Shown here: in pieces, positions 1 through 38,212 of the stretch | How positions within the stretch are numbered: the stretch's first letter is position 1 | Layout: each line of letters opens with the position of its first letter | DNA from: Halioglobus sp. | Lineage (GTDB): Bacteria > Pseudomonadota > Gammaproteobacteria > Pseudomonadales > Halieaceae | Assembly: GCA_029287595.1 (NCBI GenBank) | Contig: JARFQU010000131.1 | Span: 1-38,212, forward strand | Length of the DNA stretch: 38,212 bases | Reading direction: 5' to 3' | Program-made: the position numbers and the translations under genes | The notes under the pieces: generated by a model | Seen by the model: only the letters and a program-made list of their open reading frames with translations | Databases searched by the model: none | Told to the model about the DNA's origin: nothing

Positions 1-5
1 TGCAA

Positions 6-644
6 TTACCCGCGTAAAAGTTCGCCAATCCGGTGCTCCACCAGGGCCAGACGGTCATTGCCGAAGTACATGTCCTGGTCGTTGATGAAGATGGTTGGGG
101 AGCCGAAGCCGCCTCGCGCGATCAGCTCATCGGTGTTGTGGCGCAACTGGTCCTTGTAGCGCTGGTTGCCTATGGCGTCGAAGAAAGCGGCCGCATCTAG
201 ACCTGCGCGTTCACAGATTGACGTCAGGACTTTATCATCCTTGATGTCCGGGTTGTCGCTATCCCAATAAGCCTGGAACACTGCCAATGAGTATGGCACC
301 ACCTTGTCCTGTTCCAGTGCGTAGCAGGCGCCGCGCATGGCCTTGACGCTGCTGATGGGATGGCCGGGAGGCATGGTGGCCTGCACTTGGCAGAGATTGG
401 CCCAGTCTTTAAGATCTTTCAGGTAATAGTCCAGCTTGCGCTGGTTGGCGCTGTCGCTGAACATGCTCTCGCGTTGCTTGTAGACCTGCTGGTTGACCGT
501 ATTGAACACCCCGCCCACCAGGATGGGGCGCCAGATGATGGGCGTCGCCATACCCTCCATCATCGGGATGATGCGGGTGAAGGCAAAGTAGGTCCAGGGG
601 CTGGAACAGTCGTAGAAAAACTCGACTTTGGGGGTGTTGGCCAC
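6..644 (-). CDS. DsbA-family / 2-hydroxychromene-2-carboxylate isomerase-like thioredoxin-fold protein
   Basis: A 212-residue cytosolic protein of the kappa-GST/HCCA-isomerase branch of the DsbA superfamily. The N-terminal beta strand leads into FFYDCSSPWTY (residues 9-19), where Ser15 before Pro16 sits at the catalytic Ser of HCCA isomerases; there is no CxxC, so it is not a disulfide oxidase. The cis-Pro segment GSPTIFIND lies near residues 181-189, and the helical insertion lies between. The family uses glutathione to isomerise or conjugate small aromatic substrates, but the substrate here is unknown. The start is GTG (644) with GGGAG about 8 nt upstream. The gene is complete and divergent from proA. 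The fold call is firm; the reaction is inferred. Confidence 0.85.
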   Translation of the reverse strand: MANTPKVEFFYDCSSPWTYFAFTRIIPMMEGMATPIIWRPILVGGVFNTVNQQVYKQRESMFSDSANQRKLDYYLKDLKDWANLCQVQATMPPGHPISSVKAMRGACYALEQDKVVPYSLAVFQAYWDSDNPDIKDDKVLTSICERAGLDAAAFFDAIGNQRYKDQLRHNTDELIARGGFGSPTIFINDQDMYFGNDRLALVEHRIGELLRG

Positions 645-702
645 GGCGTACTCCCGTAATTATTTTGCCGCCGAGCTTAGCACATCATTTCGGGGCTTCG
701 GG

Positions 703-708
703 TATAAT
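703..708 (+). promoter_or_regulatory. Candidate sigma-70 -10 element for the proA operon
   Basis: A perfect TATAAT lies 33 bases before the chosen proA ATG and is followed by a GC-rich discriminator (CGCCG). No good -35 is visible; the closest match is TTAGCA at 677-682 with an overlong 20-nt spacer. The same TATAAT-plus-GC-rich layout recurs before prfC (12757) and, as TAAAAT, before fmdB (26273). Confidence 0.5.
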
Positions 709-740
709 CGCCGTCTTTGCAAGGGCAGGATTCAGTCGTA

Positions 741-1997
741 ATGGATGTAGATCAGTACATGGCGGAGCTGGGTGTCGCTGCGCGGGAAGCCTCGCGTCAG
801 GTGGCGGCGTCCTCCACCGCGGTGCGCAACCGGGCGCTGCTGGCGGCGCGGGATGCCCTGGACGGTGCCCGCGAGCAGCTGGCGCAGGCCAATGCCCGGG
901 ATCTGGAACGGGGCCGGGCCAAGGGCCTGGATGCGCCCTTACTGGACCGCCTGGAACTGACCCCGGCAGGGATCGACACCATGCTGGAGGGGCTGCGCCA
1001 GGTAGCTGCCCTGCCAGACCCGGTGGGCAGTATCACCGACCTGAACACCATGCCCAGCGGCATACAGGTAGGGCGCATGCGCGTCCCACTGGGTGTCATT
1101 GGCATCATTTACGAATCGCGGCCGAATGTGACTGTCGAAGCGGCCAGCCTGTGCCTGAAATCGGGTAACGCCACCATATTGCGCGGGGGCTCGGAAGCGC
1201 TGGCCTCAAACACTGCTATTGCCGCCTGCATTGTGCAGGGGCTGGAGTCGGCGGGCTTGCCGCAGGCCGCTGTGCAAGTGGTAGCAACGAGTGATCGCGC
1301 CGCGGTGGGTCGTTTGATTACCATGCCTGAATATGTGGACATCATTGTGCCGCGTGGCGGCAAGGGACTTATCGAGCGTATCAGCAGGGACGCCAGGGTA
1401 CCGGTGATCAAACACCTGGATGGTGTCTGCCACGTCTACATAGATGAGGGGGCCGATGGCGACATGGCGCAGGCCATCGCGATCAACGCTAAAACCCAGC
1501 GCTATGGCACCTGTAATACCATGGAAACCCTGTTGGTAGCTGAGACAGAGGCGGCTTCCATGCTGCCGCGGCTGGCCGGGGCCTATACCGCGGCCGGGGT
1601 GGAGATGCGCGGCTGTGAGCGCACGCGGGAGATTCTCCCACAAATCAATGCGGCCACAGAGCAGGATTGGCACGAGGAGTACCTGGCGCCCATCCTGGCG
1701 ATACGGGTGGTGGATGGCCTGGAGCAGGCCATGGCGCATATCAATACCTACAGCTCCCAGCATACCGACACCATCGTCACCCGGGACCACGCGCGTGCCA
1801 TGCGTTTCCTGCGGGAAGTGGATTCCGGCTCGGTGATGGTCAACGCCTCCACCCGGTTTGCCGACGGTTTCGAATTTGGCCTGGGAGCGGAAATCGGTAT
1901 CTCCACGGACAAGCTCCACGCCCGCGGCCCGGTGGGTCTGGAGGGACTGACCTCCCAGAAATACGTGGTACTGGGTGAGGGGCAGGTCCGCACTTGA
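741..1997 (+). CDS. proA: Gamma-glutamyl phosphate reductase (glutamate-5-semialdehyde dehydrogenase)
   Basis: Second step of proline synthesis: NADPH-dependent reduction of gamma-glutamyl phosphate to glutamate-5-semialdehyde in the cytosol. The 418 residues match the usual family length of about 417-420. The aldehyde-dehydrogenase-type fold is evident from [14 protein letters not shown], the [14 protein letters not shown] segment and the catalytic Cys258 in [11 protein letters not shown] 741 is preferred over the upstream TTG at 717 because AGGA (727-730) lies 10 nt before it and the length then fits. It is the first gene of a long co-directional run, and nadD begins inside its stop codon. 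proB is not next to it. Confidence 0.97.
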
Positions 1998-2650
1998 GTC
2001 CTGCCACGGTCCGCTTGACCCCAGTGGGGGTTTTCGGCGGCACATTCAACCCGGTGCACTACGGCCACCTGCGCTCCGCGCTGGAGTTGGTGCAGCGTCT
2101 GCATCTGGAACAATTGCGCCTGATGCCCTGTGCGGTGCCGCCGCACCGTGAGGTACCCGGCTGCTCCGCAGAGCATCGGGCGGCCATGGTGGAGCTGGCG
2201 GTGGCGGGGGAGGCCTCATTGGCTTGCGACACCCGGGAACTGCGGCGCCCTGGCCCCTCCTACACGATCGACAGCCTGGTTGAGCTGCGCGGTGAGCTGG
2301 GTGAAGGTTACAGCCTTTGCCTGGTGATGGGCTGCGACGCGGTGCTGCAGATTGCCGACTGGCATCGCTGGCGGGAATTGCTTGACTGGGCGCACATCGT
2401 GGTGATCGCTCGCCCGGGCTGGCAGCTGCCCGATTCCGGAGAGGTGGCGCAATGGCTGCAGGCGCACCGCCTGGCAGGCGGCGAAGCGCTGCGACAGCGC
2501 CCCGCCGGAGGCATTGTCGTCGAGCAGCTGCGCCCGCTGGCGATCTCTTCGACAGAAATCCGGGAACACCTGGCGCGTGGTCACTCCGTGCGCTACCTGT
2601 TGCCTGAACCGGTGCTGGAATATATCCAGCAACATTCACTCTATCAGTAA
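1994..2650 (+). CDS. nadD: Nicotinate-nucleotide adenylyltransferase
   Basis: Adenylylates nicotinate mononucleotide to deamido-NAD in NAD synthesis. The nucleotidyltransferase signature [11 protein letters not shown] is at residues 15-25 and the C-terminal ISSTEIR motif is at 184-190; 218 residues is normal. The start is an unusual TTG that overlaps the proA stop (TTGA), with GAGGGGCAGG ending about 7 nt before it, which suggests translational coupling. In-frame TTG 2015 and GTG 2024 are alternatives that would still keep the catalytic motif. The proA-nadD-rsfS-rlmH order is that of Pseudomonas. Confidence 0.96.
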
Positions 2651-2691
2651 ATAGGCATTGCACTGTATGAAACCCGAGGTAAGCTGGCCGC

Positions 2692-3027
2692 ATGGAAGCT
2701 GAAACACTCAAAAAATTAGTCCTGGGCGCACTGGATGAACTGAAAGCGGTGAACCCGGTGACTCTGGATGTCGCGGCGCTCACTGACGTTATGGATTACC
2801 TGGTGATCGCCAGCGGCACATCCAATCGCCATGTTAAATCCCTGGCCAACAATGTCTGCATGGAGGCCAAGAAGCAGGGTATGCGCCCCATCGGTGTGGA
2901 AGGTGACGACGCCGGGGAGTGGGTGCTGGTGGACTTTGGCGATGTGGTGGTACATGTCATGCTGCCGGCGACGCGGGATTTCTACGATCTGGAACGACTC
3001 TGGGTTAATCCCACTCCTGCAGTCTGA
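2692..3027 (+). CDS. rsfS: Ribosomal silencing factor RsfS (YbeB/Iojap family)
   Basis: A 111-residue Iojap-fold protein that binds ribosomal protein uL14 on the 50S subunit and blocks subunit joining during starvation. Typical family features are seen: an alpha/beta core with [25 protein letters not shown], then [20 protein letters not shown] near residues 64-83. ATG 2692 follows a GAGG at 2676-2679, a slightly long spacing of 12 nt. Its stop codon overlaps the start of rlmH, so the two are probably coupled, as in most proteobacteria. Confidence 0.95.
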
Positions 3028-3497
3028 TGCGGCTGGGTATTTTAGCCGTGGGCACGCGCATGCCTTCCTGGGTTGGTGAGGGTGTTGAGGAATACAGCCG
3101 GCGTATGCCCCGGGAGCTGCAACTGGATTGGCGGGAAATTCCCCTGGCACAGCGAGCCAAGGGCAGCAAGGCGCAGCAGCTGGCGGCCCGGGAGGGTGAG
3201 CAGCTGCTCAAAGCCATCCCCGACGGGGACCGGGTTATCGCCCTGGATGTTCAGGGCAAGCGTATTTCCACGCAACAACTGGCGCGGCAACTGCAGGACT
3301 GGCAGATGTCCGGCGATAACGTCAGCTTGCTGATTGGTGGCCCTGACGGTCTGAGTCCGGCCTGCCTGCAGCGCGCAGACATGCGCTGGTCCCTCAGTGA
3401 CCTGACCCTGCCTCACCCGCTGGTGCGGGTAATATTGGCCGAGCAGTTATATCGGGCTTGGACAATTACCGTCAACCACCCGTATCATCGCGAATAG
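3027..3497 (+). CDS. rlmH: 23S rRNA pseudouridine-1915 N3-methyltransferase
   Basis: A SPOUT-class SAM methyltransferase of 156 residues that modifies pseudouridine 1915 in helix 69 of 23S rRNA on assembled 70S ribosomes. The knotted C-terminal half shows [10 protein letters not shown] and the conserved C-terminal tail NHPYHRE, which contributes to the SAM and substrate site. The start ATG shares bases with the rsfS stop (TGATG). The length is identical to typical orthologues (155-156). Confidence 0.96.
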
Positions 3498-3521
3498 ATT
3501 GATAGCAGGCCACGCGGTTAC

Positions 3522-5363
3522 ATGCCCGAACTCATTGCCCTGAAGGATCCGCACCGGGAGTCCCGGGTTTACAGTGCCCGAACCGTTATCGCCATTGCTA
3601 TCGTACTGGGGCTGCTGACGGTGGTTTTCTCGCGCTATTATTCCCTGCAGGTCACCGAGTACGAAAGCTATAAAACCCAGTCCGAGCGCAACCGGGTGCA
3701 GTTGCAGCCACTGCCGCCCAAGCGCGGGTTGATCTACGATCGCAATGGCGTGCTGCTGGCGGACAATCGGCCCAGTTACATTCTCTCGGTAGTGCGCGAA
3801 CGCGTCGCTGATCTCGATACCACCCTGGCGGAATTGGCTGCCCTGGTGCCAATCTCCGAGGGAGACCTGGAGAACTTCCAGAAAAAATTGCAGCGCCGGC
3901 GCCCCTATGAAGCGGTGCCACTGCGCTTTCGCCTCACCGAACAAGAGCGCGCCAGGCTGGCTGTTAACCGCTACCGCCTGCCCGGGGTGGTGGTCGATGC
4001 CCAACTGCTGCGCCATTACCCGTATGGCGAGTTGTTCTCCCATGCCCTGGGTTACGTTGGTCGCATCAATGAGCGTGAAGCGTTCGAGCTGGATGAATCT
4101 GATTACCGTGGCACCTTCCATGTGGGTAAGGTGGGTGTGGAGAAGTTCTATGAAGATATCCTGCACGGGGAAGTCGGCTACCAGAATGTGGAGAGCAACG
4201 CCCACGGTCGGGTATTGCGGGTACTGGAACGCTTTGCGCCGGTGCCCGGGGTAGACCTGACCCTGCATCTGGATATTCGTATTCAGCGGGCCGCGATAGA
4301 AGCGCTGGGCGATAGGCGCGGTGCCGTGGTCGCCATCGATCCACGCACCGGGGGTGTGCTGGCATTGGTGTCTACGCCGGGTTTTGACACCAACCTGTTC
4401 GTAAATGGTATCAGCACAGCGGATTACAGCGCCCTGCGCGATTCGCTGGACGTGCCGCTGTTTAATCGCGCGATACAGGGTCAGTATCCGCCCGGCTCCA
4501 CGGTGAAACCCATGATGGGTATGGCGGGCCTGGAGTCTGGCCTGGTGACGCCGGAAACCAGCGTGCCTGACCCGGGTTGGTATAAGCTGCCCGGGGATTC
4601 ACGTCGCTACCGCGACTGGATCCTGCGTATCCGCGGTACCGGGCATGCGCCCAGGGTGGCATTGAAAATGGCCATCGCCGAGTCCTGCGACGTGTACTTT
4701 TACGACCTGGCGCGGCGCCTCACCATCGATCGTATGCACGACTATATGCAGCCCTATGGATTTGGCCAGCGCACCGGCGTCGACACCACCAATGAGCGCC
4801 CCGGGGTGCTGCCCTCGACACGCTGGAAGCGCGAGGCGATGGCGCAGGCCTGGTATCCCGGGGAGACCCTCAGCGCCGGTATCGGGCAGGGCTATATGCT
4901 GGCTACCCCGATGCAGCTGGCGGTCGCCACTAGCGTGATGGCGAGCAAGGGGCAGCGCAAGGTGCCGCGGCTGCTCAAGGCAATTGATGGTGAACCTGTC
5001 GCGGCACCGCTGCTGGAACCATTGATTGCCAATGACAGCAACTGGGCATCCGTCTACGACGGTATGCGAGAAGTCGTCCACGGCGAGCGCGGCACCGCGA
5101 AAAAGCTCGCCAAGGGTATTCAATATGAAATGGGTGGCAAGACCGGTACTGCCCAGGTGATTGGTATAGCCCAGAACGCTGTGTATAACGAAGACGAGGT
5201 GGCCGAGCGCCATCGCCACCACGGGCTGTTCATAGCCTTTGCTCCCCTGGAGGCGCCCACCATTGCCGTCGCGATCATTGTCGAGAACGGGGGTGGCAGC
5301 AGTGCCGCCTCACCCATTGCGCGCAAGGTAATCGATACCTGGCTGTTGGGGGACGCCTCCTGA
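3522..5363 (+). CDS. mrdA: Penicillin-binding protein 2 (peptidoglycan DD-transpeptidase of the elongasome)
   Basis: The elongasome transpeptidase that cross-links side-wall peptidoglycan in the periplasm together with RodA. The 613 residues begin with an inner-membrane anchor (about 20-42), then a PBP dimerisation region containing KRGLIYDRNG, then the transpeptidase domain. Active-site motifs are Ser326 in STVK, SCD at 388-390 and KTG at 540-542. The family's usual length is 600-650. The mrdB start overlaps its stop. This is the Pseudomonas pbpA position. Confidence 0.97.
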   Translation: MPELIALKDPHRESRVYSARTVIAIAIVLGLLTVVFSRYYSLQVTEYESYKTQSERNRVQLQPLPPKRGLIYDRNGVLLADNRPSYILSVVRERVADLDTTLAELAALVPISEGDLENFQKKLQRRRPYEAVPLRFRLTEQERARLAVNRYRLPGVVVDAQLLRHYPYGELFSHALGYVGRINEREAFELDESDYRGTFHVGKVGVEKFYEDILHGEVGYQNVESNAHGRVLRVLERFAPVPGVDLTLHLDIRIQRAAIEALGDRRGAVVAIDPRTGGVLALVSTPGFDTNLFVNGISTADYSALRDSLDVPLFNRAIQGQYPPGSTVKPMMGMAGLESGLVTPETSVPDPGWYKLPGDSRRYRDWILRIRGTGHAPRVALKMAIAESCDVYFYDLARRLTIDRMHDYMQPYGFGQRTGVDTTNERPGVLPSTRWKREAMAQAWYPGETLSAGIGQGYMLATPMQLAVATSVMASKGQRKVPRLLKAIDGEPVAAPLLEPLIANDSNWASVYDGMREVVHGERGTAKKLAKGIQYEMGGKTGTAQVIGIAQNAVYNEDEVAERHRHHGLFIAFAPLEAPTIAVAIIVENGGGSSAASPIARKVIDTWLLGDAS

Positions 5364-6505
5364 TGGGAGACTACGTCCGCCAAATGCCTCACCAGGGTTC
5401 CCAGGACCTGGCGCGGCCGCCCAGTGCCGCCACGCGCTTTCATATCGATATCCCGCTGCTGGTGTTGCTGCTGATCCTGACCGCCTATGGATTGTTCGTG
5501 CTCTACAGTGCCTCTGGCCAGGATATGGGCGCCGTAATTCGCCAGGGTCGCTACTTCCTGGTGGCTTACGTCATCATGATTTGCGGTGCCCAGATCAGCC
5601 TGCAGCGCTATATGCGCTGGGCCCCCTGGCTTTACCTGCTGGGTGTGGGAACACTGTTGGCGGTGATGTTTTTCGGTGTTGGTGCCAAGGGCGCGCAGCG
5701 CTGGTTATCTATCGGTGGCTTCCGCTTTCAGCCCTCTGAGATTATGAAGCTGGTGGTGCCCATGGCAGTTGCCTGGTACCTGGCGGAGCGCACGCTGCCA
5801 CCGCGTTTTGTTTTTGTGATTGTATCCCTTGGCCTGGTCGGTTTGCCCGCGGCGCTGATATTGCAGCAGCCCGACCTGGGTACCGCACTGTTAATCGCCG
5901 CCAGCGGTCTGTTCGTGCTGTTTATGGCGGGAATTGGCTGGCGCTATATGTTTGGCGCCGCGCTGTTGGCGGTGGCCTCCGCCTGGCCGGCCTGGATGTT
6001 TGTACTCAAGGATTACCAGAAACAGCGTATCCTCACCATGCTAGACCCCGAGAGCGACAAGCTGGGGGCGGGCTGGAATATTATCCAGTCCAAGACCGCC
6101 ATCGGCTCCGGCGGCTGGCAGGGCAAGGGCTGGTTGCAAGGTACCCAGTCGCGGCTGGATTTCCTGCCGGAGAGCCATACGGACTTTATTATCGCCGTAC
6201 TGGCGGAGGAGCACGGCTTGCGCGGGGTGCTGTTGCTGGTGAGCCTGTACCTGCTGATATTGTTGCGCGGCTTCTGGATTGGCTTGCGCGCGCAGTCGAG
6301 TTATGGCCGTATGATGGCGGGCAGCCTGACGTTGACGTTTTTCGTCTACGTCTTTGTTAACATGGGTATGGTCGCGGGTCTGTTGCCCGTGGTGGGTGTG
6401 CCACTGCCACTTGTCAGTGCCGGTGGTACGTCAATAGTAACCCTGATGGCGGGCTTCGGTATTCTTATGGCAGTCAGTACAGAAAAACGCATGGTATCCC
6501 AATGA
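5363..6505 (+). CDS. mrdB: RodA, SEDS-family peptidoglycan glycosyltransferase
   Basis: A polytopic inner-membrane polymerase that extends glycan strands from lipid II in the rod-shape complex with PBP2. The 380 residues contain about ten hydrophobic segments. SEDS hallmarks are QPDLGTAL (about 174-181), DFLPESHTDFIIAVLAEEHG near 268-287 and the C-terminal GVPLPLVSAGGTS. The ATG overlaps the mrdA stop (TGATG), tying the two partner subunits together in translation. Confidence 0.97.
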   Translation: MGDYVRQMPHQGSQDLARPPSAATRFHIDIPLLVLLLILTAYGLFVLYSASGQDMGAVIRQGRYFLVAYVIMICGAQISLQRYMRWAPWLYLLGVGTLLAVMFFGVGAKGAQRWLSIGGFRFQPSEIMKLVVPMAVAWYLAERTLPPRFVFVIVSLGLVGLPAALILQQPDLGTALLIAASGLFVLFMAGIGWRYMFGAALLAVASAWPAWMFVLKDYQKQRILTMLDPESDKLGAGWNIIQSKTAIGSGGWQGKGWLQGTQSRLDFLPESHTDFIIAVLAEEHGLRGVLLLVSLYLLILLRGFWIGLRAQSSYGRMMAGSLTLTFFVYVFVNMGMVAGLLPVVGVPLPLVSAGGTSIVTLMAGFGILMAVSTEKRMVSQ

Positions 6506-6566
6506 CCGATCCCTTGTGCTGCCGCTTGCCCATCCCTATTTTTATTACCAATAACGAGTATTGACT

Positions 6567-7562
6567 ATGCCGGTACGCCTGAAACTAACCCTGTTGTGCT
6601 CCTGCCTGTGGATGACCATGTCCTGCGCGGCGGATAACTATGAGGGAAACCCCGCTGCCAGTGCGGTGATCGATGAACTGGTACAGGAGGAGGGTTTTGA
6701 CCGGGCACAGCTGGAGCAGGTATTCGCCGCCGCCGAGCGTCAGGAGAGCATCCTCAAAGCCATTGCACGGCCGGCGGAAAAGACCAAGCCATGGTATGAA
6801 TACCGGGAAATTTTCCTCAATGAAAAACGCGAGCAGCAGGGTAGGGAGTTTATTGCCGAGCATAGGGACACTCTGGTCCGGGCGGAGCAGACCTACGGCG
6901 TGCCGATCGAGATCATAACCGCGATTATCGGTGTGGAAACCTACTACGGCCGCATCGCCGGGAGCTACCGGGTGATTGACGCCCTGTCTACCCTGGCCTT
7001 CGACTATCCCAAGCGCTCCGAATTTTTTACCAAGGAGCTGAAAAACTACCTGATCCTGACCCGGGACCAGGGTTTCGACCCGCTGGAGCTCAAGGGCTCT
7101 TATGCCGGCGCCATGGGTTATGGCCAGTTCATGCCCAGCAGCTACCGCAGTTATGCGGTTGATTTTGATGGCGACGAGGTCGCCGATATCTGGAACAACC
7201 CGGTGGACGCTATCGGCAGCGTGGCCAACTACTTCAGTCGTCACGGCTGGCGCAAGGATGAGCCTGTGGTTTTTGCGGCCGATGCGCCCGCCACTGTCGC
7301 CGAGGACTGGTTCGTGCGCACCCGCGCTGACCTCAAGCCAGTACGCACGGTGGCGGAGTTTGCCGAGGCCGGTATTGTGGCGCGTCAGCAACTCGATCCG
7401 CAGGCCCTGGCGACTGCCATGAAGTTCGAGTTGCGCGACGGTTATGAATATTGGCTGGGCTTGCATAATTTCTATGTCATTACCCGCTATAACCACAGCG
7501 CCATGTATGCCATGAGCGTCTACCAGCTCAGCCTGCGCCTGGGCGCAGAGGTTGACGAGTGA
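6567..7562 (+). CDS. mltB: Membrane-bound lytic murein transglycosylase B
   Basis: Cleaves the MurNAc-GlcNAc bond of peptidoglycan, forming 1,6-anhydroMurNAc ends. A hydrophobic export signal with Cys at residue 21 (start 6567) resembles a weak lipobox (TMSC), so envelope anchoring is likely but not certain. The catalytic Glu124 sits in IIGVETYYGR. The GAMGYGQFMPSSYR segment and the EF-hand-like DFDGDEVADIW match the Slt35 fold and its Ca-binding loop. ATG 6567 is chosen over TTG 6561 because it is the stronger codon. Position after rodA matches Pseudomonas sltB1. Confidence 0.95.
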   Translation: MPVRLKLTLLCSCLWMTMSCAADNYEGNPAASAVIDELVQEEGFDRAQLEQVFAAAERQESILKAIARPAEKTKPWYEYREIFLNEKREQQGREFIAEHRDTLVRAEQTYGVPIEIITAIIGVETYYGRIAGSYRVIDALSTLAFDYPKRSEFFTKELKNYLILTRDQGFDPLELKGSYAGAMGYGQFMPSSYRSYAVDFDGDEVADIWNNPVDAIGSVANYFSRHGWRKDEPVVFAADAPATVAEDWFVRTRADLKPVRTVAEFAEAGIVARQQLDPQALATAMKFELRDGYEYWLGLHNFYVITRYNHSAMYAMSVYQLSLRLGAEVDE

Positions 7563-8353
7563 TGGCACAGCCGGTGCGACTGGCTCTGCTGCTTGGGGTC
7601 GCGCTGGTGGCGGCCTGTTCCGCACCCCCGGAGTCCCGCTATCCCCAGGCACAGGACACGGCCCCGGTGCGCAGCATTGGCCCGCAGGACGTAAGCGACG
7701 CGGTACCCCGGGCGGACCCGATTCTGGCGGTGGGCAACCAGAGCCCTTACACCGTAAACGGGGAGCGCTACGAAATTCTGGACAACGCACACAACTACAA
7801 GCAGCGCGGCACCGCCTCCTGGTACGGCACTAAATTTCATGGTCATGAAACTTCCAACGGCGAGATATTTGATCTCTACCAGGCCAGCGCCGCCCACAAG
7901 ACCCTGCCCATTCCCTGTTACGCCCGGGTAACCAACCTGGATAACGGTCGCAGCGTGGTGGTGCGGGTCAACGACCGGGGTCCTTTTCACGGCGATCGCC
8001 TGATTGACCTGTCCTATGCCGCGGCGGTGAAGCTTGGCTACATGGAAAGCGGCACCGCGAATGTGGAGGTGGAGGTTTTGAATATCGCCGGTGTCGATGA
8101 TCGTCGCGGCACGGTCAACGGCAGCTACCGCTACCTGCAAATGGGTGCCTTCGGCTCCGAGTCTTCGGCCCTGCGACTGCAGGGGGAGCTGCAGGCCCTG
8201 CTCACCGCGCAGGTCTCCATCAGCCCGGTGGAATCCGCGGGCAGTATGCTCTACCGCGTCCGCGTGGGCCCCGTGGCCAGCAACGACGAACTGTTATCGG
8301 TACAGCAGACGCTCAAGGACAAGGGCTACGGTTCGGGGCAGCCGCTGCCCTGA
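7562..8353 (+). CDS. rlpA: RlpA, septal-ring lipoprotein with DPBB and SPOR domains
   Basis: A 263-residue outer-membrane lipoprotein: signal peptide with lipobox VAAC (Cys19), a double-psi beta-barrel domain (about 70-165, with GTASWYGTKFHGHETSNGE and VRVNDRGPF) and a C-terminal SPOR domain (about 185-262) that binds denuded glycan at division sites. In Pseudomonas RlpA is a lytic transglycosylase acting on stem-peptide-free strands; the same activity is inferred. ATG 7562 shares bases with the mltB stop. The operon is interrupted after this gene by a repeat-bearing gap. Confidence 0.94.
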   Translation: MAQPVRLALLLGVALVAACSAPPESRYPQAQDTAPVRSIGPQDVSDAVPRADPILAVGNQSPYTVNGERYEILDNAHNYKQRGTASWYGTKFHGHETSNGEIFDLYQASAAHKTLPIPCYARVTNLDNGRSVVVRVNDRGPFHGDRLIDLSYAAAVKLGYMESGTANVEVEVLNIAGVDDRRGTVNGSYRYLQMGAFGSESSALRLQGELQALLTAQVSISPVESAGSMLYRVRVGPVASNDELLSVQQTLKDKGYGSGQPLP

Positions 8354-8690
8354 CTCTGGCCTGGTTTCATCTGGCGATCCCGGGCGGGAGAGTGCTTCTC
8401 GGAGCTTGCCGAATCAAGGGGCCGGTTAAAAGCAGGTTTTTCACCAAGCGAATATCGTGGAGCGACTGGAAAACCTGCTTTTGCCCGGTCCCGCTGGCGA
8501 AGACCAAACCCGGAAACAGGCTATTTCCATAATTTGCCTAGCGACAACGGTAAGGTGCGATGAACCTTATTGATCCAGGGCGGGAAGTTGGTACCCGATA
8601 TCTCCACCCGTGATACGAGCAAAGACCAATAGCGTTCCTTTCGCAACTGCCGGGCATGGGTTACCATTCGCAGCTTCCCGATTCATTCCC
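8354..8690. other. rlpA-dacA intergenic gap
   Basis: A 337-base gap inside an otherwise tight operon. The left half is the palindromic repeat. In 8509-8690 there is only a weak promoter-like CATAAT (8528-8533) without a matching -35, and no open frame that looks coding. dacA must be transcribed by read-through or from an unrecognised promoter here. Confidence 0.5.
8363..8508 (+). repeat. Palindromic intergenic repeat, copy 1 (with 42-nt extra segment)
   Basis: Positions 8429-8488 match 20740-20799 at 59 of 60 bases. The core is an inverted repeat AAAAGCAGGTTTT (8428-8440) / AAAACCTGCTTTT (8470-8482) around an identical centre (8442-8467). An outer arm GGTTTCATCTGGCG...CCCGGGCG (8363-8386) matches copy 2 at 22 of 24 bases. 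It is partly complementary to the right flank after GCCCGG (8484-8508). Unlike copy 2, 42 extra bases (8387-8428) separate the outer and inner left arms. It lies between rlpA and dacA. It may act as a bidirectional terminator, a processed RNA hairpin or a non-autonomous mobile palindrome; the family is not recognised. Confidence 0.85.
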
Positions 8691-8705
8691 GTGGCTAAAA
8701 AATTC

Positions 8706-9863
8706 ATGACTAGATTTGCACTGGTTTTTCTCCTGGCTTTTACCTCTATTAGCGCACAGGCGATGGTGGTGCCGTCACCGCCCCAGATCGCGGCCAAGGC
8801 TTACCTGCTGGTGGATGCCAGCAGTGGCGCCGTATTGGCCGAGCACAATGCCGATATGCCCTTGCCACCAGCCAGCCTCACCAAGATGATGACCAGTTAT
8901 ATCCTTGCGCGGGAGATCTCCGAGGGCAATATCAAAGAGACGGACATGGTTACCATCAGTGAAAATGCCTGGTCCCAGAATCCCTTGTTTGCCGGCTCAT
9001 CGCTGATGTGGATAGAGCCTGGGATGGATGTCTCGATAGAAGACTTGCAGCGCGGCATCATTATTTCCTCGGGTAACGACGCCACCGTTGCGGTGGCCGA
9101 GCACGTGGCCGGCAGCGAAGCGGTATTTGTGGAGATGATGAATACCCAGGCGGAAAAGCTGGGCATGGTCGACACCTACTACGTCAATACACACGGGCTG
9201 CCGCATCCGGATCATGTCACCACGGCCCGGGACCTGGCCCTGTTGTCCAAGGCAATGATCAACGATCATCCAGAGCAGTACGCCATTTACAAGGAACGCG
9301 AGTTTACCTATAACGATATCCGCCAGTACAACCGCAATACGCTGCTGGCGGAGGACCCCACGGTCGACGGGCTGAAGACCGGGCATACCGAGGAGGCTGG
9401 CTACTGCCTGGTGGCCTCCGCAGAGCGCCGCGGCATGCGGCTGATTTCCGTGGTCATGGGCACCAGCAGCAAGCGGGCGCGCAAGAACCAGACCAGCAGT
9501 CTGCTGAATTATGGTTTCCGTTTTTACGAAACCAGCGAGATTTACGCGCCGCTGACCGAACTGGACAAGCCCCGGGTATGGAAGGGGCAGGTGGATTATG
9601 TATCCGCCGGGGTGCTGGAACAAACCATACTGACCCTGCCCAGGGGCAAGAAAAAGAACCTGGTAACCAGTGTCAGTATTGACGATGAGATTATCGCACC
9701 GCTGGCCGTGGGTGATGCCGTGGGCACCGTCACCCTAACCCTCGATGGTGAGACCGTGCACCACGCGCCGGTGGTGGCCCTGGAGGCCGTTGAGCCCGGG
9801 AGCTTTTTCTCGCGCCTGTGGGATATGTTGTTGATGTGGATCGCGTCGCTGTTCAGTGCCTGA
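8706..9863 (+). CDS. dacA: D-alanyl-D-alanine carboxypeptidase (PBP5/6 family)
   Basis: A periplasmic, membrane-attached DD-carboxypeptidase that trims pentapeptides and limits cross-linking. The signal peptide ends near SISAQA. The three active-site motifs are all present: SLTK (Ser57), SGN at 122-124 and KTG at 224-226. The C-terminal beta domain and an amphipathic tail (residues about 365-385, FSRLWDMLLMWIASLFSA) anchor it to the inner membrane. The start is ATG 8706 (385 residues); GTG 8691 in the same frame would add five residues (MAKKF) and a better charged N-region. Neither has a clear ribosome binding site. Confidence 0.95.
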   Translation: MTRFALVFLLAFTSISAQAMVVPSPPQIAAKAYLLVDASSGAVLAEHNADMPLPPASLTKMMTSYILAREISEGNIKETDMVTISENAWSQNPLFAGSSLMWIEPGMDVSIEDLQRGIIISSGNDATVAVAEHVAGSEAVFVEMMNTQAEKLGMVDTYYVNTHGLPHPDHVTTARDLALLSKAMINDHPEQYAIYKEREFTYNDIRQYNRNTLLAEDPTVDGLKTGHTEEAGYCLVASAERRGMRLISVVMGTSSKRARKNQTSSLLNYGFRFYETSEIYAPLTELDKPRVWKGQVDYVSAGVLEQTILTLPRGKKKNLVTSVSIDDEIIAPLAVGDAVGTVTLTLDGETVHHAPVVALEAVEPGSFFSRLWDMLLMWIASLFSA

Positions 9864-9885
9864 TCTGGCACGGGAGTTATTGGTC

Positions 9886-10155
9886 ATGCAGGAGCAGGAA
9901 CCCCCAAAAATCGAATTCCCCTGCCCGTACCCGATCAAGGTGCTGGGTCGCAGCAGCGAGCAGTTCGAGTCGATTATCATTGAAGTATTTGAACGCCATG
10001 CTCCGGGTTTTGACCAGCAGACTATCGTCGCCAGGGGCAGCAGCAAGGGCACGTTTACCGCCATCACTATCACCATAACCGCGACTGGCCCCGATCAACT
10101 GGAAGCCCTGCACCAGGATTTACTGGCCACCGGGCATGTGCAGATGGTGATCTAG
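9886..10155 (+). CDS. ybeD: YbeD-family (UPF0250/DUF493) regulatory-fold protein
   Basis: An 89-residue ACT-like alpha/beta protein of unknown molecular role. It is recognised from IEFPCPYPIKVLGR at the N-terminus, the central FERHAPGF and the SSKGTFTAITITITAT strand, which match E. coli YbeD. It lies between dacA and lipB in many proteobacteria. ATG 9886 is preferred over GTG 9856 because GGGAG (9872-9876) is well spaced and the length then fits the family. Confidence 0.93.
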   Translation: MQEQEPPKIEFPCPYPIKVLGRSSEQFESIIIEVFERHAPGFDQQTIVARGSSKGTFTAITITITATGPDQLEALHQDLLATGHVQMVI

Positions 10156-10158
10156 GCG

Positions 10159-10788
10159 GTGTCTGCACCGCCGCTGGTGATACGTGAGCTGGGGTTGGTG
10201 GAGTACCAGCCAACACTGGATGCCATGCGCGCATTCACTGACGCCCGCGATGCGGATACACCCGATGAACTGTGGCTGCTGCAACATCCCCGGGTTTTCA
10301 CCCAGGGCCAGGCGGGCAAAGCCGAACACGTGCTGTCCCCCGGTGACATACCCGTTATACAAGTGGACCGCGGCGGCCAGGTGACCTACCACGGGCCCGG
10401 GCAGTGGGTGATCTACCTGCTGGTGGATATACGCCGCAGTCACCTGGGCGTGCGCGACCTGGTCACCCTGATCGAACAGGCCATTGTGCAATTGCTGGCC
10501 GAGTATCAGATCGACGCAGAGCCCAGGGCAGATGCGCCGGGTGTCTACGTGGCGGGGGACAAAATCGCTGCCCTGGGGCTGCGAGTGCGTCGCGGCTGCA
10601 GCTACCACGGCCTGTCCCTCAACGTGGATATGGACCTGCAGCCCTTCCAGCGTATCAATCCCTGCGGCTACCAGGGCCTGCAGGTGACCTCCATGGCGAG
10701 GCTGTTGCCGGATGATGCGCTGGATATGGACCAGATCGGCCGGCGCCTGCTGGCCATTGTCGCCCGGCACCTGGAGCAATCACAGTAG
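10159..10788 (+). CDS. lipB: Octanoyl-[acyl-carrier-protein]:protein N-octanoyltransferase
   Basis: Transfers octanoyl groups from ACP to lipoyl domains, the first step of lipoate synthesis. At 209 residues with a GTG start, the catalytic Lys135 ([14 protein letters not shown]) and Cys169 (INPCGYQG) fall exactly at the E. coli numbering. The substrate-loop [12 protein letters not shown] is also present. lipA, which normally follows, is not here; the next gene is convergent. The start lies 4 nt after the ybeD stop, so the two are likely co-translated. Confidence 0.97.
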
Positions 10789-10838
10789 CCGCCGGGCCCC
10801 GGTATCCCCACCGCAACGTATCACCCCGGGCGGGTTAT

Positions 10839-11375
10839 CTATTTCCTGACCGGCCGCTTTTGTAATTTGCGCTGCAGCGTGCGCCTGTGCATGCCAAGTG
10901 AGCGCGCGGTGGCGGAGATGTTGCCATCGTTGTCCTGCAGTATCCGCTGTATGTGCTCCCACTCCAGGCGCTCTACTGAAATAGGTTCTGCGGCCACCTC
11001 GGGCGGGCTATCTTGCGCACCCGAAAAGGCGACCAGGATCTCGTCGATACTGGCAGGTTTGCACAGGTAGTTTGCCGCGCCGGCCTTGGTGGCTTCCACC
11101 GCGGTGGCGATACTGGAGTAACCGGTAAGCACCACCAGCCTGGCCCCGGGGGCGGCGGCCAACAGCAGCGGCAGGGCGATAAGCCCGGAGGTGCCGGGCA
11201 TATTCAGGTCCAGCAGGATATGGCTGGGATGAAAGGCCGCGCAGCGCGCCACGGCTTCCTCGCCACTGCCACATGCCAGCACCGCAAAGCCGCGGCGCTG
11301 GAAACCGCGCGTCATGACCCCGGTGAATACGGCATCGTCATCTACCAGCAGGATACGCGGCTGCGTTGCGTTCAT
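10839..11375 (-). CDS. regA: Response regulator of the RegA/PrrA/ActR/RoxR family
   Basis: A global redox response regulator of 178 residues. The receiver domain has the acidic pocket DDD at 12-14, phospho-acceptor Asp56, Thr84 and Lys106. The segment LTGYSSIATAVEATKAGA is highly characteristic of RegA orthologues. A short linker leads to a C-terminal Fis-type helix-turn-helix (about 135-175, GMHRRTLQRKLQKRP). The start overlaps the end of the sensor gene (ATGA), so kinase and regulator are translationally coupled. Likely targets in this lineage (respiratory oxidases, CO2 or photosynthesis genes) are inferred from the family only. Confidence 0.93.
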   Translation of the reverse strand: MNATQPRILLVDDDAVFTGVMTRGFQRRGFAVLACGSGEEAVARCAAFHPSHILLDLNMPGTSGLIALPLLLAAAPGARLVVLTGYSSIATAVEATKAGAANYLCKPASIDEILVAFSGAQDSPPEVAAEPISVERLEWEHIQRILQDNDGNISATARSLGMHRRTLQRKLQKRPVRK

Positions 11376-12655
11376 GGCTGGACTGTCTCTGTTGCCTGCG
11401 GCTTAAGCGGCAGGGTCAGGGTCGCCAGGGTGCCTCCCTCGCGCAGCTTGCGCAGTTCAATGCGCCCACCGTGGCGCTCCACGCTGGCCTGGCTCAGCAT
11501 CAGCCCTATGCCCAACCCGGACTTGTCCGCGTGGATTATGGGTTTGCCAATCTGTTCCAGCAGTTCCGGCGAGATGCCGGCACCCCAGTCGCGCACACTG
11601 ATGCTGGCCTCATTGGGCCGCCAGCTTACGCTGACGGCAATCTTCTGTGAGCCGGTATCCGCCGCGTTGTTCAGCAGGTTCTCCAGGGCCTGTGCCATGG
11701 TTGGGTCCAACTCGATTACCGGGCTGTCCCCGGCGCACTCGAAACTGTAGATAACACCCGGGCGGCGTACCGCCCAGCGCTCCAGGGTGTGGCGCGCAAA
11801 GTCACCAATGGCGAAGGGCCGGGTTTGCTGCGCGGAGCTCAACTCAGCGGTGCGGCTGAGTTCCGACAGGGTGCTTTTGCACTGCGTTAACTGATCGCGC
11901 AGGAGTTCGCAATCCGCCCGGGCCTGTATGCCCAGCTGCGGGTCCTGCAGTAGCTCGTCCACCAGCACTGTCATGGTCGACAGTGGTGTGCCCAACTCGT
12001 GTGCGGTCCCCGCGGCCAGGCTGGCCACCGCCATAATCTGGTCATTGCGCAGGCTGTCTTCGCGCCGGGCGACGGCCTGGGCCTCCTGCAGGCGCAGCGT
12101 GGTCGCCATGCGTACCACGAAGTAGGTGATCAAACCCGCGCTGAACAGGAAATTGAACCACATACCCAGGATATGCACGCTGGCGCCGTCTCCGTGTCCC
12201 ATGGCCGCGTGGGGGGTGAACAGTGGGAACGGTATGTAGAAGTACAACAACAGGCTGTAGGCCAGCAGGGATATTCCGGCCACCAGCCAGGTGTAGCGCC
12301 AGGGCAGCACCGCGGCGGCTATCACCAGTGGCACGATGTAATAGGACACGAAGGGGTTGTTGGCGCCGCCACTGCAGTACATCAGGGCGGTCCAGCCCAG
12401 CACGTCTACCAGCAACTGGGCGAGGAATTCCCTGTCGTCAACGGGCCAGGACCGGGTGGTGCGCCACAGGCTGGCCACGGTAAGCGCCGCCATCACTGCC
12501 AGGCTGATGGTGACACCCCACAGATTCTCGGTGGTGCGGCTGGCAAAGACCACGTAGGCCAGTACACCGGTCTGTCCCAGCAACGCGATACTGCGGATCA
12601 CCAGGAGGTTGCGCAGGTTGTCCAGCGACGGGCTGTAGGCGCGGGAAGTTTTCAT
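11372..12655 (-). CDS. regB: Redox sensor histidine kinase of the RegB/PrrB/RoxS family
   Basis: An inner-membrane kinase of 427 residues. Six hydrophobic segments (about 17-185) carry the quinone-sensing heptapeptide GGANNPF (96-102). The H-box is [10 protein letters not shown] with His219, and Cys259 lies exactly 40 residues later, the spacing of the redox-active Cys265 after His225 in Rhodobacter RegB. A HATPase domain follows ([17 protein letters not shown]). ATG 12655 is chosen because TTG 12712 would run through a strong -10 hexamer. It is upstream of and overlapping with regA. Confidence 0.93.
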
Positions 12656-12676
12656 CGATATCGATTTCACCGACGT

Positions 12677-12698
12677 ATTATACGACTCCCAAGGAGTC
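12677..12698 (-). promoter_or_regulatory. regB promoter -10 with adjoining perfect palindrome
   Basis: On the - strand a perfect TATAAT (ATTATA at 12677-12682 on +) stands 22 bases before the regB ATG. One base upstream of it is GACTCC-CAA-GGAGTC (12684-12698), a perfect 6-3-6 inverted repeat occupying the spacer between -10 and -35. This is a typical place for a dimeric repressor or activator; the protein that binds it is unknown. Confidence 0.5.
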
Positions 12699-12756
12699 AC
12701 TCGCAGTGGCAATATGTCGCAGCGCGGCGGGGACTGCGTCGGCTGCTGAAAGGGCG

Positions 12757-12762
12757 TATAAT
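12757..12762 (+). promoter_or_regulatory. Candidate -10 element for prfC
   Basis: A perfect TATAAT followed by TCGCGC and a T-tract, 25 bases before the prfC ATG. The -35 is poor. It is divergent from the regB promoter about 75 bases away, so the regulators of the two could interact. Confidence 0.5.
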
Positions 12763-12787
12763 TCGCGCTTTTTTAACGGGCAGCTAC

Positions 12788-14365
12788 ATGTCAGACCTCG
12801 GTAAGGCCATCTCATCGCGGCGCACCTTCGCGATCATTTCCCACCCGGACGCGGGTAAGACCACCATTACGGAAAAGCTGTTGCTGCTGGGTAATGCCAT
12901 CCAGGTCGCTGGCACTGTGAAAGGCAAGAAAGGCCCGCACGCCACCTCGGACTGGATGAGCATGGAACAGGAGCGGGGTATCTCCGTCACTTCTTCAGTG
13001 ATGCAGTTCCCCTATGGCGGGCGTACAGTGAACCTGCTGGATACCCCGGGACACGAGGATTTCTCCGAGGATACCTACCGCACCCTGACCGCGGTCGATT
13101 CCGCGTTGATGGTGATAGACGGCGCCAAGGGGGTGGAGGACCGCACCATCAAGCTGATGAACGTGTGTCGCCTGCGCGATACCCCCATCTTCAGCTTCGT
13201 CAACAAAATGGACCGCGATATCCGCGATCCTATAGAACTGCTGGATGAGATAGAAGATGTGCTGCAGATTCAGGGCGCGCCCATCAACTGGCCCATCGGT
13301 ATGGGCAAGGAGTTCAAGGGTGTTTATAACCTGTATAACGACACCATCCACTGTTACACCCCGGGTCGGGGCGCGGTGCTGCCCGAGGACAAGCGCATCG
13401 AGGGGCTCGACAGCCAGGCAGCGCGGGATCTGTTGGACGATGCGTACGAGGATTTTGTCGAAGAGGTCGAGTTGGTACGCGGAGCCAGCCATGCGTTCGA
13501 ACCGGAGGCCTTTCTGGCGGGCAAGTTAAGCCCGGTATTCTTCGGTACCGCCCTGGGTAATTTCGGGGTGCGGGAAATGCTGGATGATTTTGTGAGGTGG
13601 GCCCCCGAACCACTGGACCGGGACACTATTGAGCGCAGTGTCGCGGCTGACGAGGACGGGTTCAGCGGTTTCGTGTTCAAGATTCAGGCTAATATGGACC
13701 CGCGCCACCGGGATCGCATCGCCTTTATGCGGGTGTGTTCCGGGCGTTATACCAAGGGCATGAAGATGCGTCACGTGCGCCTGGGCAAGGATATCAAGAT
13801 CGCCGACGCGGTGACTTTCAAGGCCGGTGAGCGGGAACTGGTAGAAGAGGCGGTATCCGGGGATATCATCGGCCTGCACAATCACGGGACTATCCAGATT
13901 GGCGACACCTTCACCGGTGGTGAGGAATTGCAGTTCACCGGGATCCCCCATTTTGCCCCGGAGCTGTTTCGGCGTATCCGCCTTACCGACCCTATGAAAT
14001 CAAAGCAGTTGCAGCGGGGTCTGCAGCAGCTGTCCGAGGAGGGATCTACCCAGGTGTTCGCCCCCATTACCTCTACCGACCTGATCGTCGGCGCGGTGGG
14101 ACAACTACAGTTCGATGTGGTGGCCTATCGTCTCAAGGACGAGTACAAGGTAGAGGCGCTCTATGAGCCGGTGAACGTCTACACCGCCCGCTGGGTCTTT
14201 TGTGCGGACGAACGCAAGCTGGAGGAGTTTCGCAAGAAAGCCGCAGACCAACTATCGCTGGACGGTGGTGGCTACCTGACCTACCTGGCACCGACCCGGG
14301 TAAACCTGGCACTGATGGAAGAGCGCTGGCCCGACCTGGAGTTTCGGGCTACCAGGGAGCACTGA
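12788..14365 (+). CDS. prfC: Peptide chain release factor 3
   Basis: A GTPase that recycles RF1/RF2 from the ribosome after termination. The 525 residues match the usual 525-530. The P-loop HPDAGKTT is at 19-26, switch [10 protein letters not shown] near 85-92 and NKMD near 140-143, followed by the EF-Tu-like beta-barrel and the RF3 C-terminal domain ([16 protein letters not shown]). The open frame extends far upstream on the same strand, antisense to regB, but homology starts at [20 protein letters not shown], so ATG 12788 is used. Confidence 0.97.
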
Positions 14366-14410
14366 TCTCTGTTTTTTCACCCGTTTGAGGGTGACGGTCT
14401 GCTGACTGCA

Positions 14411-14460
14411 ACGCCGCAGCGAGTACTGGCGTACCAGTGCTCACAGGTTCGCTGCGGCGT
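14411..14460. other. Large stem-loop between convergent prfC and gpx
   Basis: A perfect 12-bp inverted repeat ACGCCGCAGCGA (14411-14422) / TCGCTGCGGCGT (14449-14460) encloses a nested ACTGG-CGTA-CCAGT hairpin (14425-14438). The right arm ends on the last base of the gpx stop codon. There is no T-run on either strand, so it is not a classical intrinsic terminator. It may protect or punctuate the 3' ends of two convergent messages. Confidence 0.6.
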
Positions 14461-14945
14461 CAGGCTAACAGCTTTTTGACGTCCTTCTCGATATCCCTGG
14501 GTTTGACCGTCGGGGCATAACGCTTGACCACTTTGCCATTGCCATCGATGAGGAACTTGGTGAAGTTCCACTTGATGCGCTGGGTGCCCAGGGCGCCGGG
14601 GGCTTCTTTCTTCAGGTGCTGGAACAGCGGGTCAGTGCCGCTGCCATTGACCTCGATCTTGCCAAACATGGGAAAACTGACGCCGTAGTTCAGCTGGCAG
14701 AATTCCGTGATCTCGTCATTTGTACCCGGATCCTGCTTGCCGAACTGGTTGCAGGGAAAGCCCAGCACTTCCAGGCCCTGCTCCCGGTATTTCTCGTACA
14801 GCTCTTCCAGTCCGGCGAACTGGGGCGTAAAACCGCACTTGGAGGCGGTGTTAACCACCAGTAGCACCTTGCCCCGGAAGTCGCTCAGGGACCGGTCCTT
14901 GCCGCCGGTAGTCTGGCAGGAGATGTCGTAAATACTGTTGGTCAT
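14460..14945 (-). CDS. Glutathione peroxidase family thiol peroxidase (Cys type)
   Basis: A 161-residue thioredoxin-fold peroxidase that reduces hydroperoxides. Peroxidatic Cys37 lies in [11 protein letters not shown], and the Gln/Trp/Asn catalytic partners lie in FPCNQFG and WNFTKFL. The extra Cys in FPCNQ is typical of forms reduced by thioredoxin or glutathione; which donor is used cannot be told. No signal peptide is present, so it acts in the cytosol. Monocistronic by spacing; it is followed by the stem-loop shared with prfC. Confidence 0.95.
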
Positions 14946-15017
14946 AGGTTCGTACCTGTTGAGTCGTCGGGCTCAGCCAAAGCTGGGCATTTGAGAAGGG
15001 AGATACGCAGTAGCGAC

Positions 15018-15040
15018 CGGGCCGGATTAACGGCCCGTTT
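15018..15040. terminator. Possible terminator-like hairpin downstream of the desaturase
   Basis: CGGGCCG-GATTAA-CGGCCCG (15018-15037) is a perfect 7-bp stem followed by only three T on the + strand. It lies just past the 3' end of the - strand desaturase gene, where no T-run exists in that direction, so termination there would rely on the GC-rich stem alone. Confidence 0.35.
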
Positions 15041-15044
15041 CCCG

Positions 15045-16250
15045 TCAGGCCGGGAGTGCCTGCAACTGGGCCTGTTGCACCAGCAGTCCAAGGCGTTTGC
15101 GCTGCATCTTCAGGGAGTATTCCAATTCCTTGAGTTTGGTGCGCAGCGCGGCGTGTTCCCACTGCTGCTGCAAGCGCTGGCGTCGCTGCGTCAGGGCGTC
15201 GCCCAATTGTCCTTTTCTCTCCCCCAGTGCTTCGCTGAGTTCGCTTTTTTTGCGCTCATAGCGCTCCCCCTGCAGGGCGGTCCACTGGTTGACCGATTCG
15301 GTGAATAACTGGTACTCCCGCTCCAGGCTCGCCCGCAGTGTCTCGCTGCTTTGCGCTTCTTCCATTTTGCTCCTGGCCCGCTCGAACTGGGTATCCAGGA
15401 TCGCGCGCTGGATTTTGAAGTCGGGTACCCGCTTGAGGTCACTGGCCAGGCCAACCCGGGAACACGCGGAGATCATCCACTTGGTGGGATCCCATTGCCA
15501 CCAGCGTATGCCATTGCGATAGTCTGTTTGAAAAATATGGTGGTAATTGTGGTAGCCCTCACCGTAGGTCAGGAAGGCCAGGAAGCCATTATCCCGGGCA
15601 CTGTTGCTTTCGGTGTACGGCCTGGTGCCCCAGTAGTGGGCCAGGGAATTGATGAAGAATGTCACATGGTGATTTACCACCAGGCGCAGCAGTCCCACCA
15701 GCAGCAGCGTGCCGATAATATCGCCGTGCCAGACACCCAGCAGCAGTGGCAGCCCCAGATTCATGAAAGTGGTCAGGGCCACATAGTGCTTGTCCTGCCA
15801 CATGACAATGGGAACGTTTTGCAAGTCCCTGGCATTGGAAAAATCGGGCTCGTAGCTATCGTGCTCACGCAACATCCAGCCGATATGGCTGAACCACAGG
15901 CCGCGCCCGGCAGAGTAGGGGTCCAGTTCGTTGTCGTCTACGTGACGGTGATGGCGACGGTGATCAGACGCCCAGGTCAGGATGCTGTTCTGCAGCGCCC
16001 CGGCGCCCCAGAAGGCAAAAAACCATTTCAGTGCCGGGCTGGCGCGGTAGGCCCTGTGTGCCCAGAGGCGGTGATAGCCGCCGGTAATCGACAGGCCGTT
16101 GAGGTATAAAAACGCCAGGGCCCACAGCCACTGGAACGCGTCATAGCCGTAGTAGATACCCCACAGGGGCACCAGTAGCAGGGCCGCCAGGGGTAGCCCG
16201 AGGAAGATAACCGCGTTGATCCGATTCAGTGGGGGCTTGCTGTCGTTCAT
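15045..16250 (-). CDS. Membrane fatty acid desaturase (acyl-CoA delta-9 type)
   Basis: A di-iron membrane desaturase that introduces a cis double bond into acyl chains, tuning membrane fluidity. The three histidine boxes are H60-x4-H65 (HRLWAH), H97-x2-HH (HRRHH, 97-101) and H234-x2-HH (HNYHH, 234-238), set between paired transmembrane segments (about 13-55, 73-90, 160-200). From about residue 285 to 400 the tail is a charged, coiled-coil-like helix, also found in Pseudomonas DesB-like proteins. ATG 16250 is chosen from domain start (MNDSKPPLNRINAV); the frame stays open further upstream. An electron donor gene is not adjacent. Confidence 0.92.
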   Translation of the reverse strand: MNDSKPPLNRINAVIFLGLPLAALLLVPLWGIYYGYDAFQWLWALAFLYLNGLSITGGYHRLWAHRAYRASPALKWFFAFWGAGALQNSILTWASDHRRHHRHVDDNELDPYSAGRGLWFSHIGWMLREHDSYEPDFSNARDLQNVPIVMWQDKHYVALTTFMNLGLPLLLGVWHGDIIGTLLLVGLLRLVVNHHVTFFINSLAHYWGTRPYTESNSARDNGFLAFLTYGEGYHNYHHIFQTDYRNGIRWWQWDPTKWMISACSRVGLASDLKRVPDFKIQRAILDTQFERARSKMEEAQSSETLRASLEREYQLFTESVNQWTALQGERYERKKSELSEALGERKGQLGDALTQRRQRLQQQWEHAALRTKLKELEYSLKMQRKRLGLLVQQAQLQALPA

Positions 16251-16300
16251 GGAGATCCGGGTACCTGTTGTCACTGTGTAAATGGCGGTCAATGTTAGCG

Positions 16301-16314
16301 TTTCCGCGCGGAAA
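16301..16314. promoter_or_regulatory. Palindrome TTTCCGCGCGGAAA upstream of the desaturase
   Basis: A perfect 14-bp palindrome 51 bases upstream of the desaturase ATG, in the region where its promoter should lie. It has the size and symmetry of a TetR-type operator; desaturase genes in Pseudomonas are controlled by the TetR-like DesT, but the sequence is not the DesT site I know. No regulator gene is adjacent. Confidence 0.45.
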
Positions 16315-16372
16315 AGTCTCCCGCTATGGCGCGCCACCTGACCCCGGAGCCCGGGTGCCACATACGCGGTTG

Positions 16373-16387
16373 ATTCTACAGTAGAAT
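16373..16387. promoter_or_regulatory. Palindrome ATTCTACAGTAGAAT between desaturase and MATE genes
   Basis: A perfect 7-1-7 inverted repeat, AT-rich compared with its surroundings, 92 bases before the chosen MATE start. It also covers the first base of an in-frame upstream ATG (16386). Likely an operator for the divergent region; the binding protein is unknown. Confidence 0.45.
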
Positions 16388-16478
16388 GGACTCCCAGCGG
16401 TTTCTTGAGATAGTTCATGTCCGGCACCTGTCACATTGTCCCGGTTCCACACCCCTACCGGTTCGGTTCTCTGGCCGC

Positions 16479-17894
16479 ATGTCCGGCAAGGCAGCTTTGA
16501 GCCAGGCGGTTTTCACCCGGGGCTCCACCATGCGACATGTGGTGGTGATGACCGCAGCCAGTGCCACCGGTCTGTTGGCCATGTTCGGCGTGGACATGGT
16601 CGATATGTATTTTCTCACCCTGCTGGGTGAGCAGGAGCTGGCAGCAGCGGTGGGTTATGCGGGCACCCTGTTATTTTTTATGGTGTCTGTAAGCATAGGC
16701 CTGCAGATTGCCCTGGGCGCTCTGGTCGCGCGCTCCGAGGGTGGCCACCGACGTGATCTCGCACGGCGCTACTGCAGCAGCGCACTGTGGTTCAGCGTCC
16801 TGTTGTCAACGGTGCTCAGCCTGGTGACCTGGTTTAACCTGCGCTGGCTGCTGGAATCGCTGGGGGCCTCTGGCCAGACCCTGGATTACGCGGTCAGTTA
16901 CGCTTCTATTGTGTTGCCCAGTATGCCCGTAGTGATGCTGGGTATGAGCATGGCCGGTGGTGTGCGTGCCCTGGGAGATGCACGTCGCTCCATGTGGGCC
17001 ACCTTATCCGGCTCTGCGGTAAATGGCGCCCTTGATCCGCTGTTTATCTTCACCTTCGGCTGGGGACTGGAGGGCGCGGCAATGGCCTCGGTGGTGGCGC
17101 GGCTGGTGTTGCTCGCGGTGGCCTGGTATGCCCTGCACAAGGTGCATAACCTGCCGCGCCGGGTGAGCCCGCGCGAGTTGTGGCAGGACTTGCGACCCAT
17201 AATGACCATTGCCGGCCCGGCGATGCTGACCAATCTCGCCACGCCTATAGGCGGAGCCTTTGTGCTCAAAACCATGTCCCAGTTTGGCGACAGCGCGGTG
17301 GCTGGTGCGGCCATTCTCGGGCGCATTACCCCGGTAGCCTTTGCCGCGATCTTTGCCCTGTCTGGCGCGGTAGGTCCCATTGTCGGACAAAATGCCGGGG
17401 CCGGGCGTTATGACCGGGTGCGCTCCACCCTGGCCAACGCGGTGTTATTCAACGCGGTTTATGTGGCCCTGATGTGGCTGCTGCTGTGGTCGCTGGCGGA
17501 CCTTATCGTCGCTGCATTCTCCGCCAGCGACGCGGCGGCGCAACTGATTCGGTTTTATTGCAATTTCCTGGTAGGGGCTTTCGTGTTTAACGGCATGCTG
17601 TTCGTGGCGAACGCCACCTTCAACAACCTGCACCACGCGCACTGGGCTACCTTTTTCAATTTTGGCCGTGCGGTATTGGGTACCATCCCCGCGGTATACC
17701 TTGGGGCCCAGTGGTATGGCGCGCGCGGTGTGCTGGCGGGTGAGGCCTTTGGCGCACTGCTGTTTGGCATGTTGGCAATGGTGGGTGCCTTCGCGCTGGT
17801 GCGCAAACTGGAGCGGCAACACGTGCCGGTGGCAGTGGCTCCGGTTGTGGATATTACCGTGCCGGATGTGGTCGAGAGGGAGCCGCCAATCTAG
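16479..17894 (+). CDS. MATE-family multidrug/toxin efflux transporter
   Basis: An inner-membrane antiporter of 471 residues with twelve hydrophobic segments in two six-helix halves, exporting organic cations or other compounds at the expense of Na+ or H+. MATE features include GVDMVDMYFLTLLGEQELAAA in helix 1-2 and GPAMLTNLATPIGGAFVLKTM opening the second half. The substrate cannot be predicted. ATG 16479 begins with a soluble leader before helix 1; ATG 16386 lies inside a palindrome and adds a non-conserved stretch. The stop overlaps the convergent DUF5329-like gene by 4 bases. Confidence 0.92.
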   Translation: MSGKAALSQAVFTRGSTMRHVVVMTAASATGLLAMFGVDMVDMYFLTLLGEQELAAAVGYAGTLLFFMVSVSIGLQIALGALVARSEGGHRRDLARRYCSSALWFSVLLSTVLSLVTWFNLRWLLESLGASGQTLDYAVSYASIVLPSMPVVMLGMSMAGGVRALGDARRSMWATLSGSAVNGALDPLFIFTFGWGLEGAAMASVVARLVLLAVAWYALHKVHNLPRRVSPRELWQDLRPIMTIAGPAMLTNLATPIGGAFVLKTMSQFGDSAVAGAAILGRITPVAFAAIFALSGAVGPIVGQNAGAGRYDRVRSTLANAVLFNAVYVALMWLLLWSLADLIVAAFSASDAAAQLIRFYCNFLVGAFVFNGMLFVANATFNNLHHAHWATFFNFGRAVLGTIPAVYLGAQWYGARGVLAGEAFGALLFGMLAMVGAFALVRKLERQHVPVAVAPVVDITVPDVVEREPPI

Positions 17895-18253
17895 GGTTGC
17901 TGGCGATACTCTGCCAGGGCGCGGTGCAACCACTCCCCGCTGGGCTGGGTGATTTCGCTACAAGTGACAGTATAGAGCTTGCCGCTCCAGGAGCTGGCGC
18001 TGGCGAGGCGGTCTATGAAGTGCTCTGCGGTATCGGCGTAGCGCCTACCCCGGTCATACTTCAGGCGCAGGTGGTCTGCCGCATCTGCGGAGTCATGTGC
18101 ATCGCCGTTGCGTACAAAAGTGCAGCCACTGGCGGCGACGAAGCCAAGTAAGTACTGGATCTCTGCGTCTGCCTGGTCTTCCCCGGTCATTGCCGTGGTG
18201 GGCAGTGCCAGGCTCGCCAGCAGCAATACAGTGCTCAGTATCCTGCGGCTCAT
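17891..18253 (-). CDS. Secreted DUF5329-family protein
   Basis: A 120-residue exported protein of unknown function. The signal peptide (about 1-22, cut near TTAMTG) precedes a compact domain with IQYLLGFVAASGCTFVRNG, then HLRLKYDRG, TAEHFIDRLASASSWSG and a C-terminal VTCSE. The two cysteines (in SGCTF and VTCSE) probably form a disulfide. These motifs match the DUF5329 family. It is translationally coupled (ATGA overlap) to the upstream endonuclease/phosphatase-like gene, suggesting a shared envelope role. Confidence 0.8.
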   Translation of the reverse strand: MSRRILSTVLLLASLALPTTAMTGEDQADAEIQYLLGFVAASGCTFVRNGDAHDSADAADHLRLKYDRGRRYADTAEHFIDRLASASSWSGKLYTVTCSEITQPSGEWLHRALAEYRQQP

Positions 18254-19086
18254 GGCAGCGCCAGGCGTACCCGCAGTGGATTGTGGTCCGAACTGGATAC
18301 CGGGATAACCTGGGCGAAGGTAGCTTGCATGCCGCGTATGTAGATATGGTCCAGGGCATAGCCGAAGGTGGTCGTGCGCAGGTCCGGCTCAAAGCTGACC
18401 GGGCCCAGGCCGTGCTTGAGCATGAACTCGTCTACCAGGGTCTGGCGCTTGCCGCTCCAGGTATTGAGGTCCCCCGCCAGTATCACGGGCCCCTGGTGCT
18501 GGCTTAGCAGGTCCGACAGCGCGCCGAACTGGGCCTGGAAATCCTCTATGCCAAAAGCGAAGTTGACCGCGTGCAGGTTGATGGTCAACAGGCGTTCGTC
18601 GCGGCCCTGCAGCGGATATTCAGTAATACTGGTAGCCTTGGGGGTGCCCAGCCAGGGCTCCCAGGCGGTAAAGTTGCACTGGGTTAAGGGGCTACTGCTG
18701 CTCAGGGTCATGACCCCGGTGTCCAGGCTGCTGGTGGTGTAACCGGCGGCAAAGGCCTGCACCAGGGGCGTGGAAAACACCCCGGAAATCCCCGCCTGCA
18801 GGGAGGCCTCCTGGATAAAAGCCAGGTTTACGTCGCCGGCAATCTCCGCCAGGTCTTCGGCCCAGCCTTCATTGCTGGCCTTCTGGATATTCCAGCTGAG
18901 TATGTCCAGTTCCCCCGCCAGAGCCTGGCCAACGGCCGCTGTATCCAGTCCCAGTCCTGCGGCGCAGTTGTCCCCCTGCCGGGCGCGCACCTGCGGACCC
19001 GACGCAAGCAGCGCCAGCATTGCGCAAAACAGCAGCAGGCTGCCCCAGCGCCTCAGGGTGGTTGAAAATAAAGACATAACTGACAT
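18250..19086 (-). CDS. Exported endonuclease/exonuclease/phosphatase-superfamily protein
   Basis: A 278-residue metal-dependent phosphoesterase fold. A hydrophobic signal (about 12-36) directs it to the periplasm or outside. EEP motifs in order: ILSWNIQK, FIQEA, INLHAVNF, AGDLNTW, LDHIYIRG and SSDHNPL, which provide the Asn/Glu/Asp/His metal and catalytic residues. Substrates of the superfamily range from nucleic acids to phospholipids and phosphoinositides; none is predictable here. It overlaps the DUF5329-like gene by 4 bases. Confidence 0.88.
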   Translation of the reverse strand: MSVMSLFSTTLRRWGSLLLFCAMLALLASGPQVRARQGDNCAAGLGLDTAAVGQALAGELDILSWNIQKASNEGWAEDLAEIAGDVNLAFIQEASLQAGISGVFSTPLVQAFAAGYTTSSLDTGVMTLSSSSPLTQCNFTAWEPWLGTPKATSITEYPLQGRDERLLTINLHAVNFAFGIEDFQAQFGALSDLLSQHQGPVILAGDLNTWSGKRQTLVDEFMLKHGLGPVSFEPDLRTTTFGYALDHIYIRGMQATFAQVIPVSSSDHNPLRVRLALP

Positions 19087-19197
19087 CTTGGTGCGATTGA
19101 GCGGCTAGTCTGACAGTGCGCCGCCTCCCAGTCCATGACCTATTGCGCCACTTTTACCGCCGCAGCTGTCGCCAGGGGTCATGGTCTTGTGCGGGCT

Positions 19198-20541
19198 TTA
19201 GAGTTTTTCCAGGTAGGACTGGTACTCCAGGGTGGAAATTCGGCGGCGGAATTCGGCGATTTCCTGCTCCTTGGTGAGGGTGAAAATCCGCTGAAGCTCT
19301 GGACCCAAAGCGCTGCGGATGAAGTCGGACTCGCTGAACAGTTTGACGGCATCGGGCATGTACACCGGCAGTGTCGCCTCTTCCTGTGAGTAGCCATCAC
19401 CGGTGATGGGGTTGCCCGGTGACAGGTTCTGCTCTATGCCGTCGAACATGGCGGCAAGCAGTACCGCGAACAGCAGGTAGGGGTTGGCGTCCGCGCCAGC
19501 CACCCGGTGCTCCAGCCGCCGCGCCGCGTGGCTTCCCGCGGGAACCCTTACCGCCACGGTGCGGTTCTCATAGCCCCAACTGGGGAAGGTGGGCGCGTGG
19601 CAGCCCGGCTGGAAACGGCGATAGGCGTTGTAGCTGGGTGCGAACACGGCGATGGAATCCGCCATATTCAGCAGGCAACCGGCAATGGCGTTATGCAGTT
19701 TAGGGGTGCCCAGTTCGGTGCCGTCGTCGAAGATATTGACACCGTCTTCGTCCAGCACGCTGCAGTGCACGTGCATGCCGTTACCGGCTTCTATTTCGAA
19801 GGGCTTGGCCATGAAACTGGCAATCAGGCCATGTTTGGCCGCCACTCCCTTGATCAGGCGCTTCATCATCATGATCTGCTTGGCGGCCAGCACCGGGTTG
19901 TCGACATGCTGCATGTTGATCTCATACTGCGACGGCGCCGACTCCTTGACCACGCCGTCAAAGGGCAGATCCTGCACCTCACAGGCCAGGCGCAGGTCTT
20001 CCATCATGCCCTGGTGGTGATTCAGTACGTCCAGGCCGTAGGTATTGCCGCCAACGGGTGAGCCGCCTGCGGGCGATGGGCAGGTGTGTTGGGGAATGGA
20101 ATCGTCCCAGGTTACCAGGCTGAACTCCAGCTCTGCCGCGACCACCGGGCGCCAACCGGCCTCCTGGTAGCGGCTCAGTACCTGCTTCAGCACATGGCGA
20201 GGATCTCCCAGATAGGGAGAGCCGTCGGCGTCGAACATGGAGAGCATGACCTGGCCGTGCTGGCCATCCACCGACCAGGGCGTGGGCAGCAGCGACCCCT
20301 CTACCGGCCGGCAGATGCCGTCGGCGTCACCGGACGCGAACACCAGTTCCTCCACGTCACGGCCCCAGATATCCAGGCTGAGTGCGGTTTTGGGGAGTTT
20401 TAGTTCGCCGTCGAAAATCTTGCCGAGTTTGTGCCGCGGTAGCCATTTACCCCGCATGATGCCGTTACAATCGGGCAGCAGGGCTTCAATCGTGGTGATT
20501 TCCGGGTGAGCCCGCAAGAACCAATCGGCTTCAAGCGACAT
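19198..20541 (-). CDS. Glutamine synthetase family protein, gamma-glutamylpolyamine synthetase-like
   Basis: A 447-residue GS-fold ligase: the N-terminal beta-grasp (about 15-100) is followed by the catalytic domain with AAELEFSL, SAPSQYEINMQ, NGMHVHCSVLDEDG, YNAYRRFQPG and the ENRTVAVRVP arginine region. The GlnA adenylylation-site segment is not recognisable. The overall form is that of PuuA/SpuI-type enzymes, which gamma-glutamylate putrescine or other amines before catabolism. The rest of a Puu pathway is not in the window, so the amine substrate is inferred. It has its own promoter (20573-20601) and is neighboured by a LuxR and an AraC regulator. Confidence 0.88.
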   Translation of the reverse strand: MSLEADWFLRAHPEITTIEALLPDCNGIMRGKWLPRHKLGKIFDGELKLPKTALSLDIWGRDVEELVFASGDADGICRPVEGSLLPTPWSVDGQHGQVMLSMFDADGSPYLGDPRHVLKQVLSRYQEAGWRPVVAAELEFSLVTWDDSIPQHTCPSPAGGSPVGGNTYGLDVLNHHQGMMEDLRLACEVQDLPFDGVVKESAPSQYEINMQHVDNPVLAAKQIMMMKRLIKGVAAKHGLIASFMAKPFEIEAGNGMHVHCSVLDEDGVNIFDDGTELGTPKLHNAIAGCLLNMADSIAVFAPSYNAYRRFQPGCHAPTFPSWGYENRTVAVRVPAGSHAARRLEHRVAGADANPYLLFAVLLAAMFDGIEQNLSPGNPITGDGYSQEEATLPVYMPDAVKLFSESDFIRSALGPELQRIFTLTKEQEIAEFRRRISTLEYQSYLEKL

Positions 20542-20572
20542 GCATCCACCGTATGTCTAGTTGTAAGTGGGC

Positions 20573-20601
20573 ACTATCCATACTTCACCAGCGGTTATCA
20601 A
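20573..20601 (-). promoter_or_regulatory. Sigma-70-like promoter for the glutamine synthetase family gene
   Basis: Read on the - strand: -35 TTGATA (20596-20601) and -10 GATAGT (20573-20578) with an ideal 17-nt spacer. Transcription would begin near 20566, giving a leader of about 25 nt before the ATG at 20541. Confidence 0.6.
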
Positions 20602-20715
20602 TACCCTAACTGGGGCAGAATGGCTTTGGCAGAAATTTTCTGATGTTTTTCGCACTATAGCGGGGCGGTGAGGACCGGAAGCTGGTCGATCCGTGTTCCC
20701 ACATATTTGTGGTTT

Positions 20716-20816
20716 GGTTTCATCTAGCGGTCCCGGGCGAAAGCAGGTTTTTCACCAAGCGAATATCGTGGAGCGACTGAAAAACCTGCTTTTGCCCGGC
20801 CCCGATAGCAGAAAAC
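20716..20816 (+). repeat. Palindromic intergenic repeat, copy 2 (compact form)
   Basis: Same element as at 8363-8508 and in the same orientation. Here the outer left arm (20716-20739) joins the inner arm directly, so the whole is one long imperfect palindrome: GGTTTC...CCCGGGCGAAAGCAGGTTTTT on the left and the complement AAAAACCTGCTTTTGCCCGG plus flank on the right. The 26-base centre (20753-20778) is identical to copy 1. It lies downstream of luxR and upstream of the GS-family promoter, so both copies sit just beyond the 3' end of a gene. Confidence 0.85.
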
Positions 20817-20841
20817 GAACACCCGATAGCGGAAACGAACA
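20801..20841 (+). repeat. Two-unit tandem repeat at the right end of repeat copy 2
   Basis: CCCGATAGCAGAAAACGAACA (20801-20821, quoted here only for comparison as 21 bases with a 20-base partner at 20822-20841 reading CCCGATAGCGGAAACGAACA), then a partial third unit CCCGAAGC. The units differ by one insertion and one substitution. It overlaps the palindrome's right flank and may record slippage or partial duplication of the element's end. Confidence 0.7.
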
Positions 20842-20912
20842 CCCGAAGCATGTCTCGCGACTTACCTTGCCGGGCCGTGCCACGGCAGAATAAGCTGCTG
20901 AAAGCGTATAGA

Positions 20913-21758
20913 CTAGCGGGGTGCCATATAGATGCTGAGTGGGTCATCACCGGCGGCCTCGCCCAGGCAGGACATGGCGTTGAGGAACAGGGAGAACAGG
21001 TCCGTCTGGGAGCTTACGTCCAGCTTGCGGTAGATGCTTTTGCGATGTCGCCGCACCGTTTCCAGGGCGATGCCCAGGCGGTCCGCCGAGATATCGGTGC
21101 CGTAGCCGCGCAACATCATCTCCAGCACATCCTTTTCCCTGGGAGATAGCAGGGAGGCGCCGAAGGTGCGGAAGGCCAGGTCAATCTGGTGGTCTATGCC
21201 TGGCTGGATCAGGTGGGTAACAGCGAATTCATCGTGTTCACTGTGGGACCTGATCAGTTCAGACACCGGCTCCGCCAGCAGATACAGTGATTCATACTCC
21301 TGCTCAGAGAATTCGCCGTGCTCTGGCAGGCGCATCATACTCAGGTTGATCACGTTACCGCCATGCAGCTTGGCCAGGTAAATTGCCTCATCCGAGGTGC
21401 CCGTGTCCGCATAGTAATTGCGGTAGTAATCCGATTGCTGCAACTTGCCCATGGTTACCCGCGACAGGCGGTAGATCTTGGCCCTGGGCTGGTTCATGGA
21501 GGTCTGGTAAAACGGGTCCTCGCTATAGGGGCCCTCCAGGTATTCGTCTATCTGGCTGGGTACCGCCTCCGGGGGGATCTCGTGGTACAGCACCCTGGGG
21601 GGGAGATCCTTGTGGTACAGCCAGATCTGCGGGTAATCAATTCTTACCTGGCCGTTGACGGCTTCGATCAGTGTGGGGAAAAAGCGCTCGGTCCCAAGGG
21701 CGGCGATAACCCTGGAGATATCGCGATTCCATTGGCTCAATTGCTTGATATCGGTCAT
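20913..21758 (-). CDS. LuxR-family transcriptional regulator
   Basis: A 281-residue DNA-binding protein with a C-terminal LuxR/GerE helix-turn-helix (about 205-265: LSPREKDVLEMMLRGYGTDISADRLGIALETVRRH). The N-terminal 200 residues form an unrecognised, probably sensory domain without a receiver Asp pocket or a clear autoinducer-binding signature. A LuxR solo is therefore likely. The ATG at 21758 follows a promoter with a perfect -35 hexamer. The GS-family gene downstream on the same strand is a plausible target, but the 371-base gap and promoter between them show they are not one operon. Confidence 0.88.
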   Translation of the reverse strand: MTDIKQLSQWNRDISRVIAALGTERFFPTLIEAVNGQVRIDYPQIWLYHKDLPPRVLYHEIPPEAVPSQIDEYLEGPYSEDPFYQTSMNQPRAKIYRLSRVTMGKLQQSDYYRNYYADTGTSDEAIYLAKLHGGNVINLSMMRLPEHGEFSEQEYESLYLLAEPVSELIRSHSEHDEFAVTHLIQPGIDHQIDLAFRTFGASLLSPREKDVLEMMLRGYGTDISADRLGIALETVRRHRKSIYRKLDVSSQTDLFSLFLNAMSCLGEAAGDDPLSIYMAPR

Positions 21759-21793
21759 GCGCGGCTATGCATTTCTTATGTCGGTACCCCCAG

Positions 21794-21827
21794 GCCCAAT
21801 AGTGGGCAGGTGCCGGGGCGTTGTCAA
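21794..21827 (-). promoter_or_regulatory. luxR promoter with palindrome over the -10
   Basis: On the - strand: a perfect TTGACA (21822-21827) followed by 17 nt and CACTAT (21799-21804). The -10 lies within GCCCA-ATAG-TGGGC (21794-21807), a 5-4-5 inverted repeat that could be an operator, for example for autoregulation. The weak -10 suggests a need for an activator. Confidence 0.5.
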
Positions 21828-21890
21828 ACTGCGCAGCTCGAAATTTTCCCCCAATAGCAGTCCCACGTCGGCGATTTCCCCGTAACGCGC

Positions 21891-21896
21891 TATAAT
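21891..21896 (+). promoter_or_regulatory. Candidate -10 element for the AraC-family gene
   Basis: A perfect TATAAT with TCCGG after it; the -35 is poor. Transcription from it would start around 21903, 24 bases before the preferred TTG start. Confidence 0.45.
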
Positions 21897-21926
21897 TCCG
21901 GTTTGCTGTATGAGGATGGCGCGACT

Positions 21927-22973
21927 TTGTCGAAAGTAATACATAGTTCGGAGCTCTACAACGAAGCGGTACCCATGGAGTTTACCCGGGCACTGTTGGC
22001 CCAGGCGCGCGCCTACAACAAGGATGTGCAAGGTATTCTGCGCGCTGCCCGGTTCCCCTTTGATCCCCTGCGGCAGGATGCCCAGACGGTATTTGTGTCC
22101 AGGGAGCAGTACAGTCGGCTGTGCGTTGAGTTGTTCCGGGAGCTGGGGGATGAATCCGGCGGGGTGATGCCCGATGTGCAGACACCGGTAGGCACCACCC
22201 GCCTTATTGCCCTGAGCATGATCAACAGTTCCAACCTGGCGGCGGCGATACGCCGGGGTATCGAATTCAACGCCTGTTGTCGCGTGCGCCACGGGGCGGC
22301 AGTCGTCAATGAACTGGTGCTGGATACCGACAACAAGGAGGCCACGCTCACCTATTTGTGCAGCGATGACCCGGTGCACAGCCAGCACAGCGTGCTGTGC
22401 AACCTGGCGATGTGGATGCGCTTCTGTGGTTGGCTGATCGGCCAGCACATCGATGTCAGCAGCGCCACCTGTGCCGGCCCGCAGCCGCAATTCACCGCTG
22501 GCATGCGACACTTCTTCCCCTGCCCGGTAAGTTATGACCAGCCGGTGAATTCGGTAACCTTCAGCGCGCGGCACCTGGAAGCGGAGCTGCTGCGCAGCGA
22601 GGCCGACCTGGCGGAATTTCTCAAGCTGGCCCCCTACCATATTGTTATCCAGCCCCTGGCCAGTACCTGCAGTATTACCTACAGGATTCGCGAGATCCTG
22701 GGCCAGGATTTCCGCGAGGAGATGCCGAGCTTCGAGGAATTGACCGCTTTGTTGAATATGTCTGCCCGAACTCTCAGGAGGCGCCTGGAAAAGGAGGGTA
22801 CCTCCTATCAGCGCATCAAGGACAACGCCCGGCGCGACGTGGCGATTTCCATGCTCAGTCGTGACGGAATGACCGTCAGTGAGGTTGCCGAGCAGGTGGG
22901 TTTCTCTGACCCCAGCGCCTTCCACCGCTCGTTCAAGAAGTGGACCGGTCAGTCGCCCGGCTCCTATCGGTAG
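21927..22973 (+). CDS. AraC-family transcriptional regulator with AraC-type ligand-binding N-domain
   Basis: About 348 residues. The N-terminal two thirds match the arabinose-binding-like domain found in OruR/ArgR-type regulators (ALLAQARAYNKDVQGIL, NLAAAIRRGIEF, SVTFSARHLEAELLRSEADLAEF). The C-terminal double helix-turn-helix has LLNMSARTLRRRLEKEGTSY and VSEVAEQVGFSDPSAFHRSFKKWTGQSPGSYR. The start is uncertain: TTG 21927 has GAGGA 10 nt upstream and fits the domain; TTG 21903 and ATG 21975 are alternatives. It is divergent from luxR across 168 bases. The ligand is unknown. Confidence 0.88.
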   Translation: MSKVIHSSELYNEAVPMEFTRALLAQARAYNKDVQGILRAARFPFDPLRQDAQTVFVSREQYSRLCVELFRELGDESGGVMPDVQTPVGTTRLIALSMINSSNLAAAIRRGIEFNACCRVRHGAAVVNELVLDTDNKEATLTYLCSDDPVHSQHSVLCNLAMWMRFCGWLIGQHIDVSSATCAGPQPQFTAGMRHFFPCPVSYDQPVNSVTFSARHLEAELLRSEADLAEFLKLAPYHIVIQPLASTCSITYRIREILGQDFREEMPSFEELTALLNMSARTLRRRLEKEGTSYQRIKDNARRDVAISMLSRDGMTVSEVAEQVGFSDPSAFHRSFKKWTGQSPGSYR

Positions 22974-23046
22974 GCCACCTGACTGAGCCCCTGCCTTAAA
23001 TCAGCCAGGCGGAACTTACTGCGCACAACCTGCTGGATCGATAGAC

Positions 23047-23643
23047 CTAGTCAGCCCAATCCAGAGGTTCCGTACGCCAGTGTTTGCGCCAGGCCAGGTA
23101 CACCTTGTCGCTGTAGACGCGTTTGCCTACGCTGCCGTTGTAACGCGCCAGCGCCCTGTGCAAATGGCCCTTTTCCCGCTCCAGGTAGAACTGCAGTATG
23201 CGGCAGCCGTATTCGAAGTTGGTGAGGTTGTCCGTGAGATTGTCGTCGGGGCGGCCGATTTCATCTTTCCAGAAAGGCATTACCTGCATCATGCCCTGGG
23301 CCCCGACCCGGGAGATGGCGAAACGATCAAAATGGCTTTCCACTTCGATGACTGCCAGCACCAGTTCGGGGGGGAGGCCCGCCTCGGTGGCGGCGGCATG
23401 GATGGCGCGCAGCAGGTCCAGGCGTTGCTGCGGGTCTTTGACATAGCGGCTCAGGCGGCCCGACATGTCGACCAGCCAGACCTCCGCATCAAAGCGATCC
23501 TGGAAACTTTCGGCGCCGTGGATCGTCTGCTCCAGGAAGCTGCGCAGTTCTTCCCGCTCCTGCAGGTCCGCCGGTTGTGCGACTAGATCCAGGCTCAGCA
23601 TGAGTGACATGGCGATAAAGGCCAGGCGCGCCCTGCGATACAT
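23047..23643 (-). CDS. Lytic transglycosylase (SLT domain)
   Basis: A small 198-residue periplasmic muramidase. A hydrophobic signal (about 5-22) is followed by a helical region and the SLT fold: catalytic Glu102 in VIEVESHF, then GAQGMMQVMPFW and ALARYNGSVG. It cuts peptidoglycan to form 1,6-anhydro ends. It starts 9 nt after the proS stop on the same strand and is thus the distal gene of a proS-slt operon, an arrangement common in this group. Confidence 0.93.
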   Translation of the reverse strand: MYRRARLAFIAMSLMLSLDLVAQPADLQEREELRSFLEQTIHGAESFQDRFDAEVWLVDMSGRLSRYVKDPQQRLDLLRAIHAAATEAGLPPELVLAVIEVESHFDRFAISRVGAQGMMQVMPFWKDEIGRPDDNLTDNLTNFEYGCRILQFYLEREKGHLHRALARYNGSVGKRVYSDKVYLAWRKHWRTEPLDWAD

Positions 23644-23651
23644 GGAGTCCG

Positions 23652-25361
23652 TCAGCCCAGCTGGCCCAGCAGGAAGTCCACAATGCCGTTCCGTGGCAGC
23701 AGCCGGGACTCCTCATCGCGCCGCCCCTTGTACTCAATGTTGTCTTCTGCAAGGGCGCGATCTCCGATGACGATGCGATGCGGAATGCCGATCAGTTCCA
23801 TATCGGCAAATTTGACCCCGGGGCGCTCATTGCGATCGTCCAGTAGTACATCGACCCCGGCATCCTGCAGCTGTTGGTAGAGCTGTTCGGCACAGCTGGC
23901 CACCGCCTCCGACTTGTGCATGTTCAGCGGCACAATCGCCAGCTGGAAGGGCGCCATGCTGGCTGGCCAGATGATGCCCTTGTCATCGTGATTCTGCTCG
24001 ATTGCAGCTGCCACGATACGGCTGACGCCAATGCCGTAGCAGCCCATGGTCATGGTGACACTTTTGCCGTTTTCATCCAGTACGCTGGCTCCCATGCTCT
24101 GGCTGTACTTGGTGCCCAATTGGAAGATGTGTCCCACTTCGATGCCCCGTTTGATCTGTAAACTGCCCTGGCCGTCGGGGCTTGGGTCGCCCTCGACAAC
24201 GTTGCGCAGGTCCTCTACCCGCTGCAGCGGGCAGTCGCGCTCCCAGTTCACGCCGGTGAGATGATAATCATCGCGGTTGGCGCCACAGGTGAAATCTGCA
24301 AGGTGGGCTGCACTGCGGTCCACGATGAGATTGATTTTCAGGCCCACCGGGCCCAGTGAGCCAAAACCGGCGCCCAGCACCTGGCGCACTTCGGCTTCAT
24401 CCGCCATCTGCAGTGGGCAGGCGACTCCGCTGAGTTTTTCCGCCTTGACGCCATTGAGCTGGTGGTCGCCGCGCAGCACCAGGGCCACCAGTTCGTTTTC
24501 CTGGTCCGCGTGAACAACCAGGGTTTTTACCGTGGTGTCTGGATCCACTGACAGGAAATTCGCGAGATCCTCTATCGTTTTTACGCCCGGGGTGGCTACC
24601 TCAGCCCGCTCCATGGTGGGAGCTGCGCGATCACCCGACGGTGCCAGGGCCTGAGCCATTTCCACATTGGCGGCGTAGTCGCTGCTGTCGCTGAAGGCGA
24701 TGTCGTCCTCGCCCGAATTGGCCAGTACATGGAATTCATGGGAGGCGCTGCCGCCAATACTCCCCGTATCGGCAATCACCGGCCGGAACTCCAGGCCCAG
24801 CCGGGTAAAAATGCGGCTGTAGGTCTGGTGCATCAGCTGGTAGGTCTGCTCCAGTGAAGCCTGGCTGCTATGAAAGGAGTAGGCATCCTTCATCAGGAAC
24901 TCCCGGGAGCGCATGATGCCGAAACGGGGGCGAATTTCGTCCCTCACCTTGGTCTGGATCTGGTAGAGGTTGATTGGTAACTGCTTGTAGCTCCTGACCT
25001 CATTTTTAACCAGGTCGGTAACGACTTCCTCATGGGTGGGACCCAGGCAAAAGTCGCGATCGTGTCTGTCCTTGATGCGCAATAGTTCAGGGCCGTACTG
25101 CTCCCAGCGGCCGGACTCCTGCCACAGCTCTGCCGGTTGCACTACCGGCATGCTCACTTCCTGTCCTCCGGATCGGTCCATTTCCTGCCGCACGATGGCT
25201 TCAACCCGGCGCAGCACACGCAGCCCGAGTGGCAGCCAGGTATAGAGGCCGGAGGCGAGTTTGCGTATCAATCCAGCTCGCAACATCAATTGGTGGCTTA
25301 CTACTTCGGCGTCCGAGGGCGTCTCTTTCTGGGTGGCGATGAGGAAATTGCTGGTGCGCAT
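23652..25361 (-). CDS. proS: Prolyl-tRNA synthetase (bacterial type with editing domain)
   Basis: Charges tRNA-Pro. A class II synthetase of 569 residues (usual 565-575): motif 1 around [17 protein letters not shown], motif 2 at FRPRFG-like [25 protein letters not shown], the INS-type editing insertion (about 225-405) and motif 3 [10 protein letters not shown], then the anticodon-binding domain. ATG 25361 is chosen because homology begins [13 protein letters not shown] lies about 10 nt upstream. The longer frame extending to 25475 is not conserved. Confidence 0.97.
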
Positions 25362-25702
25362 TAATTTATCCGGTTTGAGCGTTGGAAACTGGGCGACTAG
25401 TTTACGTGTGAACGTCATTAGCGTACAGCGCCCTGTTTTGGTGCTGTCTTTTCCGACAAATATCCAAGGCGGCACAGCAGTAGAAGATCACCCAGATTCA
25501 GATAATTTTCGTGGGAAGTGTCGCGGAACCTTAAAAATAGGCATTATTTTGCCTTCGCTGCCGAAAAACACTTGTATTACAGCGTTTCATGATTTATACA
25601 TTTACCCGTGCCTTGTGACGGCATAGTTTCCGCGGTGTAGGGGAAGCGGGCGGTCCGGGTCTTAATTGTTTTCTAACTAAAACTAGGAAGGTTGAAAATA
25701 AC
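25362..25702. other. Divergent intergenic region proS / HU-like gene
   Basis: A 341-base AT-richer region holding promoters for both genes. On the HU side a promoter is recognised at 25572-25600, leaving a leader of about 95 nt. No promoter could be placed confidently for proS. No coding frame or recognisable structured RNA is seen. Confidence 0.5.
25572..25600 (+). promoter_or_regulatory. Candidate promoter for the HU-like gene
   Basis: TTGTAT (25572-25577) and TATACA (25595-25600) separated by 17 nt in an AT-rich context. The gene itself has a strong ribosome binding site, AGGAAGG (25685-25691). Confidence 0.45.
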
Positions 25703-26137
25703 ATGGCTACCAAAAAAGCAGCGGCTAAGAAAAAGGCTCCGGCCAAAAAAGCAGCAAAGAAGGCTCCAGCGAAGAAGAAAGTAGCAGCGAAAAAGGCAGC
25801 TCCTGCCAAGAAAGCTGCGCCGGCGCTGAAAGCGAAAATGACCAAGAGTCAGATCGTTGGCAGCATCGCCGAGACCACTGGCCTGAGCAAGAAGCAGGTT
25901 GGCGACGTGATGGGCGAATTGGAGACCCTGATCGAGCGCAGCATCAAGAAGCGCGCGGTTGGTGAATTCACCTTGCCTGGTCTGATGAAGATCACCACAG
26001 TGAAGAAGCCTGCCCGCAAGGCACGCAAGGGCATCAATCCCTTCACCGGTGAGCAGACCACCTTCAAGGCCAAGCCTGCCAGCGTCGCTGTCAAGGTGCG
26101 CCCCCTGAAGAAAATGAAGGAATTCGCCGCCTCTTAA
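25703..26137 (+). CDS. HU-family DNA-binding protein with lysine/alanine-rich H1-like N-terminal tail
   Basis: A 144-residue nucleoid protein. Residues 1-45 consist almost only of Lys, Ala and Pro in KKAAAK/APAKK-type repeats, like the tail of eukaryotic histone H1 and of bacterial AlgP/HctB-like proteins. Residues 46-144 are an HU/IHF-type domain (MTKSQIVGSIAETTGLSKK, GEFTLPGLMKITTVKKPARKARKG, NPFTGEQ, PASVAVKVRPLKKMK), in which the beta-arm NPFTGE carries the DNA-intercalating Pro. It is likely to bind and bend or compact DNA, the tail adding non-specific affinity. Strong ribosome binding site and its own terminator suggest an abundant monocistronic product. Confidence 0.92.
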   Translation: MATKKAAAKKKAPAKKAAKKAPAKKKVAAKKAAPAKKAAPALKAKMTKSQIVGSIAETTGLSKKQVGDVMGELETLIERSIKKRAVGEFTLPGLMKITTVKKPARKARKGINPFTGEQTTFKAKPASVAVKVRPLKKMKEFAAS

Positions 26138-26150
26138 GCGCCGACTTCCC

Positions 26151-26179
26151 CCACCCCGCGCGGTGACGTCGCGGGGTGG
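26151..26179 (+). other. Strong GC-rich stem-loop after the HU-like gene
   Basis: CCACCCCGCG (26151-26160) and CGCGGGGTGG (26170-26179) form a perfect 10-bp stem with a 9-nt loop, 14 bases after the stop. No T-run follows, so it is better seen as an mRNA 3' stabiliser or as part of a tandem terminator with 26195-26223. Confidence 0.55.
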
Positions 26180-26194
26180 CAGCATCAAACCCCT

Positions 26195-26223
26195 CCCGGC
26201 ACCTTCGGTGCAGGGCTTCTTTG
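26195..26223 (+). terminator. Probable intrinsic terminator after the HU-like gene
   Basis: CCC-G-GCACC-TTC-GGTGC-A-GGG (26195-26215) forms a nine-position stem with one G/A mismatch and a tight loop, followed by CTTCTTT. It separates the HU-like gene from the promoter at 26250. Confidence 0.5.
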
Positions 26224-26249
26224 CCTTACGATTTGACCGATCAGGTCGC

Positions 26250-26278
26250 TTGGCCTACTGCCCGGCTTAGGGTAAAAT
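26250..26278 (+). promoter_or_regulatory. Promoter for fmdB-aspS
   Basis: -35 TTGGCC (26250-26255), 17-nt spacer, -10 TAAAAT (26273-26278) followed by TCGCGC. It stands 55 bases before the fmdB ATG. Confidence 0.6.
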
Positions 26279-26332
26279 TCGCGCCTCGTTTTTTCTCTAC
26301 TGTTAATGTTGATCATTGGTGGGTACCAATCC

Positions 26333-26623
26333 ATGCCGATATATGAATATCAGTGCACAGCCTGCGATAAGGAAATCGAGGTTATACAAAAAATCAGTGA
26401 TGCTCCGCTGCAGACCTGCCCGGCGTGCGGTGAGTCTGCCCTGAAAAAGAAAATTTCTGCCGCGGCTTTTCGCCTCAAGGGCGGCGGCTGGTATGAGACC
26501 GATTTCAAGACCGGGGATAAAAAGAATCTGGCCGGTGGCAGCGACAAGCCCGCTTCTTCCGATGGCGGTGACAAGCCCGCCAAACCCAGCGCCAGCGACA
26601 GCGACAGCAAGAAGTCAGCCTAA
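26333..26623 (+). CDS. FmdB-family zinc-ribbon protein
   Basis: A 96-residue protein starting MPIYEYQC, diagnostic for the FmdB/CxxC_CxxC_SSSS family. Cys8, Cys11, Cys29 and Cys32 form two CxxC knuckles for one Zn. The C-terminal 35 residues are a low-complexity Ser/Asp/Lys/Pro tail ([17 protein letters not shown]). The role is unknown; the family was named as a putative regulator. ATG 26333 is taken over the upstream 26306 start because of the conserved N-terminus. It precedes aspS, as in other gammaproteobacteria, and probably shares its transcript. Confidence 0.92.
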
Positions 26624-26669
26624 TTCTGGCCCACGGGGGCCAGCCAGCAATCCATACGGAATACATACT

Positions 26670-28460
26670 ATGCGCAGTCATTATTGTGGCGCCCTGGGAA
26701 CAGCGAACATCGACGAAACAGTAACCCTGTGCGGCTGGGTGGACCGTCGCCGGGACCATGGCGGGGTCATCTTTCTCGATATGCGCGATCGGGGCGGTAT
26801 CGTCCAGGTGGTTTTCGACCCTGATACCGAGGAGCATTTCCAGCGTGCGGACAGGGCGCGCCCCGAGTATGTATTGCGCATCACCGGACGGGTTCGAGCT
26901 CGGGGTGAGGGCACCGTTAACCTGGCCATGGCGACCGGTGAGATCGAGGTGCTGGGTAAGGAACTCGAAATTCTCAATGCCGCCGCCACCCCGCCATTCC
27001 AGCTGGATGAGTACACCGCTGTTGGTGAAGAGGTGCGCCTGCAATACCGCTATATGGACCTGCGCCGCCACGAGATGCAGGAGCGGATGATCCTGCGCTC
27101 CAGAATTACCAGCGCCGTGCGCAGTTTTCTCGACAGTGAGGGCTTCCTGGATATTGAGACCCCTATACTGACCCGAGCCACGCCTGAAGGCGCCCGGGAT
27201 TACCTGGTGCCCAGTCGTACCCACCCCGGCCAATTTTTTGCGTTGCCCCAGTCGCCCCAGTTGTTCAAGCAATTGCTGATGGTTTCCGGCTTTGATCGCT
27301 ATTACCAGATCGCCAAGTGCTTTCGGGATGAGGATCTGCGCGCAGACCGCCAGCCTGAATTCACCCAGATTGATATCGAGACCTCATTCCTCAACGAGGA
27401 AGAGATCATGGCGATTAACGAGCGTATGATTCGCGAGCTGTTTCACGCGGTGCTGGACGTGGAGCTGCCGGAATTTCCGCGCATGCCCTACGCTGAGGCC
27501 ATGGATCGCTTCGGCTCTGACAAGCCCGACCTGCGCATCCCCCTGGAACTGGTGAGCGTGGACGACCTGATGCAGCAGGTGGAGTTCAAGGTATTTCGCG
27601 GCCCGGCTGACGATCCGTCCGGCAGGGTGGCGGCCTTACGAGTGCCGGGCGGTGCCACTATCAGTCGCAAGGAAATCGACGAATACACCCGATACGTGTC
27701 GATATACGGTGCCAAGGGCCTGGCCTGGATCAAGGTCAATGCTATCGAGTCGGGCATAGAGGGGCTGCAGTCGCCGATTCTGAAGTTCATGCCGGATGAG
27801 GTCGTGGCGCAGATGATGCAGCGCCTTGGCGCAGCCAATGGCGATATTATTTTCTTCGGAGCGGATCAGGCGCGTATCGTGAATGAGGCGCTGGGTGCGC
27901 TGCGGATCAAGGTTGCTGAACAATTGGATATGGTCGCAGCGGGTTGGGCGCCGCTGTGGGTCGTGGACTTCCCGATGTTCGAGGACGACGGCAGCGGCAA
28001 GTGGACTCCCTTGCATCATCCCTTTACGGCGCCTTCCTGCAGCGCGGAAGAGCTCGCCGCTGATCCGGGTACCGCTCTTTCCCGGGCCTATGACATGGTG
28101 TTGAATGGCTGCGAGCTGGGCGGTGGCAGCATTCGTATTCACCAGCGCGATATGCAGGAAACTGTGTTTCGTATCCTGCAGATAGACGAGGAAGAGGCGC
28201 AGGAAAAGTTTGGCTTCCTGCTCGAAGCCCTGCAGTATGGCGCGCCCCCCCATGGCGGCCTGGCCTTTGGCCTGGATCGCCTGGTAATGCTGATGACCGG
28301 TGCGCAATCTATTCGCGACGTAATCGCTTTCCCCAAAACCCAGAGTGCCCACTGTGTAATGACTGATGCCCCCGGTGACGTTGGTGCCCAGCAGCTGCGC
28401 GAACTGAATATACGCCTGCGCGAGCGCCGCGACGAGGCGGCCAGGTCGGAAGACCAGTAA
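26670..28460 (+). CDS. aspS: Aspartyl-tRNA synthetase, probably non-discriminating (Asp/Asn)
   Basis: A class II synthetase of 596 residues charging tRNA-Asp. It has the OB-fold anticodon domain (1-105), motif 2 [20 protein letters not shown], the GAD insertion domain (about 290-420) and motif 3 [13 protein letters not shown]. His30 in [10 protein letters not shown] and Gly81 in GEGTVN correspond to His31 and Gly83, the residues that let the Pseudomonas enzyme also charge tRNA-Asn. Asn-tRNA would then be made by GatCAB transamidation. ATG 26670 is chosen from the conserved MRSHYCG start; the frame remains open upstream through fmdB. Confidence 0.96.
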
Positions 28461-28727
28461 CTGGCGTTATATAAAGAAGGAAGACTTCTATAGTGGCCTG
28501 TACCCCTGAGCAGGTCGGGTAACCCTGATCTTGGCGGCCACGTCGCCTGTAGGTGCCGATGATGCGGCTCGCATCATGGGGTGGGTGGATGTCCGGGGGA
28601 GCTTCGGCGCCAAAAGGGCTACCGCGTGAATCAGGCATTAATATAATGCCAACGATTGATGGTTCCTGCTGACCCACGCTGTAAATTTGTACATAATGAG
28701 TCATTGGGGCACACAGCGGATATTTTC
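28461..28727 (+). other. aspS-ruvC intergenic region with several inverted repeats
   Basis: In relatives yebC usually lies here; no trace of it is seen. Instead there are ATGATGCG-GCT-CGCATCAT (28559-28577, perfect 8-3-8), GGCATTA-ATA-TAATGCC (28634-28650, perfect 7-3-7, containing TATAAT at 28642-28647), GTGGCC (28493-28498) / GGCCAC (28536-28541) and GGGT-A-ACCC near 28517-28525. These could be parts of a structured leader or small RNA, or terminator plus operator. No known RNA family is recognised. Confidence 0.5.
28669..28697 (+). promoter_or_regulatory. Candidate promoter for ruvC
   Basis: CTGACC (28669-28674), 17-nt spacer, CATAAT (28692-28697), 31 bases before the ruvC ATG. A second possible -10, TATAAT (28642-28647), lies inside the upstream palindrome but lacks a good -35. 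Confidence 0.5.
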
Positions 28728-29246
28728 ATGTCGCTTATCCTGGGGATAGACCCCGGTTCACGCAAGACTGGTTTCGGCATCATTAATTATGTGTCCGGTC
28801 GCAGCGAATACGTCACCAGTGGGGTTATACGCCTGCCCGACGGTGAGCTGGCAGGGCGCCTGAAGGTGATCTACGACAGCGTATCCGAGCTGGTGGAATT
28901 GCATTGCCCCCAGGAACTGGCCATCGAACAGGTGTTTATGGCGCGCAGCGCAGGATCTGCCTTGAAACTGGGCCAGGCCAGGGGGGCGGCAATTGTCGCT
29001 TGTGTTACCCGGGATATGCCTGTTGCCGAGTATTCCGCGCGACAGATCAAGCAGTCTGTGGTGGGAACGGGCGCGGCTGATAAGTCGCAGGTGCAGCATA
29101 TGGTTAAAGTCTTGTTGAAGCTTGCCGCCGAACCCCAGGAAGATGCGGCGGATGCACTTGCCGCGGCCCTGTGTCACGCCCACACACAGCAAAGTATGAT
29201 AAACATGGCCGGCGCCAAATCCGTGCGCCGGCGGCGGCTGCGTTGA
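28728..29246 (+). CDS. ruvC: Holliday junction resolvase RuvC
   Basis: A dimeric endonuclease of 172 residues that cuts Holliday junctions. The RNase H-like fold begins LILGIDPGSRKTGFG with catalytic Asp8; the second acidic residue is Glu in ELAIEQVF (about 68), and EDAADALAAALCH supplies the C-terminal acidic pair. ATG 28728 matches the family N-terminus; an in-frame ATG at 28656 would add an unconserved stretch. First gene of ruvC-ruvA-ruvB. Confidence 0.96.
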   Translation: MSLILGIDPGSRKTGFGIINYVSGRSEYVTSGVIRLPDGELAGRLKVIYDSVSELVELHCPQELAIEQVFMARSAGSALKLGQARGAAIVACVTRDMPVAEYSARQIKQSVVGTGAADKSQVQHMVKVLLKLAAEPQEDAADALAAALCHAHTQQSMINMAGAKSVRRRRLR

Positions 29247-29260
29247 TAAGGCTACAGTGA

Positions 29261-29878
29261 ATGATAGGCAGGATTAGAGGACAGCTGGTATTCAAGCAAC
29301 CGCCCGATATCCTGGTGGAGGTAGGCGGCGTTGGCTACGAGATCCAGGTGCCCATGACTACCCTGTTCCAGCTGCCACAGCTTGGGGACGAAGTGTCTCT
29401 GGTCACCCACTTCGTGGTGCGTGAGGATGCCCAGCTGCTGTATGGTTTTATCGACGAGCGGGATCGCAGCCTGTTTCGCCAGCTGATCAAGGTCAGTGGT
29501 GTGGGGCCCAAGCTGGCCCTGACGATTCTTTCCGGAATGGATTCCCGCAGTTTCGCGCGCTGCGTGCAGCGCGACGATATCTCCTCCCTGGTCGCCCTGC
29601 CGGGGGTGGGCAAGAAAACCGCGGAGCGGTTGCTGGTTGAGATGCGCGACAAACTCAAGGATTGGCTGGGCGGGGCAGATGTCGACGATGGCTTGCCGCG
29701 TGGCGGCATTGGTCTGGCGCCTGTGACGGATTTCGTGGCGGATGCGGAGGGCGCCCTGATAGCTCTGGGTTACAAGCCGCAGGAGGCCAGCCGGGTGGTG
29801 GCCGCTGTAAATGACGACAGTATCGAGGGTAGCGAGGAGTTAATCCGCCGCGCCCTGAAATCCATGGCCAGTGGCTGA
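29261..29878 (+). CDS. ruvA: Holliday junction branch-migration complex subunit RuvA
   Basis: A tetrameric protein that clamps the four-way junction and loads RuvB. The 205 residues start MIGRIRGQL with the OB-fold (1-62); the two helix-hairpin-helix motifs follow (LIKVSGVGPKLALTIL and LVALPGVGKKTAERLLVEM), then an acidic linker and the RuvB-binding C-domain (about 155-205, EGALIALGYKPQEASRVV). It begins 14 nt after ruvC. Confidence 0.97.
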   Translation: MIGRIRGQLVFKQPPDILVEVGGVGYEIQVPMTTLFQLPQLGDEVSLVTHFVVREDAQLLYGFIDERDRSLFRQLIKVSGVGPKLALTILSGMDSRSFARCVQRDDISSLVALPGVGKKTAERLLVEMRDKLKDWLGGADVDDGLPRGGIGLAPVTDFVADAEGALIALGYKPQEASRVVAAVNDDSIEGSEELIRRALKSMASG

Positions 29879-29888
29879 GGCCGGCTAG

Positions 29889-30950
29889 ATGATAGAGACC
29901 GATCGCCTGATAGCACCCGAAGCAGAGAGCCCGCGAGAGGATGCCATTGACCGGGCTATCCGACCCCGGTCCCTGGACGAGTATGTGGGCCAGCGGGTAG
30001 TGCGCGAGCAGATGTCGATATTTCTGCAGGCGGCCCAGGGTCGCGGTGAGCCCCTCGATCACACCCTGATTTTCGGTCCGCCCGGCCTGGGTAAGACCAC
30101 CCTGGCCAGTATTATCGCCAATGAGATGGGTGTGTCGCTGAAAACCACCTCAGGTCCGGTGCTGGAAAAGGCGGGCGACATTGCCGCGCTGATGACCAAC
30201 CTGGAGCCTGGTGATGTGCTCTTTATAGATGAAATCCATCGCCTGAGCCCGTTGGTAGAAGAAATACTGTACCCGGCCATGGAAGATTACCAGCTGGATA
30301 TCATGATCGGCGAAGGCCCGGCAGCCCGTTCCATCAAGCTGGACCTGCCGCCGTTCACGCTGGTGGGCGCCACTACCAGGGCGGGCTTGCTGACATCACC
30401 CCTGCGCGATCGTTTCGGCATCGTGCAAAGGCTGGAATTTTACGAGGTGGCCGACCTCACTCATATCGTGGAACGCTCGGCCACTATCCTGGAGATAGGG
30501 ATTGATAAAAAGGGGGCACAGGAGATTGCCCGTCGCGCCCGCGGCACCCCACGTATCGCCAATCGCCTGTTGCGCCGGGTCAGGGACTTCGCCGAGGTCA
30601 AGGGAGACGGTCATATCTGTGTTGATATCGCCGATCGCGCACTGGATATGCTCAGCGTTGACCAGAAAGGCTTTGACCACCTGGATCGACGGCTACTGCT
30701 GGCGATGATAGAGAAGTTTGACGGCGGCCCGGTGGGGGTGGACAGCCTCGCGGCATCGATTTCCGAGGAGCGCGGCACCATAGAGGATGTGCTGGAACCC
30801 TACCTGATCCAGCAGGGTTATATGTTGCGCACGCCCCGTGGGCGTATGGCCACGCGCAATGCCTACCTGCACTTTGGCCTGCGGCATCCCGCGGTCGCAG
30901 ATGGTGGCAATTTGCCCCTGGATCTGGAAGAGGATGGTGAATCCGGGTGA
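29889..30950 (+). CDS. ruvB: Holliday junction ATP-dependent helicase RuvB
   Basis: The hexameric AAA+ motor of branch migration. The 353 residues show [11 protein letters not shown], Walker [10 protein letters not shown] (about 64-72), Walker B FIDEIHRL (about 116-123), sensor 1 VGATTRAG and arginine finger region [12 protein letters not shown], and a C-terminal winged helix. ATG 29889 has GAGG at 29877-29880, which also overlaps the ruvA stop. ybgC overlaps its end. Confidence 0.98.
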
Positions 30951-31363
30951 GTGATGGGGAATTTTCTCTGGGGCTGCGAGTCTACATTGAAGATACGGAT
31001 GCCGGGGGTATTGTCTACTACGTCAATTACCTCAAATTCATGGAACGCGCGCGCACTGAGTTCATGCGCTCACTAGGGTTCGGCAAAGACTATATTTTTA
31101 ACCGCGACCTGATGTTCGTGGTGCGCGATGTGGCGGTAGAATACCGGCTGCCCGCACGCCTGGATGATGAGCTCGAGGCTACCGCCGGCATCCGCCGCCT
31201 GGGGGGCGCCTCCATGGTCTTTTTCCAGAGGGTCATGCGCGGCGAAGAAGTCCTGGCGCAAGGGGAGATAACGGTCGCCTGCGTGGATCGCAATGGCTTG
31301 AAGCCACGGCGTCTGCCTCCGGACGTGGTGGGTAAGCTGCAAGGGATGCATCAACAACAATAG
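30947..31363 (+). CDS. ybgC: Acyl-CoA thioesterase YbgC (hotdog fold)
   Basis: A 138-residue 4HBT-family thioesterase associated with the Tol-Pal operon. The active-site helix is [24 protein letters not shown]; the catalytic Asp is in EDTDAGG, and Tyr-Tyr replaces the VYH seen in E. coli, as is also typical of Pseudomonas. It probably acts on short acyl-CoA or acyl-ACP linked to phospholipid metabolism. The GTG start overlaps the ruvB stop (GTGA), joining the ruv and tol parts into one transcript. Confidence 0.95.
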
Positions 31364-31383
31364 CTGATTGAGGGGAACACCTG

Positions 31384-32094
31384 TTGCAAGAACAACTGAG
31401 CCTTATAGACCTGGTGCTGAATGCCAGTTTCACCGTACAGCTGGTAATGTTCATCCTGCTGATGGCCTCCGTGTTGTCCTGGTATATGATCGTCCAGCGC
31501 TTCATTTACTTCCGCAACGCGCGGGACGAGATGTACGGTTTTGAGGAGCGCTTCTGGTCCGGTATCGACCTGGCGCAACTGTACCGTGAAGGCAATGAAA
31601 AGGCTTCTGACGGCCATCCGGCCCTCGGTATGGAAAGTATATTTCGCGCCGGGTTCAAGGAGTTTTCCCGCCTGGCGCAGGAGAACGAGATGGACTCCGA
31701 AGCGGTTATGGAAGGTTCGCGAAGGGCCATGCGCGTTGCGGCGATGCGCGAGGAGGAGCGCCTGGAACGGCACCTGTCATTTCTCGCTTCGGTGGGCTCT
31801 ACCAGTCCTTACATCGGCCTGTTTGGCACTGTGTGGGGCATCATGCACTCTTTTCGAGGACTGGCTAATTCCACCCAGGCGACTCTCGCCACGGTAGCGC
31901 CTGGCATTTCAGAGGCATTGATTGCCACGGCCATGGGGCTGTTTGCCGCTATACCCGCGGTGTTGGCCTTCAACCGCTTCGCCTCCAAGGTCGACGTACT
32001 GAGCAACCGCTACGACACGTTTATGGATGAGTTCTCCAGCATCCTCTATCGCCAGGCCTATGCGCTGCGTGCACGCGAAAAGCGGGCCGGGTAA
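31384..32094 (+). CDS. tolQ: TolQ, inner-membrane subunit of the Tol-Pal motor
   Basis: A 236-residue MotA/ExbB-type protein that with TolR forms the proton-driven stator energising TolA during outer-membrane constriction. Three transmembrane segments (about 14-36, 136-160, 172-192) carry the conserved SVGSTSPYIGLFGTVWGIMHSF and ISEALIATAMGLFAAIPAV. The start is TTG 31384 with GAGGGG (31370-31375) ahead; no ATG or GTG is placed to replace it. Confidence 0.97.
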   Translation: MQEQLSLIDLVLNASFTVQLVMFILLMASVLSWYMIVQRFIYFRNARDEMYGFEERFWSGIDLAQLYREGNEKASDGHPALGMESIFRAGFKEFSRLAQENEMDSEAVMEGSRRAMRVAAMREEERLERHLSFLASVGSTSPYIGLFGTVWGIMHSFRGLANSTQATLATVAPGISEALIATAMGLFAAIPAVLAFNRFASKVDVLSNRYDTFMDEFSSILYRQAYALRAREKRAG

Positions 32095-32100
32095 ACCGTA

Positions 32101-32517
32101 GTGGCCAGAGATCGCAGGAAGCACCGCCCCATGGCAGATATCAACGTCGTGCCCTATATCGACGTGATGCTGGTGTTGCTGATCATCTTCATGGTGACAG
32201 CGCCCATGCTGATGCAGGGGGTAAAAGTAGACTTGCCCGAGGCCAATGCCGATCCGGTAGAAAACCAGGACAGCGAGCCGCTTATCGTCTCGATCGACGC
32301 CAGTGGCCAGCTGTATCTCAATCTGGGCCAGGAAAAGCAGGTGTTGTCTCTGCCCACTATCAGGGATCGCGTGGCGGCGGTGATCCGCCGCAGCCCGCAA
32401 AAGCCGGTACTGGTCTGGGGAGATCGAGCCGTACCCTACGGTGAGGTGGTCACGGTAATGGTGGCGCTACAGGAGGCCGGCGCACCCAGTGTTGGCCTGG
32501 TGACAGAGAACCCATAG
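32101..32517 (+). CDS. tolR: TolR, Tol-Pal proton-channel subunit
   Basis: A 138-residue ExbD-family protein: short cytosolic N-terminus, one transmembrane helix (about 17-38) with the proton-carrying Asp in VPYIDVMLVLLIIFMV, and a periplasmic domain. GTG start 6 nt after tolQ; its TAG stop overlaps the tolA GTG. Confidence 0.97.
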   Translation: MARDRRKHRPMADINVVPYIDVMLVLLIIFMVTAPMLMQGVKVDLPEANADPVENQDSEPLIVSIDASGQLYLNLGQEKQVLSLPTIRDRVAAVIRRSPQKPVLVWGDRAVPYGEVVTVMVALQEAGAPSVGLVTENP

Positions 32518-33269
32518 TGAGCTCCAGTATCTATGCCAAGCCTGCAGCGCCGCGCATTATACTGCGTCCGGCCCTGGTCTCGGTATTGTTGCATGTGTTG
32601 ATTATCTACCTGATGACAGTCAACTGGTCGGGAAGCGAGCGTGAGATAGTGCGCACCAAGCCCGCCCCCAAAGTGATCAATGCCAGGTTGGTGGACGTCA
32701 GTGAGTTTCGCCCCAAACCAAAGCCCAAACCGAAGGCTGCACCTAAAGCGAAGACCAAACCTGTTGTTAAAGCGAAGCCCAAGCCCAAGCCCAAACCCAA
32801 GCCGGTAGTGAAGCCAAAGGCTGCGCCCAAGCCTAAACCGGTGGTGAAGGAGCAGGCTAAACCCGAACCGCGGATCACCGAGCAGGAGTTGGCGGCTATC
32901 GCCCGTGCAGATCTTGCCCGGGCAGTGGCGGAGGAGGAGCAAGCGGCTGAAGCCACTGCCACCGCGGCGGAAATGGCGGCCAGCTATGCCTCACTGATTC
33001 AGCAAACGGTAATCAATTACTGGAGTCGCCCGCCCAGCGCGCGCAACGGCATGGAAGCGTTGCTGGCGATCCAGTTGATTCCCACCGGCGAGGTGGTGAG
33101 TGTCAGCGTACTGAAAAGCAGCGGCAACACCGCGTTCGACCGTTCGGCGATGAATGCGGTAGAAAAGGCCGGGAGTTTTCCGGAGTTGCAGCAGCTGCCT
33201 GCCGGGGAATTTGAAAAAACCTTCAGGCGTTTCCGCCTGTTATTCAGACCAGAGGATTTACGTTACTGA
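32517..33269 (+). CDS. tolA: TolA, periplasm-spanning Tol-Pal protein with Lys-Pro-rich linker
   Basis: Links the TolQR motor to Pal in the outer membrane. The 250 residues have an N-terminal membrane anchor (about 17-38), a linker (about 60-120) made of KPKPKP and KAAPKPKPVVK repeats, and a TonB-like C-terminal domain (about 155-250, YWSRPPSARNGMEALLAIQL, VLKSSGNTAFDRSAMNAV). In E. coli the middle is a long Ala/Lys helix; here it is shorter and more TonB-like. The GTG start overlaps the tolR stop; tolB overlaps its end. Confidence 0.94.
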   Translation: MSSSIYAKPAAPRIILRPALVSVLLHVLIIYLMTVNWSGSEREIVRTKPAPKVINARLVDVSEFRPKPKPKPKAAPKAKTKPVVKAKPKPKPKPKPVVKPKAAPKPKPVVKEQAKPEPRITEQELAAIARADLARAVAEEEQAAEATATAAEMAASYASLIQQTVINYWSRPPSARNGMEALLAIQLIPTGEVVSVSVLKSSGNTAFDRSAMNAVEKAGSFPELQQLPAGEFEKTFRRFRLLFRPEDLRY

Positions 33270-34564
33270 TGAAATGGCTACCAGTACTGGCGCTGAAACT
33301 CGCGCTACTGATGATTTCCCTGGGTGCCCGGGCGGAACTGACGATTGAAATTACCCAGGGCATGGATAATCCCACCGCCATAGCGGTGGTGCCCTTTGCC
33401 TGGCAGGGCCCGGGCAGTGCTCCGACGGATATCGCGTCGGTCATCGATGGTGACCTGAACCGCAGTGGACAGTTTTTGCCCGTGAGTCGCAGCGATATGC
33501 TGGGACTACCCAGCGTCCAGTCCGAGGTCTACTATCGGGACTGGCGCGCCATCGACACCGAGTACCTGGTGATCGGGCGGGTTTCCGTTGCCGGTCAGAT
33601 GCGCATCGAATATGAACTGTTTGACGTATTGCGCCAGACCAAGGTGCATGCCGGGGTGGTCACAGGGGCGGTGAGCGAGGCGCGCATGCTGGCGCACCAG
33701 GTTTCTGACGCTATCTATGAGAAATTGACGGGCATCCGTGGCGCCTTTGCCACGCGCCTGTTGTATGTATCGGTTACCAGGGTGCCCGGTGGCAATGACT
33801 ACTTTCGCCTCACCCTGGCAGATTCGGACGGTGCCCGCCCCATCGTGCTGCTGGAGTCGCGGGAGCCGGTGATGGCGCCCACCTGGTCCCCCGACGGCAG
33901 GCAGATTGCCTACGTTTCTTTTGAGAGCAGCCGCCCGGCGATCTATCGCCAGGACCTGGCCTCCGGCCAGCGGGAGCAGTTGACCAACTTCAAGGGGCTC
34001 AACAGTTCGCCGTCCTGGTCTCCGGATGGCAATACCATGGCAATGGTCCTGTCAAAGGATGGCAGCCCGGATATCTACCTGATGAATCTTGCCAGCAAGC
34101 GACTTACCCGGGTTACACGCCACTATGCCATCGATACGGAACCCGCCTGGATGCCCGACGGCAAGTCCCTGTTATTTACTTCCGATCGCGGCGGACGCCC
34201 CCAGATATACCGTTATAACCTGGCCAGCGGTAGCACCGAGCGGGTGACGTTTGAGGGCACTTATAATGCCCGGGCCAGGGTGGCCCAGGACGGCCGCAAT
34301 GTGGTTATGGTGCACCAGCAAAATGGCGCTTTTCACATTGCCCTGCTGGATCTGGTCAGCGAGCGATTGCAGGTTCTGACCGCCACCGATTTGGATGAAA
34401 GTCCCAGTATCGCACCCAATGGCTCTATGGTATTGTACGCAACCAAGTACGCGGAGCAGGGTATTCTTGCGGCTGTGTCCGTGGACGGGGGCGTGAAATT
34501 CCGACTGCCCGCACGTGAAGGCGATGTGCGAGAGCCGGCGTGGTCACCCTATATGGGCCGCTGA
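33269..34564 (+). CDS. tolB: TolB, periplasmic beta-propeller of the Tol-Pal system
   Basis: A 431-residue soluble periplasmic protein binding Pal and TolA. Signal peptide (about 1-22, cut at ARA-EL), N-terminal TolB domain (ITQGMDNPTAIAVVPF) and six PD40-type blades with recurring PTWSPDGRQIAYVS, PSWSPDGNTMAMVLS and PAWMPDGKSLLFTSDRGG. The ATG overlaps the tolA stop (TGATG). Confidence 0.98.
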   Translation: MKWLPVLALKLALLMISLGARAELTIEITQGMDNPTAIAVVPFAWQGPGSAPTDIASVIDGDLNRSGQFLPVSRSDMLGLPSVQSEVYYRDWRAIDTEYLVIGRVSVAGQMRIEYELFDVLRQTKVHAGVVTGAVSEARMLAHQVSDAIYEKLTGIRGAFATRLLYVSVTRVPGGNDYFRLTLADSDGARPIVLLESREPVMAPTWSPDGRQIAYVSFESSRPAIYRQDLASGQREQLTNFKGLNSSPSWSPDGNTMAMVLSKDGSPDIYLMNLASKRLTRVTRHYAIDTEPAWMPDGKSLLFTSDRGGRPQIYRYNLASGSTERVTFEGTYNARARVAQDGRNVVMVHQQNGAFHIALLDLVSERLQVLTATDLDESPSIAPNGSMVLYATKYAEQGILAAVSVDGGVKFRLPAREGDVREPAWSPYMGR

Positions 34565-34611
34565 GCGCGGCATAACAATATTGATCTCACAGAGTTTGAA
34601 GGAAAGTCACT

Positions 34612-35136
34612 ATGAAACATCTACCCGTCGCTGGTAAATTTATTACCGTGCTGTTCACTGCAGCGTTTCTGGTGGCCTGCTCCGGCAGCGATACCAAGAA
34701 AGAAGACGAGGCTGCAGCCGCAGCCGCAGCAGCCGCCGCGTCCGCGTCCGCGGCAGCCGCCAGGGCGGCTCAGGAAGCAGCCGACAGGCAACAGTCTCTG
34801 GACGATGCCGCGGCGGCTGTTGGCAACGTGTTCTACTTTGATTTTGACAGCTCCAACCTGCGCAGCGACGCAGTCGAAGCCCTGAATGCCCACATCGCGG
34901 CTCTGCAGGGCACGGATCGCAGTGTGCGCCTGGAAGGTCATACCGACGAGCGTGGTACCCGCGAATACAACATCGCGTTGGGTGAGCGCCGGGCGAATTC
35001 CGTGCGTGATTACATGGTCGCCAACGGGATCGCTACCCACCGTATCGAAACGGTCAGCTACGGCGAGGAACGTCCTGTTGCCTATGGCTCTGGTGAGTCC
35101 AACTGGTCGCAAAATCGTCGCGTGGAGCTGAAATAA
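34612..35136 (+). CDS. pal: Pal, peptidoglycan-associated outer-membrane lipoprotein
   Basis: A 174-residue lipoprotein with lipobox LVAC (Cys23). The lipid anchor is followed by an unusually Ala-rich linker (about 33-56), then the OmpA-like domain that binds meso-diaminopimelate (VFYFDFDSSNLRSDAVEAL, LEGHTDERGTREYNIALGERRA). It holds the outer membrane to the wall and hands over to TolB. AAGGAAAG lies just before ATG 34612; the 47-base gap after tolB may allow separate mRNA processing. Confidence 0.97.
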   Translation: MKHLPVAGKFITVLFTAAFLVACSGSDTKKEDEAAAAAAAAAASASAAAARAAQEAADRQQSLDDAAAAVGNVFYFDFDSSNLRSDAVEALNAHIAALQGTDRSVRLEGHTDERGTREYNIALGERRANSVRDYMVANGIATHRIETVSYGEERPVAYGSGESNWSQNRRVELK

Positions 35137-35148
35137 CTCGAAAACTCT

Positions 35149-36108
35149 ATGCGGTATTTGAGCAAAGTGTTTGCAGCTGGCGGGCTGGTCGTAATGATCG
35201 GCCCGTTGTCCTTAATGGCGCGCGCCCAGAGCTATATCGATGTAGAGGCTGAACGAGCAGCCCAGCGTACCGGCAGCGAGGTTGCTGGTGAGGTTACCGG
35301 TGCACCATCCAATACCTCCTCCACCAGCACGCCGGTTAGCCCCTATGGCTCGCAGCCAGCGCAGTCATACCCAGCTACCAGCTATGGTCTCAATAGTGCG
35401 CCTGCCGCACCGGTAAGCAGTGCCCCCGTGTCTGCCGGCGCGACCGGAGGCGTGGGTGCCGGGGGACAGAATCTGGGTAACCTGTTCTACCAGATCCAGC
35501 AGTTGCAGCAGGAAGTGATGCGCTTGAATGGTAAGGTCGAGGAACAGGCTAACGAACTGCGTAAGTTGAAAGAGCAGAGCCTGGAGCGCTACGTGGACCT
35601 GGACAAGCGCCTCAGTGGTGCCGGCACAACCGCGCCAGGGCTCGCCCCCGCCCCCGCCCCCAGCGCCAGCACAGCACCTTCGGGGGCAGCGGCAATCGCC
35701 GGTTCGTCCGCGGTGGAGCAGCCGGGTGAGGGCGAATCCTACCGGGCCGCCTATGCCCTGGTACGTGGTCAACAGTTCAACGACGCCATTACCGCGTTCC
35801 AGAAGTTTTTACGTGATTATCCCGATGGCAAGTACGCCGCAAATGCACACTATTGGTTGGGTGAGCTGTTTCTGGTGGTCCAGCCCCAGGACCTGGAAGC
35901 TTCCCGGCAGTCGTTTACCCTGCTGCTTGACCAGTACCCGGACAACAACAAGGCACCGGACGCCATGTACAAGTTAGGTAAAGTCTATTTTCTCAAGGGT
36001 AACCGCGAGAGGTCCCGGGAATACATGGATCGCGTGATCAGTGAATACGGTTCCAGCGGCAGCTCCGCGGTCAAACTGGCCAGGGATTTTATCACCGAGA
36101 ACTACTGA
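35149..36108 (+). CDS. cpoB: CpoB (YbgF), Tol-Pal-associated regulator of cell-wall synthesis
   Basis: A 319-residue periplasmic protein that couples Tol-Pal to PBP1B during division. The signal peptide ends near LMARAQS; a Ser/Pro/Gly-rich stretch (about 45-105) leads to the trimerising coiled coil (about 108-160, LFYQIQQLQQEVMRLNGKVEEQANELRKL), an Ala/Pro linker and C-terminal TPR repeats (about 200-319, AYALVRGQQFNDAITAFQKFLRDYPDGKYAANAHYWLGELF). The N-terminal linker is longer than in E. coli. Last gene of the tol cluster proper. Confidence 0.95.
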   Translation: MRYLSKVFAAGGLVVMIGPLSLMARAQSYIDVEAERAAQRTGSEVAGEVTGAPSNTSSTSTPVSPYGSQPAQSYPATSYGLNSAPAAPVSSAPVSAGATGGVGAGGQNLGNLFYQIQQLQQEVMRLNGKVEEQANELRKLKEQSLERYVDLDKRLSGAGTTAPGLAPAPAPSASTAPSGAAAIAGSSAVEQPGEGESYRAAYALVRGQQFNDAITAFQKFLRDYPDGKYAANAHYWLGELFLVVQPQDLEASRQSFTLLLDQYPDNNKAPDAMYKLGKVYFLKGNRERSREYMDRVISEYGSSGSSAVKLARDFITENY

Positions 36109-36130
36109 GCCCGCCTCGTAGATCCTGCTT

Positions 36131-36799
36131 ATGTCCAACGTAATGCCCCATAGTGACGATGCCCTGCGCATCACAGAAATCTTCTATTCCCTGCAGGGTG
36201 AGGCCAGAACCGTGGGCCTGCCTACGGTGTTCGTTCGCCTTACCGGTTGCCCCCTGCGCTGTGTCTATTGTGACACCGAGTATGCGTTCAGCGGGGGAGA
36301 GCTCTTTACCCTTGGCCAGATCGGCCACAGCGTTGCTTCTCACCAGCCCCGCTATGTCACTGTTACCGGGGGCGAACCCCTGGCCCAGCCTAACTGCCTG
36401 CCGTTGCTTACACAGCTGTGTAATGCGGGCTACGAAGTTTCCCTGGAAACCGGGGGTGCCATGAGCGTGGCGGGCGTGGATCAGCGGGTAATCATCGTAC
36501 TGGACCTGAAAACCCCGGCCTCTGGTGAAATGGAGCGCAATGATTACGCAAATATCCCGTTGCTCAAGCCCCATGACCAGGTCAAGTTCGTAATCTGCGA
36601 TCGCCAGGATTATGAGTGGGCGCGGTTCAAGCTGGATGAGTACCAGCTGTCCCGGCGAGTGGCCGATGTGCTGTTTTCGCCCAGTCATGGCCAGGTGGCG
36701 GGGCGGGAGCTGGCCGAGTGGGTGCTGGCGGATAACTTGCCCGTGCGCATGCAGCTGCAGCTGCATAAAATTTTATGGAATGACGAGCCGGGACACTAA
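36131..36799 (+). CDS. queE: 7-carboxy-7-deazaguanine synthase
   Basis: A radical SAM enzyme making CDG in the queuosine pathway. The [4Fe-4S] ligands are Cys40, Cys44 and Cys47 in [16 protein letters not shown], within the family's CxxxCxxC pattern. FYSLQGEA and TVTGGEPL also match. The 222 residues are typical. It is followed at once by queC; queD and queF are not in the window. Confidence 0.96.
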
Positions 36800-36801
36800 C
36801 A

Positions 36802-37503
36802 GTGACTGATAACAAAAGAGCGGTGATACTGGTTTCAGGCGGCCTGGACTCTGCCACGGTCCTGGCCATGGCCAGGCAGCAGGGGTATGACTGCTATACA
36901 CTCAGCTTCGATTACGGCCAGCGCACACGCTCGGAACTGCTCGCTGCAGAGCGAGTCTCTATCGCCGTGGGTGACGTGGAGCATAAGGTGGTCAAGCTCA
37001 ACCTGGACAGTATAGGCGGGTCCGCCCTCACCGACACCGCTATCGCGGTGCCGGAAGAGCAAACTACCGGCATACCCGTAACCTATGTGCCGGCGCGCAA
37101 CACCGTATTTCTGTCCATTGCCCTGGGCTGGGCCGAGGTCCTGGGCGCCCAGGACATTTTCACCGGAGTTAATGCTGTGGATTATTCCGGTTACCCCGAT
37201 TGCCGCCCCGAGTACATAAGCGCCTTCGAAACCATGGCTAACCTCGCCACCCGGGCTGGCGTTGAGGGCCACAAGCTGACCATCCACAGCCCCCTGATGA
37301 AGATGGGCAAGAGTGAAATTATCAGTGCCGGGGTCAAACTGGGTGTGGATTACGGACTGACGGTCTCGTGCTACCAGGCCACGGCAGAAGGCCTGGCCTG
37401 CGGCAAATGCGATAGCTGCCGCCTGCGCCGGCAAGGTTTTGCAGATGCCGGCGTAGTCGACCCCACGCGCTATGTCCAGGCGCGTGTCCAAGGGTATACC
37501 TAA
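36802..37503 (+). CDS. queC: 7-cyano-7-deazaguanine synthase
   Basis: An ATP-dependent ligase converting CDG to preQ0. The PP-loop SGGLDS is at 12-17; the zinc-binding cysteines are Cys190, Cys200, Cys203 and Cys206 ([10 protein letters not shown]). GTG start 2 nt after queE's stop; 233 residues is normal. It is the last protein gene of the co-directional run before tRNA-Lys. Confidence 0.97.
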
Positions 37504-37530
37504 GTGCTTGATTCTGGTTAATTAGTAGGC

Positions 37531-37552
37531 AAAAAAAGTCCCGCCGGGGCTT
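37531..37552 (-). terminator. Intrinsic terminator between queC and tRNA-Lys (strong on the - strand)
   Basis: AAGTCCC-GCC-GGGGCTT (37536-37552) forms a 7-bp stem with one G-U pair. On the - strand it is followed by seven T (A-run 37531-37537 on +), a textbook intrinsic terminator; on the + strand only GAGTTTT follows. It would block antisense transcripts coming from the integrase side and could weakly end the queC message. Confidence 0.6.
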
Positions 37553-37578
37553 GAGTTTTCCCCCCAGATCCGTACTAT
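37551..37578 (+). promoter_or_regulatory. Candidate promoter for tRNA-Lys
   Basis: TTGAGT (37551-37556), 16-nt spacer, TACTAT (37573-37578), about 15 bases before the tRNA 5' end. Its -35 abuts the terminator stem. Confidence 0.5.
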
Positions 37579-37593
37579 ACGCTGCTCCTTCCG

Positions 37594-37669
37594 GGGCCGT
37601 TAGCTCAGTTGGTAGAGCAGTTGGCTTTTAACCAATTGGTCGCTGGTTCGAATCCAGCACGGCCCACCA
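37594..37669 (+). tRNA. tRNA-Lys (anticodon UUU)
   Basis: A 76-nt cloverleaf: acceptor stem GGGCCGT/ACGGCCC, D-arm with TAGCTCAGTTGGTAGAGCA, anticodon arm TTGGC-TTTTAA-CCAA placing UUU at the anticodon, T-arm CGCTGGTTCGAATCCAGC, and an encoded CCA (37667-37669). It lies directly downstream of queC, as in Pseudomonas, and its 3' end faces the integrase remnant. Confidence 0.98.
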
Positions 37670-37692
37670 TATTTCCCCTTTTTTCCAATTGC

Positions 37693-38017
37693 TTAGCGCG
37701 TTACCGCGCTCAACGTCCGGTGTCTCAGCACTACCAGTGCCGGAGTTTTGCCGGACTTTCCTTCACACACCCTGTTTGCCGCCTCTATGAGCTCCTCCAA
37801 CTCCGGCGCGGAGTAGTGGGTGGTGATGTCGCCGTTCTTGTGGCCAAGCAGTATTTTCCGGGTTTCCAATGGCACCCCGGCCGCGCGCAGGCGGCGACCG
37901 AAAGTGTGTTTCAAGTCGTGTACCCGTATGGGCATGTCCAGCTTGCGCCGGACCGACTTCCAGCCATTGTTGTTGATGCTCCGCACCGGACGGCCGTAGT
38001 AGGTGAAAACGTGCTCA
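37693..38017 (-). pseudogene. Truncated tyrosine recombinase/integrase (C-terminal part only)
   Basis: About 108 residues of the catalytic domain survive: FTYYGRPVRSINNNGWKSVRRK, box II VHDLKHTFGRRLRAAGV (His-x-x-Lys in place of the usual His-x-x-Arg), LLGHKNGDITTHYS with the His box and the nucleophile Tyr. The N-terminal DNA-binding part and the first catalytic Arg are missing because the frame runs into an inverted-repeat element at 38018. The open frame continues to 38082 only by reading through that element. It ends 24 bases from tRNA-Lys, the usual place of an island integrase. Confidence 0.88.
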
Positions 38018-38128
38018 GGGAATAGGGACAGACCACGGTTTTTTCTAGTTGGCGGTGTGGCCCTGCACTGAAGACAGCGCACTTTCGAAGAGTTTATGCG
38101 GTCGAACCGTGGTCTGTCCCCTATTTCC
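38018..38128. mobile_element. 111-bp inverted-repeat element (REP/RAYT-associated-like) inserted in the integrase
   Basis: Arms 38018-38040 (GGGAATAGGGACAGACCACG...) and 38105-38128 (AACCGTGGTCTGTCCCCTAT...) are complementary over about 22 of 24 positions around a 64-base centre. The GGGACAGACCACGGTT motif resembles palindromes I associate with REP-associated Y1 transposases in gammaproteobacteria; this is recollection, not a search. It carries no gene and would be a non-autonomous unit. It separates the integrase's 3' part from unrelated sequence. Confidence 0.7.
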
Positions 38129-38212
38129 GCGTCATACTACATCCGGGTGGATGCCTCCGCATCGCCTGAACAAAAACAGGCATCAAATCCCTGGACGCAA
38201 AGGCAGTAACAT
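38129..38212. other. Right edge of window beyond the inverted-repeat element
   Basis: No continuation of the integrase is readable in any - strand frame here. A small inverted repeat GCCTG/CAGGC (38164-38181) is the only structure seen. The upstream half of the integrase may be deleted or lie outside. Confidence 0.4.

Follow-up and report, generated by a model that had tools for sequence, protein, structure and literature searches.

Does the right end of this contig mark the edge of a genomic island, and if so, what element landed there? The window, that is, the whole stretch of DNA analysed here, is a complete contig (G000:C203) of 38212 b, which ends at 38212 and belongs to a Halioglobus sp. 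assembly of 3.69 Mb in 228 contigs with 94.67% completeness. At its end queE and queC lie directly 5' of a tRNA-Lys gene that is faced by part of an integrase gene, a layout which the original prediction had read as an island boundary. We conclude that an integrative element very probably entered the 3' half of the tRNA-Lys beside queC by recombination, and that its left junction makes up the final 620 bases of the window. The features on which this reading is built are the following:

36131-36799, + strand: queE, open reading frame (NCBIfam TIGR04349 QueE, 361 bits against a cut-off of 300)
36802-37503, + strand: queC, open reading frame (NCBIfam TIGR00364 QueC, 194.7 bits against a cut-off of 150.3)
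37594-37669, + strand: tRNA-Lys (TTT), the attachment gene, detected by ARAGORN, intact and with complete acceptor stem pairs
37625-37669, + strand: putative minimal attachment (att) core, the last 45 nt of tRNA-Lys, repeated at the right ends of islands in relatives
37670-37692, no strand: left-end spacer of the element, resembling the spacers in G005, G018 and G034
37693-38020, - strand: integrase stub (int1), C-terminal part, delimited by homology to intact integrases; the formal open reading frame runs to 38082
38021-38124, no strand: REP/MITE-like hairpin with 16-nt arms (38025-38040 and 38105-38120) that are 100% complementary
38125-38212, no strand: tail to the contig end, the last 88 bases, without homology to integrase loci

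Tyrosine integrases that target tRNA genes recombine the 3' half of the chromosomal tRNA with a matching copy on a circular element. At this locus int1 would have recombined the 3' half of the chromosomal tRNA-Lys in this way; the copy brought by the element would complete the tRNA, which would stay functional, and the displaced host copy would land at the far end. The window holds what is expected at the left end of a tRNA-associated integrative element, as a tyrosine integrase gene lies beside the tRNA 3' end, and the position adjoining queC is the address of PAPI-2 and pKLC102-type islands, a correspondence of address only. The integrase remnant does face the 3' end of tRNA-Lys, as had been noted, across a gap that measures 23 bases (37670-37692) and not 24, and its DNA homology to intact genes stops at 38020 and not at 38017. 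There is no GC step at the junction of tRNA and element, which counts against the proposed junction.

The open reading frame at 37693-38082 on the minus strand matches the C-terminus of Phage_integrase (Pfam, E 1.3e-6) and the phrog_1 integrase (E 1.2e-15). Alignment with intact relatives showed that about 108 of 364 residues are kept, and from residue 21 or 22 on the stub is 92-94% identical to complete 364-aa integrases encoded in four genomes of other genera. The kept portion includes His II, His III, Tyr and a Lys in the position of Arg II; Arg I and the beta Lys belong to the lost portion. As Arg I is missing, the product of this remnant should be a dead enzyme, and a copy deprived of its first ~256 residues should be unable to excise the element; what is seen is either all that is left of the gene or the portion of it that was assembled.

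The integrase homology ends exactly where the hairpin begins. The DNA fold of the hairpin has a z-score of -5.5, and six copies of its core motif are spread over three contigs, two in the window and the others on C138 and C198, once more as paired arms on C138. Owing to this recurrence, the hairpin is likely a REP-like repeat, a type of motif which we take to be found near REP transposases. The first ~256 residues of int1 would have been lost here, by insertion of the hairpin or by deletion at it. As the break lies 192 b from the contig end in an assembly of 228 contigs, the end of the stub might also be the tip of a chimeric contig, and contigs that end at the queC tRNA-Lys may, as a general warning, stop at a repeat. 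We regard such an artefact as highly improbable, since the order of stub, tRNA and queC recurs in independent records, isolates included, and the stub, with a DNA identity of 88.6-93.2% to those records, is hence not a stray copy of one of them.

To place the stub among its relatives, we compared it with 58 genomes (its own counted), 53 of which carry queC. Stub matches were present in 20 of the 58, four of them as the complete genes of 92-94% identity. The complete int1 adjoins the queC-tRNA-Lys in Chromatocurvus halotolerans DSM 23344 (G005), Haliea sp. EAC94 (G018) and G034, and it stands behind a second att copy in Haliea salexigens DSM 19537 (G028). In a wider sample comprising the best 80 of 240 integrase relatives (L129-L208), 54 of the 70 integrases with at least 250 b downstream face the 3' end of an opposite-strand tRNA within 250 b and 16 do not, against a rate of 1.8% for random positions in the same loci, so that the arrangement exceeds chance. 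Ten full-length loci among these best 80 of 240 are at least 93% identical (L129-L138), and all nine with sufficient flank face tRNA-Lys. The queC gene is on the locus in eight of the nine; the ninth is that of H. salexigens, where queC lies ~41 kb away. In the tree of 73 of the 80 integrase proteins (the other seven loci are without an integrase open reading frame of 320-460 aa) the queC clade of int1 forms a single branch with an SH-aLRT of 100, and on this tree 14 changes account for the six more frequent tRNA labels (52 rows), compared to 30.3 when labels are shuffled, and 17 account for all labels together. A more distant integrase (L145, 69%) faces tRNA-Lys too, with queC 2.4 kb on.

Two truncated int1 relatives, L146 and L207 (90-93% identity), lack a neighbouring tRNA, and this tells against the proposed junction. 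On the L207 locus the same spacer is followed by a vestige of the tRNA, its final 9 nt; such stubs can therefore stand apart from a tRNA gene. This place, near 8588-8630 of a locus of Halioglobus japonicus BC5_1, has a truncated int1 matched over residues 169-364, and no tRNA gene is present on the locus.

Comparison of the DNA indicates that int1 has spread among the relatives horizontally and recently. Four species, one represented by an isolate and three by MAGs, share 1092 b of int1 at 100% identity and have queC DNA that is 75.6-80.8% identical. The identical block in common with H. salexigens extends over 2.8-3.3 kb, from the tips of the MAG contigs to within the tRNA. Of the 45 pairs compared, 44 have a higher similarity in int1 than in queC; the pair of H. 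alexandrii and H. salexigens departs from this (queC of H. salexigens was taken from G028). Chimerism of the MAGs might weaken this finding for three of the four species; each of the contigs has its own queC.

A direct repeat of the tRNA 3' end had been named as the sign to look for, and it was found in relatives and not in the source genome: a 23-nt pattern with up to three mismatches gave a single match in its incomplete assembly, and repeats of 45-54 nt bound islands in six relatives. The far repeats measure 45 nt in G005 and in G015, 47 nt with one mismatch in G018, 48 nt in G022, 53 nt in G016 and 54 nt in G028. They lie 41.4 kb (G028), 15.8 kb (G016), 12.9 kb (G022) and 5.2 kb (G015) from the tRNA, and on a separate contig in G005 and G018. 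The pattern search missed a decayed 15-nt repeat in G034, ~24.8 kb on and beside right-end DNA that is 85% alike over 34 b. In G028 the int1 element follows directly after the far repeat, forming a tandem array. An exchange of tRNA 3' halves predicts that the displaced half be found at the far repeat, and G018 provides such a case: its tRNA has the pair T.G at 4:69 and so belongs to the two hybrids of this kind in a set of 33 tRNA-Lys sequences (that of the window counted), and its far repeat carries the matching A at that place. The other hybrid, G016, has a far repeat without the matching A, which lends no support to the half-swap and counts against the proposed mechanism. The stub of the window would have arrived by the same reaction, with an island, whole or as a remnant, following rightward.

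Several arrangements at these att sites were observed besides. The array on scaffold 7 of H. salexigens (L084-L086) consists of a 41-kb element at tRNA-Lys, prophage-like by eye, followed by the int1 element, and an IMG/VR contig of 46 kb (L260) with a 100% identical int1 is probably from the same place. In G015 (L072) a remnant of 5.2 kb retains both of its att ends, and its left end bears a 25-nt scar similar to the one in G005. No integrase was found in this remnant; the gene at its right end and a transposase-like gene are similar to genes of the C. halotolerans element. In G022 (L088/L107) the queC-tRNA pair is separated, the tRNA-Lys being ~37 kb from queC and having its own 12.9-kb island. 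Within the same genus, G002 has two att-like copies (L109 and L110, on C170 and C548) with different downstream DNA. The same short insertion, rich in GC, is present in the T-arm region of both, and element-like right ends are common to the two; the G002 queC contig stops 19 b inside the tRNA. Two tRNA-Lys genes stand in a row after queC in G042 (L036).

We compared the neighbourhoods on both sides of the tRNA in 15 genomes (105 pairs), G013 and G056 of a 17-genome set being omitted for want of the left 20-40 kb, and G005 and G018 being left out of both sets because of short right flanks. Pairs share on average 10.19 genes in the left 20 kb, 3.68 in the next 20 kb to the left and 0.12 in the right 16-19 kb. 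Collinear core genes immediately to the right in all relatives, which the original prediction had named as evidence against an island, did not appear: nothing is common to the right 0-5 kb in 103 of the 105 pairs, whereas the left 0-5 kb have at least one shared gene in all 105. One of the 136 pairs in the 17-genome set shares six right-hand genes, namely the order-level relatives G042 and G056, in both of which nadA is the next gene. No widely shared right-hand gene that could mark an empty site was found in these sets. Alignment of the window with the same-genus G001 extends to 37670, a single base beyond the tRNA; past that point G001 has just a 14-base match and a transposase-like fragment.

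Occupancy of the site was assessed in 27 loci with tRNA-Lys after queC and a right flank of more than 2 kb, and it varies between relatives, as expected for a tRNA-associated integrative element. Integrase genes follow the tRNA in eight of the 27 (G005, G016, G018, G020, G024a, G028, G034 and G045; two are partial). In G021 the tRNA is followed by an integrase fragment (E 1.4e-5), and in G015 by a remnant between att repeats; a weak profile match at 6.0 kb in G056 (E 0.0075) was left out of the counts. Local profiles, which detect related integrases only, gave no integrase or fragment in 17 of the 27 loci, and the att pattern search in the genomes of ten of these 17 gave one match per queC locus. 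As these 17 loci are also without right-hand collinearity, which counts against the proposed explanation, islands alone may not explain the boundary.

The junction of queC and tRNA-Lys could accordingly be mainly a boundary of chromosomal rearrangement, the end of a conserved block at which islands are incidental. The right flanks do differ even where an integrase was not recognised, and no collinear run was seen in the 120 kb right of G034, to which 24 right-hand stretches gave scattered matches of 23-40% apart from the G028 integrases, the closest to a run being two neighbouring G017 genes at 40% and 31%. We nevertheless consider this account improbable, as ten of the 27 loci hold an integrase, a fragment or an att-bounded remnant, the integrases of three profile groups at the site all face tRNA-Lys, and G018 and H. 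salexigens show the half-swap and the tandem array, respectively. A rearrangement boundary and island insertion may both be true at once. The proposed island boundary at the queC-adjacent tRNA-Lys finds support in the intact relatives at the same address, in the att repeats and in the loss of collinearity at the tRNA.

The other parts of the putative island were looked for in the source assembly. Queried with the right-end DNA of a relative, it gave the tRNA again, over 47 nt (E 1.9e-16), and four weak matches, the best of these at tRNA-Asn (E 0.0035). The N-terminus of int1 (257 residues) matched only part of another gene, at 30% identity (E 0.004), and int2, a second recombinase gene of the intact relatives, found nothing in the same assembly. 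These results, together with the single att copy, count against the insertion as proposed, and they can be accommodated by a particular form of it, in which a deletion from inside int1 removed the island so that host DNA follows the hairpin and nothing accessory is left. We give this form somewhat under an even chance. It agrees with the failure to find the int1 N-terminus, int2 and the right end in an assembly that is 94.67% complete, and G015 shows that such an element can decay to a remnant without a detectable integrase; with the contig stopping 192 b past the break, however, what is missing may have escaped assembly, and the relatives share almost nothing to the right. In either form, the left junction of an integrative element remains our preferred explanation.

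What the intact element looks like can be gathered from the relatives. All ten full-length loci of the queC clade carry a small open reading frame and int2 upstream of int1, with int2 of L134 3.6 kb further off. The small reading frame between int1 and int2, ~111 aa from its ATG in intact relatives, fits phrog_13517 (function unknown) and has no Pfam match; we presume it to be comparable to AlpA-type excisionases. The int2 product is of the Integrase_1 type (PF12834 and PF12835), and its catalytic residues look complete by eye. Within the best 80 of 240 relatives the small reading frame is upstream in 67 of 73, and int2 stands at the expected distance in just 21 of 65, and is therefore not a constant partner in the wider family. 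Lys occupies the place of the catalytic Arg II in 71 of 74 aligned int1-family proteins (Arg in three) and in 79 of 81 motif matches among 80 viral loci, and the other catalytic residues of the int1 family are nearly invariant. Since recently spread copies carry it, int1 with Lys at this place is probably active. A literature search for Lys at Arg II by motif strings found none, a result that carries little weight. If Lys does replace Arg II in active enzymes, this bears on the catalytic needs of tyrosine recombinases. The island beside the same integrase in G034 (L082, 1961-15128) has PADLOC matches to AbiEi/AbiEii, a type III methyltransferase, a UvrD-like helicase and Lamassu LmuA/LmuB, together with a type III restriction match that was weak. 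On a bolder reading, which we hold to be less likely than not, the stub would be what is left of a distinct and still-moving family of elements, the left end of which bears int1, with Lys for Arg II, and int2 around the small reading frame; one of its clades would be specialised for the queC tRNA-Lys, one complete case would carry several anti-phage defence systems, and the two recombinases may act together.

The kind of element described here is well known and its address is unusually busy; less ordinary are the Lys at Arg II in the int1 family and the second recombinase in part of it. The closest known systems are the island integrases of Haliea and Chromatocurvus (L129-L138), which have the same gene and address and 92-94% protein identity, and in which int1 is intact and accompanied by the small reading frame and int2, whereas the window copy is truncated. 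In SE elements, too, one end carries a pair of tyrosine recombinases that flank a further gene. Their middle gene, Tfp, is long (those below 550 aa are treated as truncated) with srap next to it, according to an excerpt of PMC10214605, and membership was rejected, as the reading frame between the recombinases of the intact relatives has ~111 aa. In Halieaceae the site is not mentioned in the titles and abstract beginnings of the listed papers on Haliea islands and queC hotspots, and we make no claim that it is unreported there. A tRNA-Lys beside queC is described as a site of islands and ICEs in P. aeruginosa and P. syringae in the available text of PMC9495688, PMC10945833 and PMC3360775. The P. 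aeruginosa site, PA0976 (queC)/PA0988 tRNA-Lys, receives crpP ICEs, PAGI-5-like and exoU islands and PAPI-1 (PMC9495688 and PMC3360775, in part), and also, as PMC3360775 supposes, PAPI-2. It has the same order of queC and then a single tRNA-Lys (excerpts of PMC9495688 and PMC3360775), and reported 45-bp direct repeats (PMC9495688), as long as the shortest repeat measured here. Its elements are described in PMC9495688 as being of the pKLC102 subtype with a XerC/XerD integrase, the crpP ICEs spanning 80-165 kb. The island site in P. aeruginosa that the original prediction had named is in print, and "PAPI-2 type" holds for the address alone. The PsICEs of P. syringae use att-2, the 3' end of a tRNA-Lys near queC, with 52-bp repeats, and are likened here by their description in part of PMC10945833. 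With these printed sites and the same-integrase islands at this address in other genera, the idea of a conserved hotspot is upheld as far as those excerpts go: islands land at the tRNA-Lys beside queC in Pseudomonas and separately in Halieaceae, where, together with one order-level relative, this tRNA gene is used by integrases of three profile groups. For annotators this tells where accessory DNA begins, in one case a row of defence genes. The address shared with Pseudomonas would speak of a hotspot and not of kinship between the elements.
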